Below are positions 1-64,000 of a stretch of DNA of 64,000 nt, piece after piece. Under the pieces are notes generated by a model, which worked only from the letters and a program-made list of their open reading frames with translations, was not told the origin of the DNA and did not search any database. The stretch lies in the NCBI GenBank assembly GCA_943841885.1, contig CALSZZ010000002.1, forward strand, positions 154,262 through 218,261, in the 5' to 3' direction. How positions within the stretch are numbered: position 1 is the stretch's first letter; each line of letters begins with the position of its first letter. A program made the translations under genes and the position numbers. The DNA is from Candidatus Thalassarchaeaceae archaeon. GTDB taxonomy: Archaea; Thermoplasmatota; Poseidoniia; Poseidoniales; Thalassarchaeaceae.

Positions 1-294
1 AATTACTTGTTCTTCCCTAGGTACGGGTAATCGAAAAAGCCCAAATCCATTTTCACCATAGCGATGCGTCAAATCTGTATCTAGCTCTTTTGGGAGATTA
101 ATTATTTTAACTGCATCGCCAGGACATAATTTAGCGCGCGTGAAGCAAACCGGACAAGCCGTTTCTAAAATTCTAAATTTATTCTCTTCAAACTGAATAC
201 ATTCTGCTCCACAAGAACCAGCGTATTTTAATAAATAATTATACGCTGGACTGTTGGGTTTACAACGCTCATCTAGTAGTACGGCTACTCTCAT
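1..294 (-). CDS. ABCE1/Rli1 ribosome-recycling ATPase, N-terminal fragment (continues beyond window edge)
   Basis: Reverse complement from ATG at 294 gives MRVAVLLDERCKPNSPAYNYLLKYAGSCGAECIQFEENKFRILETACPVCFTRAKLCPGDAVKIINLPKELDTDLTHRYGENGFGLFRLPVPREEQVI; matches the ABCE1 N-terminal layout (CKP..., INLP, THRY..N.F.L.RLP.PR). Not in the ORF track. Confidence 0.85.
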   Translation of the reverse strand, partial: MRVAVLLDERCKPNSPAYNYLLKYAGSCGAECIQFEENKFRILETACPVCFTRAKLCPGDAVKIINLPKELDTDLTHRYGENGFGLFRLPVPREEQVI

Positions 295-354
295 TTTATC
301 TCTCCGTACAATTTACTCTGCCTCTTGTATTTAGATAGACTCTATTGTCCTATG

Positions 355-1605
355 TCAAACTGCCAAGAATCTGTATCTTATGTAAACATATCCTGCTAGT
401 AGAATTTTTTCAGTTTTAGATAGTTGAATTCTTTTAGAAAATACGTCTCCATTATTTTTCTTAATCTTTTTTAGAATTGAACTGTAGAATGCTGCCATTG
501 CTGCGGGGGAGTATCTTGATGATTTATCAAGTAAAGGAAGTAGTTTGAATGCTTTATCTCTATATTCATTTGCTCTCCTAATATAATTCTCTACGAAAGG
601 TTTCCAACCTGGATGATTATTTATTTCAGTATTATATAATATATCATCCTCAGTAATTCCATATTTTGCCAAATCATCTAAAGGTAAATATATTCTATTT
701 CTCTCAGCATCTTCCTTAACATCTCTAAGGATATTGACAAGTTGCATAAAAACTCCCCATGATTCAGCATATTCCTTCGCCTTTATATTATCATATCCAT
801 AAATTTCAATACAAACTAGGCCGACAGTAGATGCGACTCTGTAACAATAAGCATAGAGATCTTCAAATGTAACGTATCTGTTAGTATGAAAATCATCTTC
901 CATACCACTGACCATATCATCAAGTAACTGTTTTGGTATTCCAAAATTATTAACAGTATCTTTTATTGCCATAAAAATCGGATCCGTTGAAGTAACATCT
1001 TGATATGCTGTTGATAATTTCTTCCTGTAGTAAAATAACTGTGACATTTTTTCATTATAAGAAACTCTATCTAAAACAGTATTTTTATTACTCAGATTAA
1101 ATATATTATCTCGATATTCTATTGATTCCGGATCATCAGATGACCCTCCCGGAAAAATATCTATGAAATCACCATCTGCTATATCATCCGCTCTTCGGCA
1201 AAATGCATAATATGCACAAATAGCTTTTCTTTCATAGTCTGGAAGAAACTTAAACGAGTGATAAAAATTACCCGCTTCTCTACGCGTCAGTTCTTCACAA
1301 TAATCGTAAGCAGTAGAAATCATATTATGAGGTACCTGAGATTCTTCCCATATGGGGGCATCAATATATCTAAATGGATTTGTCAATTCACCTCTTGATC
1401 CTATGACTCCCATGAAGATGGCCCCTTCTCGTATAGTTTCGAGTGCAGTTATGCTGATTGCACGTGTTGCATCTTTTGTCATTTTTACTGCAGAGCGAAC
1501 GAGCTCAATCCTTTTAACTGAGTTTTCTGAATCAATTAAAGAAACACTGCCGTCATCTGAAAGGATTTCACCGCCGATAATTTCTGGCAACTGCTCTTCC
1601 CTCAT
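355..1605 (-). CDS. phytoene/squalene synthase family protein with about 110 aa N-terminal extension
   Basis: Asp-rich motifs YYAFCRRADDIAD and LVNILRDVKEDAERNRIYLP. Confidence 0.85.
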   Translation of the reverse strand: MREEQLPEIIGGEILSDDGSVSLIDSENSVKRIELVRSAVKMTKDATRAISITALETIREGAIFMGVIGSRGELTNPFRYIDAPIWEESQVPHNMISTAYDYCEELTRREAGNFYHSFKFLPDYERKAICAYYAFCRRADDIADGDFIDIFPGGSSDDPESIEYRDNIFNLSNKNTVLDRVSYNEKMSQLFYYRKKLSTAYQDVTSTDPIFMAIKDTVNNFGIPKQLLDDMVSGMEDDFHTNRYVTFEDLYAYCYRVASTVGLVCIEIYGYDNIKAKEYAESWGVFMQLVNILRDVKEDAERNRIYLPLDDLAKYGITEDDILYNTEINNHPGWKPFVENYIRRANEYRDKAFKLLPLLDKSSRYSPAAMAAFYSSILKKIKKNNGDVFSKRIQLSKTEKILLAGYVYIRYRFLAV

Positions 1606-1684
1606 AGTTTACACATTAAGCGAGAACAATTCTTTCTTGAAGTTCACTATGGCTTGTTCTATTGAATATCATCACTTTCTAGAA

Positions 1685-2692
1685 TTATATCATATTCTTT
1701 CTGAGTAATTTTAAACTCTTATTTCTCGATAAAGATGCAAATAAAGCTCTTCTAAATATCTTCTTAATATCCTTTCTAGAAACTTTAATTCTGTTTCCGG
1801 CATCCAAAACGTTATTTTCAGTTAACATTATTAATGTTCTTTGCCCTATTAATATGGGTAAAAGACAAGATAATCTTAGCCTATATTCATTATTAGGTAA
1901 CAAGCCAACATACACTATTGCTTCTTTAAGGTAGTCATAGGTCTTAGAGATGTATGAATCATAAAGTGACCTAAATTCATTCATATTTTTTGAATCTAGT
2001 AAATCACCCGGTATCAAATTATATCTTAATAATTCATCTTCTGGTATGTAGCAACGTCCCATTAAGATGTCTTCTGGAATATCTCTTAGAATATTTATTA
2101 ATTGTAATGCCTTACCAAATTTTATTCCCTTTTCAAACAATTCCTTTCTTAATTCTTCGTTAGTATCAAATTGGTGATCTACAGACATATGTGTCCAGAA
2201 TTCACCTACACAACCAGCCACTGAGTAGGTATATTCATCTAATTCCTTTTCACTTTTTAGTGCAACGATGTTTTCCTTTGTGGGCATTCCAAATCTTTCT
2301 AAATCAAGTTTTTGACCTTCAATTATAATTTCTAAACACTTTCTAATTTTCATCCTATCTGAATCGTTTAATGAATTTGATTTTTCTAAATAATTAATTG
2401 GAATGTCGATATTTTTCAATAATTCTTTTTCTGCTAGATTCTCTTGAAGTACAGATAAGTCTGTTAAATCAGGCATTTCTTTTGTTACACCTTGGATTCT
2501 GTCACTATATATACTGATTAAATCAATAAGATTTTTATGATTTCCAACCCTTGAATCTGCAATGGTATCAGAAATTCTCGCAAGTAGATATGTCAAACCT
2601 ATTTGATTACGAATCTTTTTCGGGAGAACATTCAATGTTAGATAGAATGATCTAGACGTATCTTTTAGTAGAATATCTATGTCCCTTTCCAT
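1685..2692 (-). CDS. squalene/phytoene synthase family protein (second, tandem paralog)
   Basis: Motifs YLLARISDTIAD and LQLINILRDIPEDILMGRCYIP. Confidence 0.85.
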   Translation of the reverse strand: MERDIDILLKDTSRSFYLTLNVLPKKIRNQIGLTYLLARISDTIADSRVGNHKNLIDLISIYSDRIQGVTKEMPDLTDLSVLQENLAEKELLKNIDIPINYLEKSNSLNDSDRMKIRKCLEIIIEGQKLDLERFGMPTKENIVALKSEKELDEYTYSVAGCVGEFWTHMSVDHQFDTNEELRKELFEKGIKFGKALQLINILRDIPEDILMGRCYIPEDELLRYNLIPGDLLDSKNMNEFRSLYDSYISKTYDYLKEAIVYVGLLPNNEYRLRLSCLLPILIGQRTLIMLTENNVLDAGNRIKVSRKDIKKIFRRALFASLSRNKSLKLLRKNMI

Positions 2693-2808
2693 TTTATTTG
2701 CCTCACTTGGAACTTCATCATTTTATTTATCAGAGATGACCATATATCTAAGAATCTCCGTTTTATTATTATCATTGAAAAACTATCCATAAAGCTTCAT
2801 AATTTTTT

Positions 2809-3729
2809 TTATCTTAAGCCTGCTTCTTCAAGGGCTTTTACAAGTACATTGCCAATTTCTGAAGGATCTCGTGCAACATATATTCCTGCCCTTTCAAACG
2901 CAGCAAATTTTTCCTTTGCAGTACCCTTACCTCCTGATATTATAGCTCCTGCATGGCCCATTCTTTTTCCAGGGGGTGCAGTTGAACCAGCAACAAAACC
3001 AACTATGGGTTTACTCATATTTTTGGATGCCCATTCAGCAGCTTCTTCTTCTGCAGATCCTCCTATTTCACCAATTAGAACTACTGCTTCTGTCTGGGGA
3101 TCATTTTCAAATGCTTGTAAACAATCAATAAATCCTGTTCCATTTATCGGATCACCTCCTATGCCTACGCAAGTAGACTGCCCTTCTCCAACGCTCATGG
3201 TTTGTGCAACCGCCTCATAAGTCAATGTACCACTTTTTGACACGATTCCAATCCTTCCCTTTGCATGGATGAAACCAGGCATAATGCCAACCTTGCAACC
3301 TCCTTTTTCCCTTGGTGTTATTATTCCAGGACAATTTGGGCCTATTAACCTAACATTAGGGCACTTTCCAACATTTGCAACCGCATTAACCATATCAAGA
3401 ATAGGAATCCCTTCTGTAATGCAAACTACTAGTCCTCCGCCATTTGCCTGGAAGGCGTTAGCAGCCTCAATTATCGCTGCAGATGCAAAACGAGCTGGGA
3501 CATATATGACACTTACATTTGCATTAGTTTTTCCTATGGCTTCTTGCATGCTATTAAAAACAGATATTTCTTTTCCTGAGAAATTTAGTGTTTGCCCCCC
3601 CTTTCCTGGAGTAACTCCTCCTACTACATTAGTTTCATAATCTATCATCCTAGTTCCATGGAATGTACCTTGATTTCCAGTAATTCCTTGTATCAAAATT
3701 TTACTATTCTCATCTACCCAAATCGACAT
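2809..3729 (-). CDS. sucD: succinate-CoA ligase (ADP-forming) alpha subunit
   Basis: [36 protein letters not shown]; paired with sucC. Confidence 0.95.
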
Positions 3730-4937
3730 TATTGACTCCTCCTTGTTAATGACACAATCTTTTCTGCTCCTTCAGCAAGAGTATCTGCAGTAAAAACATT
3801 CAAATCGCTATTATTTAGGATATTTTTACCTTCGACATGATTTGTACCTGAAAATCTTACTACCAATGGAACATCCAAGCCGATTTCTTTCGATGCCTTA
3901 ATTACACTTTTTGCTACCATGTCACATTGAATGATGCCTCCAAAAATATTTACTAATATACCTTCGACATTTTCGTCTTCTAAAATTATTTCAAAAGCTG
4001 CAGTGATTGATTCACTGGTTGCTCCTCCTCCTATGTCCAAAAAATTTGCTGGCTCACTCCCATAAAGTTTTATCACATCCATTGATGCCATTGCAAGTCC
4101 TGCTCCATTTACTAGACAACCAATATTCCCATCTAATTTGACATATGATAATCCATACTTATCGGCTCTAATCTCTACTTCTTCTTCTTCCGATAAATCT
4201 CTTAATCCATCTCTCCATGGATGCCTAAATTCTGCGCTATCATCAAAACTAACCTTACCATCTAATGCAATAATTTCACCAGATACACTCTTCACAAGTG
4301 GATTAATTTCTATCATTGAACAGTCTTTATCTAAAAACATAGAATATAATGAATTCACCATTTCAACCATTTCATCTCTAGATTCGCCAGTAAGTCCTAG
4401 TAACTCAGAGAATTTGACTACTTCTTCATTTCTTAGGCCTTCCAACGGATCTGCCCATATTTTATGAATTGCCTCAGGTTTTTTCTCTGCTACTTCTTCA
4501 ATATCTACTCCTCCTTCAGTTGAACCCATTATTAATACTGATTTTGTATCTCGATCAATTAGAAGTGCTAGATAATACTCATGAGATATTTCACATCCAG
4601 ATTCGATGTATAGATTATTAACTATTTTTCCTTTTTCTCCTGTTTGTTTTGTTACTAACTTATTCCCGATTATGGATGATGCATATTTTCTGACTTCTTC
4701 TCTAGAGAATGCAATTTTCACTCCCCCTTCCATTATTTTTTCATTAGTATTTGGATCATAGAGTACGCCCTTCCCTCTTCCACCTGCATGAATCTGGCTT
4801 TTTACCGCTACTATGGTTGATTCTAATTCATCATATGCCTGTAATGCTTCATTTAGATTTGTACAATGTAATCCTTTAACCACCTTAACGCCAGAGTCAT
4901 AGAAAATAGCTTTGGCCTGATATTCGTGAATATTCAT
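3729..4937 (-). CDS. sucC: succinate-CoA ligase beta subunit
   Basis: [19 protein letters not shown] start (ATG at 4937 preferred over the upstream 4997 start), [22 protein letters not shown]; 1-nt overlap with sucD. Confidence 0.94.
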
Positions 4938-5038
4938 GCCATTCCCACACCCCTCTTGTCTTTGAAAGATACTGTATATATTGGCGATATAGGTCAAACC
5001 AACGAAGAACTCAAAGGGTAATTAGTCTAGCACAAAGT

Positions 5039-5998
5039 ATGGAGGTTATTGTATTAGTAGGAGGGTTTGGAACACGTCTACGCCCTTGGACTGAAGATAG
5101 AGTTAAACCCTTACTTCCAATACTTGATAAAACATTATTGGAGCGTGTCATAGAAGTAGTCCCAGAAGATTTAGTTTCAAGAGTAATCATCGCTGCAGGC
5201 CATGGTGTACAACAAATTGAAAACTTCTTTGCCGATAATGAAACTAATTATGAAGTAGTTATATCAATAGAAAAAGAGGCTTTGGGCACGGGAGGGGCCG
5301 TCGGATTAGCTGCCCAAAAACTGAAAGAAACGGGACCAGTATTGATTTTAAATGGTGATTTAATTTCAAGTGTTAACGTTCGTAGCCTAATAGAACATCA
5401 CAATTTGACTGGCTCCAAGGCAACATTATCTCTTTGGGAAGTAGAAGACCCAAGTCGCTTCGGAGTTTGCGATTTAGATGAGGAAGGAATGATAAGAAGA
5501 TTCCAAGAAAAACCAGCCCCAGGGACAGAATTTTCCAACCTCATTAATGCTGGTTGTGTAGTAGTAAGTAGGGATTTGATTGAGAATTTTTCTAGTGATA
5601 AGCATAGCATGGAACGAGTAGTCTTCCCTCCTGTTGCCGAGTCTGGAAATATGGCAGGACTTGTTTTTTCAGGTTATTTCGTAGATGCAGGAACACCTTC
5701 TTCTTACATTGAAGCAGCACAAACTTGTATTCAAAATAATAGATTTACATCGGGAATTAGAGTTGCGGAATCATGGTATGGGGATGGAGTTTCAAACACT
5801 TCAAACTCTAATCGTTGCTCAATAGGAAGTAATGTAAATATCGAAGAATCAGCAATTTTATCAGACTGTGTTGTCTTAAAAAATGCTAAAATAGGTAACG
5901 GTGTTAAATTGGAAAGATGCTTAATTGGCGAAGGAGCAATTATTTCTGATAACACATTCTTATCCGACGCAGTGGTAAATCATTATGCTATATTATAG
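5039..5998 (+). CDS. sugar-1-phosphate nucleotidyltransferase
   Basis: VLVGGFGTRLRPWTEDRVKPLLPI signature; C-terminal left-handed beta-helix-like segment. Confidence 0.88.
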   Translation: MEVIVLVGGFGTRLRPWTEDRVKPLLPILDKTLLERVIEVVPEDLVSRVIIAAGHGVQQIENFFADNETNYEVVISIEKEALGTGGAVGLAAQKLKETGPVLILNGDLISSVNVRSLIEHHNLTGSKATLSLWEVEDPSRFGVCDLDEEGMIRRFQEKPAPGTEFSNLINAGCVVVSRDLIENFSSDKHSMERVVFPPVAESGNMAGLVFSGYFVDAGTPSSYIEAAQTCIQNNRFTSGIRVAESWYGDGVSNTSNSNRCSIGSNVNIEESAILSDCVVLKNAKIGNGVKLERCLIGEGAIISDNTFLSDAVVNHYAIL

Positions 5999-6045
5999 TG
6001 AATTATCCCCGATATTGTCAAATTAGTTATCCTGTTCCGCAGTAT

Positions 6046-6708
6046 ATGGAAGAAAGACTGGTAGTGATTAATTTCAAAACTTATGAAGAAGCATTAGGGT
6101 TCTCTGCAGATAAATTAGCAAGAATTATGAGTAATTTAGAAACGGAAATTAGACTTATAGCTGTAGTTTCTCCATTCGACCTTTCATCAGTAGTTAGTGT
6201 AGCGCCAAATCTTGAAGTATGGACTCAACATTTAGATCCAATTTCATTTGGTTCGAATACAGGTTGGTTACATCCTGAAAACGCCATAGAAAGAGGTGCA
6301 AGTGGTACTTTAATAAACCATGCAGAACGCAAAGTGAGCATTGAACATATTGCCATGTTATTGGATCAGGTACCTGAGAATTTCACTGTCTGTGCTTGTG
6401 CCGCAAATATCAATGAGGCCGAAGCCATAAGTGCTTTGAAACCAACATTCGTTGCCGTTGAACCACCTGAACTGATAGGTGGAGATATTTCTGTAACTTC
6501 AGCAGATCCAAAAATTGTCTCCGGAACTGTAGAAGTTGTTAGAAAAATATCTAAAGATGTGCGCATATTATGTGGAGCAGGTGTAAAAAATGGTAATGAT
6601 GTTGCTAGGGCAATAGAACTTGGAGCCTCGGGAGTTTTACTTGCTAGTGGAGTAACCAAATCGTCTAATCCATCTAAATCGTTGGTTGATTTACTTTCTA
6701 AAATTTAA
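6046..6708 (+). CDS. tpiA: triosephosphate isomerase (archaeal type)
   Basis: MEERLVVINFKTYEEA, HAERK, CGAGVKNGNDVARAIELGASGVLLASGV; ATG at 6046 preferred over GTG at 5998. Confidence 0.88.
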   Translation: MEERLVVINFKTYEEALGFSADKLARIMSNLETEIRLIAVVSPFDLSSVVSVAPNLEVWTQHLDPISFGSNTGWLHPENAIERGASGTLINHAERKVSIEHIAMLLDQVPENFTVCACAANINEAEAISALKPTFVAVEPPELIGGDISVTSADPKIVSGTVEVVRKISKDVRILCGAGVKNGNDVARAIELGASGVLLASGVTKSSNPSKSLVDLLSKI

Positions 6709-6798
6709 TTTCTATTTTTATTTTATTTATTTTTACGTCAATTTACATAAATAAACCGCAGCCCTTTTCTCTAACTCATTTATCCGTTGGCGATTACA

Positions 6799-7614
6799 AT
6801 GTCAGATGAGGGCGCGACTGAAATTCAGAAAGTAAAAAAGAAAAACTACCAAAAAGAACTTTTTAGATTACAATTGGAGTTGATCAAATTACAAGAATGG
6901 GTCAAAGCTAAAGGGCTCAAAGTTGTAGTAATATTTGAAGGAAGGGATGCTGCAGGAAAGGGTGGTGTAATAAAGAGAATAACTCAATATCTAAATCCTA
7001 GGGTTGTAAAAGTTGCAGCATTACCTGCGCCTACTGAAAGAGAGAAGACTGAGTGGTACTTCCAGAGATATGTTGATCATTTGCCAGCTGCAGGGGAAAT
7101 TGTATTATTTGACAGAAGTTGGTATAATCGTGCAGGTGTAGAACGTGTGATGGGTTTCTGTACAGATAAGGAATATGAAGGTTTTTTACGCGCCTGCCCT
7201 ACCTTTGAAAGAATGCTAATTCGATCTGATACTATTTTGATAAAATATTGGTTTTCAGTTTCAGACGAAGAACAATTGAAGAGATTCAAGGCTAGATTGG
7301 CAGAACCTCACAAGAGATGGAAATTAAGCCCAATGGATTTAGAATCGCTTACTAGGTGGGAAGATTATTCAGAAGCCAAGGATAATATGTTTGCATATAC
7401 TGATACAAAAAGGTCACCATGGTATGTCGTTAATTCAGAAATCAAAAAACATGCCCATATAAATTGTATAAGCCATTTTTTATCTCTAATACCGTATGAG
7501 GACCTAACTCCAAAAGAAATAAAATTACCCAAAAGGAAAAAATCAACAGGATATATTCGTCCTCCTGAAGATGAACAAACCTTTGTTCCCGATTTTCATC
7601 TTAAATTGTTGTGA
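6799..7614 (+). CDS. ppk2: polyphosphate kinase 2 family protein
   Basis: VVIFEGRDAAGKGGVIKRITQYLNPR, FDRSWYNRAGVERVMGF. Start may be 6787 or ATG 6799. Confidence 0.92.
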   Translation: MSDEGATEIQKVKKKNYQKELFRLQLELIKLQEWVKAKGLKVVVIFEGRDAAGKGGVIKRITQYLNPRVVKVAALPAPTEREKTEWYFQRYVDHLPAAGEIVLFDRSWYNRAGVERVMGFCTDKEYEGFLRACPTFERMLIRSDTILIKYWFSVSDEEQLKRFKARLAEPHKRWKLSPMDLESLTRWEDYSEAKDNMFAYTDTKRSPWYVVNSEIKKHAHINCISHFLSLIPYEDLTPKEIKLPKRKKSTGYIRPPEDEQTFVPDFHLKLL

Positions 7615-7618
7615 AACT

Positions 7619-8872
7619 ATGAAATTTTTATCTTCCACGATTGTTATTATCATACTTATCTCTAGTGGGTGCTTAGGTATTTTCGAACATAATGTTGACG
7701 ACGACAACGATGGTTTTTTGAATGTAATTGATGATTTCCCTAATGATCCAGAAGAATGGATTGATACCGATGGAGATAGTATTGGAAATAATGCAGACTT
7801 AGATGATGATAATGATGGTTTTACTGACTCTCTTGAATTTGATTGTATTTCCAATCCATTAAATAATTCCTCAAAACCAATAGATATGGACAAAGATGGA
7901 ATTTGCGATATATTAGATGGAGATATTGATGGCGATAACTTACCCAATGTTTGGGAAATTAATAGAAACTTAAATCCATTCGATGCCAATGATTCTATTC
8001 TATGCCATGGATATGCCGAATATTGTTTAAGAAGTTATGATAATTTCACCTTTCCAGAGACTCATAATGCTTATTCAGCCTTAGAAGATGGAGTATTCAT
8101 GGGTGTAAATCATTACACTGGACTACAAGCACAATGGGATGGCGGAATCAGGGCTTTCATGGTTGATACACATCATGTTACAAGCGATAACAATGGCCCA
8201 GATGATGTGAGATTCTGCCATGGCTCTCCTAACTCTTTTCCTCATCCCTGCTCATATTCTGAAATAGATGCGTTCGAGTGGCTTACACTTCTCAATTCAT
8301 TAATGAATTCCAGTGGTAATAATTGTCCAATGTATTGTGGAGATGTTGTAACATTACTAATTGAAAATTATGTACCTGCAGAACATCTAAACAACCTCTT
8401 CAATAAAACTGGAATGTCCGATAGAATATATGTGCACAGTTTTGGAGATGTGTGGCCAGATATTGGAGACTTAATTTTAAGTGGGAAAGATTTAGTAGTT
8501 TTTTGGGAACAAACAGGAAATCAGCAATATCCTTGGTTACATGATTTTGGAGAATTTGGTTGGACTACTAACTACGGAGAAGATAATCAAAATGAAATGA
8601 AATGTACAATTCATCGAGGTAACGGTTCTCAACCTGTTTGGCACCTAAATCATTGGTTAACAAGTATTTTTGGTGTAGCCGACCCTTCAAGAAGCAATGA
8701 AGTTAATGATTACTATTTCCTATTAAATAGATCATTAGAATGTTGGGAAATAATGAATAATCGTCCAACTTTTATCGCTGTAGATTATTGGGAAGATGGA
8801 GAAATAACCAACGTCACCATCACTCTAAACAAAATGGAACATTGGTCCTCAGAAATACCTCCTCATCCTTAA
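7619..8872 (+). CDS. secreted lipoprotein with thrombospondin type-3-like Ca-binding repeats and a PI-PLC X-like domain
   Basis: MKFLSSTIVIIILISSGCLG signal peptide with lipobox; DDDNDGF/DTDGDSIGNNADLDDDNDGF repeats; TFPETHNAYS ... RAFMVDTHHV ... FCHG resembles PI-PLC-X catalytic motifs. ATG 7619 preferred over 7571, which overlaps ppk2. Confidence 0.72.
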   Translation: MKFLSSTIVIIILISSGCLGIFEHNVDDDNDGFLNVIDDFPNDPEEWIDTDGDSIGNNADLDDDNDGFTDSLEFDCISNPLNNSSKPIDMDKDGICDILDGDIDGDNLPNVWEINRNLNPFDANDSILCHGYAEYCLRSYDNFTFPETHNAYSALEDGVFMGVNHYTGLQAQWDGGIRAFMVDTHHVTSDNNGPDDVRFCHGSPNSFPHPCSYSEIDAFEWLTLLNSLMNSSGNNCPMYCGDVVTLLIENYVPAEHLNNLFNKTGMSDRIYVHSFGDVWPDIGDLILSGKDLVVFWEQTGNQQYPWLHDFGEFGWTTNYGEDNQNEMKCTIHRGNGSQPVWHLNHWLTSIFGVADPSRSNEVNDYYFLLNRSLECWEIMNNRPTFIAVDYWEDGEITNVTITLNKMEHWSSEIPPHP

Positions 8873-8932
8873 GATTCCTGAATGACTGATATAAACTAAA
8901 TCATAAAGCAGATTATCTATTGACTCGTCCGA

Positions 8933-9655
8933 ATGTTCATGCAGAGGTGCGGTTCAAAGGAAGTCTCTGATGCTTTTGTCAATAATGAGCAAATATATTT
9001 GATACTTGTACTTAGAAATTCAGATGATCCAGAGGTATCTCGTCTTATCGCCTTAGCATCTAGTAAATCAATACCAATTAAAGAAGGCTCTGAAAGAGAT
9101 ATTTGGAGGATGGCTAGAGATAACAAAGATCCCAATAAACCCAAAATACTTGCTTTAGTTGGAAGAAACCCTTATGCAGGTATAGATGAAATTTTTCAAA
9201 CTGGAGGTATAATTTGGTTACTTGCTGGGGCCAAATACCCAGTTAATATTGGATTCACCATAAGAACAGCCGAAGTTAGTGGTGCTAATGCTGTATTTAT
9301 TGATAGTAACCTGAACAATAGCGAGCGTAAGGGTGCATTACGCGCCTCGATGAAAGCACACCGTTTCATCCCATTACACTGGGCCGATGGTCTTTCGATA
9401 GTTGACAAAGCAAAAAATTTTGGTTACAGGATTATTTCTATAGAAGATGTAGGTTCCAAATCTCCTTGGGAAGTAGACTTTACTGGAAACGTGTTGCTAA
9501 TAATCGGAGGTGAGAGAGAAGGAATTTCTCAATCAATTCTTGATAAATCTGATGTGATATTAAGAATTCCAATGACCGGTTTTGTCCCTTCTTTTAATTT
9601 ACAAGCACCAATGGCAATTGTAGCCGCAGAAGCACAAAGACAAAGGTCGGCTTAG
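8933..9655 (+). CDS. TrmH/SpoU family RNA methyltransferase
   Basis: NIGFTIRTAEVSGANAVFID, LIIGGEREGIS, RIPMTGFVPSFNLQAPMAIVAAEA (SPOUT knot motifs). Confidence 0.88.
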   Translation: MFMQRCGSKEVSDAFVNNEQIYLILVLRNSDDPEVSRLIALASSKSIPIKEGSERDIWRMARDNKDPNKPKILALVGRNPYAGIDEIFQTGGIIWLLAGAKYPVNIGFTIRTAEVSGANAVFIDSNLNNSERKGALRASMKAHRFIPLHWADGLSIVDKAKNFGYRIISIEDVGSKSPWEVDFTGNVLLIIGGEREGISQSILDKSDVILRIPMTGFVPSFNLQAPMAIVAAEAQRQRSA

Positions 9656-9704
9656 ATTCAATTTTAACCCCTAGTTTCATGACCCTTAACCCAATCCTAG
9701 GTAC

Positions 9705-11450
9705 ATGGAAGTACCTATTGAACTCTTATCTATGCTTCAAGGTGACCAAGGGCCAACTAAACAAAAAGCAGCCCGTCTGGTAGTCGATCTTGCATCTACT
9801 GCAAACTCAAAACAATTTATCCGCTGCGATAATTCACACGTTTCTGGTGTCAGCGTAATTACAGGCGGACATGGTCTAAGGCGCTTTCTTTCAGATATTT
9901 CTGGTGACCCTCTGGGCAAAGTTGTTATTCCAACAACTCTAAATTCTGCTGGTTGTGATTTGGATAAATTAGAAGAAATGAATATTAATTATCCGGAATT
10001 TCTCAAATATCAGTTTGAAATTGTAGAGGCATATTCTGAATTAGGGATAGATGCCACACTTTCATGCACACCATATGATAGGGGTATTGAATCAATTGAA
10101 GGTTTTGGTTCATGGGCAGAGTCAAATGCAGTTTGTTTCTCAAATTCATATACATCCCTGATAACTAATCGTGAGTCTGGATTATCTGCTCTTGCTACGG
10201 CCCTGACTGGATGGGCCCCATATTGGGGGTTACACATACCTGAAAATCGGATTCCGAATATATTTGTTAGAGTTGAATGCAATTTGTCTGATCCTACAGA
10301 CTGGAGTATATTGGGAGATTGGATAGGTAAACAAATAATGCCAGATTGGAAATTACCTTGGGGCCCCATGCCCTACATTGTTGGCTTACCAAAAAATATC
10401 AACTTTGAGATGCGCAAAGCCCTCACTGCCGCAGCAGCCAATTATGGCTGCCCTATGCTTTGGATTGATGACGGTATCATAGATTCACCTTACGTTGAGG
10501 ATTATCAAGGTGAAATAATATTTGGAAAAGAAGAATTATCTCAAAGATATAGGGAACTTTCTCCTAAAGGAATTGTTGATTTAGTTGTTATAGGATGCCC
10601 TCAGGCAAGTATTGGTGAAGCTAGATCTACCGCAGCGGCTGCACGTGCAAGGATGGAACTTGGGGAGAAAATAACTAATAAAAGGCTCTGGCTATTCACT
10701 AGCGGATATAACTACGAAATTTTAGAAGCAGATGGAACAATCGATATTTTAGAAGAAGCAGGAGCCTTAATTCTTAAAGATACATGTCCAGAAGTAACTC
10801 CTTACAATAGAGATAAATATAATCATTTGTTGACAAATTCACTGAAAGCAGAACATTATCTAACAAGTGGACTTAATCGAATGCCTACTAGCGTTGCTAC
10901 AATAGTGGATTGTGTAGCCCATGCATTCGATGACCAATTAACGAATGGACCTCGTCCTATTTTAGATTCTAGAAAACCCAAGCCTATACTTTCAGGAAAA
11001 ACCAAAAAAATATCTTCACTTGATATTTATGGAAAAGGAGTTCCAAGTCAATCAGAGTGGAAGGTGTCCGGTAAAGCATTAGTTACAGATGTTCCCATAA
11101 CATATCTTGGTTATGTAAATAGAGATACTGGCATAATAGAAGAACCAGGACACCCACTGGATGGAAATAAAATAAAAGATACAATTTTTATTTATCCAAA
11201 AGGATCTGGTTCCACAGTCGCTCCTTTTGTATTGATGGGGTTGATATATACAAATCAAGGCCCTAAGGCAATAGTAAATACTGATGTCTGCCCACTTACA
11301 ATTCCTGCTATTTCGTTATTAAATGTACCCTATGCTCATGGTTTTAGTACAGATCCTACACTTGAAGTAAATTCTGGTGATGAGGTCGAATTATCTCTTA
11401 ATGATGGAGTTACTAATCTAAAAATTATAAATAGAAATAGCGAGGATTGA
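9705..11450 (+). CDS. aconitase X family dehydratase, large (DUF521) and small (DUF126/swivel) modules fused; candidate phosphomevalonate dehydratase
   Basis: N-terminal AcnX region (MLQGDQGPTKQKAARLVVDLA, SCTPYDRG, KDTCPEVTPY) followed by swivel-like GKALVTDVPITYLGYVNRDTGIIEEPGHPLDG...IFIYPKGSGSTVAPFVLMGLI. Confidence 0.8.
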   Translation: MEVPIELLSMLQGDQGPTKQKAARLVVDLASTANSKQFIRCDNSHVSGVSVITGGHGLRRFLSDISGDPLGKVVIPTTLNSAGCDLDKLEEMNINYPEFLKYQFEIVEAYSELGIDATLSCTPYDRGIESIEGFGSWAESNAVCFSNSYTSLITNRESGLSALATALTGWAPYWGLHIPENRIPNIFVRVECNLSDPTDWSILGDWIGKQIMPDWKLPWGPMPYIVGLPKNINFEMRKALTAAAANYGCPMLWIDDGIIDSPYVEDYQGEIIFGKEELSQRYRELSPKGIVDLVVIGCPQASIGEARSTAAAARARMELGEKITNKRLWLFTSGYNYEILEADGTIDILEEAGALILKDTCPEVTPYNRDKYNHLLTNSLKAEHYLTSGLNRMPTSVATIVDCVAHAFDDQLTNGPRPILDSRKPKPILSGKTKKISSLDIYGKGVPSQSEWKVSGKALVTDVPITYLGYVNRDTGIIEEPGHPLDGNKIKDTIFIYPKGSGSTVAPFVLMGLIYTNQGPKAIVNTDVCPLTIPAISLLNVPYAHGFSTDPTLEVNSGDEVELSLNDGVTNLKIINRNSED

Positions 11451-13603
11451 TGACTCTAAACCCTCACAGACAATACATGAGTACCCGTCCTACTCCTCAG
11501 CCTTGTCAAAAACATGATCATGGTAAATTTGAAATTTTATACAGAGATGGTGCTGCTAGAATAGGTCGCTTACATACAAATCATGGAGTATTGAATACTC
11601 CAATGTTACTTCCCGTTGTTAATCCAAATATCAGGACTATTGAGCCTAGAGAAATGTGGGAAGAGTATGGTATAGAGGGATTAATAACAAATTCATATAT
11701 AATTTGGAAACATGAAAAATTAAAAGAATCAGCTCTATCACAGGGAATTCATAATCTTTTAGATTTTCCAGGCATTGTAGTAACTGATTCGGGAACTTTT
11801 CAATCATATATATATGGAGATATTGAGGTTGGCGTTAGTGAAATTATAGAATTTCAAAAAAATATTGGTGTTGATATAGGTACTATGTTGGATGTTTTTG
11901 GGCGCCCGGATATGTCTTTATCGGAACTTGAATACGCCGTTGAAGAGACTGCTAGAAGGGCTCCCGAATCATTAGAAATAGCTGGAAATAATTTATTATT
12001 AAACGGCCCCATACAAGGAGGTACTAATGAAAAATTACGCGCTAAATCTGCATCTTTAATGTCTTCATTTAGTAGTCAATATCATAATTTCACTATACAC
12101 CCTATTGGAGGAATAGTTCCTTTAATGGAAAAACAGATGTACAAGGAATTATTTCAAATATTACTAGCTTCGAAATCTAATATACCTCCAAATCGACCAA
12201 TCCACTTATTCGGTTGTGGTCATCCAATACTTTTCCCATTATCAATCGCATTAGGGGTTGATATTTTTGATAGTGCTGCATATGTATTATTTGCTCGCGA
12301 TAATCGTTTTTTTACTCCAACAGGAACAGTGAAGTTACAAGATATCAGAGAATGGCCAATAAGCTCACGTGCTTTATTCGGTTTAACTCCTGAACAGGTT
12401 AAAAAAATGAATAAAGAACAAAGAACGAGTATATTGTCGCGACATAATTTGGAAATTACTCAAGCCGAGTTGGCCAAATGTAGGGAAGCAATAAGAAATG
12501 GAAAAATTTGGCAATTAGCTGAAGAAAGAAGTCACAGTTCCCCACAATTACGTGTAGCATTCCTTTGGGTTTTAGAACAACTTGCACATCCAGATGAAGG
12601 GCCTATTGGAGATTGTATCTTAGATATAATATCTTCAACTAATCCAGTAAGGAAGGGAGGAGAGAATATGAGTCATGATATTGAACTAAGGCCACATATA
12701 TTACATTCACAGGCGCTTATTGCGACTAGATGGAAAATCCCAGGATCTTGGTGGGATGACTCTAAATCCAGTCCAAAAAAACTAATTATTATCGAAAAAT
12801 CATCGCCCCCTTGGAGATTATCTTCATTAGATAATATTATTTCCTATCTTATTGAAACGCCAAATTCAATACCTTTGATACTAACTCCTCTTGGAATAAT
12901 TCCTTATTCACTTGAAGATCTATCGCCATGGTGCCATTTAGATGGAGATAATGATATGTGGAATATTGAATATGATGATGAGGAAATATTGGATTTTCTA
13001 TCTGAACTAAATCTTGAGAATATACCATTTGTAAGGATTAAACCAGAATCAGATTTGATTATAAACTCTGATTCTGAACTAAAAATTAGAAATTGGCTTG
13101 ATAGATGTTCAATAGTAGATAAATTATCGGTTTTATGTTCTATTAATCCTAATGATGGATGTAAACTTACTTCGTCAATGACTAGTCGAAAATCCAATAC
13201 TGATAGGATGGTAAATGTTTATTCTCAAGAATTACATATTTTATCTCCAAGGCTTAATGATGGTGGAATTTCACTAACTGTAGAGGGTGCAAAGAAACTT
13301 TTGGATAATAGAATTCCCAATTCTTTCGAAGATTATGACATTGATTCTGAATTTTTGGGTTTACCTAAAGTTTGTATTAATGATGATGCGAAACCCTTTG
13401 TAGGAATAGGAAGAAATGTGATGCATGGATATATTTTAGCTGCAGATAGTCATATAATACCCGGCCAACCTTGTTTAATTGTTGATTCTGATGGCCATTT
13501 AATAGCACATGGAATCGCATTAACTTCCTCAAAGGAGATGAATTTTTTCAAAAAGGGTATTGCAGTAAAAGTTAGAGATGGAGTTCTAAAAAATAATTTA
13601 TAA
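11450..13603 (+). CDS. tgtA: archaeosine tRNA-guanine transglycosylase with C-terminal PUA-like domain
   Basis: GRLHTNHGVLNTPMLLPVVNPNIRTIEP, VTDSGTFQSYIYGDIEV, GTMLDVFGRPD; C-terminal PUA-like VGIGRNVMHGYILAADSHIIPGQPCLIVD. Overlaps the upstream stop. Confidence 0.9.
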   Translation: MTLNPHRQYMSTRPTPQPCQKHDHGKFEILYRDGAARIGRLHTNHGVLNTPMLLPVVNPNIRTIEPREMWEEYGIEGLITNSYIIWKHEKLKESALSQGIHNLLDFPGIVVTDSGTFQSYIYGDIEVGVSEIIEFQKNIGVDIGTMLDVFGRPDMSLSELEYAVEETARRAPESLEIAGNNLLLNGPIQGGTNEKLRAKSASLMSSFSSQYHNFTIHPIGGIVPLMEKQMYKELFQILLASKSNIPPNRPIHLFGCGHPILFPLSIALGVDIFDSAAYVLFARDNRFFTPTGTVKLQDIREWPISSRALFGLTPEQVKKMNKEQRTSILSRHNLEITQAELAKCREAIRNGKIWQLAEERSHSSPQLRVAFLWVLEQLAHPDEGPIGDCILDIISSTNPVRKGGENMSHDIELRPHILHSQALIATRWKIPGSWWDDSKSSPKKLIIIEKSSPPWRLSSLDNIISYLIETPNSIPLILTPLGIIPYSLEDLSPWCHLDGDNDMWNIEYDDEEILDFLSELNLENIPFVRIKPESDLIINSDSELKIRNWLDRCSIVDKLSVLCSINPNDGCKLTSSMTSRKSNTDRMVNVYSQELHILSPRLNDGGISLTVEGAKKLLDNRIPNSFEDYDIDSEFLGLPKVCINDDAKPFVGIGRNVMHGYILAADSHIIPGQPCLIVDSDGHLIAHGIALTSSKEMNFFKKGIAVKVRDGVLKNNL

Positions 13604-13681
13604 TTTCTAATCATAAAGGGGATTAATTGAAAAGATTGACATCTGAACATAACATAATTGCGTACGGAGAGGGTGCCTTAA

Positions 13682-14671
13682 ATGCAGGAAAATGAAAATA
13701 ATAATTGGGTAATAGAGACTAAAAATCTCTGTAAGATGTACGGCCCACATTTAGCTTTAGATAATCTCAATTTAAAAATTCCTCGTGGGGCTGTAGGTGT
13801 TCTTGGGCCAAATGGTGCCGGAAAATCTACTTTCTTCAAATGTATTTTAGGATTAATTAAAACAACTTCTGGTAGTGGAAAGGTTCTCGGACATGATATT
13901 AGGTATGAAGGAGAATTAATACGTTCCAAAATAGGATATATGCCAGAATATGATGCTTTAGATCCCGGTTTAACCGCAATAGATCAAGTTAGATACTCTG
14001 GTGAAATATTGGGTATGAATACTGATGTAGCGACACAAAGAGCACATGAAGTGTTAGAATATGTAGGTCTCAAAGATCAAAGATATAGGAAAATAGAAAC
14101 TTTTAGTACTGGAATGAAACAAGCAACAAAATTAGCGTGTGCGATAATTCATGATCCTCTAATATTAATTTGTGATGAACCAACTAATGGTTTGGATAAA
14201 AGGGCTAGAAAATTTATGCTAGATACTTTAAGAAGAACTGCCAATGAAGGAAAGCGCACAGTTCTGATGAGTAGCCATGTTATGGAAGATGTCCAGGAAG
14301 TGTGTGAAAGTATTTTGATGATTTACAAGGGAAAAGTCGTTCTACAGAAGAGTTTAGGAGAATTAGTAGACCAAGTAGATAGGGAAATAGAAATGACCAT
14401 TTGGGGCGGTGCTTCAAAATTACAAGAGGAATTAGAAAATAGAGGCTTTTCTGTCCGCCGATTAGGGAGAATACTTAGAGTTACTCTGATAGATGAAAAT
14501 ACAATTACTGGAATAATTAAAACAGTTGCAGATTGCAAAGTTCAAGTACGGCAATTAAAAGAATATACTCCTGATTTGGAAGATATATTTCTACTTATAA
14601 TGGATAAATTGGGCGCTGAGATAAAAGTAACCTCTGACCTAATGACTACTGAGCATATTGGCGGGACTTAG
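13682..14671 (+). CDS. ABC transporter ATP-binding protein
   Basis: Walker A GPNGAGKST, signature FSTGMKQATKLA, Walker B LILICDEPTNGLD. Confidence 0.95.
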   Translation: MQENENNNWVIETKNLCKMYGPHLALDNLNLKIPRGAVGVLGPNGAGKSTFFKCILGLIKTTSGSGKVLGHDIRYEGELIRSKIGYMPEYDALDPGLTAIDQVRYSGEILGMNTDVATQRAHEVLEYVGLKDQRYRKIETFSTGMKQATKLACAIIHDPLILICDEPTNGLDKRARKFMLDTLRRTANEGKRTVLMSSHVMEDVQEVCESILMIYKGKVVLQKSLGELVDQVDREIEMTIWGGASKLQEELENRGFSVRRLGRILRVTLIDENTITGIIKTVADCKVQVRQLKEYTPDLEDIFLLIMDKLGAEIKVTSDLMTTEHIGGT

Positions 14672-14672
14672 T

Positions 14673-15686
14673 ATGACTGAAGATAATTTAGATATTTTAG
14701 GTAAACAAACTAGGATGGAGGTTGCTTATGGCTCTGGAGAGGGTGATGAACAATTATCGGCCGTAGTTGCAAAAAAGGAAGCTACCCTGGGGACAATATT
14801 TGATCAATCATACAAACAATGGAGTGGTATTCTAGGCCCAAGATGGATGAGAAATTATTCAATATACAGACACCACGTTTATGGTATCTTTACCAGTAAA
14901 GGCCACAGATATTACCATCCGTTTGTAAGACTTACAATATTAGTAATATTTTTAGCATCTTTAGCTCCAATTCCTATGCTTTTCTTATCTTCCCTTCTTC
15001 CCGGACAAGATGGTGATTTTTTATCTAAAATGTGGGGCATAAATAGGTACAATCTATGGGGCCAAGTACTAGGTTATTTTCCTCGTAATTTATGTATGTG
15101 GCCATTATTAACTGCATTGGTTGTTGGTGGCATGATTTCAGATGATAGGAGAAATGGTACTAGTGCTTTATACTTCTCTAGGCCGATAAATCGTTTTGAT
15201 TATACTATTATGAAATATATCAGTGTTTTTGTAATTCTAGGTTTCGTAATTGTATTTTCATATTTTGCTTATTACACTACTGCTATAGTTTTTAGAGGAG
15301 AAAGTTGGGCATACTTGATAGATACCTTACCTATGTTCCTTAGTGGAATTATTGCTGGAATAATTTTAGTAATGACCTATACATCCCTTGGTTTAGCATT
15401 ATCTAGTGTAAGTCAAAGCAGATTCTTTGCCGCAATTGGTTTTCTAAGTATAATCTATGGTACGAAGATTATCGCACTTCTAATTGAAATGCAATTCGAT
15501 ACAACAATAATGTATATTTTAAGTCCTTATGATTGCCTTGCTCATTTCGGTCAATTCTTACTTGGTTTAGAATTAAACTATCAACACCCTCTTGGATTTT
15601 CTATTATTTCATTAATCTCTATGAATGTTATTTCTATCGGTATCTTGGTATCAAGAATTAGTTCTATGGAGGTGACAAGAGAGTGA
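14673..15686 (+). CDS. ABC-2 type transporter permease
   Basis: Multiple hydrophobic segments; between ABC ATPases; GMISDDRRNGTSALYFSRPINR typical of ABC-2 permeases. ATG 14673 preferred. Confidence 0.85.
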   Translation: MTEDNLDILGKQTRMEVAYGSGEGDEQLSAVVAKKEATLGTIFDQSYKQWSGILGPRWMRNYSIYRHHVYGIFTSKGHRYYHPFVRLTILVIFLASLAPIPMLFLSSLLPGQDGDFLSKMWGINRYNLWGQVLGYFPRNLCMWPLLTALVVGGMISDDRRNGTSALYFSRPINRFDYTIMKYISVFVILGFVIVFSYFAYYTTAIVFRGESWAYLIDTLPMFLSGIIAGIILVMTYTSLGLALSSVSQSRFFAAIGFLSIIYGTKIIALLIEMQFDTTIMYILSPYDCLAHFGQFLLGLELNYQHPLGFSIISLISMNVISIGILVSRISSMEVTRE

Positions 15687-16636
15687 ATGAAGTAAATACT
15701 AAATCTCCAGCAGTAATGTTAGACCATGTTTCTAAATGGTATGGAGAAGTTATAGGAATAAATGATATTTCTTTAGCCATTGAAGGAGGAGTTACTGGAA
15801 TTCTTGGCTCTAATGGTGCAGGAAAGTCTACACTTTTCAAGATATTAATGGGCCGTTTGAAACCAAGCCAAGGAACTGTTCGTTTGTTTGGAATTGACCC
15901 ATGGAAAAGTACTACTCCATACCGTAGAATAGGTTATGTAAGTGAATCTGAGAAAATGTATGATTGGATGACTTCTCTTGATTTCATTTCGACATTAGCA
16001 AGATTACATGGCATGTCTAGAGAAGAAGCAGTAGAAAGATCTAGGCATGTACTAAACTTTGTGGGCTTAGGGGATGTACATCATAAAGAAATAGGAAAAT
16101 ATAGTAAAGGCATGAGGCAACGTGTCAAAATAGCACATGCATTAGTACATAATCCTGATTTAATAATTCTTGACGAGCCTTTACATGGCTGTGATCCATT
16201 AGCAAGGACAAGTATAATGAACGTTATTAGAGAATTGGGAATTCAGGGAAAAACAGTTCTAGTTTCTAGTCATATTTTGGAAGAGATTGAGCGAATAACA
16301 GAACAAATAGTAATTTTACATAACGGAAAATTATTGGCTATTGGAAATTTACATGCTATCAGGGATTTACTTGATCAACACCCTCATAGAATTTTAATAA
16401 ATTGTGAAAATCCTAGGGATTTGGCTGCCCTATTTATTAGTTCAGAACCGATATATGGAGTAAGATTTCCAGACGAAGGTCAATTGGAAATCCATACAAA
16501 CAATTTATCGGCAGCACATGATGTATTGCCATCAATAATAGTAAAATCTAATCAGAAAATAACTTCTATAGAGAATCCAGATGATAATTTAAATTCTTTA
16601 ATAGGCTACTTAATTGGAGGAATAAATCATGGATGA
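15683..16636 (+). CDS. ABC transporter ATP-binding protein (second)
   Basis: GSNGAGKSTLFKIL, YSKGMRQRVKIAHAL, LIILDEPLHGCDP. Confidence 0.95.
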   Translation: MNEVNTKSPAVMLDHVSKWYGEVIGINDISLAIEGGVTGILGSNGAGKSTLFKILMGRLKPSQGTVRLFGIDPWKSTTPYRRIGYVSESEKMYDWMTSLDFISTLARLHGMSREEAVERSRHVLNFVGLGDVHHKEIGKYSKGMRQRVKIAHALVHNPDLIILDEPLHGCDPLARTSIMNVIRELGIQGKTVLVSSHILEEIERITEQIVILHNGKLLAIGNLHAIRDLLDQHPHRILINCENPRDLAALFISSEPIYGVRFPDEGQLEIHTNNLSAAHDVLPSIIVKSNQKITSIENPDDNLNSLIGYLIGGINHG

Positions 16637-18293
16637 TAAAGGGCTATCTTTGAAAAAAACTGTCTGGTCCCAATTAGATAGAAAGGCAGGTGCGATAATC
16701 GAGTTAACTATTAGGCAATTAAGGCATAGATTATCTACTTGGGTAGTATTAAGCGTAGGTATATTATTGATGCTTTTATTATTGGCATTTTATGTAGATT
16801 CAGTAAGAGATGGTTTTGAATCAATAGACAATGATGGAGACGCTGTAGATGAAGATAGAGATGGTTATCCACTCGGCCAAGAAATTAAGTACGGGCATAG
16901 TGATTATGACTTTTCTCAGTATCCTGGAGTGGGAGAGTATATCGCAGCAGGATATATTGATTCCAATGATAGAATAAGGACAATTTCAGGAAATTATACT
17001 TGGTTCGGAATGGGCATACTAAATCCTACATGGATTAACACAAATTATACTGGTAATGAGTGGGAACCAATAATTAATTGGCAAAATGAATTATCAATGT
17101 GCCCGGAGGGGGAAGCCTTTGTTGATTGGTCTTGGGAGACTTACGGTTCTGCGTGTATTTACGGAGATAGCGAATATGTCTTTTGGGGAGAATTACAGGC
17201 TTATGGATCAATTGAAGTCCCAGAGGATAGGTATCTCAATTGGGGCTTTTATACAGATTCATTTTATGTAGAACCAGATCCAATTTCAATGTATATCGAT
17301 GAAGATGATATTGATTGGAATGGAAATTTTTTACAATCAAGTCAAGGTTTCGATGATGATGGGGATTGTATTAGAAAAAACTGGTCGGACAAATCTAACT
17401 ATGTGGATTATTCAGGAGAATATAACTTTGATAATGATTCGAATAACAATGGAATTATCTGTGACGTTAAATGGACCGTCGACAGCGAAGGAAATAGAAT
17501 TATTGAGATATATGCAGATTCTAATGTAGATGAAGATCCGGATGATGAAAAATATCTGGGCGAATCTAGTCATAGGACTTTTATCATTGGTGTTGGAAAG
17601 ATGGCTTTTGTTATTTTACTGGGATTATTTCTTCCTCTCTTCCTGGCTCTTGGATTAATAAGGGATGAAACTGAAAATGGAACTTTACACTATTTATTAT
17701 CTAAACCCATACATCGCGGAGAATTCATTATTTACAGGTTACTGGGTTATCTTACAGTAACTGGAACTTATGTAATGATCTTATCATTATTCATGGGCAT
17801 TATTGCATCTGTATTAGGCCCAGGAGATAGTATAATTAGGCTAAAAGATATACCTATATGGATAGGAATTGGTTTTACAACGATATTAGTATTATGTGCT
17901 TATGGGGCGTTATTCAATACCTTAGCTCTCATTTCCCCTAAATATGGAATATATATGTGTATTTCTATTGGGGTTTGGGAATTTGTAATGGGAATTCTCA
18001 CCATCGCTAATCCCAATTGGAATATATCTGCTATTTCAATTAATCATTGGGCACTTCAAATAATTGACTCAATTGTTTTATTAACATGGCCGGACACACT
18101 TCAATTACAGCAGATGTCACAGGCATTCAATCTAGAGAGTGGCTTAGATATATTTTGGAAGCCTCCTGTCCATACACTTGGAACTTCAAATCCATTGATT
18201 GCTATTCTTGTTAGTTTTACTATGCTGTTTCTATTCACAATCTCTATGTTAGGAGTAGGCCAATCTATATTTAAAAATAGAGAAATTATGTGA
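16629..18293 (+). CDS. ABC-2 type permease with large Asp-rich extracytoplasmic insertion
   Basis: TM segment followed by about 220 aa soluble insert beginning IDNDGDAVDEDRDGYPLG, then TM core with GLIRDETENGTLHYLLSKPIHRGEFIIYR. Confidence 0.82.
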   Translation: MDDKGLSLKKTVWSQLDRKAGAIIELTIRQLRHRLSTWVVLSVGILLMLLLLAFYVDSVRDGFESIDNDGDAVDEDRDGYPLGQEIKYGHSDYDFSQYPGVGEYIAAGYIDSNDRIRTISGNYTWFGMGILNPTWINTNYTGNEWEPIINWQNELSMCPEGEAFVDWSWETYGSACIYGDSEYVFWGELQAYGSIEVPEDRYLNWGFYTDSFYVEPDPISMYIDEDDIDWNGNFLQSSQGFDDDGDCIRKNWSDKSNYVDYSGEYNFDNDSNNNGIICDVKWTVDSEGNRIIEIYADSNVDEDPDDEKYLGESSHRTFIIGVGKMAFVILLGLFLPLFLALGLIRDETENGTLHYLLSKPIHRGEFIIYRLLGYLTVTGTYVMILSLFMGIIASVLGPGDSIIRLKDIPIWIGIGFTTILVLCAYGALFNTLALISPKYGIYMCISIGVWEFVMGILTIANPNWNISAISINHWALQIIDSIVLLTWPDTLQLQQMSQAFNLESGLDIFWKPPVHTLGTSNPLIAILVSFTMLFLFTISMLGVGQSIFKNREIM

Positions 18294-18314
18294 GGACTAG
18301 GGAGGATAAGGGGG

Positions 18315-19493
18315 ATGAAGAAATTTGAGGGTGATTTCACTTCTTTGTGGAGACTTGATGTTTTACCTCCAATCCCGCGACTTTCATGGTGGTGGTGGTG
18401 GGTAATAATATATGTTCCAGATTCCGAAAATATAGGGCGTTCCAAGCAACTCATGACTCTATGGTCTACTAAGGAAACACCTGCAATTAGGATGACTGGT
18501 TACTGGTGGTTGCCCGGCTCTAGAATGCATATAGATCAAGAGGGAGGATCAGTTTTTCCGGGAATGGTTTGCTCTTGGTGGTATGATGGCAAAAAAATGT
18601 ATGAACCATTGGTAATGAAAGAGTGTAAGATGGCCGCAATCAATGATCAACATTCATTATGGCCAAGAGAAGGATTAGGAGAAGGAGCAGGGGCCGTAAT
18701 TCCATTATTACAAGAAGATATATCATTTGGAATGAGTCCCGGAAATGATAAGTTTTGGATGAATCTTGTCTCGGATAAAGAAGCAGTTAATCGTGGGGCT
18801 CCTTCAAATTTTGAGGCTGAACTTACTCCTTGGACCGGGCCACCTAGTACTCTTACTTACAAAAATAATATTTTGGCAATGGATATGGGTTATGATATTT
18901 TAAGACTCCAAGGTACAAAATGTAAACTAATGGTTGATGGTGAAGAAATGCAAGGAACGGCATATTTTCAGAAAGTTTCAGTCCAAGCTCCTACGGTGCC
19001 TTGGTTTTGGGGGATGTTACATTTTGATGATGGATCTTATCTAGATTGGTTCTTGCCACACGTTTCCTTCTCTACTACTTCATTAGATTCGTCTCCATGG
19101 AGATTAAGGGATGCATTCCGTACTCCTTCTAATGGCGCTGGAATTTTTCATGATGCTAAAAGAGAAAGGTCTGAAACATTTGCCCGTTGTGAGGTTGAAT
19201 TATCAAAATCAGATTCTAATCTAAAAGATAAAAATGGTAATCTTTTGCCAAGATTTAGAATAAGACTATGGAATGGAAGGACACAAATATCTATTGAAGT
19301 TAGGGCCGTAAGTAGGGCTAAATGGGTTTTCGATCAACCTACTAGAGCGGGTTTGGTAAGTCATCTTACGTACAATGAATATCCTTTGGAAGTCGAAAGA
19401 ATTGCTATCTTGGATGAACACGGACTACGTTCTATCAAAGATTATTCTTGGATTCATGGAAATGCGGAACATACTTGGGGGTTATTGCATTAA
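18315..19493 (+). CDS. uncharacterised protein, possibly lipocalin/CrtC-AttH-like fold
   Basis: Long intact ORF downstream of the ABC cassette; Trp-rich, including a WWWWW run; beta-rich appearance. Fold call is weak. Confidence 0.45.
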   Translation: MKKFEGDFTSLWRLDVLPPIPRLSWWWWWVIIYVPDSENIGRSKQLMTLWSTKETPAIRMTGYWWLPGSRMHIDQEGGSVFPGMVCSWWYDGKKMYEPLVMKECKMAAINDQHSLWPREGLGEGAGAVIPLLQEDISFGMSPGNDKFWMNLVSDKEAVNRGAPSNFEAELTPWTGPPSTLTYKNNILAMDMGYDILRLQGTKCKLMVDGEEMQGTAYFQKVSVQAPTVPWFWGMLHFDDGSYLDWFLPHVSFSTTSLDSSPWRLRDAFRTPSNGAGIFHDAKRERSETFARCEVELSKSDSNLKDKNGNLLPRFRIRLWNGRTQISIEVRAVSRAKWVFDQPTRAGLVSHLTYNEYPLEVERIAILDEHGLRSIKDYSWIHGNAEHTWGLLH

Positions 19494-19562
19494 TACTTAT
19501 AATCAGTTATGTTTACACCCATAAATTCAGTAAGTAGTATATCTTGAGAGGAACTGAAAATG

Positions 19563-20513
19563 ATGTCAGACTACATTGAAGAATTTAAATCTAAACTTGA
19601 CTCTAATTCTGTTAGATCAATATTCCCCGAGATGACAGACTCTGAGGTGCCTGTGTGGCAAGGCTCCCCTTCTTTCCTTTCGATGGCGGATAAATATTTC
19701 TTAGCTATAATAATTTTTATTTCACACATAGTTTTCTTCGCTGCAGAACAATTCGACTCACTAGAAGGGGAAGGTCAACTTTACTTTGTTTTATCTCTAA
19801 TTAAATCTTTAATAGATATTTCAGGTACAATGGGTTTTGTAATTGTAATGCTAATAATTGCAAAATTGAATCACTTTGCAAACTTCTCTACATCTGGTAA
19901 ATGGACCACATCTTGGATAATAATTTCTGCTTTAATACCATTTATTTGGTATTTCGCAGACATCGTTTCTTCTATCTCTGGATTAATTGGCTCTGACTTT
20001 GAAAATCCTCTTCCAGATTGGAACTATTTCTGGTTTTTACCTCTAGGGGTATTCTCAGGTTTAGTCATGATATCTCTAACCTTTATTTACCAACATTCAT
20101 TTTACTATGCGATAACTGATAAGAGAATACATTTTCGTAAAAGTTTCTTATTTATTGATGCCAGTGTCCATGGAATATCTTTTGAAAAAATAGAAAATTT
20201 AAAAGCGAATCCTCCAATTATAGGTAGAATTTTTGGTTACGGCAATGTCAATATCTTAACGGCTTCAGGTTTAGGAATACAACAAGAATCATTCGATTCA
20301 GGTCTAGGAGTACCTGCAGAAATAACTCCAAATATTAAAAAAAATGCACCTTTGTCTATTTTTGCTTGGGTCACTAAACAACGCCGTAGGACAACAGTTG
20401 CCCAAGACCCTTCGGATTGTCTATATGGAATCAAGAAACCTATGAAAATATATCGTTTAATTAATGAATTAATGGATGTAAATAACATTTCATCTGGAAA
20501 TAATTCTGATTAA
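19563..20513 (+). CDS. membrane protein with bacterial PH-like (bPH2/DUF304) domain
   Basis: TM segments then FYYAITDKRIHFRKSFLFIDASVHGISFEKIENLKANPPIIGRIFGYGNVNI. Confidence 0.7.
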   Translation: MSDYIEEFKSKLDSNSVRSIFPEMTDSEVPVWQGSPSFLSMADKYFLAIIIFISHIVFFAAEQFDSLEGEGQLYFVLSLIKSLIDISGTMGFVIVMLIIAKLNHFANFSTSGKWTTSWIIISALIPFIWYFADIVSSISGLIGSDFENPLPDWNYFWFLPLGVFSGLVMISLTFIYQHSFYYAITDKRIHFRKSFLFIDASVHGISFEKIENLKANPPIIGRIFGYGNVNILTASGLGIQQESFDSGLGVPAEITPNIKKNAPLSIFAWVTKQRRRTTVAQDPSDCLYGIKKPMKIYRLINELMDVNNISSGNNSD

Positions 20514-20578
20514 TTTTAAATAAACAAACGTATCTTTCATAACCTGATGGCTTCTGACACATCCCGTAGGTGACTAAA

Positions 20579-21127
20579 ATGTCCGAAGACGATATCCTAA
20601 CTCAAGCAGCGCAAACTATTACACAAGGAAATTTTTTGGGGGCAATGGAAATTTTTGAATCTTTCATATCTGCAAATCCAAATGATCCATCCGGTTACCA
20701 CGGTTGGGCTGAAGCAGCAATGTTCGAAATACAAGAAAATGGAAATATGGATGATAAAGGAAATGATATAATTAATGAAGGTAAAATACAATCATATCTC
20801 AGAAAGGCTGCAGGATTGGATTCAGATAATGCAGAGTATTTGGCATCTTATGCAAATGCATTAATCGAATTTGATAGAGTTCCAATGGCAATTCGAGAAT
20901 TCCAAAAACTTAGGGCATTGGGTGAAAAATCAGAAGAAGTAGACGTATCCTTTCATCTTTATGAAGCTGCAAGAATGTTAATCGATTCAATAAACCTAAA
21001 GACAAATTTTGATAGAAGTGAAAAATTCGCTCAACAATATACTCCTATAGCAATAGAATTTGCAATCATAGGCCTAGGTTTTTCTTCAGTAGAAGAAGCC
21101 ATGGAATATATGGCAGTAGGAGAATAA
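20579..21127 (+). CDS. tetratricopeptide-repeat-like protein
   Basis: Helical repeat pattern (GNFLGAMEIFESFISANPNDPSGYHGWAEA; DSDNAEYLASYANALIEFDRVPMAIREFQKL). Confidence 0.6.
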   Translation: MSEDDILTQAAQTITQGNFLGAMEIFESFISANPNDPSGYHGWAEAAMFEIQENGNMDDKGNDIINEGKIQSYLRKAAGLDSDNAEYLASYANALIEFDRVPMAIREFQKLRALGEKSEEVDVSFHLYEAARMLIDSINLKTNFDRSEKFAQQYTPIAIEFAIIGLGFSSVEEAMEYMAVGE

Positions 21128-21141
21128 AGGAGGAAACTAAC

Positions 21142-22026
21142 TTGCCTAACGGCAGGGTAATGGTTGCTTTTGGATACCATGGTGATTCTTTCCATGGTTC
21201 TCAAATACAACCTGATATTAGGACAGTTGAAGGCTCTCTAAAAAAAGCTCTTAACAAACTAACTTGGTGGTCTGAAGGATGCTTGGAGATATGTAGCAGG
21301 ACTGATGCTGGCGTTAGTGTACGTATGAATTTAGCATGTATAAATTTACCAAAGTCGTTAATTGATAAAGTATCTCCTAGGTCTATGATTAGAGCAATAA
21401 ATGATAATCTTCCTGTTGGTATGGTAATGTGGTATGTCAAAGAAGTACCTTCTAATACAAGGGCTAGAAAAGCCAATTTCAGACACTATCTATATCGCTT
21501 AGAATCGTGTTGAGGATTGGCCATCAAATCCTAATAAAGAGCTCTTTAAACAGGCTTGTTCTGTCATAGAAGGTCGTCACGATTTTACCAATTTATGTAA
21601 AATTGAAGGAGATATCAACCCGGATAGAGTAATAGATGAATGTTCTCCATGGCTAGATTCTAAAGGGTGAAATAATAGGAGTTATCAGTAAAAGCTAGGG
21701 CTTTTTTATGGAACCAAGTAAGAAGAATAGCTTCAGCAATATCTGGAGTGGTATCTGGTAGAATAAGTTTGAATCAATTAATCTCTGCCATAGAGAATCC
21801 AAATATTCCTGTAGATTTGGGAAGAGCAAATTCAGATGGTTTAATCCTGTGGTCTATTTCTCATGATGAATTCAATATCGAAGTGAATAAAAATACCATT
21901 AATGAGATAAATTTCACAAAAAGACCACAAGACCCTCGTGAATATATACGTTGGCTGTCGTTAATGAGACATGAAATGGCAGCCTTTCTTGAAAGGGAAT
22001 GGTTAATTAGACTTAATTTAGAGTAA
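21142..22026 (+). pseudogene. truA: tRNA pseudouridine synthase A interrupted by apparent frameshifts (pseudogene or assembly errors)
   Basis: N-term VAFGYHGDSFHGSQIQPDIRTVEG, CSRTDAGVSV; continues in frame 2 (NRVEDWPSNPNKELFKQACSVIEGRHDFTNLCKIEGDINPDRVIDECSPWLDSKG), then frame 3 (GEIIGVIS), then back to frame 1 (VKARAFLWNQVRRIASAISGVVSGRISLNQL). Confidence 0.85.
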
Positions 22027-22531
22027 TAAAAACATTATCTCCATTCTTACAAGGCATAGATTCACGTAAAAATGATTTAGATATAATCTCGGCAGTCTTC
22101 ACATGTCTAGTTAGATCTGGAATCAATATTGCACATTCTATCCACTTTGATTTATCTGTCGAAATTCTCGCCTTAAAAGCTGTTGCGCCTCCAAAGGATT
22201 TCCCATCTCTTTCAAAACCATGAATTCTCATTGATTTTGGAGAATTATCTACATTTCCCTCTTCCAATCCTGATATTACTCTCAATTTGTTATAATTTTC
22301 AATGTAATTATCAAACAAATCAATATTCAAAGTCCCTGGCCAAGCACTGTTATCTAAGATTATCTTAAATTGATCTTGATAATGTTTTTGGGCCATAAAA
22401 ATATGGGCTCTACCTAAGCCACTAGACACCGCGCCCTGCAAATCCATGTGGGGGTCTAGAAAAACACGTTCATAAGGTTCGGCATTATCTATCAAAGTGT
22501 AAATACCTGTCCATCCTTTGCTACTTGCCAT
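22013..22531 (-). CDS. ribK: CTP-dependent riboflavin kinase (archaeal, DUF120)
   Basis: LQGAVSSGLGRAHIFMAQKHYQDQFKIIL...WPGTLNIDLFD and IECAILIPDLTRHVKTAEIIS. Confidence 0.82.
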   Translation of the reverse strand: MASSKGWTGIYTLIDNAEPYERVFLDPHMDLQGAVSSGLGRAHIFMAQKHYQDQFKIILDNSAWPGTLNIDLFDNYIENYNKLRVISGLEEGNVDNSPKSMRIHGFERDGKSFGGATAFKARISTDKSKWIECAILIPDLTRHVKTAEIISKSFLRESMPCKNGDNVFITLN

Positions 22532-23367
22532 CCTAGTTCATGTAAAATTAAACTTTCTTTTGAATATATGTTTGTTACCGGGTTGGTATGATTAAGATGG
22601 AAAAAAATTATTTCAGGATCATTGACATCTTTTTTTCCTAGCATTTCAATAGTCTGAAAAATTGGGGGATGCGGAATTTTTAACATATCTCTATGTGATA
22701 ATTCTTGAGAACTCCAAAACGTACCATCTATCAATCCATAATCAATTTCCATTTCTTCAAACCATTCTCTGATTGATTCTTTGTTGTGCTCTTTCAGGGT
22801 TTCTTTCCAATTATCATGATCTGGTAAAAATAATAATATTTTCTCTGGGCCGTGTATCAAAATAGCATGAGTATCTCCTTCCTCATCTCTATGTGGCACT
22901 TTTAGAAATTCTAATTCAAAACCACATTCTTTACTAGGAGAAAATAATACTCTTTCTTTTATTTTTTTTACATTAAACGGCGATAAAACATTCCTTTTTT
23001 GTAAAACTTTTATGGTTTTTTCACTAGCAAATAATGGAATTTTTTCCATTCCCATTACTTCTTTACCGAATTGCCCTAGCCCATCTATGTGTCCTAAATG
23101 TACATGAGTAAGACAAACTGTGTCGGGAGTCTCTATATTTTCCAAACCTATCTTATCTGAATATATTTTCAATTGTTCAGACAGATTTCTCCCAGCCTCT
23201 ATCAAATGAAAACTGCCATCAATACCTTTTACGCCACAGGATACGGGATTTCTTCTTAAATTGTTATCCATATGCGCTGCAATGCAGTTACTGCAAGAAC
23301 ATCCTGCTTGAGGTATCCCTCCATCTTGTGCAGTTCCAAGAATCACTACTTCTATTTCTCCTAGGGG
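22492..23367 (-). CDS. PqqB-like metallo-beta-lactamase fold hydrolase
   Basis: MPLGEIEVVILGTAQDGGIPQAGCSCSNCIAA, VCLTHVHLGHIDGLGQFG; upstream start at 23418 is also possible. Confidence 0.78.
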   Translation of the reverse strand, partial: PLGEIEVVILGTAQDGGIPQAGCSCSNCIAAHMDNNLRRNPVSCGVKGIDGSFHLIEAGRNLSEQLKIYSDKIGLENIETPDTVCLTHVHLGHIDGLGQFGKEVMGMEKIPLFASEKTIKVLQKRNVLSPFNVKKIKERVLFSPSKECGFELEFLKVPHRDEEGDTHAILIHGPEKILLFLPDHDNWKETLKEHNKESIREWFEEMEIDYGLIDGTFWSSQELSHRDMLKIPHPPIFQTIEMLGKKDVNDPEIIFFHLNHTNPVTNIYSKESLILHELGWQVAKDGQVFTL

Positions 23368-23444
23368 CATGTTGGTTGCAGAGACAATACAGAAATTAAG
23401 TATATGTACGGTTTTCACTCATTTATCCGATGTAACAATGAACT

Positions 23445-24642
23445 ATGCCTCTTAGTGGGGGCATGGCAGCCGACATGTCCTGGATGCGTGATAGATATCA
23501 ATACCTTAAATCACAAGGATTAGAATGGAATCCTCCTACGTTAGAATCAGCCAGTAAACCCAGATGCATGATAGATGGAAAAGAGATGATAATGCTATCT
23601 GCAAATAATTATCTGAATCTTACTACTCATCCTAAAGTGATCAATGCCTCTATTGATGCTATAAGAAAATATGGTGCAGGATCTGGATCTGTCAGGGCTA
23701 TTGCTGGAACATTGGATATACACTTAGAAGCCGAACAAATATGTGCAAAATTTAAAGAAGTCGAATCTGCATTAATTTATTCTGCGGGCTACACTGTAAA
23801 TGTTGGATTAATCCCAACTCTAGTTTCCGGTTCTGATGATTTAATAATTTCTGATGAATTGAATCATGGTTCAATTATTGATGGAGTCAGATTAACGAAA
23901 GCCTCTAGGTCAGTTTATTCACATAATGATATGGGGGGAACTTGAAAATATACTAAAAAATAATAAAAAAGCAGAAAGAAAATTGATTATAACAGATGGT
24001 GTTTTTAGCATGGATGGAGATATTGCACCTCTTGATCAAATAACTAGCCTTGCAGAAGAGTACGATGCGATGATTTTTGTTGATGATTGCCATGGAGAAG
24101 GAGTTCTGGGCGGCGGTAGAGGAATTGTCTCTCATTTTGGATTACAAGGGAGAGTAAATTTTGAAGTTGGATCATACTCTAAAGCATTGGGCGTACAAGG
24201 AGGCATTCTAGCAGGTAGCGAAGATGTAAGGAGGCATGCTCTAAATCATAGCCGTTCATGGTTGCTATCTGGGAGTCAGCCACCGGCAGTTGCAGCCGCG
24301 CAAAAAGCATCCATAGAAGTTCTCATGTCTGAGCCTGAGCATGTTGAGAAATTATGGGATAATACCAATTATTTTAGAAAAAAACTCCAATCTCTCGGTT
24401 TTGATACTGGAGTTAGTGAAACTCCTATAATTCCTGTAATGTGCGGTGAAAGTAAAAAAGCTCAAGAAATGTCTAAGGAATTAAGAAATGAAGGTGTAAT
24501 GGTCGGCGCTATTGTTTTTCCAATGGTTGCTACTGATAAAGCAAGAGTTCGAGCCCAAATGTCTGCTGGCTTAAGTAAAGAAGATATCGATATTGTATTA
24601 AATTCATTTGAGAAATGTGGCAAGAAAATAGGATTAATATAA
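23445..24642 (+). pseudogene. alpha-oxoamine synthase family (glycine C-acetyltransferase / 8-amino-7-oxononanoate synthase) split by a frameshift at a G6 run
   Basis: ORF 23445-23945 (LSANNYLNLTTHPKV, YGAGSGSVRAIAGTLDIHLEAE) and ORF 23926-24642 (ITDGVFSMDGDIAPL, VDDCHGEGVLGGGRG, GSYSKALGVQGG) rejoin if one G is removed from ATGGGGGGAAC. Confidence 0.87.
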
Positions 24643-24708
24643 TATCCATCATATTATTTTTATAGATTTTTTTTATAATAATCATCGGAGTAGTTATCAC
24701 CTTCACTC

Positions 24709-24728
24709 TCTCAGGGTTGACTCTGAGA
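24709..24728 (+). promoter_or_regulatory. inverted repeat immediately upstream of the citrate synthase start
   Basis: TCTCAG (24709-24714), 8-nt loop, CTGAGA (24723-24728); start codon at 24733. Confidence 0.35.
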
Positions 24729-24732
24729 ATAC

Positions 24733-25899
24733 ATGTCCGAGGAAGAGGAACTGTTTACGATAACTGCAAAACATCTTGATTCAGGGATGAGAGGGATACC
24801 TGTAGGAACTTGTCAAACATCATATGTCGATCCACTTGAGGGAGTTCATTATGTGGGATATCCTGTTGGTGATTTAGCAGATATGGAAGAAGAAGATGTA
24901 GTTTTCTTATTGTTGAACAAACATCTTCCAACTGCCGAAGAATCGATCGCTTTTCGCAAGGAACTGACTCATAGAGCCGAAGAAATGCCAAATGGTGCGT
25001 TGAGAGTCTTGGAATCACTAACTCCTGGTAGTGGCCATCCAATGGATTGGCTTTCCATAGGCATAATGGCATTGGGGGCCGCTGAAACTACAGGAGATGT
25101 TCGAATCGACTCTATAAATTTGATAGCCAGGATGCCAGAACTTATGGCGCGTATATTCTTACTAAGGGGCGGTAGAAAGGAAAAATTAAGGCCTAGAAAA
25201 CCGGAGCTCGGACTGGTCGAAAATTTCGTCCATATGCTGGGAATAGATGATGAGGAAGCAGAAAAGATGACTCGTGTAGTTAAATTCTTTTTTATACTTC
25301 ATATGGATCATGGAGGTGGCAACCTTTCTACATTTTCAGGTAAAGCAGTAGCCTCTGGCAGGGCTTCTGTATATGCTTCTTTAGCGAGCGCTATGAATGC
25401 ATTATCAGGGCCATTGCACGGCAGAGCAAATCAATCTTGTTTAGAATTTGTTCAACGTATCGGCACTTCAGATCATGATGAAATTGAAAAGTTTGTTCGT
25501 TCAGAATTGGGTGCACGCAGACCGATTTATGGATTTGGTCATGGTGTTCTTAGGGCCGAAGATCCTCGTGCTAGACTTTTAATAGAACTAGGTGAAAAGG
25601 TATGTCCTGATGATCCAAATTTTAAGATTGCAAAAGCATTGAGAGAAGTAGTCCCAAATATATTAAAAGAAATACCTAAAATAAGTAACCCATACCCTAA
25701 TGTCGATTTAGCAAGTGGTAGTTTATTACACTCAGTTGGTTTCAGGAAACCTGATTATTATACGACATTCTTCGGGTGGGCACGTGTTGCAGGAATATGC
25801 GCACAAATAATGGATGAAAGAAACTCTAGAGACGGTAGAGGGGTGCCGATTTATAGGCCTAAATATTTAGCAAAAAATCAACCAAAAAAGAGAACTTAG
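24733..25899 (+). CDS. gltA: citrate synthase
   Basis: MDHGGGNLSTFSGKAVASGRASVYASLASAMNALSGPLHGRANQ, YGFGHGVLRAEDPRARLL. Confidence 0.92.
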   Translation: MSEEEELFTITAKHLDSGMRGIPVGTCQTSYVDPLEGVHYVGYPVGDLADMEEEDVVFLLLNKHLPTAEESIAFRKELTHRAEEMPNGALRVLESLTPGSGHPMDWLSIGIMALGAAETTGDVRIDSINLIARMPELMARIFLLRGGRKEKLRPRKPELGLVENFVHMLGIDDEEAEKMTRVVKFFFILHMDHGGGNLSTFSGKAVASGRASVYASLASAMNALSGPLHGRANQSCLEFVQRIGTSDHDEIEKFVRSELGARRPIYGFGHGVLRAEDPRARLLIELGEKVCPDDPNFKIAKALREVVPNILKEIPKISNPYPNVDLASGSLLHSVGFRKPDYYTTFFGWARVAGICAQIMDERNSRDGRGVPIYRPKYLAKNQPKKRT

Positions 25900-25901
25900 T
25901 T

Positions 25902-27029
25902 TCATTTACTATGCGTCTTCCCTGTCCCTCTATGTCCAATTATCCTTGATACCTCCCAAGGCATGTTTGATGCAGTAGTTTCCATCATTATACTATCTAT
26001 TTTTCTTTCCCATGACCATTTCTTCCTCCAAATATTCACAAAATCAGTTCTTTCTTTATCTGTTAATTCATGCCAAGGAGTTATCTCTTTTTTAAATTCT
26101 GAGATAATTGATTTATGATCAATTTTTGCAGTATTATCGAGTTCTTTTCTCTTATCTGGAGTTAGTGGTTGAGTGGCCGGTTTCGTCCAACGTGCATGAC
26201 CTGTATCGAGAGTTACTATATCGGGGGATAAATCATCAGTAATTCCAGTTAGCCCGGCATCCAGTAGTAATCTCTCATATTTTGATTCACAAGGCCAAAC
26301 ATACACTGGATAACCCTTTCTGTGTTTATTTAATCTTTCCAATCCCTTACCTTTCAATCCCACTGTTAGGCCTAAATTAATTTTACTTTCAATACCCTTC
26401 AGAAAGTGCATGGAGCAAGGTAACATTGGCGAACCTTCTTTTCTTTGTTTATTCATTATCCTAGGCAGGGAAGTGGATAAAAAAGAAGGTGTTGCAGTAA
26501 TCCTCTGAGTTGTCCATGTCCCCCATTGTCTAAGATAAGGGCGCAATCTACTAAATTTCAATTTACTTTTTACTTTTTTAGCAGCAGAAATTATCTTCGG
26601 CTCAAATGAATATACTATGGTCCCACTATCTCCCAAATCAACTTCTTCAAGTGTTTCTTCAAGATTTAGTATCATCTTCATCATATGTTCTTCTCTAGAT
26701 TTTCCTCCTATCCAACCTCCTGCTTTCCCACTAGATGGATGTGGTGGTTTCAATTCTATGCAAGAAAATGCACCTTCTTCAGACCACCGTCTGATAAAAT
26801 CGGAATTTTCTAATAAATCATCAAACGGTTCTACATAGCCTGGTAATTCATCCATGGACATTGCCTCAGGGTAGTCGCCAAATTCTGTTTTTGAGTCATG
26901 ATGTAGTACTAATTGTTCATCTTCAGTCAACCTTAGATCAAACTCTACACCATCACTAAGTTGAATGCCATATGTTATTGCACTTATCGTGTTCTCTCGT
27001 GGACGAACCCACTCTCCATATTCTCCCAT
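25902..27029 (-). CDS. glycerophosphodiester phosphodiesterase-like protein, possibly 5'-truncated by a frameshift
   Basis: PRENTISAITYGIQLSDGVEFDLRLTEDEQLVLHHD and FSCIELKPP match GDPD motifs; the catalytic HR motif is missing from the annotated N-terminus. Confidence 0.78.
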   Translation of the reverse strand: MGEYGEWVRPRENTISAITYGIQLSDGVEFDLRLTEDEQLVLHHDSKTEFGDYPEAMSMDELPGYVEPFDDLLENSDFIRRWSEEGAFSCIELKPPHPSSGKAGGWIGGKSREEHMMKMILNLEETLEEVDLGDSGTIVYSFEPKIISAAKKVKSKLKFSRLRPYLRQWGTWTTQRITATPSFLSTSLPRIMNKQRKEGSPMLPCSMHFLKGIESKINLGLTVGLKGKGLERLNKHRKGYPVYVWPCESKYERLLLDAGLTGITDDLSPDIVTLDTGHARWTKPATQPLTPDKRKELDNTAKIDHKSIISEFKKEITPWHELTDKERTDFVNIWRKKWSWERKIDSIMMETTASNMPWEVSRIIGHRGTGKTHSK

Positions 27030-27130
27030 GCTCGATGCGAATTGTGTTTATACATAACTCTCATCATCAATTCCATTAATTCGCCCCAATGATAAAACCC
27101 TAGTACATCTCCGAAAGAACAGGTGTTGGC

Positions 27131-28957
27131 ATGTCAGAGATAGTAGAATTAGACCGAGAATCGAATCCACAGGCAGTTAGAGGTTACGCATATTATGATT
27201 GGGCTAAATCATCTTTTGAGACAAGCGTGACTGTTGCAGTACTTCCTTTATGGTTCGCTTATCTATTTTTGAAAGCCAATGGTTTGACGACTACTATAGG
27301 GTCAATTGACTTTACTAGTGATGCCATTTGGTCTTTTTCTGTTTCAGGGGCAGCACTCTTGGTCGCTCTTTTAAGTCCTTCATTTGGAGTAATTGCTGAT
27401 CGTAGAGCAATTAAGATGTGGTGGTTAAAGATATTGACATACGTAGGCGCTGGTGGAACTATTTTACTTGCAGCTGCACCATTACTCCCAATCAGCACTC
27501 AATGGATATGGCTAATGGTAATGTTCGTAATTGCCAATGTCGGATTGAATGGGGCCAGTGTATTTTACAACTCACTTTTACCTCATATGGGTACAGACGA
27601 TGAAATGGATTCAATTTCAAATAAAGCATTTGCATACGGCTACTTTGGTGGTGGAATACTATTAGCAATTCATTTGGCAATGACTTTAATTCTTGTTGAT
27701 TCAAATGGAGATATGTACTCATGGGTAATACCCTCAATATTGGCATCATCAGGAGTTTGGTGGTATGGTTTTGCATTATTGACTTTCAAATGGGTCCCCG
27801 AACCTCCTATAGAAAACGAAATGGAAGCATTATCTATTTCTGATTCTGCAAAATTAGCCTTTTCAGAAATTAGAAAAACTTTGAGTGAAATTCCAAAGTT
27901 TAAAACTTTATTTATTTATATGCTTGCATATTTTTTCTTTATCGATGGAATAAATACTGTTACTGCTTTAGGTGGGATATACGGGCCAGTAGTTCTTGGA
28001 ATAACAACTACCTTTTTGATGGTAGCTATTTTGATGGTTCAAATCGTTGCAGCTCCATCTGCATTAGGTTTCACCAAACTTGCAGAAAGAATAGGGACGA
28101 AACAAGCACTAACGGTTTCCCTTGTCGGTTGGATAGTACTTTGTTTTGCAGCACTATCATTCGCCCCTCTTGAATTGGATAACCATAACGAGCATGACAT
28201 AATGTATGAGTGGGATGAATCTTCAAATCAATATAGAGTTAGTGTATCTAGTTCCGCACCTAGTCTGGCTCAAAAAATAGATTTTTCCGATTCTGAATTC
28301 GATGAACAAGAATGGGTTAAAAATCTGAAATCTTATCTTCCTATAATTCAAGACAAATTTGTGGTTGATTATGAATTATATGATTGGCAATGGGAGGGGG
28401 ATGATGATGAGATATATCTTAAGCCAGTTCCGGGTACATATGACGAAATTGTTAATACTGTTTTACCTACTTTTGAAAACACAAGATTCAGCGTTAGCAT
28501 ACAAAATGAAAATGGAGATGCATTCACTTCTAATGTAGGAATAGATCATCCTACCAATCTTGGTGATGGAGCCTTGGATTTTATCCCAGAAACTGCACGA
28601 ACATATGTCTGGGCTCCTCTAGGACTTAGTGTTGGCATTCAATTCATTATCCTTGGCGCATCAATGGGTTCGGTATTAGGTGGCTCTCAGGGGCTTGCAA
28701 GGAGTCTTTTCGGTCAGATGGTTCCCGAGACAAGGAGTGCAGAATTTTTTGGTTTCTTTGGTTTCTTTGGAAAGGTTGCGGCTCTACTAGGGCCACTCAT
28801 TTATGGAATTATGACAGTCCTATTTGATAGCCGAGTAGGAATTCTAAGCATAGCAATACTTATTTTAGCAGGTACAATAATATTGAGAAGTGTAGATGTT
28901 GAACAAGGTAGATTAGATGCACAAGCAGAAGATGCTCGTAATCGAGGGTTGAATTGA
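27131..28957 (+). CDS. MFS transporter, Atg22/UMF1-like, with soluble insertion
   Basis: RGYAYYDWAKSSFETSVTVAVLPLWFAYLF; GGSQGLARSLFGQMVPETRSAEFFGFFGFFGKVAALLGPLIYG. Confidence 0.85.
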   Translation: MSEIVELDRESNPQAVRGYAYYDWAKSSFETSVTVAVLPLWFAYLFLKANGLTTTIGSIDFTSDAIWSFSVSGAALLVALLSPSFGVIADRRAIKMWWLKILTYVGAGGTILLAAAPLLPISTQWIWLMVMFVIANVGLNGASVFYNSLLPHMGTDDEMDSISNKAFAYGYFGGGILLAIHLAMTLILVDSNGDMYSWVIPSILASSGVWWYGFALLTFKWVPEPPIENEMEALSISDSAKLAFSEIRKTLSEIPKFKTLFIYMLAYFFFIDGINTVTALGGIYGPVVLGITTTFLMVAILMVQIVAAPSALGFTKLAERIGTKQALTVSLVGWIVLCFAALSFAPLELDNHNEHDIMYEWDESSNQYRVSVSSSAPSLAQKIDFSDSEFDEQEWVKNLKSYLPIIQDKFVVDYELYDWQWEGDDDEIYLKPVPGTYDEIVNTVLPTFENTRFSVSIQNENGDAFTSNVGIDHPTNLGDGALDFIPETARTYVWAPLGLSVGIQFIILGASMGSVLGGSQGLARSLFGQMVPETRSAEFFGFFGFFGKVAALLGPLIYGIMTVLFDSRVGILSIAILILAGTIILRSVDVEQGRLDAQAEDARNRGLN

Positions 28958-28962
28958 ATTAA

Positions 28963-29727
28963 TTATTTTGTGAATATTATTTTATCAACAACCAAAGATA
29001 CCTCAAGTAAAATCAACATCGGACCACCTACTAGGAATAATGATAATGGATCAGGAGGAGAAATCAATGCTCCAAAAGAAAGAGCAAAAAACCATAAAAA
29101 TCTTCTATTTTCTAATATAGATTCTTTTTTAATTACATCTCCTCTGATTAATAATATAGTTACCAATGGTATTTGAAATCCTACTATTGAAGAAAAATAC
29201 AATCCAGTGATAAAACCAATCCATGATTTCAAACGCCAAGTTGAAGATAGTCCAGAATCTATAGCATCTTGAGATAAGTAGTCAAGCAGAATCGGAATTA
29301 ATATCTCATGTGAATATATAATTCCTAATAATCCTAGTATCAATGAAGTTAGTATAGCTAAAACTATATTTCCAATTTTCCTTTCAGAAAACTTAGCATT
29401 TTTCTTTCTTGTCATTTTAATAATTTTATGACTATTCCAGGAAACATCGGATATAAATATTAATATTAGTAATAGGAATCCTATTTGTGCACCCATTTGG
29501 AGTTGTAATAATACCACTTCCATGGGCTGTAAAATAATAATTTGAACGTTGTTCGGTTTATATCCTTCGGAATTAAGAAACCATTCTATTATTTCTTCAC
29601 TTATGGGATAACCCAGTAAAAAACCAATACTAAAAACAGAAACAAAAACGTAAGCCCTATTTTGCAAATATTGCATAAAAGCCCTTATCTCTGCTCTAGG
29701 AATTAAATCCTTTAATTTATCTTCCAT
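28963..29727 (-). CDS. tatC: twin-arginine translocase subunit TatC
   Basis: Polytopic protein; FSSIVGFQIPLVTILLIRGDVIKKESILENRRFLWFFALSFGALISPPDPLS. Confidence 0.8.
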   Translation of the reverse strand: MEDKLKDLIPRAEIRAFMQYLQNRAYVFVSVFSIGFLLGYPISEEIIEWFLNSEGYKPNNVQIIILQPMEVVLLQLQMGAQIGFLLLILIFISDVSWNSHKIIKMTRKKNAKFSERKIGNIVLAILTSLILGLLGIIYSHEILIPILLDYLSQDAIDSGLSSTWRLKSWIGFITGLYFSSIVGFQIPLVTILLIRGDVIKKESILENRRFLWFFALSFGALISPPDPLSLFLVGGPMLILLEVSLVVDKIIFTK

Positions 29728-29754
29728 AGTTTCTATTCACGCCCTTATCTCTCT

Positions 29755-30870
29755 CTATTTGCGTGTTATTATTGATAATAAGTCTCCATCCTTCAAAGTA
29801 TGTTCCAAACCAACACGTTGCCAATCAAATTTCGCACTCGGACCTCTGACTCTAGCATATCTAAATTTTCTAACAAAATCTCTGTGTAATTTTATGCAAA
29901 CATCTCTTACTGTCGATGTATCTTTGACAATTAATGGTTCAATCATGTCGGCTTCTTGACCTTGAGGCTTCAGATAAATTGACATAAAATGCAAATTATT
30001 ATAGATAAAATCTTTCATACTCTCGATTCCAAAACCAGTTTTCGCAGAAACTTCTAGCACGGGCCATCCCTTTGGCAAACTATCTCTTGCTTTCTCTAAA
30101 TCCATTTCATTAGCCAAATCAACCTTATTTAGAACCACTACGGCCTTGCTATATATCCTATTTCCTGCTAATGTATCGACTATATTGTCATCGGTAACAT
30201 TCGTTCTAAGAGTTACTGTAGCCGAGACAATTCCGAAACTTCTTACTATATCTTGTATTTCTACATCTGTAAGATTTGTTTGTTTGACAGTGGATCTTAC
30301 TACTATTCCTCCTCTATTTGTTCTTGTAATAAAGACTTGTGGAATAGGTTGATTCAATCTCAAACCACCTCTCCACAATTCATAATCAAGAATGTTGAAG
30401 TGAGATTTCTGAAATGGATCTACAACATAGAGGACCATATCTGAACCTCTAATTACATTCAATATTTCTCGACCCCTACCTTTCCCTTCAGAGGCGCCTT
30501 TGATTAGTCCTGGAAGATCTAAGATCTGTATTTTAGCTCCTTTATGCTCCATTAATCCAGGAATACATGTTAAAGTTGTGAATGCAAAATTACCAATATC
30601 CGATTCAACTTCAGTAAGTTGTGAGATAAGACTAGATTTTCCTACGCTAGGAAAGCCTACTAAAGCCACAGATGCATCTCCAGATTTTTTAACTTCAAAA
30701 CCGGGTCCTCCTCCACTAGCTTTTGCATGTGCTTGAGCCTTCTCTTTCCTTTCTCTCAAAGCAGCTATTTTAGCCTTTAATTTCCCTAGATGTCCTTGGG
30801 TTGCTTTATTTGATTTTGTTTTGGTAATTTCATCTTCCAATGACTTGATTTGTTCTTCAATGGTTGCCAT
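29755..30870 (-). CDS. DRG-family (Rbg) GTPase with TGS domain
   Basis: VALVGFPSVGKSSLISQLT, LDLPGLIKGASEGKGRGREIL, NKVDL; C-terminal TGS. Confidence 0.95.
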   Translation of the reverse strand: MATIEEQIKSLEDEITKTKSNKATQGHLGKLKAKIAALRERKEKAQAHAKASGGGPGFEVKKSGDASVALVGFPSVGKSSLISQLTEVESDIGNFAFTTLTCIPGLMEHKGAKIQILDLPGLIKGASEGKGRGREILNVIRGSDMVLYVVDPFQKSHFNILDYELWRGGLRLNQPIPQVFITRTNRGGIVVRSTVKQTNLTDVEIQDIVRSFGIVSATVTLRTNVTDDNIVDTLAGNRIYSKAVVVLNKVDLANEMDLEKARDSLPKGWPVLEVSAKTGFGIESMKDFIYNNLHFMSIYLKPQGQEADMIEPLIVKDTSTVRDVCIKLHRDFVRKFRYARVRGPSAKFDWQRVGLEHTLKDGDLLSIITRK

Positions 30871-31018
30871 TGTTTTCCCCTCTCTGTCACTAGTTTTATC
30901 CAGTTTCTTTCAGTTTACATGCTTATCGCTAGGACACAGGTTATTGAATCCGGTGGCCAATTATATAACTTCCACACTGAGTAAGGCTTATTCTACTTAC
31001 GCGAAGAGGCACATATAG

Positions 31019-31684
31019 ATGGCAGATGTTATACTCTATCTCGTTAATCGAAAATCATTTTCTTCGATAATAGATTTTACAGTATCGGAGATAATAGATC
31101 AAATAGAAAATAAACAATTCAGTATAAAAAGGCCAGAAATGATTTATGATTTTTACCGAGATTTCGATGTAGATATTGAGGGAGAAATTTTAGATTTATT
31201 TGATAAAAATGAATCTAACTTGGAAATCAATAGTAAAATCTCTAGTATCAATTCTGATTCAAAAAATGATTTAATTTTATTACTTGCTAAATGGTCATCA
31301 GTCGCCCAATGGAGTTGTTGGGAGGCACGATTATTCCTTTATATGGAGCCATATTTAGAAAAAGATATTAAAAATGTAGATGAATTTTTAGAGCCTGAGT
31401 TATGGCATAAATTTTACCATCAAATATCATTATTTGATCAACGTTCCTTTACTGAGTCTGTAGTATTAGATTGGATGAATCGTAGAGAAAAACTAGGCGA
31501 ATCAATGGAGCCCTCGGAAGATCCAAAAATTTTACCAACTATGAATTCCCACAATGAATTAAGTAAATTATTATTTAATTTTATTAAAAAATCGTCACAT
31601 CCCGATTTAGAATTAATGGTAGGGCGAGATTACTTGGATCCAGAATCCTGGCATCTTGGGAGAAATAAGATTAGTAATTATTGA
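31019..31684 (+). CDS. hypothetical protein
   Basis: Intact 221 aa ORF between divergently oriented DRG and the NMNAT-like gene; no family recognised. Confidence 0.6.
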   Translation: MADVILYLVNRKSFSSIIDFTVSEIIDQIENKQFSIKRPEMIYDFYRDFDVDIEGEILDLFDKNESNLEINSKISSINSDSKNDLILLLAKWSSVAQWSCWEARLFLYMEPYLEKDIKNVDEFLEPELWHKFYHQISLFDQRSFTESVVLDWMNRREKLGESMEPSEDPKILPTMNSHNELSKLLFNFIKKSSHPDLELMVGRDYLDPESWHLGRNKISNY

Positions 31685-31693
31685 GGTAATGAT

Positions 31694-32311
31694 ATGACAG
31701 AACTCCCCTTATTACCTCCTCCATCAGAAAATATGATGTCACCGGGAGTGGTCGTGTTAGGGCGATTCCAACCTCTTCATTTAGGACATATTTCATTAAT
31801 CAAAGCAGCTGAAGAATGGCGCATAGAAAAATCCCCTAATTCGCCACTTATATTGTGTATAGGATCTTCAAACAGGCCTGAATCTATGGATAATCCCTGG
31901 TCATACAAAGAAAGAGAAGCGATGATAGATGTATGGCTTAAAAGTCAAGAAGGTTATAATAATGTAGAAATAGTTAGCATCCCAGACATTCAAAATCCTC
32001 CTAAGTGGGTTTCACATGCAGAAAATTACCATGGTAAAAGTGGCTTCTTTTTTACCAGTGATATATCTTCTGCCGATCTTTATGATGATGCAGGATGGAA
32101 CACAATATTGCATCCTTTAGAACAGAGAAATAAATTCGAAGGTTGGAGGGTAAGGGCAACGGCACTAATGCTATCTACAATAAATGATGATATAGCAGTA
32201 AGGGCAGTTCTTTCCGTTTCAGTTCCAGAATCTGTAATTAATTATCTTATTGAAATAGATGGATTAAGAAGGTTGGCATTCTTAGTTGAGGGGGGAGAGC
32301 CTGTAGGATAA
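31694..32311 (+). CDS. NMN adenylyltransferase-like nucleotidyltransferase
   Basis: VVVLGRFQPLHLGHISLIKAAEE (HxGH), SYKEREAMIDVWL. Confidence 0.78.
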   Translation: MTELPLLPPPSENMMSPGVVVLGRFQPLHLGHISLIKAAEEWRIEKSPNSPLILCIGSSNRPESMDNPWSYKEREAMIDVWLKSQEGYNNVEIVSIPDIQNPPKWVSHAENYHGKSGFFFTSDISSADLYDDAGWNTILHPLEQRNKFEGWRVRATALMLSTINDDIAVRAVLSVSVPESVINYLIEIDGLRRLAFLVEGGEPVG

Positions 32312-32319
32312 TTTTTATT

Positions 32320-33309
32320 CTACCAAATAATTGCATTAGCACCCCATGCCAAGCCTCCACCAAATCCTACTGTAATGACTAAATCTCCTTGTTTTATCAT
32401 CCCTTTTTTTACAGATTCTGCCAGAGCTATCGGGACACTCGCTGCTGCTGTATTTCCATATTTATCTAAATTTGTAAATACTTTATCCATCGATAATCCA
32501 AGATTTAACATCCCAGCTTCAATTATATTATAATTAGCCTGATGTGGAATTATCATATCAATATCATCTATCTCCATCTTAATTTTCATTAATACTTTCT
32601 TTACTGCCTGTGGAAAAGCATTAATAGCAAAATTCCATACTTCTCTGCCATCCATATGAAAATACTGCTGACCTTCAATAAACCTATCAGATGAAATGGG
32701 ATTTTTTACTCCTCCGGCTGGTATCTGTATCACTTCTGCGCCAGAACCATCAGACTGCAACCAACTGCCGATGATGCCTTTTCCATCTTCGACTTTTTGT
32801 AATATTGCTGCACCTGCTCCATCTCCAAATAAAACACATGTAGCCCTATCATCCCAATTAACAATTCTACTGTAGACTTCTGATCCTATCACCAATACAT
32901 TCTCATATTCAGGGGTAATAACAAATTTTGCCCCTATCTCTAGGGCATGAATCCATCCTGAACAAACTGCATTAATATCGAATGCAGCAGCCTTTTTACA
33001 GCCAAGTTTATTCTGAATAATACTGGCAGTTGATGATAAAGGGACATCCGGACTACTGGTTGCAAGTATGATTAAATCTATATCGCCAGACTCTATGCCC
33101 GCATCTTTCATAGCTTCAACAGAGGCCATTACTGCTAAATCACTTGTACAAATTCCCTCATCGGCAATTCTTCTTTCCTTTATTCCTGTTTTAGTACTAA
33201 TCCATTCATCACTGGTATCTACTATTGTTGACCAATCATCATTTGTCATTATTTTCGGAGGAACATAAAATCCTAGGCCCATAATTCCTGCTGATACCAT
33301 ATTTATCAT
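32320..33309 (-). CDS. beta-ketoacyl-ACP synthase III family (FabH-like) ketosynthase
   Basis: Cys/His/Asn triad contexts DINAVCSGW, IIPHQAN, KYGNTAAASVPIAL. Confidence 0.88.
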   Translation of the reverse strand: MINMVSAGIMGLGFYVPPKIMTNDDWSTIVDTSDEWISTKTGIKERRIADEGICTSDLAVMASVEAMKDAGIESGDIDLIILATSSPDVPLSSTASIIQNKLGCKKAAAFDINAVCSGWIHALEIGAKFVITPEYENVLVIGSEVYSRIVNWDDRATCVLFGDGAGAAILQKVEDGKGIIGSWLQSDGSGAEVIQIPAGGVKNPISSDRFIEGQQYFHMDGREVWNFAINAFPQAVKKVLMKIKMEIDDIDMIIPHQANYNIIEAGMLNLGLSMDKVFTNLDKYGNTAAASVPIALAESVKKGMIKQGDLVITVGFGGGLAWGANAIIW

Positions 33310-33346
33310 CCTTTTACAGTGACATTAGTCTTTCACGTTTACTCCA

Positions 33347-34783
33347 TTATTCGTGTCTGACGCACACATTCATTACCTCTGAGAAGAAACTCAAACTCCA
33401 TCTGCCTCCCTCTCTGCCGATACCGCTGTCTTTTACTCCTCCAAAAGGAACTCTCAAATCCCTGTGTAACCAAGTGTTAATCCAAACCATTCCAGTTTCA
33501 ATTGACTCAGCTACTCTTCTTCCTTTTTCTATATCCTCTGTCCAAATACTTCCAGCTAGGCCATATCTAGTATTATTGACCATTTTTATCAATTCATCTT
33601 CCTTTCTGAATCTATGCAAAGTCACCATCGGTCCAAATATTTCTTCTTTTGAACATCTCGATTCATGGCTCAAACCTTCAACTATTATAGGCGAAATCCA
33701 ATTTCCTTTCTCAAGACCTTTCGGTAAACAAGGCACTCCTCCAGTAAGTAAGACTCCTCCTTCTTCAATAGCCAAATTTGAGTAATACTCTATTTTTCTA
33801 AGATGTTCTCTAGAAATCAATGCACCTAAATCAGTATCCTCATCGAGTGGATTTCCTATTTTCATATTTTCAACAGCATCTATTAGACTTTTCTTGAAAT
33901 CATCATATATTTCTTCTTCAATAAATATTCGTGACCCACACAAACAAATCTGCCCCTGATTTAGAAATCCAGATCTAACTACTCCTTTTACAGTTTTATC
34001 AAATTCACAATCTGCAAATATTACACTTGCATTCTTACCTCCTAACTCAAGGCTGAGTTTTTTGAAAGAAGCAGCAGCGGATGAAGCAACTTTTGATCCA
34101 GTCACTGTACCTCCTGTGAATGAAACAAAATCAATATCTGGATTTTCAACTAAATGACTACCAGTTTCTATTCCATTCCCATGGACTAAATTAATAACTC
34201 CTGGAGGTAAATCAATTTCATTTATTGCACGCATGAGTAAATCTGCAGTCATCGGTGTAAGTTCACTTGGCTTACAAACTACAGTATTCCCCATTCCAAT
34301 AGCGGGAGCAATCTTCCAGGATAATAAGTAAAGTGGTAAATTCCATGGAGTTATTAATGCACCCACTCCAATGGATTTTTGAATTACAAAATTAGTTGCA
34401 TCTTCCATTTCGAATTCTTCAATCTCTAAATCTCTAATCATTTCTGAGAAAAATCTAAAATTAGCTATAGATCTATTGGCATCAACACTTCTTGCTAATG
34501 AGATTGGTTTGCCTGTGTCAATACTTTCTATTTTGGCAATTTCTTCGAACATTTCTTCTAATTTATCTGCTATCTTGCTCAACCACAATGATCTTTCTCC
34601 ATGACTAAGTTTACTCCAGCTGGGATAAGCAATCCTTGCTGAATTTATAGCGGCATGGACATCTTTGGAATTTGAAACAGGAACTTTACATATTTCATCT
34701 CCTGTTGCAGGATTAAGATTAGTAATCCAATTATTACTCGTCTGTTGGCGAAAATTTCCACCAATATAATTTTTTAAATTCAT
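33347..34783 (-). CDS. aldehyde dehydrogenase (muconate-semialdehyde dehydrogenase-like subgroup)
   Basis: LELGGKNASVIFADCEFD, FLNQGQICLCGSR, HRDLRVPFGGVKDSGIGREGGRWSLSFFSEVMNVCV. Confidence 0.88.
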   Translation of the reverse strand: MNLKNYIGGNFRQQTSNNWITNLNPATGDEICKVPVSNSKDVHAAINSARIAYPSWSKLSHGERSLWLSKIADKLEEMFEEIAKIESIDTGKPISLARSVDANRSIANFRFFSEMIRDLEIEEFEMEDATNFVIQKSIGVGALITPWNLPLYLLSWKIAPAIGMGNTVVCKPSELTPMTADLLMRAINEIDLPPGVINLVHGNGIETGSHLVENPDIDFVSFTGGTVTGSKVASSAAASFKKLSLELGGKNASVIFADCEFDKTVKGVVRSGFLNQGQICLCGSRIFIEEEIYDDFKKSLIDAVENMKIGNPLDEDTDLGALISREHLRKIEYYSNLAIEEGGVLLTGGVPCLPKGLEKGNWISPIIVEGLSHESRCSKEEIFGPMVTLHRFRKEDELIKMVNNTRYGLAGSIWTEDIEKGRRVAESIETGMVWINTWLHRDLRVPFGGVKDSGIGREGGRWSLSFFSEVMNVCVRHE

Positions 34784-35968
34784 TTAATCACTGCCTAAAC
34801 CTTCATTTCCAAAAGGATCCAATCTAGTGGCATTTGCAGCATGTTCTTTCCAATCTAGAGAGAAACTATCTTGATTGGGATCCCATTCATCCCATGTAAC
34901 AACTTCTTCTAGATTTCGAAGATACTTAGTAGGAACTATGCCCGGAACAATAAATGCCTTTTGCCGATGTAAGGGGTATGGATTTCTCAATTCTACCCCC
35001 AAAACTCCTAACACTGCTCTCGTTACATACCAAGTTGCTTGTGAATTCCAGCCGTGTGCTATTTTAATTACAATCCCGAGACCTTTGGGCCAATCTGGGT
35101 GAATTATGGATAGTCCAAGTAAGCCATCAGCACCTTCTTTAGCAATCAAAGTACCATTTCCGGCTTTAATACATGTCGAATCTAGTCTATTGAAACCTCC
35201 AATTAAATCTGGATGTCTATTCATTGATTCCCATATCCAATCATCGTCCCTTTCCGAAGCCAATCCTGCAAACATTATTGCTAATTCATCAACGGTATTT
35301 GAGACGGTTGGTAATCCACAACCATCTTTCGCGACCCTAACTGGTTCCCAGTTTGGTTTATTCATCAATCTCCTTAAGACATTTAGGAATTCGGGAAACC
35401 AATCTGAACTTGGTAATGTATATCCTGCCCTACTCATTCCCATCTTACGCATCCCCCTCAGCATAGCAGCATGTTCTCCAGAACAAGTATGAAACCATCT
35501 TCTCGGTCTTCTAACTTGCCTGCCGAATTGTATCAAGGGGACGTCCAAAGGGCATTGCATCAGTCCCCATTCTGACTCGGTAAGTAGAGACTGAGCAGCA
35601 GCAACGTGTTCCGTATCTCCATTATGCGACGAACATGCTATTGCTTTCTGTTCCCAAGTTATATTTTCATCTTCCAGAGCTTTAACAAAAGTTTTCATCA
35701 TTAATGGCTTCATCATAGATCTGCCATAGACTAGTACATTCCCGCCAAATGAATGTATTATTTCATCACCGTGAGCCCAAGCGATAGCCCCATGAATAGT
35801 ATTTTCTGAAACATCCATTCTTCGAAAGTCTACTAATGGTTCCCACTCTACATCTCTACCGGTAGCAATCCCTGAGAACTTTTCCCCAAGGGGTGTAGTT
35901 GGGTATATCTCAGATCCCGGCCTACCAGGGGAAACACTAGATGGTCTGTGATTAAATTCGTCTGCCAT
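34784..35968 (-). CDS. asparaginase II family protein (PF06089-like)
   Basis: GRSMMKPLMMKTFVKAL, CSSHNGDTEHVAAAQSLL, HTCSGEHAAMLRGMRKMG, KDGCGLPTVS. Confidence 0.8.
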   Translation of the reverse strand: MADEFNHRPSSVSPGRPGSEIYPTTPLGEKFSGIATGRDVEWEPLVDFRRMDVSENTIHGAIAWAHGDEIIHSFGGNVLVYGRSMMKPLMMKTFVKALEDENITWEQKAIACSSHNGDTEHVAAAQSLLTESEWGLMQCPLDVPLIQFGRQVRRPRRWFHTCSGEHAAMLRGMRKMGMSRAGYTLPSSDWFPEFLNVLRRLMNKPNWEPVRVAKDGCGLPTVSNTVDELAIMFAGLASERDDDWIWESMNRHPDLIGGFNRLDSTCIKAGNGTLIAKEGADGLLGLSIIHPDWPKGLGIVIKIAHGWNSQATWYVTRAVLGVLGVELRNPYPLHRQKAFIVPGIVPTKYLRNLEEVVTWDEWDPNQDSFSLDWKEHAANATRLDPFGNEGLGSD

Positions 35969-37222
35969 TCATTTCCCCTCATTTATTATCGGTACAACTT
36001 TTTTCATAAAAGCATCCATATTCCTTTTTACTCGTTCATTATCATGATTAAAGAAGTCAAACCAACACATCAATCTATCATCTTTATCGAATCTATCTAT
36101 TATTTGCTCTGCAACTTGTTCAACATTACCAATGACTGCATTATCTGTTGCTCTTTCAAGTTTATTTGGATCTATAGTTCCTTCAAGTGCATTCCAATAT
36201 ATTGATAAAGCATTTTTTGCTTCTTCTTTCGCTGTAAAACTCCTTTCTTCAGGGGTTAAATTTTCTTCATCATTAATGAATATCATAATAGTTCTTGGCA
36301 TCATACTTCGTTTCCATAAGCCACCACTTTTGTGATAGTATTTTGAGAATCTCTGATGCGTCTCTTCGATAATGTGTGGAGGAGTTATGCTTAGATTAAA
36401 TACCTGTACAGGCCTCCATTTATTAGCTTCAATCTGTATTTTTTTATCATGACTCCCGATTACTACATTCAATAACTCACGTCTCCAATTCTGTGGAATA
36501 GTTTTAATCTGTTCAAATTCATATCTTCTAGGTATTTCTATTACATCAGGAAGAATGTCTAATTGGTTGATTTCTTTAGCCTTTGATTGAATATTTTTCC
36601 AATCTTGATCGGTATAAAAATTTTCTCTAGTTAGATTTGTTTTTCTAATATCACTACTTGATATAACCTCTCCATTTAATAATCTTAGAAATATTTCGCT
36701 AGCTTCAGCAAATATCTGACCCCTCAATGCAGGCCAAGCCAATTCTTCTATTTCATTCCGAGGAACTATGCCATAAGGCCTAGCCATAAATTCAAATCTT
36801 CCTGCCGAATATCCAATATGCAAACGTCTTTTCTCGTTTGAATTTATTCCATGTAATGTCAAAAAAGATCCAATCCTTTCAGCATGGGCAATTGGCCCTC
36901 CACTCGCAAGTATACTCATTACTGCACTTCCAACTTCCATTCTTTTAGTTCTTGAAAACATCTCACGAGCAACTTGGACAAAATCAGTACATAGGCCAAC
37001 TTCTCCTGGATAGTGTGGTACTACTGGTTTTTTATTCATTTTTTGGACCTTAGTAGAAAGATGTGCCTGAGCAACCCAGCCTACTCCAAAACCTAATTCA
37101 TCAGCCACCTCTACTTGGTCAAAAAAATTCTCAAACATTTCTTTCTCTGTAGGAATATACTCTGATGCATCTGGAGTTTGGGAGATTGAAAAAAATATAT
37201 CAAATTCCATATTATCACTCAA
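35969..37222 (-). CDS. LLM-class flavin-dependent oxidoreductase/monooxygenase
   Basis: Luciferase-like layout: AHAERIGSFLTLHG, LHIGYSAGRFEFMARPYGI, VIGNVEQVAEQIIDRF. Confidence 0.78.
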   Translation of the reverse strand: MSDNMEFDIFFSISQTPDASEYIPTEKEMFENFFDQVEVADELGFGVGWVAQAHLSTKVQKMNKKPVVPHYPGEVGLCTDFVQVAREMFSRTKRMEVGSAVMSILASGGPIAHAERIGSFLTLHGINSNEKRRLHIGYSAGRFEFMARPYGIVPRNEIEELAWPALRGQIFAEASEIFLRLLNGEVISSSDIRKTNLTRENFYTDQDWKNIQSKAKEINQLDILPDVIEIPRRYEFEQIKTIPQNWRRELLNVVIGSHDKKIQIEANKWRPVQVFNLSITPPHIIEETHQRFSKYYHKSGGLWKRSMMPRTIMIFINDEENLTPEERSFTAKEEAKNALSIYWNALEGTIDPNKLERATDNAVIGNVEQVAEQIIDRFDKDDRLMCWFDFFNHDNERVKRNMDAFMKKVVPIINEGK

Positions 37223-38028
37223 ATTGAACGCATTCTTCCGCCATCAACTGCTAAACTTATTCCTCTTATCGCACCACTACTCGGTAAACTTAGCCAAGTA
37301 ATCGCATTAGCCGTTTCTAATGGATTAATTAATCTTTGAATTGGGACACTATTCATCCAATCTTCTTGGACTGAATGAACTGATTTCCCTGTCTTTTCTG
37401 AAATTGATTTCGAAAGGGATGATAATCTATCAGTATCTGTAAATCCAGGTAGTATGTTATTTATTGTAATACAAGGATCAAGTTCTCTACTAAGAGATTT
37501 AGACCATGATCCCATTGCCCCTCTTAGTGTATTGGAAAGGCCAATATTATCTATTGGTTCTCTGACGGATGTGGAGATAATATTTATTATCCTGCCCATT
37601 CCACTTCTTTTCATTCCAGGGATTAATAATTTAGTTATCATATGCGAAGCAAATAAATGTCGTTTAAAAGGCCCTTGAAAGTCATTTACAGTATTTTCAA
37701 TTAATGGGCCCCCTGGAGGACCTCCTGAATTATTAATCAAAATTTGAATATCTCCAACTTGGCTAATTAATTTTGTAATATTATTTTCAATTAAATCCAT
37801 TTCTTCTAAATCCATGACTAGAGATGTATGGCCATTACCATATAGACTAGAAATAACATCTTCCAATTCATCTTTACTTCTGGCACAAAGTACAACTTTG
37901 GCCCCTGCTCTAGATAACATCTGAGCAGTGGCCTTGCCTATACCTTTAGACGCACCACATACCAGAGCGGTATATCCTTCTAATATTCCTTCTGCAAACG
38001 AAAAATTTTCTTTCAATAATTCTTCCAT
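37219..38028 (-). CDS. short-chain dehydrogenase/reductase
   Basis: ALVCGASKGIGKATAQML, ILINNSGGPPGG, IINIIST, C-terminal SLAVDGGRMRSI. Confidence 0.88.
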   Translation of the reverse strand: MEELLKENFSFAEGILEGYTALVCGASKGIGKATAQMLSRAGAKVVLCARSKDELEDVISSLYGNGHTSLVMDLEEMDLIENNITKLISQVGDIQILINNSGGPPGGPLIENTVNDFQGPFKRHLFASHMITKLLIPGMKRSGMGRIINIISTSVREPIDNIGLSNTLRGAMGSWSKSLSRELDPCITINNILPGFTDTDRLSSLSKSISEKTGKSVHSVQEDWMNSVPIQRLINPLETANAITWLSLPSSGAIRGISLAVDGGRMRSI

Positions 38029-38037
38029 ATTTTTCCC

Positions 38038-38760
38038 TCAATCTACATAATGCCCATAGGTCTCATCACTTAGTTTCTGTTTAACTATCTTTAAAATTTC
38101 TTCAGATGCATTACGGAATGTGGGATTTTCACTCTCTCCCTGGGGCCTCCTTAGTTCACTCCACCTGCCTTCATCATAAGCCATTAATGCTTCTTTCATC
38201 AAAATTCCTGCTAGAACTAATGTTTCAAAACAAAGATCTTCATAAGTCATCCCTCGTTTTACCAATACTTCTCTCCTCAATAGTAATTGGCCAGTGTCTA
38301 TTCCATTATCACAAAAATGAGTTGATGATCCAATCGGAATATCATGATATACTGACCAAGCAGGGGACGCAGAACCTCTACATTCTGGCAAGAGTCCTGG
38401 ATGAGAATTAATCACACCATCTTTTGGTAAATCAAGAATTTCTCCTCTAATTATTCTTGTACCTCCAAAGACGATTAAATCTAATTCTGATTCTTTTATT
38501 AAAGGCATTACCTGCTGAGAATTATGAATCGCTACGGATTCAATTTTTATTCCCAATCCTTTTACTTGTTCTTGAATTGAAGGAGCAATAGGATTCCCCT
38601 CGATTCTTTTCAAAAACTTCTCCCTTTCTTCATTGGCTATTTCAGAGTCTTCTTCTATAATAATCGAAGGGATAAAACCCTCTGAAAGTATTTGCCTTAA
38701 CATTTCTCGACCATATGGATGTTCTTTTAGTAATAAGAATGCAAACTTCGGCTTGGCCAT
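38038..38760 (-). CDS. formyltransferase-domain protein (FMT/PurN-like)
   Basis: GVINSHPGLLPECRGSASPAWSVYHDIPIGSSTHFCDNGIDTGQLLLRREV. Confidence 0.85.
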   Translation of the reverse strand: MAKPKFAFLLLKEHPYGREMLRQILSEGFIPSIIIEEDSEIANEEREKFLKRIEGNPIAPSIQEQVKGLGIKIESVAIHNSQQVMPLIKESELDLIVFGGTRIIRGEILDLPKDGVINSHPGLLPECRGSASPAWSVYHDIPIGSSTHFCDNGIDTGQLLLRREVLVKRGMTYEDLCFETLVLAGILMKEALMAYDEGRWSELRRPQGESENPTFRNASEEILKIVKQKLSDETYGHYVD

Positions 38761-38816
38761 AATAACGTCTCTCGGAGAGGATTCTCATACCCGTTCTTTT
38801 CGGTCATAAAATAAAA

Positions 38817-40223
38817 TTATGGCGTTACCCGACTTCTATCTCTTGGGAAGAGAACAACTTCTCTCACATTTCCTGCTCCAGTCAAAACCATTAGAAGTCT
38901 TGCAACTCCTAATCCCCAACCTGCATGAGGTGGTGCACCGTATCTGAAACCATCAGTGTAAAAACTAAAATCATCAGGATTTAATCCCATATTTTTTAGA
39001 TTTTGTTCTAAGACTTCTACCCGATGTTCTCTCTGTCCTCCAGATGTCATCTCATCTCTTCCGTAATTAAGATCGAATCCACGGCTTAATTGGCCTCCAG
39101 TGGAGCCTTTTTCATCTTCCTTGTGATGTATGTAGAATGGTTTCATTGACATTGGCCATCTTGGTAAAAAATGAAATCCAGGATATTCAGCAGCAATAAT
39201 ATCACAGTGATTACTTTCTATATCGTCACCCCATTCTATTTCACCACCTCCCGATTTTACAATTTTTATTGCATCACAATATGATATACGGGGAAATGGT
39301 AGACTGGGGATATTTACAATAATTTCTTCATGGCCTTGACTGACTCTATATTCATTAATAATATCTATAAGCAGTTGATCTTTTTTAGCTACACAACTCC
39401 ATATGTGATGTATCATTCTTTCTTGCACTCCCATTACATCTTCATCGTCCATCCATGCACCTTCTATGTCGAAAGAAATAAATTCATTTAGATGGCGATA
39501 AGTATCATGTTTTTCTGCCCTAAATGCTGGACCAATTTCAAAAACTCTCTCCAAACCCCCTAGAACTGCCAATTGCTTGTATAGTTGTGGAGATTGACTT
39601 AGGAATGCTGGAGTATCAAAATACATCATTGGGAAAAGATTTGTTCCGCCTTCTGACGCACTTGCAATAATTTTCGGACTATTCATCTCCATAAATCCCT
39701 CTCCAATCAAATGTTCCCTTCCATATTCTAGGACTTTACTACGAAGTTGAAACATTGCGTTTACATGAGATCTTCTTAAATCTAGATGCCTATTATCTAA
39801 TCTGACATCTAGTCCTACATGAACATCATCTGTCACTCCTACGGGCAATGGTGCGGCAGCATTTGCTAAAATAGACCCATAATTAACGTTTATTTCATAT
39901 TCGGGAGGGGGAGGGACTCCGTCATCGGTTTTAGGAGGTCTTTTTTGAGCAACCATTCCCTTCACTTGAATTGTAGATTCACGAGTTGAATTTTGAATAG
40001 AATTGAATATTTCTTCATCCATATTATCCTTTTTAAGAAAAGCCTGAATATTTCCAGTTCCATCCCTCAACATCAGGAAGCAAATTGCGCCCCTGCCTCT
40101 TATTGTTTCAGCGTATCCTGCTATTATGACTTCTTTTCCTAATAATTCAGAACCATTTTCGACGATTTGACCAATAGTATGCGTCCTGTATGCAGTTGAC
40201 TTCCACTGACTACTGTCTCTCAT
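38817..40223 (-). CDS. aspS: aspartyl-tRNA synthetase
   Basis: SPKIIASASEGGTNLFPMMYFDTPAFLSQSPQLYKQLAVLGGLERVFEIGPAFRAEKHDTYRHLNEF, GWGLGVARLLMVL. Confidence 0.9.
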   Translation of the reverse strand: MRDSSQWKSTAYRTHTIGQIVENGSELLGKEVIIAGYAETIRGRGAICFLMLRDGTGNIQAFLKKDNMDEEIFNSIQNSTRESTIQVKGMVAQKRPPKTDDGVPPPPEYEINVNYGSILANAAAPLPVGVTDDVHVGLDVRLDNRHLDLRRSHVNAMFQLRSKVLEYGREHLIGEGFMEMNSPKIIASASEGGTNLFPMMYFDTPAFLSQSPQLYKQLAVLGGLERVFEIGPAFRAEKHDTYRHLNEFISFDIEGAWMDDEDVMGVQERMIHHIWSCVAKKDQLLIDIINEYRVSQGHEEIIVNIPSLPFPRISYCDAIKIVKSGGGEIEWGDDIESNHCDIIAAEYPGFHFLPRWPMSMKPFYIHHKEDEKGSTGGQLSRGFDLNYGRDEMTSGGQREHRVEVLEQNLKNMGLNPDDFSFYTDGFRYGAPPHAGWGLGVARLLMVLTGAGNVREVVLFPRDRSRVTP

Positions 40224-40282
40224 ACTAGCCCCGAGTAACAGTACAGTTATGAAAGATATTACAAAGAATAACCCACGCAGAC

Positions 40283-41098
40283 TTATTCTTCTTCATCATT
40301 TAGAGAAATTTTGGCACCAATGATGAGGAATGCAGTATGTCCCATGGGTGTATTGCCAGGTCTAACTCCGCCTTTACTAGCTTTTACCCATTTTCTCTCG
40401 ATCATCTCACCTGCCCATTCGATAACAATGCCACACCTTTCCATTGCCTCCCATGATTTTTCGAGTTGTATTGTAGTTGGACAATAGCAGGCCAATTTTC
40501 CACCAGGTCTTAGAAATACCTCAATAATTGGTACAATTTCCCATGGTTCTGCAATATCTATTATCACAGCATCTAATTTATCACAAATATTCTGAATGGC
40601 ATGGCCCGAGTCTCTAAAATCTGCTTCTAGAAGATGCCAATCAGGAAACTCAGGTAGTATTTGTTCCAAACGTTCCATATTTATTCTACCTACAACTGCA
40701 TGTTCTGGCCTTGATTCAACAGAAATCAAAGTCCCCTTTGCGCCCATAACACTTGCTAAATGCATTGCTAGGCCTGCAGACCCATGCCCTCCTTCCAAAA
40801 CTCTTGATCCATTGCCTATTCCCATCCAAGATATCAAAAAACCTGAGTCTTTTATACCAATTACCTGCGCTCTTCTAGCCATATTTCTTCTAGCCTCTGC
40901 AAGTGTTGGTTTTACTATGGTTAGAGATTTCTGGCCCACTTTTATTCTATCTCCTATTGAATATCCATCAAGTAGTTGCATGACATCAAATCTCCCTAAT
41001 CCCTTTATTTTTACTTCACCTGGAGTTTTTTGAAGTAAATATGCCCTTCCATCATCTTCTCTAAGTGCAACCCATTCTCCCGAGTCTACCGTTCCCAT
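40283..41098 (-). CDS. trmI: tRNA (adenine-N1)-methyltransferase (TrmI family)
   Basis: RRAQVIGIKDSGFLISWMGIGNGSRVLEGGHGSAGLAMHLA with SAM motif; DAVIIDIAEPW. Confidence 0.88.
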   Translation of the reverse strand: MGTVDSGEWVALREDDGRAYLLQKTPGEVKIKGLGRFDVMQLLDGYSIGDRIKVGQKSLTIVKPTLAEARRNMARRAQVIGIKDSGFLISWMGIGNGSRVLEGGHGSAGLAMHLASVMGAKGTLISVESRPEHAVVGRINMERLEQILPEFPDWHLLEADFRDSGHAIQNICDKLDAVIIDIAEPWEIVPIIEVFLRPGGKLACYCPTTIQLEKSWEAMERCGIVIEWAGEMIERKWVKASKGGVRPGNTPMGHTAFLIIGAKISLNDEEE

Positions 41099-41208
41099 GA
41101 TCTTCCGGGTTGTTTTTATGTTTCAATACCTTCTATTATTTTCAAATCAAGTTATTAATTGGAATAACTTCCTATATTGTTAAATCATGAAGCCATCTCG
41201 TCTTTATT

Positions 41209-44200
41209 GTGGTTTCCATTATTAATCATGTTTCTTTCTCAGGAATATTTATGATTTGTATGATATTTACTATGTCTACTTCTGGTATATTATTATCTGA
41301 AAAAACAGTAAAAATTGGTGATGAATTAACACAATTAGAAACGCAATTATTTGCCACCAGTCCCGGTCACAGTGTATTCGGTGAATATGTTGGTGCAGAA
41401 TGGTGTGGCCCCTGCATGAGTAGCGCATCACCTTCTTTGAGTAATCTTAAGTCTTCAAATTCTGAGGATTTCACCTTTGTTTCATTTTTTGAAGCCAATG
41501 GTAATTATCCAGATGTAACTCCACTAAATCGAATTAGTCATGTAACAGGAACTGCTTCCGGAATACCAGTCTTTTCCTTTGCGGACCGACAAAGTGGATC
41601 TTGTTTCAAAGTAGGTGCCGCTGGAGTAAATTATTATGATTCCGACTATTCTAATGGAGGTTGTATGGGTTCCGATTCTAATGATTTCAGCATGGAAATA
41701 CATACTAGTCTAAATCAGACAACTAATATGGTACTTACTTCATTAGATGTTAATTACATGGGGTCTTCTTCATCAGTAACTGTTTACGTATATGGTGCAA
41801 TTACTGAAAAAATAGGTGCAGATGCATACGATAATGGTAATATGCCACATCACAATTTTAGACAATGGCTTTTGAATCAAGATGAAGATGGTTTCACACA
41901 ACTTACAGTATCCCCGAATAACGTTCAAACTTTAACTTGGGAGACGCCACTAAGCGCTGTCAGGGCTTCATCAGGAAACTCTCAATGGGAAAATTTTTGG
42001 CCAGTTTTTGCCCTTATGGACGGCCCTCATGATACATATAATTCAGTAATTACTGCAGTAGATTTAGATATGATTCCATTGATAGATATTGGTATTTCCG
42101 ATGCCTCTGTATTGAATGAAGATGGAGGAATAGGTTTCATGACAGGTGACTTACTTGACATAAATGTCGAAATAATTAACAATGGTGCCGATTCATACTC
42201 TGATGGAGGGTATATCTCAGTTTACTTACTTGAAGGCTCAGAAGAAATATTTATTGATAGTATTGAAATAGAATCATTAGGAATCTCCGATACACAAGAT
42301 TTTAACACACAATTTGATACATCTGAAATTTCACTTAATCCTTCAGATTCATCTTCTTTCAGAATAATTTTAACTGATTTAGAGGGAGATAGAGTTTCTC
42401 ATAACAACTATCTGGATGCTTTTGCTTTTCATGATTTACCTCCTGTACCAACAAGGCCCGTATCTATAGATAAAACCGTGTTAGAAAGAGGCGAAATAAT
42501 ACAATTTGAATCCTCTGCATTAGCGAATGATATGGTTGATGATATGTCCACAATGTACCCATATCTAGAGTATTCTAAATCTTCTGATATGAACTGGCAA
42601 AACGCTTGGATTACAGATGTACAAACTGTCGGGGGCGGGCAAAGTACCGTATTTGTTCACACCTTGCATACGGATATTTATGCAGATATCGGTAGCTATA
42701 ATATTAGAATAATGTGGACAGACTCTTCTGGTCAACAAAGTGATTGGTTAGTAGTTGAAGAGATGTTTGAGTTGCATAATTCACTACCAAGAGTACTTGA
42801 TACCGATGATCCCGATTACAGAGGTATGCCCGTGGTTAAAGTAGAAATGATGGAACTAGTGTCATTGAATGATTGGCCTCTTGTTGCTGATTCTGAATCT
42901 AATCTATCTGATTTATCAATAGAAAGTACCGATTCAGAATTCTATGGTTGGGATCCAGCATCACTAGAAATATCTGTAAAGTTTGATAGAGTAGTTTGGG
43001 ATAACGGCAACCCTATTCCTCAGGGCATATATGTTTCAATTTCAGATGGAGAAGACACCAATACTGGTATGTTGATGTTCAATGTCGTTGAGAATGGTGC
43101 CCCACGTTGGTCTCCAATATCATCTCAGTCAATAAATGAAGGAGGCTCTATGAGTATGGGCTTATCTGGGTACTTATCAGATACTGATTCAAATGGTACC
43201 TTTGTCTCACCATCCAATCTAATTATTTCTATTTTATCCAATTCTAATGAGGAGTTAGTGGACGCCTCAGTTACAGGGCAGTCAATTACTATTTCAACTC
43301 GCGATTATGACTCTTTTGGCGTCGCTGAAATAATCATTCGAGCATCCGATGGTAGCCAATTTTCTGATACTAGCATCTCTTTTCACGTTCTAAATCTAAA
43401 TGATCCGCCAACTGTAGACGTCTCGCAATTTAGTCATAGTGAAATTAAATTAAACGAATTAACAGTATTTGACATTTCTGAATTTTTATTAGATGTCGAT
43501 GATCCAACTGAAGAAATTTGGACTTCTGTTAGTAGCAATCCTGTAGGTGCTGTAACACTCGATCCAATATCTCATCATTTATCTATTTTTTATGAGGAAC
43601 CGGGGACTAAAACTATCACTATATCCGTAACAGACAGACATGGAGCATCAACTTCTAATTCATTTTATATTTCTGTAATGTCAAACAAAATCCTTACCTG
43701 GGATGATGATTATAATGAAGGTGATTTATCGGTTTCATTTGATTCAATTGGTTATGGTTCAGAACCTGTATTTGAAGTCAAAAATATTGGAGATATACAA
43801 CTTTCCGCAATCAAGATTACTTGGAACATATGCAATGGAGTTACAGGGATATGTCATTCTTATGGTACAGTAAATTATTTGGGCCCTTTTTCCGTTATTC
43901 CTCAAAGTGGAAGTGGTTTGGTAAATGGCGATTATATAACTTTGGATGTTGATGCTGTAGATTCAGAAGGATGGGTCAGAGAAACCTCAGAGAAAGCTAA
44001 ATTTTATGCAAAGGAAGACTCAAATTACTCCTCGGAAATTATTGACTCCGATGGAGATGGAGTGAGTGACGATTTAGATGCATTTCCATATGACTCTTCT
44101 GAAACAGAAGATATGGACGGTAATGGGATTGGTGATAATGCACAATATGAGGCAGGTCAATCTATTCTCCCTGGTTTCTCAGTATTTTTGGGAGTACTAT

Positions 44201-44247
44201 CATTGTTAGCAGCAGCATCTTTATTTCCTAAAAGAAAAATAAAATAA
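41209..44247 (+). CDS. large surface protein: N-terminal thioredoxin-like CGPC domain, Ig/cadherin-like repeats, Ca-binding repeat, PGF-CTERM-like C-terminal anchor
   Basis: Signal peptide-like N-terminus; FGEYVGAEWCGPCMSSASP; DSDGDGVSDDLDAFPYDSSETEDMDGNGIGDNAQ; C-term PGFSVFLGVLSLLAAASLFPKRKIK. Confidence 0.75.
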   Translation: MVSIINHVSFSGIFMICMIFTMSTSGILLSEKTVKIGDELTQLETQLFATSPGHSVFGEYVGAEWCGPCMSSASPSLSNLKSSNSEDFTFVSFFEANGNYPDVTPLNRISHVTGTASGIPVFSFADRQSGSCFKVGAAGVNYYDSDYSNGGCMGSDSNDFSMEIHTSLNQTTNMVLTSLDVNYMGSSSSVTVYVYGAITEKIGADAYDNGNMPHHNFRQWLLNQDEDGFTQLTVSPNNVQTLTWETPLSAVRASSGNSQWENFWPVFALMDGPHDTYNSVITAVDLDMIPLIDIGISDASVLNEDGGIGFMTGDLLDINVEIINNGADSYSDGGYISVYLLEGSEEIFIDSIEIESLGISDTQDFNTQFDTSEISLNPSDSSSFRIILTDLEGDRVSHNNYLDAFAFHDLPPVPTRPVSIDKTVLERGEIIQFESSALANDMVDDMSTMYPYLEYSKSSDMNWQNAWITDVQTVGGGQSTVFVHTLHTDIYADIGSYNIRIMWTDSSGQQSDWLVVEEMFELHNSLPRVLDTDDPDYRGMPVVKVEMMELVSLNDWPLVADSESNLSDLSIESTDSEFYGWDPASLEISVKFDRVVWDNGNPIPQGIYVSISDGEDTNTGMLMFNVVENGAPRWSPISSQSINEGGSMSMGLSGYLSDTDSNGTFVSPSNLIISILSNSNEELVDASVTGQSITISTRDYDSFGVAEIIIRASDGSQFSDTSISFHVLNLNDPPTVDVSQFSHSEIKLNELTVFDISEFLLDVDDPTEEIWTSVSSNPVGAVTLDPISHHLSIFYEEPGTKTITISVTDRHGASTSNSFYISVMSNKILTWDDDYNEGDLSVSFDSIGYGSEPVFEVKNIGDIQLSAIKITWNICNGVTGICHSYGTVNYLGPFSVIPQSGSGLVNGDYITLDVDAVDSEGWVRETSEKAKFYAKEDSNYSSEIIDSDGDGVSDDLDAFPYDSSETEDMDGNGIGDNAQYEAGQSILPGFSVFLGVLSLLAAASLFPKRKIK

Positions 44248-44365
44248 CTTAGTAAATATAATAATATTTTATTATTTTTTCATAAAATTCAATTTTCTAG
44301 ATGCCTACTCTAGTGACACACCTTCAAGAAGGTCATATGTCTAGGGGTTATCACGAGGGTTCGTT

Positions 44366-46417
44366 GTGAGTGTTGAAGAGTCACAAGAAAATGAGGTAGA
44401 TATCCCAGAAGACCCGCTTGATTCATGGTCAGAGGGGGCCGCTTTTGGTGTTTCTGAAGATAAAGATGAGATATGCGAAATTCCTGTAGAAGAATGGATT
44501 CAAGATGTTAAGATGGAATCTACTGCTGACGTTCCTATTCCAACCAAGCTGGTTGATAGAGTGATAGGACAAGAAGCAGCATCTATTGTAATCCGTAAAG
44601 CGGCAGAGCAAAGAAGACATGTCATAATGGTGGGTGAACCAGGGACTGGAAAGTCTATGTTAGCCAGATCAATGACAGAATTTCTTCCCAAAGAACACTT
44701 AGAAGACATTTTAGTATACAGGAACGTAGATGATGAAAATGAACCTAGAGTTCGTACAGTTCCTGCTGGCAGAGGATCTAGAATACTATCCGAAAGAAAA
44801 GCTCAAGTTAGGATTCAAAAAGAAAAAACTAATCGAACTCTATTATTCATCGCTCTTGTAGTTGGTTCAGCCTTACTCTTAGCCACAATAAGTTCAGGAG
44901 ATATCCTGACCTTCATTTTTGGATCATTCTTACTAATATTTGGCTACTTCTTTTTGAGAACAAGACTAACCGCAGGAGAGGAGGCAAATATGCCTAAACT
45001 TCTTATTAAACATGATTTGAGTGATGAACCACCTTTCATAGACGCTACTGGGACACTCGCAGGCGCTCTGTTAGGGGATGTCCGCCACGATCCATTCCAA
45101 TCAGGGGCCGATTTAGCAACTCCAGCTCATGAAAGGGTAGAACCAGGAGCAGTGCATAGAGCTAACAAGGGAGTATTGTATATAGATGAAATTCGAATGT
45201 TAAGAATGGAAGAACAACAAGCTCTATTAGTTGCAATGCAGGAAAGAAAACTATCGATAAGCGGCCGTTCTGAGAGGTCTTCAGGTGCACTTACAAAATC
45301 CGAACCTGTTCCAAGCGATTTTATACTAATTGCTGCAGGTAATTTAGACGGTATACAGCAAATGCATCCTGCATTAAGGAGTCGAATACGCGGATATGGT
45401 TATGAAGTATATGTGAATACAGATATGAAGGATACTGTAAGAAATAGGAGAAGACTAATTCGTTTTATAGCCCAAGAAATTCATAATGAGCAGTCAAAAT
45501 CTTCTGGTAAATCTATACCACATTTTGATAGAGATTCAACCTCATTAATCTTGAAAGAGGCACAAAGGCGCAGTGGTCGTCGTGGAAAGTTATCTCTTAG
45601 ACTGCGCGAATTAGGAGGTTTAGTGAGGATAGCAGGAGATCTAGCCGCTGAGGAAGGAGCACCACTTACTCGTTCTGAACACGTATTCAGGGCCCGTATG
45701 ATTGCGAAACCATTAGAACAACAAGTTGCAGATAGATACATAGAACGTCAAGCGGACTATTCTATGCTGGTAAATAGTGGAAATCGTATAGGACGAGTAA
45801 ATGGTTTAGCGGTCTTGGGTGCTGATAGTGGATTATCTGATTATTCTGGGATTGTTTTGCCTGTAGAAGCAATGGTTACTCCATCTCAAGGACGTTCTGG
45901 TCATGTTATTGCAACAGGTGGGCTATCCGATTTAGCAAAAGAAAGTGTGGTAAATATAAGTGCAGTAGTCAAAAAATTAACTGGCAAAGATATCAAAGAT
46001 TTTGATATCCATGTTCAATTTCCAGGTACTCATAATGTAGATGGCGATAGCGCATCAATAACCATGGCAACAGCAATTATTAGTGCATTCGAAGGAATAC
46101 CAATAGATCAAAATCTTGCAATGACAGGCTCTCTTTCTGTTCGCGGAGAAGTATTGCCTATTGGAGGGGTCACCGCAAAAATAGAGGCGGCTGCAAAATC
46201 AGGAATCCAAAGAGTAATAATACCTAGATCAAATATGCAAGATGTCTTAATTGATGAAAAGTGGGAAAATATAATCAAAATAATCCCTGTAGATTCTTTA
46301 GATGAAGTTCTAAATCATGCTCTAGTGGGTTCCGAAGAGAAAGTAAGCTTAGTTGAGAGACTTGCCCATGTAGTAGATACTATATCTACAGGTAAAGATG
46401 TTCAACCATCCGCTTAA
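44366..46417 (+). CDS. lonB: membrane-anchored ATP-dependent protease LonB
   Basis: MVGEPGTGKSMLARSM, two TM segments after Walker A, HNVDGDSASITMATAIISAFEGIPIDQNLAMTGSLSVRGEVLPIGGVTAKIEAA. Confidence 0.93.
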   Translation: MSVEESQENEVDIPEDPLDSWSEGAAFGVSEDKDEICEIPVEEWIQDVKMESTADVPIPTKLVDRVIGQEAASIVIRKAAEQRRHVIMVGEPGTGKSMLARSMTEFLPKEHLEDILVYRNVDDENEPRVRTVPAGRGSRILSERKAQVRIQKEKTNRTLLFIALVVGSALLLATISSGDILTFIFGSFLLIFGYFFLRTRLTAGEEANMPKLLIKHDLSDEPPFIDATGTLAGALLGDVRHDPFQSGADLATPAHERVEPGAVHRANKGVLYIDEIRMLRMEEQQALLVAMQERKLSISGRSERSSGALTKSEPVPSDFILIAAGNLDGIQQMHPALRSRIRGYGYEVYVNTDMKDTVRNRRRLIRFIAQEIHNEQSKSSGKSIPHFDRDSTSLILKEAQRRSGRRGKLSLRLRELGGLVRIAGDLAAEEGAPLTRSEHVFRARMIAKPLEQQVADRYIERQADYSMLVNSGNRIGRVNGLAVLGADSGLSDYSGIVLPVEAMVTPSQGRSGHVIATGGLSDLAKESVVNISAVVKKLTGKDIKDFDIHVQFPGTHNVDGDSASITMATAIISAFEGIPIDQNLAMTGSLSVRGEVLPIGGVTAKIEAAAKSGIQRVIIPRSNMQDVLIDEKWENIIKIIPVDSLDEVLNHALVGSEEKVSLVERLAHVVDTISTGKDVQPSA

Positions 46418-46460
46418 TACTTACAACTCTTGATAATAAACACGAACTCCGAGAAGTCAT

Positions 46461-47783
46461 ATGCCTACACAAGGTAGTGGCCGTTCGCCGATGTTAATTC
46501 TCTTTCTTGTAGTATTCATAGATATGATCGGATTTACAATTGTAATTCCTTTCTTGACATACTTCGTACAAGATTTAGCAACTGCAGATGGAATTATGGA
46601 TACGGGGAAAAGAGATTTATGGGTTGGCGTGATAATTTCTGTATATTCTTTTGCACAATTTATATTTACTCCAATTCTTGGTTCATTAAGTGATAGATTA
46701 GGTAGGAGGCCAATATTATTATTTGGTTTAGTTATGAATACTATCTTCTTTACTGTTTTCGGACTTTCAGGAAGTCTAATGATGGCAATTCTGGCTAGAT
46801 TCCTCGCAGGTGCAGGAAATGGAAACATTGCAGTTGCCAGAGCATATATCGGAGATATTAGCGAACCAAGTAAGGTAGCTAGTAGGATGGGGGCAATTGG
46901 GGCGGCGTTTGGTCTTGGTTTCATGATTGGACCATTTATAGGTGGGCTATTATCTAATCCTGCTACTGGAATAGGGGGGCCATTTGATAATGCATTTTGG
47001 ATAAAATATCCCTACTTACTTCCTTGTTTATTGTCTAGTTTACTATCATTAATTTCACTAGTGATTGCTATATTAAAATTACCCGAAAGCTTAGATCTAA
47101 AATTAATTAAGCCAAAACATGACGGAATCTTTGTAGGTCTCTTTGGTGTTTTTAAGGATATAAATAAAGTTATTAAATTACCAGTAATATCTACTTTAAT
47201 CATTACAAATTTCTTGTTTATAATGGGATTCAGTATGATACATGGAATATTTATCTTATTTACTGCCATGAGTCCTGAAGATGGAGGATTAGGTTTCGAT
47301 GCAATGGAGAATGGTTGGGTATTCGCATTCATTGGGTTACTTGGTGTAATAGTTCAAGGTGGATTAATTGGAAAAATTACAAAGATATTTGATTTAAGAA
47401 AACTTATGATTTTTGGTACAGTAATCTGTGGACTTGGAATTGCTAGTATACCGTATGTGCCAAGTCAAATGAGTTGGATTATTTTCATATCTTCATCATT
47501 AATTGCCGTTGGAAATGGTATATTTTCACCCACACAATCCTCTCTACTAACTTTCGAGTCATCTGATAGAGGCTATGAACTAGGTATGATAATGGGAGCA
47601 CAAGAAGGGTATGGGGCTTTGGCTAGAATATTTGGGCCTTTACTGGCTGCATATCTATGGTCATTGACTGTAGAAGGGAGTGGATTATGGACATATCATA
47701 CTTCTTTTAGAGTTGCAGGTTTTATTTTCATAATAGCCGCAATATTGCAATTTAAACTATTGAAAAACTCAAAATATCAATAA
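46461..47783 (+). CDS. MFS transporter (TetA/drug-efflux-like)
   Basis: IDMIGFTIVIPFL, LGSLSDRLGRRPILLFGL, RFLAGAGNGNIAVARAYIGDIS. Confidence 0.88.
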   Translation: MPTQGSGRSPMLILFLVVFIDMIGFTIVIPFLTYFVQDLATADGIMDTGKRDLWVGVIISVYSFAQFIFTPILGSLSDRLGRRPILLFGLVMNTIFFTVFGLSGSLMMAILARFLAGAGNGNIAVARAYIGDISEPSKVASRMGAIGAAFGLGFMIGPFIGGLLSNPATGIGGPFDNAFWIKYPYLLPCLLSSLLSLISLVIAILKLPESLDLKLIKPKHDGIFVGLFGVFKDINKVIKLPVISTLIITNFLFIMGFSMIHGIFILFTAMSPEDGGLGFDAMENGWVFAFIGLLGVIVQGGLIGKITKIFDLRKLMIFGTVICGLGIASIPYVPSQMSWIIFISSSLIAVGNGIFSPTQSSLLTFESSDRGYELGMIMGAQEGYGALARIFGPLLAAYLWSLTVEGSGLWTYHTSFRVAGFIFIIAAILQFKLLKNSKYQ

Positions 47784-47807
47784 GCGTTATCTTAGAGCAT
47801 TATAGAT

Positions 47808-48596
47808 ATGGGGATACCAGCCGTCATTGCTCATGGAGGGGCCGGACCAGGTCCAGAAAGAGAAGAAAACGTGAAAATTGCTGTTAGAGTGGCTTCAAAA
47901 ATATTGGAATCAGGAGGTTCAGCGATAGATGCAGCAATTGAGGCTTGCGTAGTTCTTGAAGATGATCCTGCGTTCAATGCAGGCACAGGCAGTGTATGCA
48001 GAACTGATGGGTCGGTTCTTGTTGACGCTTCAATACAAACATGTGATGGAAGACTTGGTTTTGTAATTGCCATGTCAAATACTCCCAACCCAATCCGAGT
48101 AGCAGCTGCACTATTGCATGAAGAAATTAATGGATTAGCAGGTAAAGGTGCCAGAGAATGGGCTGATAAAAGAGGCTTTAGAAATTCAAAAGTAGAGGGC
48201 CGAACTCCTCTAGAGGGCATCGGCGATACAGTCGGGGTGATAACTAGGGATAAAAATGGTTTTTTCGCATGCGCTACGAGTACAGGCGGTTGTTCCTTTA
48301 GGCCTCCAGGGAGGGTCGGTGATGTCCCACTTCCAGGCTCAGGTTTTTGGACAGAAAAAGGAATAGCAGTAGCCGCAACTGGAAATGGTGAAGTGATTAC
48401 CAAGAACTTACTTAGTTATAGAATTCTTAATAAATTTTGTAATTCATCAGATAGCCTCGAGGACTCAATTTCATGGGGATTGAATGAATTTATTGATGAA
48501 TCAATTTCTGTTGGATTAATATCTTTAAGTGATACCGGTAAAGGTGTTGGTTTAGCTAATACAGACATGCCATGGTCTACTTGGATTGGTAATTAA
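47808..48596 (+). CDS. isoaspartyl peptidase / Ntn-type L-asparaginase
   Basis: PAVIAHGGAG, FNAGTGSV, nucleophile context GIGDTVGVITRDKNG, ATSTGG. Confidence 0.88.
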   Translation: MGIPAVIAHGGAGPGPEREENVKIAVRVASKILESGGSAIDAAIEACVVLEDDPAFNAGTGSVCRTDGSVLVDASIQTCDGRLGFVIAMSNTPNPIRVAAALLHEEINGLAGKGAREWADKRGFRNSKVEGRTPLEGIGDTVGVITRDKNGFFACATSTGGCSFRPPGRVGDVPLPGSGFWTEKGIAVAATGNGEVITKNLLSYRILNKFCNSSDSLEDSISWGLNEFIDESISVGLISLSDTGKGVGLANTDMPWSTWIGN

Positions 48597-48660
48597 TGGT
48601 GAAATGAATTAGGGATGCTCTTAAGGATGAATCTATGTTCGGACGTTTAGAGATGATGTC

Positions 48661-48930
48661 ATGTCAGAACTTGAAAAACGTATCCAACAAATCGCACAGG
48701 TCTTGGGTCAATTAGATGATACTCAAGTTCCTAGAAATATTCGTTCATCTGCCAAAGATGCTATAGACAAGTGGTTGATGAATAAAAATAAAGATATGGA
48801 TATAAGACTGGGAATGACTGCTTCAACATTGGATGATATCTTTAATGATCCAAATTTACCAAGTCACTATGGCCCTTTATGCTTGCAAATTCAAACAGCT
48901 TTAGAATCCCTCCTCAATGAGGTTAGATAA
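48661..48930 (+). CDS. UPF0147 family protein
   Basis: IAQVLGQLDDTQVPRNIRSSAKDAIDKW; archaeal small conserved protein. Confidence 0.85.
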   Translation: MSELEKRIQQIAQVLGQLDDTQVPRNIRSSAKDAIDKWLMNKNKDMDIRLGMTASTLDDIFNDPNLPSHYGPLCLQIQTALESLLNEVR

Positions 48931-48941
48931 TTTTTTTTTTT
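48931..48941 (+). terminator. candidate archaeal oligo-T terminator
   Basis: 11-nt T tract directly after the UPF0147 stop codon, between convergent genes. Confidence 0.5.
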
Positions 48942-48955
48942 GAAGTATTTCAAAT

Positions 48956-49573
48956 TTAGAATAAGTACGGCCATATAATAAAACCAGAAACAACAAACAT
49001 TATAGCGGCTATTGTTAAATCAATTATCTGCCAAGATTTTGGATTATTTAGAATGGGAGACATGAATTTAGCACCATATCCTAGAGAAAAGAAGAACAAA
49101 AAAGATGCTGAAGCAGCACCAATACCAAATGCAAGTCTTTCATCTCCAAAATATCTACTTGAAGTTCCTCCAATTAGTAGTAATGTATCTATGTAAACAT
49201 GAGGATTCAAGAATGTAAATGCTAAACAAGATAATATCGTTGCACCCAAATCCTTTGTCAAATCCCCTTCAATATTTATCCCTGTAGGATTCAATGATGA
49301 TTTAATTCTAAGAATGCCATAAGAAGTAAGGAAAATAGTTGCCATTATCGACATCCACATAGCGATTTCATCTATGGATGAAAGAAATACTCCCAGCCCT
49401 AAAACTCCTATTGCTATCAGAAAGGCATCAGAAATCGAACAAATAAGGCAAGATATGAACACATGTTTTTTCATCAATCCTTGCCGAAGCACAAAAACAT
49501 TTTGAGGTCCAAGAGCAAATATCAGAGAGATACTTATTAGAAATCCTTCGAGCCAAATAGACTCTAATGACAA
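48956..49573 (-). CDS. LysE/ArgO family amino-acid exporter
   Basis: FALGPQNVFVLRQGL, FLNPHVYIDTLLLIG. Confidence 0.88.
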   Translation of the reverse strand: MSLESIWLEGFLISISLIFALGPQNVFVLRQGLMKKHVFISCLICSISDAFLIAIGVLGLGVFLSSIDEIAMWMSIMATIFLTSYGILRIKSSLNPTGINIEGDLTKDLGATILSCLAFTFLNPHVYIDTLLLIGGTSSRYFGDERLAFGIGAASASFLFFFSLGYGAKFMSPILNNPKSWQIIDLTIAAIMFVVSGFIIWPYLF

Positions 49574-49729
49574 TCAAGTCGCCCTTCTTTCTGTTGCCTT
49601 GGACCTTAGTTTAGTATAGCCGCATTTGCGACATGATCGGGGCTTTGAACCTCTATGGGTCGCTGAACAATTCATACATATCCATTTCTTTAGAAGTCTA
49701 GCTTCTGCAACAGGATGCCTCGTAGCCAT
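49574..49729 (-). CDS. rpl40e: 50S ribosomal protein L40e
   Basis: Reverse complement from ATG at 49729: MATRHPVAEARLLKKWICMNCSATHRGSKPRSCRKCGYTKLRSKATERRAT; CxxC...CxxC zinc motif. Too short for the ORF track. Confidence 0.93.
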   Translation of the reverse strand: MATRHPVAEARLLKKWICMNCSATHRGSKPRSCRKCGYTKLRSKATERRAT

Positions 49730-49780
49730 ATATTACACCGGACTAACAATCATTCATAATCGCTTCCCCACAATATTCGT

Positions 49781-51907
49781 TCAATTGTAAACAATGGGTA
49801 AGAAAGCATTGGCTGCATCTTCACAGGCATTTGCAACATCATCCAATCTCTGTAAAACTCTATACATATGTACAGCGGCTAGTGGGTCATCACTTCCTGA
49901 ACTAAATACAAATCCAGCAGCTCTACTTTCGGCCAAATCTGATTCATGTTCTGAAACATTAACATCATGAATTAATTTTCTTAATATTTCTCTATCTGTT
50001 TTGGTGTGTCCAGAAAGTGTCATTTTTCTCAAATGCAATACTGTATCTTCATAAATCGACGCCGTCCTTTTGACCGATTCTGCCATCTCCATTACCAATC
50101 TTCTAGCTTCTTTATTTTCATATAATTCTCTAAAAGATAACTGTTCAGCGACATTTTGGGCATAATCAGCAATTCTATCTTGCCGACCAAGCATATAGAT
50201 AAATTCATCACTATTTATCAATAATTTCCATTTACTCGTTCCAACTCTCTCTCGTAGAATATTCTTTAATTCATCCGCTTTTAATTCTGAAGCTATAGTC
50301 GCTTCTATTTCTTCAGAAGGATCATCTCCTTTAGTTGCTTTAGAAACAGCAGCAAGCATGTGTCCTACAGTTTCTTCGACAATCACTGCATGAGAGTGAA
50401 ATAATTCGAAAACGGTAGGTATTTTATCACTATCTCCTCCTACGTCTGCCAATGCATCCTCAACGAATATTTCATTACCACTTGTTTTCCACATTACATA
50501 TCCTACCAATAAGAATGAGATAGGTAGTACTACAATTAATTTCAACGGGTCTGAGCCCATTGCGACATAGAGTGTCACTGCTCCAAAACCTGCTGCAGGT
50601 AGACTTGCCACCCACGATGCAAAAATCTTACCAAACACTCTAAAATCTACATTTTTCGCTCCTCCGGCCAAACCTACTCCTACTACCGATCCAACTAGCG
50701 TGTGAGTAGTTGAAACAGGTACTGCTAAGAACGGCATTGAGAAAACTAGGATAGTAGTGGCTGCCCCAAATTCTGCAGCAAAACCTCTAGTAGGTGTAAT
50801 ATCAGTAATTTTGGTACCAATTGTTTCCATTACTCTCCATCCCCAAGTAACTACACCTACTGCAATACCTAAGGATCCTAATAGCACTAACCAAAGTGGA
50901 ACATCTACCTTATCTGCTAAATCTCCACCAGTTGATAGAATATCATATACTGCTGCCATTGGTCCAATTGCATTTGATCTGTCGTTAGCACCATGGGCGA
51001 ATGCAACATATGCTGCAGTTATTATCTGTAACCAAACGAAAATCTTCTCCACCCCTTGGAATCCCTCACCTTGTTTCTTGAAATCATAGTCCCTCAAAAC
51101 ATACCAAAGAATCATTGATGCTATGGATCCAATGATAAATGCTACAATTAGGGAGTTTATGGGGAACCAAGCATTATCTGCGAATGGATTAAAAACTCCA
51201 TTTTCCTTTACTGGCAACCAGTCATTCTTATCTTTTATCCATCCTTCTGAAGCGGCCCTAGAAATGAACCCTTTAAGCGCCTTGAACTGTAATGCTAGGC
51301 CCAACGTAAAGAATGTTGGGAGTGCAAGGATTGGAGCCAACCACCTTGATCTAGCAATCGGATCATCTACCTCAAGAATACTCGCTCTTACAATATAGAA
51401 CGTAAAGAATGCAAGAATACCGCCCATTAGTGGACTTGCTACCCATGACATCACTACTTTTCTCACAACTTCCCAGTCTATTAGTGAGGCATTATGTTGT
51501 ACTTCCAGAACTAATCCTACGCCAACTATTCCACCAATTATTGAATGAGTCGTAGAAACTGGTAGGCCAAAACGAGTTGCAATTGTTAACCATACGGCTG
51601 CAGCCATCATTGCAGCAATAAACCCAAACATCAAATCATTCGTGAAAGCGTCTGTGACCAGACTGTCATCTGCGAGATCGATATTCAAGATACCTTTTCT
51701 AACAGTATCAGTTACTGCATCTCCGGCAAAGAAAGCACCACAAAATTCGAATACTGCCGCAATAATAACTGCTTGTTTAAGTGTTAAAGCTCGAGAACCT
51801 ACTGAGGTACCCATTGCATTAGCAACATCGTTAGCTCCTATGTTCCATGCCATATAAGCACAAACCATCACAGAAAGAATTAGGACAACAGTCATTATTG
51901 GTTCCAT
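49781..51907 (-). CDS. PiT-family phosphate transporter with C-terminal PhoU/DUF47-like domain
   Basis: YMAWNIGANDVANAMGTSVGSRALTL, GLPVSTTHSIIGG, AFAHGANDRSNAIGP, VPVSTTHTLVGSV; C-terminal helical DUF47-like region. Confidence 0.92.
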   Translation of the reverse strand: MEPIMTVVLILSVMVCAYMAWNIGANDVANAMGTSVGSRALTLKQAVIIAAVFEFCGAFFAGDAVTDTVRKGILNIDLADDSLVTDAFTNDLMFGFIAAMMAAAVWLTIATRFGLPVSTTHSIIGGIVGVGLVLEVQHNASLIDWEVVRKVVMSWVASPLMGGILAFFTFYIVRASILEVDDPIARSRWLAPILALPTFFTLGLALQFKALKGFISRAASEGWIKDKNDWLPVKENGVFNPFADNAWFPINSLIVAFIIGSIASMILWYVLRDYDFKKQGEGFQGVEKIFVWLQIITAAYVAFAHGANDRSNAIGPMAAVYDILSTGGDLADKVDVPLWLVLLGSLGIAVGVVTWGWRVMETIGTKITDITPTRGFAAEFGAATTILVFSMPFLAVPVSTTHTLVGSVVGVGLAGGAKNVDFRVFGKIFASWVASLPAAGFGAVTLYVAMGSDPLKLIVVLPISFLLVGYVMWKTSGNEIFVEDALADVGGDSDKIPTVFELFHSHAVIVEETVGHMLAAVSKATKGDDPSEEIEATIASELKADELKNILRERVGTSKWKLLINSDEFIYMLGRQDRIADYAQNVAEQLSFRELYENKEARRLVMEMAESVKRTASIYEDTVLHLRKMTLSGHTKTDREILRKLIHDVNVSEHESDLAESRAAGFVFSSGSDDPLAAVHMYRVLQRLDDVANACEDAANAFLPIVYN

Positions 51908-52031
51908 AATCTGTATACGGTATGTATCTGGTTTATCAATATTAAATTATATAATCTATATAGTCAATGTAAAAAACGTGTTACTGCGGATAATATATAA
52001 TTATATATATGAGCATACCTTCGTATTATTT

Positions 52032-53072
52032 ATGCCAAATAAAGGTGGAGCAAATTCTGAAGTAAGGAAAATTCAGCTTACTGGAGGTTCAACCTATATA
52101 GTCAGTCTTCCTAAAAAATGGATTATTGAGCACGGATTGGATGCTAAAGATCAGGTGAGAATTGAATGGCGTCCATCAGGTACTCTAAGGGTTATTGCAG
52201 ATGCGTCAAAAGTTATTAGAAACAGGATAGTTGAAATAAATTGTAGAGAAATACCTGATCATATGATTTTCGATCATTTAGTCGCGGCTTATTTATCCGG
52301 TGCAAATAAGATTATTATTCATTCAAAGAATGATTTTTCTAGAAAACAGAGTAAAATCTTTCGTAATTTCGTCAAGTCAACCAGGGGTTTAGAGATTGCG
52401 AATGATCAAGGAAATAAGTTGGAAATGATTAGTTTATTGAATCCTTCAGAAATGCCATTATATTCCAGTATAAATAGAATGTATTTGTTGATTTCAAGAC
52501 AAGTAATAGATTTTTCAGACGTACTAATTGGAGGTGATTTAGACATTTTAGAAGATTCAGCAGAAAGGGAAGCTGAAGTTGACGCATTAAGGCTTCTTTT
52601 GGAAAGGCAGGTAGGCCAAATTCTAGAGTTTTCTACTATTGAAGATTCTCTCGGGACATCGAGATGGGAGGCTTCTGAATTATGCAAGTTGGTCAGAACT
52701 CTAGAAAGAATGGGCGATCATAGTTTTGCTTTATGCGATTTAATTCATTCTTACAGGATCCCTAGTACAATAAGCATGACTTCTCTGCCTATTTCAGTAA
52801 TACCTATCTGGCAAATGTCAATAAAGTTACTGATCTCTAATCTTAGAAAAAGAAAAATCTCAGAAATACATACAGCAAAATCTCAACTTATCTCAGCACA
52901 AAAAGATTTATTGCAATACGAAGAAGAACTGAGATCTAGTAATATCGATATTCAAGACGCATTATTTTTAGACAGAGTGTCAGAGTCATTAAGAAGAATT
53001 TGTGCTTATTCAATTAATATGGCTGAAATTTTAATGAACATCCAAACTCATAGAGAATCTAAACAAATGTAA
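52032..53072 (+). CDS. PhoU-type phosphate uptake regulator with N-terminal AbrB/SpoVT-like DNA-binding domain
   Basis: EVRKIQLTGGSTYIVSLPKKWIIEHGLDAKDQV (AbrB-like), C-terminal ERMGDHSFALCDLIH (PhoU-like); divergent from the phosphate transporter. Confidence 0.85.
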   Translation: MPNKGGANSEVRKIQLTGGSTYIVSLPKKWIIEHGLDAKDQVRIEWRPSGTLRVIADASKVIRNRIVEINCREIPDHMIFDHLVAAYLSGANKIIIHSKNDFSRKQSKIFRNFVKSTRGLEIANDQGNKLEMISLLNPSEMPLYSSINRMYLLISRQVIDFSDVLIGGDLDILEDSAEREAEVDALRLLLERQVGQILEFSTIEDSLGTSRWEASELCKLVRTLERMGDHSFALCDLIHSYRIPSTISMTSLPISVIPIWQMSIKLLISNLRKRKISEIHTAKSQLISAQKDLLQYEEELRSSNIDIQDALFLDRVSESLRRICAYSINMAEILMNIQTHRESKQM

Positions 53073-53181
53073 TCATGGTCAAACATTAATCCTAATTTTT
53101 TTTTCAAAAAAAACCACAACATAATATGCAATGCGGTTCAGGGTTGTATATCCATTAATTGATGACTGGTTGGGGTTTAAT

Positions 53182-53916
53182 ATGTCAAAATCTGGAATAT
53201 TGATTGCAGTTGAAGGAATGGACGGCTCCGGAAAGAGTACACAAGCAAAACTACTTTATCACTGGCTACGAGCAAAAGGACTTCCAGTTTATCACACCGA
53301 ATGGAACTCTAGTAAGATAGTTAAAGCTGCAACAAAACTAGGAAAACAGAATAAAAGACTCCTTCCTATGACGTTTCATTTAATTCATGCAGCAGATTTT
53401 GCCGATAGGTGGGCAAAGCAAATTGAGCCCGTACTAAAAATCGGTGGAATAGTAATATGTGATCGATACAAATACACTGCGATGGCTAGGGACGGATCTA
53501 GGGATGTTTCTCTAGAAACAATAGAACAAACATATTCTTTTGCTCGAGAACCTGATTTGACTATATATTTTGATGTACCTGGAGATATTGGTTATGAAAG
53601 AATAACCAAAGGTAGGCCTTCACTAAAATACTATGAAGCGGGAATGGATATGGGCTGGTCTGATGATCCCTTTGAATCATATAGAATTTTTCAATCAAAA
53701 GTTTCAGATATTTATTCTAAGTTAGTACAAGAGGGCAGAATAATTCGTTTAGATGCAACAGGTTCTGTTCCGGAAGTACAAAAAAGAATGCGTACTTTAT
53801 TTAATGAGAATATCGATATATCAGAAATGACAATTATAGATCCTTCTGATCGTCTGGCTCAAAATTTAAGCCAGTCAGAATTTGATTGGTTAAGTTATAC
53901 AGAAGGAGGAACTTAA
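53182..53916 (+). CDS. tmk: thymidylate kinase family protein
   Basis: LIAVEGMDGSGKSTQAKLL, VICDRYKYTAMARDGSR. Confidence 0.85.
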   Translation: MSKSGILIAVEGMDGSGKSTQAKLLYHWLRAKGLPVYHTEWNSSKIVKAATKLGKQNKRLLPMTFHLIHAADFADRWAKQIEPVLKIGGIVICDRYKYTAMARDGSRDVSLETIEQTYSFAREPDLTIYFDVPGDIGYERITKGRPSLKYYEAGMDMGWSDDPFESYRIFQSKVSDIYSKLVQEGRIIRLDATGSVPEVQKRMRTLFNENIDISEMTIIDPSDRLAQNLSQSEFDWLSYTEGGT

Positions 53917-53920
53917 GTAA

Positions 53921-54592
53921 ATGTATCAAGGTAAATTAATTGTACTGGAAGGGCCAGATCAAGTAGGCCGAAGTTTACATGCAAGATTATTATCTGCACG
54001 ACTTGAAGCCCATGGTGTGGCAACTTTTACCATAGGACTTGCTCGTTCAACACTAATGGGTGAATTGTTAAAATCACACACTCATCATATTCACCAATTA
54101 AACTGGCGAACTAGGGCTCTTCTTTATGCAACAGATCTACATGATCAAATATTAAATGGAATAGAGCCACTTTTGGAAGCAGGATTCGTTGTGATTTCCG
54201 ATAGGTACGATTTAACTCCAAAGATAAGAGAATCCGTTAGAGGAGGCGATCCTGATTGGATTAAATCTCTCTATTCAGAAATTCCAAAACCCGACTCTGT
54301 TATCATATTACATTGCGGTCCTAGAAGATTATTGAATAGAATAATGTTTGGTGAAAAACTAGAATCTCTGAATAATTTTGAGTCAGGAATGGATATGGGG
54401 ATATCAACTTCTATTACGTCTTCATTCCTAAAATATCAGAAATTATTAAGAGATGAATTCACAAAAGCAGGTAAAGAAATTGATGCAACTTTAATACCGA
54501 CAAGAGACAGTGTTGAAATCGTACACAATAAAATTTGGGAAAGTCTACAGCCAATAGTTGGAGATCTCATCCAACCGATTAATGATTCTTAA
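53921..54592 (+). CDS. thymidylate kinase-like paralog with altered P-loop
   Basis: LIVLEGPDQVGRSLHARLLSARLEAHG (K->R in Walker A), VVISDRYDLTPKIRESVRG, SGMDMG motif shared with the upstream gene. Confidence 0.8.
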   Translation: MYQGKLIVLEGPDQVGRSLHARLLSARLEAHGVATFTIGLARSTLMGELLKSHTHHIHQLNWRTRALLYATDLHDQILNGIEPLLEAGFVVISDRYDLTPKIRESVRGGDPDWIKSLYSEIPKPDSVIILHCGPRRLLNRIMFGEKLESLNNFESGMDMGISTSITSSFLKYQKLLRDEFTKAGKEIDATLIPTRDSVEIVHNKIWESLQPIVGDLIQPINDS

Positions 54593-56037
54593 TTCATACT
54601 TGAAGCTATAAAATCTGTCTGTGTCAAATAAAATAAGAGTCCAATACCGGCAAAAATCATCATCCAAGATCCTGTAGCCTTAACAATTCCTGTATATCTC
54701 TTCAATATTTGTATTACTGATTTTCTACCTGAACTAACTAAAACTGTTACGATTATCATTAGAGACATTACTGATAGTACTAATCCAAACATCCCGGAGA
54801 GGACTGCTGGCTCTCCTATAGTGATAAGCCAGGCCAAGAAAGGAAATACGGCAGCAGCAGTACAATCTACAGACGCTGCAGAATATCCAATTCCCCAGAT
54901 ATACATATTTCTTCTAGGCGTAAATATATCATCTTGTTCAGAATTTTGATATTTAGTAAGGATATTCTGAATCTTTCCAAGAAAATGTGAAGTCCAACCC
55001 AATAGCATCAATGCCCCCAATACAATCAATATCAATGAAATTATAATTGCAATCTCGCTTAGAATTTCAGAAAGATTGAGTATTCCATTCAAACCAAATA
55101 ATAAAAGTCCAATAATAGTAAAGAATGTTAATTGCCCTAAAGCCGCATAACCTCCAATTTCAAAGGAATTAGGAATTTTCCCAATTAATTTTCCTGTTTC
55201 TCTTAACTCATCTTCCCGCATTCCTAAATTTAGATAGTAAGTTATGTATGAAGGTAGGACAGGAAATGCACATGGACTAAAATAGACTAGTATCCCAATA
55301 ACAAGGCCAATGAAGAATACTCCTAGAACAGAATTATCAATTTTAGAAATTCCATATCTTAAATCCTCTGTATCTCCCTGGTTCGACCTTTCAATAACAG
55401 AATCAAAAAACTTCCAATTATCAAGAGGAAAACCAGTATTTTCTTTTGCAACAGCATATCCTTCATGATCTATTATCATTATTTGAGGTATATTTATTAC
55501 ATTATAATATTCAAGCATATCTCCTCTCTCCTCGTCTAATAGTATTACATCTGAACCTCCATTAGCAACAGTCCATCGCATATATTTATCTGATTCGATA
55601 TCTCCAAAAGTAGAATTAATGGATTCAAAAGTTTCTAAATCATACCACGATGCAATAGAGATGACTATCACAGGATAATCTCCTTCTAAATTATTCCAGT
55701 TGTCTAAGTTTTGTTCTATGTGTTTTTGAACAAGATGGCAATTACTACAATCTATAGCCATAAAATCCAAAACAACTGTGTAGCCACGTAATTCAGACAT
55801 TTTTATCGAACCATCTTGATCAAAATCGGCCAAATCATCAATCCCGGTTCTATTCATAGTAGGCACAATAAAATCTGGGACTTCATTAACTTCATCTGAA
55901 GTACCGTAAATAGAACTTGAGAGATCAAATAATGTGAGAGAAGAATAACCAATTACACAAAATAAAACTATACTAATTAGAAATGCTTTCCAAGTATCTC
56001 TTTCAATTAAGACATTGAAGTCTATTGTACTTTCCAC
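54589..56037 (-). CDS. DsbD/CcdA-like fusion: N-terminal thioredoxin-like domain plus C-terminal CcdA membrane domain
   Basis: VLDFMAIDCSNCHLVQKHIE (CxxC), IVYFSPCAFPVLPSYITYYL, SAASVDCTAAAVFPFLAW. Confidence 0.82.
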   Translation of the reverse strand: MESTIDFNVLIERDTWKAFLISIVLFCVIGYSSLTLFDLSSSIYGTSDEVNEVPDFIVPTMNRTGIDDLADFDQDGSIKMSELRGYTVVLDFMAIDCSNCHLVQKHIEQNLDNWNNLEGDYPVIVISIASWYDLETFESINSTFGDIESDKYMRWTVANGGSDVILLDEERGDMLEYYNVINIPQIMIIDHEGYAVAKENTGFPLDNWKFFDSVIERSNQGDTEDLRYGISKIDNSVLGVFFIGLVIGILVYFSPCAFPVLPSYITYYLNLGMREDELRETGKLIGKIPNSFEIGGYAALGQLTFFTIIGLLLFGLNGILNLSEILSEIAIIISLILIVLGALMLLGWTSHFLGKIQNILTKYQNSEQDDIFTPRRNMYIWGIGYSAASVDCTAAAVFPFLAWLITIGEPAVLSGMFGLVLSVMSLMIIVTVLVSSGRKSVIQILKRYTGIVKATGSWMMIFAGIGLLFYLTQTDFIASSMN

Positions 56038-56082
56038 ATTAATGGCACCTAGTTACTACTTTTTATTACACTGCTAAATATA

Positions 56083-56880
56083 TCATTCCCAGCCTAATTC
56101 TTCTATGACTCTTTCAGCGCCCTTTTCAGAAATCATTTTTAATACCGGTTTGTAAATTTCCCATGCAACAATGGCTACAAATAGGCCAGAAAATAAATCA
56201 AACATATAATGCTGCTTCGTAGTTAGTATACTAATGCATAATAATACCCATTCTATCCACAAGATAATCAAGAAATAGTTAGTCCACTTTCTTTCCGAAT
56301 AATTATTTTTTAACCAATAAGTAATTATTCTTGCAAGGCAGTATGAATGAACAATGTGTAAACTAGGCCAAGCATTCCATGGCTTATCTGATGTATGTAT
56401 GAATTCAAATAAAATTGTCTCAACTGCATTCATAGATCCCCAATCAATAGCGTCTCTCATATCAACTTCTGCTGGAAACAAAAGAAATAAAATCACGCAA
56501 AAGAGAGTTACAAGTATTAGCATTTGCATAGCAGAAATTAACTCCAATCTACCTTTGTCATTTCTTGGTGCGAGAATTAGAGTAGCAGGATAAAAAAGAT
56601 ATAATGCTGCATACGGAATAATCATCCAATTTATCACAGGAACTGTACGATCATACGAGTTCTCAGGAAATACTGCAAAAGCATCATCGAGATAAAAATT
56701 AGCTATATTATTAGAGCCAAAATATGGTATCGCAATGAATATTAATCCAAAAACACAAATTTCGAAAGAAAACCATTTCCCATTCAACATCTCACGCCTT
56801 TTCCAACTACTGGCCCAAAATCGCTTCCATGGAATTATCAATTTAGAAGGAAATGTATCAGCCTTCATGACCATCACCAA
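56083..56880 (-). CDS. PAP2 superfamily membrane phosphatase / phosphatidylinositol-transferase-like
   Basis: NAWPSLHIVHSYCLARII and TKQHYMFDLFSGLFVAI. Confidence 0.75.
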   Translation of the reverse strand: MVMVMKADTFPSKLIIPWKRFWASSWKRREMLNGKWFSFEICVFGLIFIAIPYFGSNNIANFYLDDAFAVFPENSYDRTVPVINWMIIPYAALYLFYPATLILAPRNDKGRLELISAMQMLILVTLFCVILFLLFPAEVDMRDAIDWGSMNAVETILFEFIHTSDKPWNAWPSLHIVHSYCLARIITYWLKNNYSERKWTNYFLIILWIEWVLLCISILTTKQHYMFDLFSGLFVAIVAWEIYKPVLKMISEKGAERVIEELGWE

Positions 56881-56923
56881 ACAATTAATGCATATGAAGT
56901 TAACATATTCGGAGCGATATTAA

Positions 56924-58375
56924 TCATTTTTTATCTGGTAAAATTTCTGATGTCATTACAGTCATTGCTGAAGATCCGAGTAGTGCGCAAAGGAATACTT
57001 CTAAATTTGCTAAACCATCATCATTAGTTGGAGAAAATAAATAATCTATTCCAGCAGAAAAGTCTTCTGTTAGCGTCCCATAAATAATTACAGATAAAAT
57101 TCCTGAAAAAGCACCAATAAGAGTTCCTTTTGATGATACTCTGTCCCATAATGTCAAAAGAATTGGGCCAATAGTGGCTGCAGCATATAAATCAGCTCTC
57201 AGAAAAATTTCGAATACTCCTCCACTATCTAAAGTAAATCCCATAATCGTAGGCCCAGTTGCCAAATAAATCGCCAAGGGAATCATTGCAATAGTTAGAA
57301 GCCTAGATACATTAAAACTAATATTCTCATTCAAAATATCTCTAGATAAAGATGCTATAATTGCATTTTGTAATGTGTCTGCACTGGAACAAACTAATGC
57401 AATAGATAGTATTACAAATGCTACTATTAGGATTGTACTTATGTCTTCAATCAAATAGAAGAAAGAAACTGCTGGATCTTCAACAGCGCCTTGTCCTGCT
57501 ACTACTGTTCCTAGAAAACCCATTACAAATACCAAAGGAAAAACAATTAGGGAAGCGCCAATTGCTCCTTTTTTCAATGCCCTTTCATTTTCACTGGCCC
57601 AAGCTCTTTGCCAATTACCTTGTGAAAACATCTCAGCAGCAGTAATCGCAATTACAAGTGCTAAACCTGATTTAAATGTCGATGTATCACTTATACTTCC
57701 ATGATACCATTCCCATTCAATATCTTCGGGAGTATATAACTTGGCATCAGAAATCAAACTATTTATGTCTAAAACAAATAGTATCATCAGTAAAGATGTA
57801 ATTAAAATCATTATTGACCATGCTTGAATTTTATCTGTTTCAAGGGATGCAGGTAGGCCGCCATATGCAGTGTATCCTGCAGTAACAATACCTACTGCAA
57901 TCATAGGAAATAAAGGATTCATTCCAACTAAAATTTCCATCACTTTACCAATAGCGATGAATTCGGCAAAAAGAAATGTGAACATATACAAAATTGAAAT
58001 TAAACCAACATAAATTTGCATTGGCCTGCCAGCACGAGATTTGGCATAATCAGCAAGAGTAACGCCATTAGGTATTTTTTCTCTAATAATTGGCCCTATG
58101 TAGGCAAGTAGGAGAAAAGGAGTTGATGCCGATAAAGCATAACCAAAAACATCCCAGAATCCTCCATAATACCCTACTTCTGAAGGCCCCAAAAGAACCC
58201 AAATACCCATTCCTGATGCAAAAAGGCTCAGCGTAATACTCATCGTATTTTGAGTGCCTCTAGCAGATAAATATTCGTCATTATTAATTTCTCTTTTTGA
58301 TGTCGCTTTGTACCCTATATATCCAAAGAGTCCCAGTGTAATTACTACCAATATGTAAGCTATTTCTATATCCAT
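56924..58375 (-). CDS. sodium:solute symporter (SSS) family transporter; candidate thiamine-related transporter from riboswitch context
   Basis: NTMSITLSLFASGMGIWVLLGPSEVGYYG, polytopic SSS fold; TPP riboswitch directly upstream. Confidence 0.87.
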   Translation of the reverse strand: MDIEIAYILVVITLGLFGYIGYKATSKREINNDEYLSARGTQNTMSITLSLFASGMGIWVLLGPSEVGYYGGFWDVFGYALSASTPFLLLAYIGPIIREKIPNGVTLADYAKSRAGRPMQIYVGLISILYMFTFLFAEFIAIGKVMEILVGMNPLFPMIAVGIVTAGYTAYGGLPASLETDKIQAWSIMILITSLLMILFVLDINSLISDAKLYTPEDIEWEWYHGSISDTSTFKSGLALVIAITAAEMFSQGNWQRAWASENERALKKGAIGASLIVFPLVFVMGFLGTVVAGQGAVEDPAVSFFYLIEDISTILIVAFVILSIALVCSSADTLQNAIIASLSRDILNENISFNVSRLLTIAMIPLAIYLATGPTIMGFTLDSGGVFEIFLRADLYAAATIGPILLTLWDRVSSKGTLIGAFSGILSVIIYGTLTEDFSAGIDYLFSPTNDDGLANLEVFLCALLGSSAMTVMTSEILPDKK

Positions 58376-58376
58376 T

Positions 58377-58460
58377 TATCATTCCTCCGCTGGAATTACC
58401 CAGATCAGGTTCTTGGGTCGTTACTTTCGTAACCTCTCAGCAAAAGCTCCCCATATAATA
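58377..58460 (-). promoter_or_regulatory. TPP (thiamin pyrophosphate, THI-box) riboswitch
   Basis: Reverse complement: TATTATATGGGGAGCTTTTGCTGAGAGGTTACGAAAGTAACGACCCAAGAACCTGATCTGGGTAATTCCAGCGGAGGAATGATA; contains CTGAGA, ACCC, GAACCTGATCTGG and TAAT-CCAGCG in canonical order with foldable P2/P3/P4-5 stems. Confidence 0.95.
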
Positions 58461-58490
58461 GGATGAATAGAATGTTATTGAATATTGCCA

Positions 58491-60152
58491 TTATTCGTCT
58501 GATTGCATGAAAGAATATTCCCATTCTTGCGGTATTTTCAATGATCTTTTGACTGATCGAGGACTTATCCACCTTAGTAGGTTTAATGGACCTCCTGCTT
58601 TATCGTTAGTGCCACTCGCTCTAGCACCTCCAAATGGTTGTTGAGCAACAACTGCACCTGTTGGTTTATCATTAATATAGAAATTACCTGCAGTAAATCT
58701 TAGTACATTAAACGCCTTTTGAATATCTTTTTCATCATTAGCAAAAATAGATCCGGTAAGTGCGTAAGGAGAAGATTTATCACATATTTCAAGAACTTCT
58801 TCAAATTTTTCATCTTCATAGACATAAACGGTCAATAATGGTCCGAATATTTCATCCACCATGGTTTCATAATGAGGATCATTACTTACTACTATAGTTG
58901 GCTCGATAAACCATCCAATTGAATCATCATATCTTCCTCCAACTATAATTTCACATTTTTGGTTATTCTTTGCTCTATCTATATATCCAGTAATCTTATT
59001 AAATGATCTTTCATCTATGACCGCAGTCATAAAATTGGTAAAATCTCTAGCATCCCCCATCTTTATTTTCTTTATTTCAGTACATAAATCTTCAGATATT
59101 GAATTCCATACTGATTTAGGGACATATGCACGACTGGCAGCAGAACACTTCTGACCTTGATATTCAAAAGATCCTCTTAGTAATGCAACCAATAATCCTC
59201 TGTGGTCACAATTTGGATGGGCTACAACAAAATCTTTACCTCCTGTTTCTCCAACGATTCTGGGATAAGAACGAAGTTTAGGAAGAGCAAGTCCTATTTC
59301 TTGCCATAAACCTTGAAAAGTCGATGTTGAACCAGTAAAATGTAAGCCTGCAAAATCAGGATTAGAAAGAGCAACTTCTGTAATTTCAGCACCAGATCCG
59401 GGGAGAAAATTTATCACTCCTGCAGGCAATCCAGCCTCCATCATCAATTGCATTAGTAAGTAGTTAGAGTAATATGAATTACGACTTGGTTTCCATATTG
59501 ATGTGCAGCCTACTATGGCTGGAGCACTTGGTAGATTGGCAGCAATACTTGTAAAGTTAAATGGAGTAATTGAAAGTATAAAACCTTCTAAGGGTCTTAT
59601 CTCAGTAGAATTTTTTACACCTTCTGGTGAAACCAAGGGCTGTAAATCATCATGAAAACCACGAGCATAATGACAGTTGAATCGCCAGAAGTCAATCAAC
59701 TCACATGCAGAATCAATCTCTGCTTGATAAACAGTCTTTGATTGGTTTAACATTGTTGCGGCGTTGATTCTCATTCGCCATTTTCCTGCTAATAGATCTG
59801 CACATTTTTCAAAGATTGCACATCTGCCTTCTAAACCCAACTCTATCCATAATTTTTGAGATTCAACAGCAGACTCACAAGCCTCTATAATTTCTTTTTT
59901 CGTCGCTAAATGAACTTTAGCAATCACATGTTTATGATCATGAGGTATTACCTGATTAGTAGTAATCCCTGTAAATATTTCTTTTCCATTAACTATGCAT
60001 GGAATTTCAATAATTTCACTCATCTGTTTGTGTAGTTCATTTCGTATTTTTACACGTTCTTCAGAACCTGGTGCATATTCAAGTATTACTTCATTGACTG
60101 GCTGTCCATTCATATTCTTCCGTATGGGCATATCTTCTATATTGTTACGCAT
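58491..60152 (-). CDS. 1-pyrroline-5-carboxylate dehydrogenase (L-glutamate gamma-semialdehyde dehydrogenase)
   Basis: FILSITPFNFTSIAANLPSAPAIVGCTSIWKPS, VGETGGKDFVVAHPN, RGSFEYQGQKCSAASRAYVP. Confidence 0.9.
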   Translation of the reverse strand: MRNNIEDMPIRKNMNGQPVNEVILEYAPGSEERVKIRNELHKQMSEIIEIPCIVNGKEIFTGITTNQVIPHDHKHVIAKVHLATKKEIIEACESAVESQKLWIELGLEGRCAIFEKCADLLAGKWRMRINAATMLNQSKTVYQAEIDSACELIDFWRFNCHYARGFHDDLQPLVSPEGVKNSTEIRPLEGFILSITPFNFTSIAANLPSAPAIVGCTSIWKPSRNSYYSNYLLMQLMMEAGLPAGVINFLPGSGAEITEVALSNPDFAGLHFTGSTSTFQGLWQEIGLALPKLRSYPRIVGETGGKDFVVAHPNCDHRGLLVALLRGSFEYQGQKCSAASRAYVPKSVWNSISEDLCTEIKKIKMGDARDFTNFMTAVIDERSFNKITGYIDRAKNNQKCEIIVGGRYDDSIGWFIEPTIVVSNDPHYETMVDEIFGPLLTVYVYEDEKFEEVLEICDKSSPYALTGSIFANDEKDIQKAFNVLRFTAGNFYINDKPTGAVVAQQPFGGARASGTNDKAGGPLNLLRWISPRSVKRSLKIPQEWEYSFMQSDE

Positions 60153-60162
60153 TACTAATCAA

Positions 60163-60450
60163 CTAAGACCATGAGTCAGGCTCATCTTTCTTATGCTTTT
60201 TACCTATTTTGTAGCATGCTTTGCATAGAGTAACTCTTCTTGATTCATTGGAGAGTCCAGAATCTCCCCACACGTCTACGGCCCAATCATATGCCTTTTT
60301 TCTTCCTCCTACTTTCTTATCTGCCCATTTATCACAATCAGCAACATCGCATTTAATTTCACCAATATATTCCTTTTTTTCAGTTTTAGAATTACCAGAT
60401 GATACAGTAGTAGCCTTTCTTCTTTTGCGGGCATTAGATTTGAATCCCAT
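60163..60450 (-). CDS. small basic zinc-ribbon-like hypothetical protein
   Basis: 95 aa; CDVADC ... CKACYKIGKKHKKDE Cys pairs and a basic N-terminus; located between purA and P5CDH on the same strand. Confidence 0.6.
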   Translation of the reverse strand: MGFKSNARKRRKATTVSSGNSKTEKKEYIGEIKCDVADCDKWADKKVGGRKKAYDWAVDVWGDSGLSNESRRVTLCKACYKIGKKHKKDEPDSWS

Positions 60451-60473
60451 GTTATCTCCTCCATACTTATTAA

Positions 60474-61820
60474 TTAGAACATTTCCTTATTATTTGAGAT
60501 ATCAAATGGCCCACCAACTGAGGCAATCGAAGCATCTCTATCGGGGCCAACACCTATGCTTACTATAGGTATACCTGCTAATTTTTCTATTCTTCTTACA
60601 TAATTCAACATATCTTCGTTCAAAGCACCAAAGCCAATATTATTATTTCTTGATTCATTTGCCATTTCTATCCATTCACTTTCTGTCATGGCTTCAAATC
60701 CTTTGTGCGTTTCATATATCGGGTCACACTTGGCTAATTCTTTACTAGTTGTTGGCATAATTTGCAGTAGTTTTCCCTCCATTTCGTAGCCGATGCAGAT
60801 TTTTATTTCATCCAAACCACCTAAAACATCTAATTTCGTCAATACTAAGCCTGTGTAACCATTTAATCTATTACTTTCCTTTAACGCAACAATATCCAAC
60901 CAACCTGTTCTACGTGGTCTTCCAGTAGTGGTACCAAATTCATTACCAATTTTTGCCATATGCATCCCTGCTCCTTCTTCTAGAGAAAGCTCTGAAGGAA
61001 ATGGTCCATTACCAACTCTTGTGGTATATGCTTTAGTTATTCCAAAACACTCTTCAACATGGCCCGGATGAATTCCCGCTCCATGGGTGGCATTCGCTCT
61101 ACATGTTACTGATGAAGTAACAAATGGATATGTCCCCTGATCTATATCCAACATTGCTCCTTGGGCACCTTCAAGAAGAACATTCTCACCGTTTTTTAAT
61201 GCAAAATCTATCATTAAACCTGTTGACTTTATTGAATCTCCATATCTCTCTAAAATCCATCTTAGATCTTTTTGTAACTTTTCCCATTCTATCTCTGAAT
61301 CAACGCCAACTGAATTAAGTTGTCTATTCATTCTTTCAGCATTATTCCTTAAATAATCTACATCATCTACTATATTTACGATATCTCCAAATCGGATACC
61401 AACTCTTTCGATACGATCACGATATGCGGGGCCTATTCCTCGACCTGTTGTTCCCACTACTTTGTCTGCGCTATCGTACAACTTATGAAAAGGAAGAATT
61501 ATTGAAGCACGTTCACTGATAAAAAGTCGCTTACCCTCTGGCCTCTCTCCTGATATTTTATGCCATCTATCTAATTCCTCTTCCAAGACCCAAGGATCGA
61601 TTACCATTCCATCTCCTAGTATCATAGAACAGTGTAATGCTGATACTCCAGATGGAATTTGATGTAACTTCAGTGTAGTATCGCCATAGACTACAGTATG
61701 GCCTGCATTATTGCCCCCTTGAAATCTTACTGCCCATGTTGAGTTAGCAGATAATTGATCTATTGCTTTACCTTTTCCTTCATCTCCCCATTGGGCTCCA
61801 AGTATTACAGTGGCGGGCAC
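60474..61820 (-). CDS. purA: adenylosuccinate synthetase
   Basis: VILGAQWGDEGKGKAIDQLS, GNNAGHTVV, GTTGRGIGPAYRDR. Confidence 0.96.
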   Translation of the reverse strand: MPATVILGAQWGDEGKGKAIDQLSANSTWAVRFQGGNNAGHTVVYGDTTLKLHQIPSGVSALHCSMILGDGMVIDPWVLEEELDRWHKISGERPEGKRLFISERASIILPFHKLYDSADKVVGTTGRGIGPAYRDRIERVGIRFGDIVNIVDDVDYLRNNAERMNRQLNSVGVDSEIEWEKLQKDLRWILERYGDSIKSTGLMIDFALKNGENVLLEGAQGAMLDIDQGTYPFVTSSVTCRANATHGAGIHPGHVEECFGITKAYTTRVGNGPFPSELSLEEGAGMHMAKIGNEFGTTTGRPRRTGWLDIVALKESNRLNGYTGLVLTKLDVLGGLDEIKICIGYEMEGKLLQIMPTTSKELAKCDPIYETHKGFEAMTESEWIEMANESRNNNIGFGALNEDMLNYVRRIEKLAGIPIVSIGVGPDRDASIASVGGPFDISNNKEMF

Positions 61821-61882
61821 GTATCATCTGCCATCACTGAAGGTGTTTGAATACTTTGTATGAATACCTGTCTGCCAATTAA

Positions 61883-63058
61883 TCATAATCTATATTTCTC
61901 TTCAAATTTTTTCATGAAATTAATAAGTAATACTACACTTTCTTTTTTTATATAATTGTAAAGACTTGCTCTTATTCCTCCCACACTACGGTGGCCCTTC
62001 AAACCTCCTAATCCACATTCCAGGGCTTCTTTAAGGAATATTTCTTCTAATGATTTATCATTTAATCTCCAAGTTATATTCATCTTTGATCTGGAGTCTT
62101 TATCTGCGTGAGGTTGCCAGAAATCTGTCCTATCCAGCTCCTCATACAGTAAATCAGATTTTTCTTTATTTCTTGCTATCGCACCTTTCATTCCTCCATT
62201 CTCCTCTAGCCATTTGAATACACGGCCAAGAACAAATATGCCAAACGTATTCGGAGTATTAAACATTGAACCTTTCTCGATATGGGTATTATAATCCAGC
62301 ATAGTGGGAATATCACTTCCAATACGAGATATTGCCCAAGGAGATAAAATAACAACTGTTATCCCACTAGGTCCTAGATTTTTCTGTGCACCTGCATAGA
62401 TAATTTCATGTTTTGATATATCTATTTCTACTCCAGTTATATCGGAACTTGCATCAACAATCAATGGCTTTCCATCACTATTTGGAGGATTGTGGTATTG
62501 AGTGCCATAAAGAGTGTTATTGGACGTGTAATGAACATATATGGCATCATCTCTGATTTTAAAATCACCTTCTTTCGGGATTCTTTTGAATCCATTAATT
62601 TCATCACTCCATACTCCTTTGGCTTCTCCTATTCTACTTGCTTCCTTGAGGGCTTTTTTTGACCACCCTCCGGTGATGAGGTAGTCTGCTTTTTCTCCTT
62701 CTTTTAGTATATTCAAAGCGGTCATATAAAATTGTAGAGAAGCCCCTCCCTGTAAAAAAAGTATTTCATAATCTTCTGGAACTGTTAATACTCTCCTCAC
62801 ACTATCCATAGCGTCATCTATAACTTTTTGAAAAGTTTCACTTCTATGGGAAATCTCTAGTAATCCAAATCCACTTCCATTTAAATTAGGCAAGGATTCC
62901 GAGACCTCTCTGATGACTTCTAAAGGCAAACCAGCAGGCCCAGCACCAAAATTATGTATACGTCCATCGCTATCCATGGAACCATGACAACGCCATAGGT
63001 CTTTGACTACATCGGATAAATCATCCAATACAGGGAGAAGTTCATTTCTATAATGCAT
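61883..63058 (-). CDS. serC: phosphoserine aminotransferase
   Basis: HNFGAGPAGLPLEVI, ISHRSETF, LFLQGGASLQFYM, YAGAQKNLGPSG; ATG at 62977 is an alternative start. Confidence 0.92.
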   Translation of the reverse strand: MHYRNELLPVLDDLSDVVKDLWRCHGSMDSDGRIHNFGAGPAGLPLEVIREVSESLPNLNGSGFGLLEISHRSETFQKVIDDAMDSVRRVLTVPEDYEILFLQGGASLQFYMTALNILKEGEKADYLITGGWSKKALKEASRIGEAKGVWSDEINGFKRIPKEGDFKIRDDAIYVHYTSNNTLYGTQYHNPPNSDGKPLIVDASSDITGVEIDISKHEIIYAGAQKNLGPSGITVVILSPWAISRIGSDIPTMLDYNTHIEKGSMFNTPNTFGIFVLGRVFKWLEENGGMKGAIARNKEKSDLLYEELDRTDFWQPHADKDSRSKMNITWRLNDKSLEEIFLKEALECGLGGLKGHRSVGGIRASLYNYIKKESVVLLINFMKKFEEKYRL

Positions 63059-63063
63059 GACCG

Positions 63064-63687
63064 ATGCTTGTGATACGTATCGGACTTGTTATGCTTCAAG
63101 GTGCCCGACATGTCCATATTTCTTCCCTTAATAAGGCTGCCAAGGATTCTAATATAGAAATTAAAGTAATACAATTACGTAAATCTTCAGACTTACTTGA
63201 TGAAGATATTCACGCAATAATTATCCCAGGAGGTGAATCAACAACTATGCGTCTAACTGGCAATTCTCCCGATTCTCTTTTATTACCTAGCCTACTTGAT
63301 TGGTTAAGAAAAAGGCCCAATCTTCCTGTTTTGGGTACTTGTGCTGGTGCAATATTACTTTCAGACCCTCAAGATAAGAAAGAATCATTGATTGATGCAA
63401 CAATAAATAGAAATGCATATGGTAGGCAGATAGATTCTTTCCAAGCCGATATTCAAACTCCACTTCTCGAAAGGACCTTTCCTGGAGTTTTTATTCGTGC
63501 ACCTAAATTTAATTCTGATGTATCTGCCGAGGATATTGTGGCGATTTGTGAAGGGGAGGTAGTTGGCGTTAGAAAAGGGAACAGATTAGCCTTAACCTTC
63601 CATCCAGAACTCTCTGAAGACGTCGGTTTTCATCGTTGGTTAATTGAACGGGCAAGTACAATTGTGGAGGCGAAAAATGTCTCTTAA
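63064..63687 (+). CDS. pdxT: pyridoxal 5'-phosphate synthase glutaminase subunit
   Basis: [44 protein letters not shown]. Confidence 0.9.
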
Positions 63688-64000
63688 TTTTAGCTTACCT
63701 CAACTTCCTAATTTACATGAAGCACCTGAAAAAACGGATGCTGAAGGATGTATTCAGTGTCAAATGGGTAGTAAATTAGTTTTATTCATAACGGGACATT
63801 GCCACTGGCAATGTGACTATTGCCCGCTTTCTGAAAATCGTAGAGAAATTGATTGGATGTACGCCAATGAAAGGAAATGTGAAAACTTCGATCAAGTAAT
63901 AGAAGAAGCTCATGCTATGCGTGCAACAGGTGCTGGAATAACTGGAGGAGATCCTCTCATGGCTAAAGATAGAACTATCGAAGGAATAAGGCGACTGAAA
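63677..64000 (+). CDS. radical SAM protein, partial (COG2108-like), continues beyond window
   Basis: ATG at 63677: [97 protein letters not shown]; CxxxCxxC present; open to the window edge. Confidence 0.85.

Follow-up and report, generated by a model that had tools for sequence, protein, structure and literature searches.

A predicted TPP riboswitch and its putative thiamine importer in a proposed exchangeable locus for vitamin B1 uptake of Marine Group II

Marine Group II archaea are abundant heterotrophs of the surface ocean. In a 64-kb stretch of one such genome, from Candidatus Thalassarchaeaceae archaeon (64,000 nucleotides, hereafter the window), a short leader on the minus strand separates the gene for L-glutamate γ-semialdehyde (P5C) dehydrogenase (P5CDH; 58491–60152, minus strand; TIGR01236, 763.5 bits) from a gene for a symporter of the SSS family (56924–58375, minus strand; start codon ATG at 58375). 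What does this leader sense, and what does the transporter behind it carry? We consider it highly probable that the leader is a translational TPP riboswitch and that, in this archaeon auxotrophic for thiamine, it controls an importer of the vitamin that is coupled to sodium. Judged from sequence and comparative data, the RNA switch very probably senses the finished vitamin B1 and hides the ribosome-binding site of the importer gene.

A cmscan search against all Rfam families matches the leader to RF00059 over the full length of the model (1–105), at 58463–58364 on the minus strand, with 56.1 bits and an E-value of 2.7e-8. The score exceeds the gathering threshold of 54.3 bits by 1.8 bits, and by Rfam's own threshold the leader is a TPP riboswitch, which would bind TPP as its ligand. 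RF00059 is the sole Rfam family at or above threshold within the window, and this match is the sole TPP match in the entire genome (1.49 Mb, 80% complete). The aptamer (58364–58463) extends into the first symporter codons. Read along the minus strand, it comprises the 5′ strand of P2, GGGG (58449–58452), which pairs with the CCC of GACCC; the CTGAGA core (58440–58435); the P3a hairpin GTTAC-GAAA-GTAAC (58420–58433, with strands at 58433–58429 and 58424–58420); ACCTGATCTGG from 58410; the 5′ strand of P4, CCU (58407–58409), within an invariant ACCTGA; and CCAGCGGAGG (58393–58384). All THI-box elements quoted in the initial annotation, which had proposed a TPP riboswitch at this position, are present on the minus strand, and its assignment agrees with the Rfam match.

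The element recurs in 81 of the 244 genomes of the order, representing 12 of 22 genera, and exceeds the RF00059 gathering threshold in 55 of the 244. Aligning 58 distinct leaders and scoring them against the aptamer structure, we find P2, P3, P4, and P5 paired to 99–100%. P3a is paired to 100% with two-sided changes in four of its five pairs, and P5 displays two-sided changes in two of four pairs. The CUGAGA and ACCUGA cores, CCT, and GGAGG are invariant, as is the fully paired GGGG strand of P2. The helices P2, P3, P3a, and P4/5 that had been proposed from the single sequence are thus upheld by the relatives, and near-complete pairing combined with two-sided changes places this observation far beyond chance. 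The modest RF00059 score, the poor conservation of P1 (see below), and the loss of the element in several relatives would also fit a decayed TPP riboswitch that has lost switching and is retained as a mere ribosome-binding site. We regard such decay as most unlikely, as the cores of the ligand pocket are all invariant and P3a covaries in the 58 leaders, neither of which a bare ribosome-binding site needs.

Wherever the contig permits reading, the gene 3′ of the riboswitch encodes either this SSS symporter or a lipoprotein of 360–390 amino acids; the remaining riboswitches, with their downstream gene unread, are located at contig ends. Two of the riboswitch-adjacent lipoproteins were scanned, and both are thiamine ABC transporter substrate-binding proteins (ThiB) according to TIGR01254 (179.7 and 157.8 bits, cut-off 93.4). 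An archaeal riboswitch–symporter locus nearly identical to that of the Marine Group II genome G052 also occurs on a contig titled Acidimicrobiaceae bacterium (PATJ01000003.1), which is probably mis-binned.

The Shine-Dalgarno sequence of the symporter, GGAGG (58384–58388, minus strand), is located 8 nt before the ATG and within the conserved aptamer. Its AGG (58386–58384) constitutes the 3′ strand of P4 and pairs with the CCU in the invariant ACCUGA. In the RF00059 consensus this strand reads uAGG (CGuAGGGA), whereas it reads GAGG within CGGAGG here, so that GGAGG is part of P4. The spacing between GGAGG and ATG amounts to 6–8 nt in 73 of 80 leaders, and the anti-Shine-Dalgarno 3′ end of the 16S rRNA, TGGATCACCTCCT, is present in the same genome. 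The overlap between ribosome-binding site and riboswitch is conserved among the relatives, with GGAGG and P4 invariant in the 58 leaders.

The initial annotation had likewise proposed occlusion of the ribosome-binding site, assigned there to a P1 helix of TATTAT and ATGATA, the latter placed between the Shine-Dalgarno sequence and the start codon (58377–58382, minus strand). This helix can form in the window and, with a different sequence, in two genus mates. Across the relatives, however, only 35.6% of cells show a paired P1, its partners pair no better than permuted ones in a permutation test, and ATGATA is not conserved beyond the genus; on pair counts and permutation test together, we reject P1 as a general occluding helix. 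What stands is the location of the Shine-Dalgarno sequence inside a conserved element and the preservation of this overlap, but the conserved helix predicted to occlude it is P4, via the AGG of GGAGG, and not P1. Within the own genus, the extra P1 reaching to the start codon may add to the occlusion.

Since the Shine-Dalgarno sequence lies within P4, a TPP-stabilized P4 would cover the ribosome-binding site directly. When TPP is plentiful, the aptamer would be stabilized and P4 (CCU with AGG) would sequester GGAGG, blocking the ribosome and preventing synthesis of the importer. When TPP is scarce, P4 would open, the Shine-Dalgarno sequence would be free, and the symporter would be translated. 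Imported thiamine would subsequently be converted to TPP by thiamine pyrophosphokinase (TPK). In the energy model without ligand, the Shine-Dalgarno sequence is mostly paired already (unpaired at 27% on average and at 1.5% in the window), and no clean alternative ligand-free "on" fold with an open Shine-Dalgarno sequence emerged from the energy calculations. Further upstream, about 30–45 nt from the aptamer, many loci share a recurrent ATGTTGAATA- or ATATTCAATA-like stretch (about 58475–58490 in the window), a candidate promoter element that would provide the importer with a transcript of its own.

The transporter itself, a protein of 483 amino acids, matches the SSS family PF00474 with 67.6 bits (cut-off 22.8) and adopts an SGLT/SiaT-like predicted fold, with SGLT2 and SiaT among the top folds (TM 0.72–0.76 by query length). 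Family, fold, and context together suggest a thiamine importer that is probably coupled to Na+. A sequence search of the PDB yields no matches beyond distant SGLTs and one sodium-dependent multivitamin transporter. The symporter of the nearest relative (MED-G38) is 96% identical, and the named relatives are metagenome-assembled genomes (MAGs) of Marine Group II or Candidatus Thalassarchaeaceae. Relatives of the protein are annotated as "sodium:proline symporter", and P5CDH, an enzyme of proline catabolism, is encoded just upstream in most loci of the own family, at gaps of 3–12 nt where the riboswitch is missing. One might thus read the symporter as a proline or amino-acid importer in an operon with P5CDH, where the riboswitch either makes the use of proline depend on TPP status or is present incidentally. 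This reading is very improbable. The symporter scores 43.4 bits against the PutP equivalog TIGR02121, whose cut-off is 515.5 bits; in other lineages it adjoins ThiR-like regulators, TPK, or tenA rather than P5CDH; and symporter and ThiB are mutually exclusive. Moreover, the symporter's place behind P5CDH can be taken by the ThiBPQ importer, which is why we reject an assignment as proline transporter from P5CDH adjacency.

Gene content defines the need that the importer has to serve. None of the order's 244 genomes encodes ThiC, for which 13 of 14 control genomes were positive; ThiE and TenA give no match reaching the cut-off in 30 genomes, and ThiN was not found in the own genome or in a sample of the own family. 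TPK is encoded in 221 of the 244 genomes, including the own one. For the thiazole synthase Thi4, the matches in all 30 genomes stayed below the cut-off and spanned ~40 residues; we read them as generic nucleotide-binding motifs and rejected them. The symporter is found in 86 and ThiB in 121 of the 244 genomes, and not one genome carries both, compared with 42.6 expected (hypergeometric probability ~1e-36, a value that ignores kinship). Neither of the two is found in 37 of the 244 genomes, some of which are more than 90% complete, for example G003 (with a riboswitch at a contig end), G015, and G030.

Thiamine, and not proline, is the most plausible cargo of the symporter, a reading strongly supported by four lines of comparative evidence: the metabolic need, the exclusion of ThiB, the position in the locus, and the gene neighbors in other lineages. 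The initial annotation had left the choice between thiamine and a precursor open. A precursor such as HMP or AmMP has been proposed as cargo for SAR11 ThiV, which is reported to be HMP-specific in a strain unable to use exogenous thiamin (PMC11452348), and haloarchaeal homologues of the symporter adjoin tenA. Here, the lack of ThiC in the 244 genomes and of ThiN in the own genome and the family sample, together with ThiE and TenA below cut-off in 30 genomes, means that known enzymes could not join HMP to a thiazole. Nearly all genomes encode TPK, whose substrate is whole thiamine, and the alternate importer is built around the thiamine-binding ThiB. Intact thiamine is consequently the form that the cell could use, and a precursor as cargo is very unlikely.

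The gene neighborhoods of the putative thiamine importer reveal a locus of exchangeable parts. In the own family, P5CDH forms the upstream flank and is followed by riboswitch plus symporter, riboswitch plus ThiB, a ThiR-like gene plus ThiBPQ, or the symporter alone. The next gene after the cassette encodes a PAP2-like membrane protein (56083–56880, minus strand, in the window), and in the relatives, whether the cassette holds ThiBPQ or the symporter, a similar protein is encoded after it. In three loci of the own genus, each from a different genome, a ThiR-like regulator with a ThiN domain and ThiB-ThiP-ThiQ replace riboswitch and symporter behind P5CDH. In Poseidoniaceae-like genomes, the gene immediately preceding the symporter or ThiBPQ codes for a protein whose ThiN domain is clear and whose HTH is weak. 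In Marine Group III, the symporter is located between a ThiR-like ThiN-domain gene and TPK (TIGR01378, 138 bits), and haloarchaeal homologues follow tenA. A Halomonas homologue (34% identity) is preceded by a TPP switch of 65.1 bits with CGGAGG before the ATG, and the Shine-Dalgarno sequence overlaps P4 there too.

Among the 86 symporter genomes, 62 have the riboswitch, seven a ThiN regulator, and 17 neither; among the 121 ThiB genomes, 14 have the riboswitch only, 95 ThiN only, three both, and nine neither. The leader is therefore not universal among symporter genes. In ten of the loci read, the symporter begins 3–12 nt after the P5CDH stop, leaving no room for a riboswitch, and thiamine control has apparently been lost. 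The leader expected upstream of orthologous symporters is thus found for the majority and missing from the rest, seven of which have a ThiR-like regulator instead, although the link to thiamine persists. Two loci depart from these arrangements. In genome G122, a single frame of 915 amino acids (locus L251, 2718–5462, minus strand) starts like a ThiB lipoprotein and has the length to accommodate a ThiP permease as well, a possible ThiB-ThiP fusion. In G047, a ThiR-like gene (locus L252, 4446–5276, minus strand) has no adjacent importer and the symporter is found on another contig, indicating a possible relocation.

Comparative analysis indicates that, in this slot of Marine Group II, importers as well as regulators have repeatedly been exchanged for another type. 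On the P5CDH tree, the nine riboswitch-plus-ThiB loci require eight changes, at least seven of which are forced by well-supported branches; on the symporter tree, the regulator label requires 12 changes, at least six of them forced for the riboswitch. The window, which is one contiguous sequence, is placed differently by the two trees. Its P5CDH and leader are 93–100% identical to a MED-G38 contig that carries ThiB, a similarity which is lost from about 58420–58380. Beyond this point, the window is 91–100% identical to a second MED-G38 contig, which carries the symporter and whose P5CDH is only 68–88% identical to that of the window. This switch in identity maps a crossover to the inside of the riboswitch, with the caveat that MED-G38 is a MAG in which both contigs end at the locus, so that strains may be mixed. 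The MED-G38 MAG (G152) contains both versions of the locus (L160 and L063, on contigs C5 and C14), each at a contig end, which suggests either that one population comprises two strains differing in their importer or that the bin is chimeric. We lean, by a modest degree, toward a modular vitamin B1 uptake locus in which TPP riboswitch or ThiR and SSS symporter or ThiBPQ are exchanged independently, in all four combinations, and in which the conserved riboswitch can serve as the homology joint for swaps of importer cassettes between related cells.

The type of switch is already known. Like the THI element of RF00059 in general, the leader combines CUGAGA and ACCUGA cores with P2, P3, P3a, P4, and P5 and a thiamine-transport gene downstream; it differs in that P4 carries the full Shine-Dalgarno sequence, most relatives have a weak P1 or none, and the host is archaeal. 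SSS transporters under TPP riboswitches, termed ThiV or SSSP, have been described in SAR11, Methylobacillus, and other bacteria as well as in algae; a haloarchaeal clade, for which no riboswitches were detected, also belongs to the group (PMC4260697, PMC11452348). Further, thiV is listed among the TPP-regulated genes of marine metagenomes (PMC2211319), and Dur31, a Candida SSS protein with a TPP riboswitch, is reported to be a thiamin transporter (PMC5997356). As in ThiV/SSSP, the host is auxotrophic for thiamine and a TPP riboswitch precedes the gene of a PF00474 member, and the orthologous group shows the same association with TPP riboswitches and thiamine genes, a likeness of family and association. 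The differences lie in the Marine Group II/III host and in a gene content that points to thiamine and not to HMP. The symporter riboswitch is accordingly an archaeal addition to the known TPP-riboswitched SSS transporters. In relatives, ThiBPQ takes the symporter's place behind this riboswitch, but it belongs to an unrelated protein family, is ATP-driven, and requires three genes. ThiR (PF0601) regulates thiamine transport in Pyrococcus (PMC10746257); its HTH- and ThiN-bearing counterpart occupies the position of the riboswitch and likewise represents archaeal control of thiamine transport, but it is a protein regulator acting on transcription and is absent from the own genome. In the open-licence literature, we found no account for Marine Group II of the riboswitch, of the exchangeable locus, or of a Shine-Dalgarno sequence placed in P4. 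What is novel is the locus, flanked by P5CDH in the own family, in which either regulator, riboswitch or ThiR, is combined with either importer, symporter or ABC system, and in which one crossover maps within the riboswitch.

This exchangeable locus of regulator and importer is the more interesting part of the result than the riboswitch itself. Here nature has repeatedly run the experiment of replacing an RNA regulator by a protein, or of replacing the importer behind an unchanged riboswitch. A gene commonly labeled as a proline symporter would gain a function in thiamine import. Judged by gene content, the sampled order does not make its own pyrimidine half of thiamine and would have to import the vitamin via either of two unrelated importers, a dependence which yields a testable prediction on the cross-feeding of vitamin B1 in the ocean.
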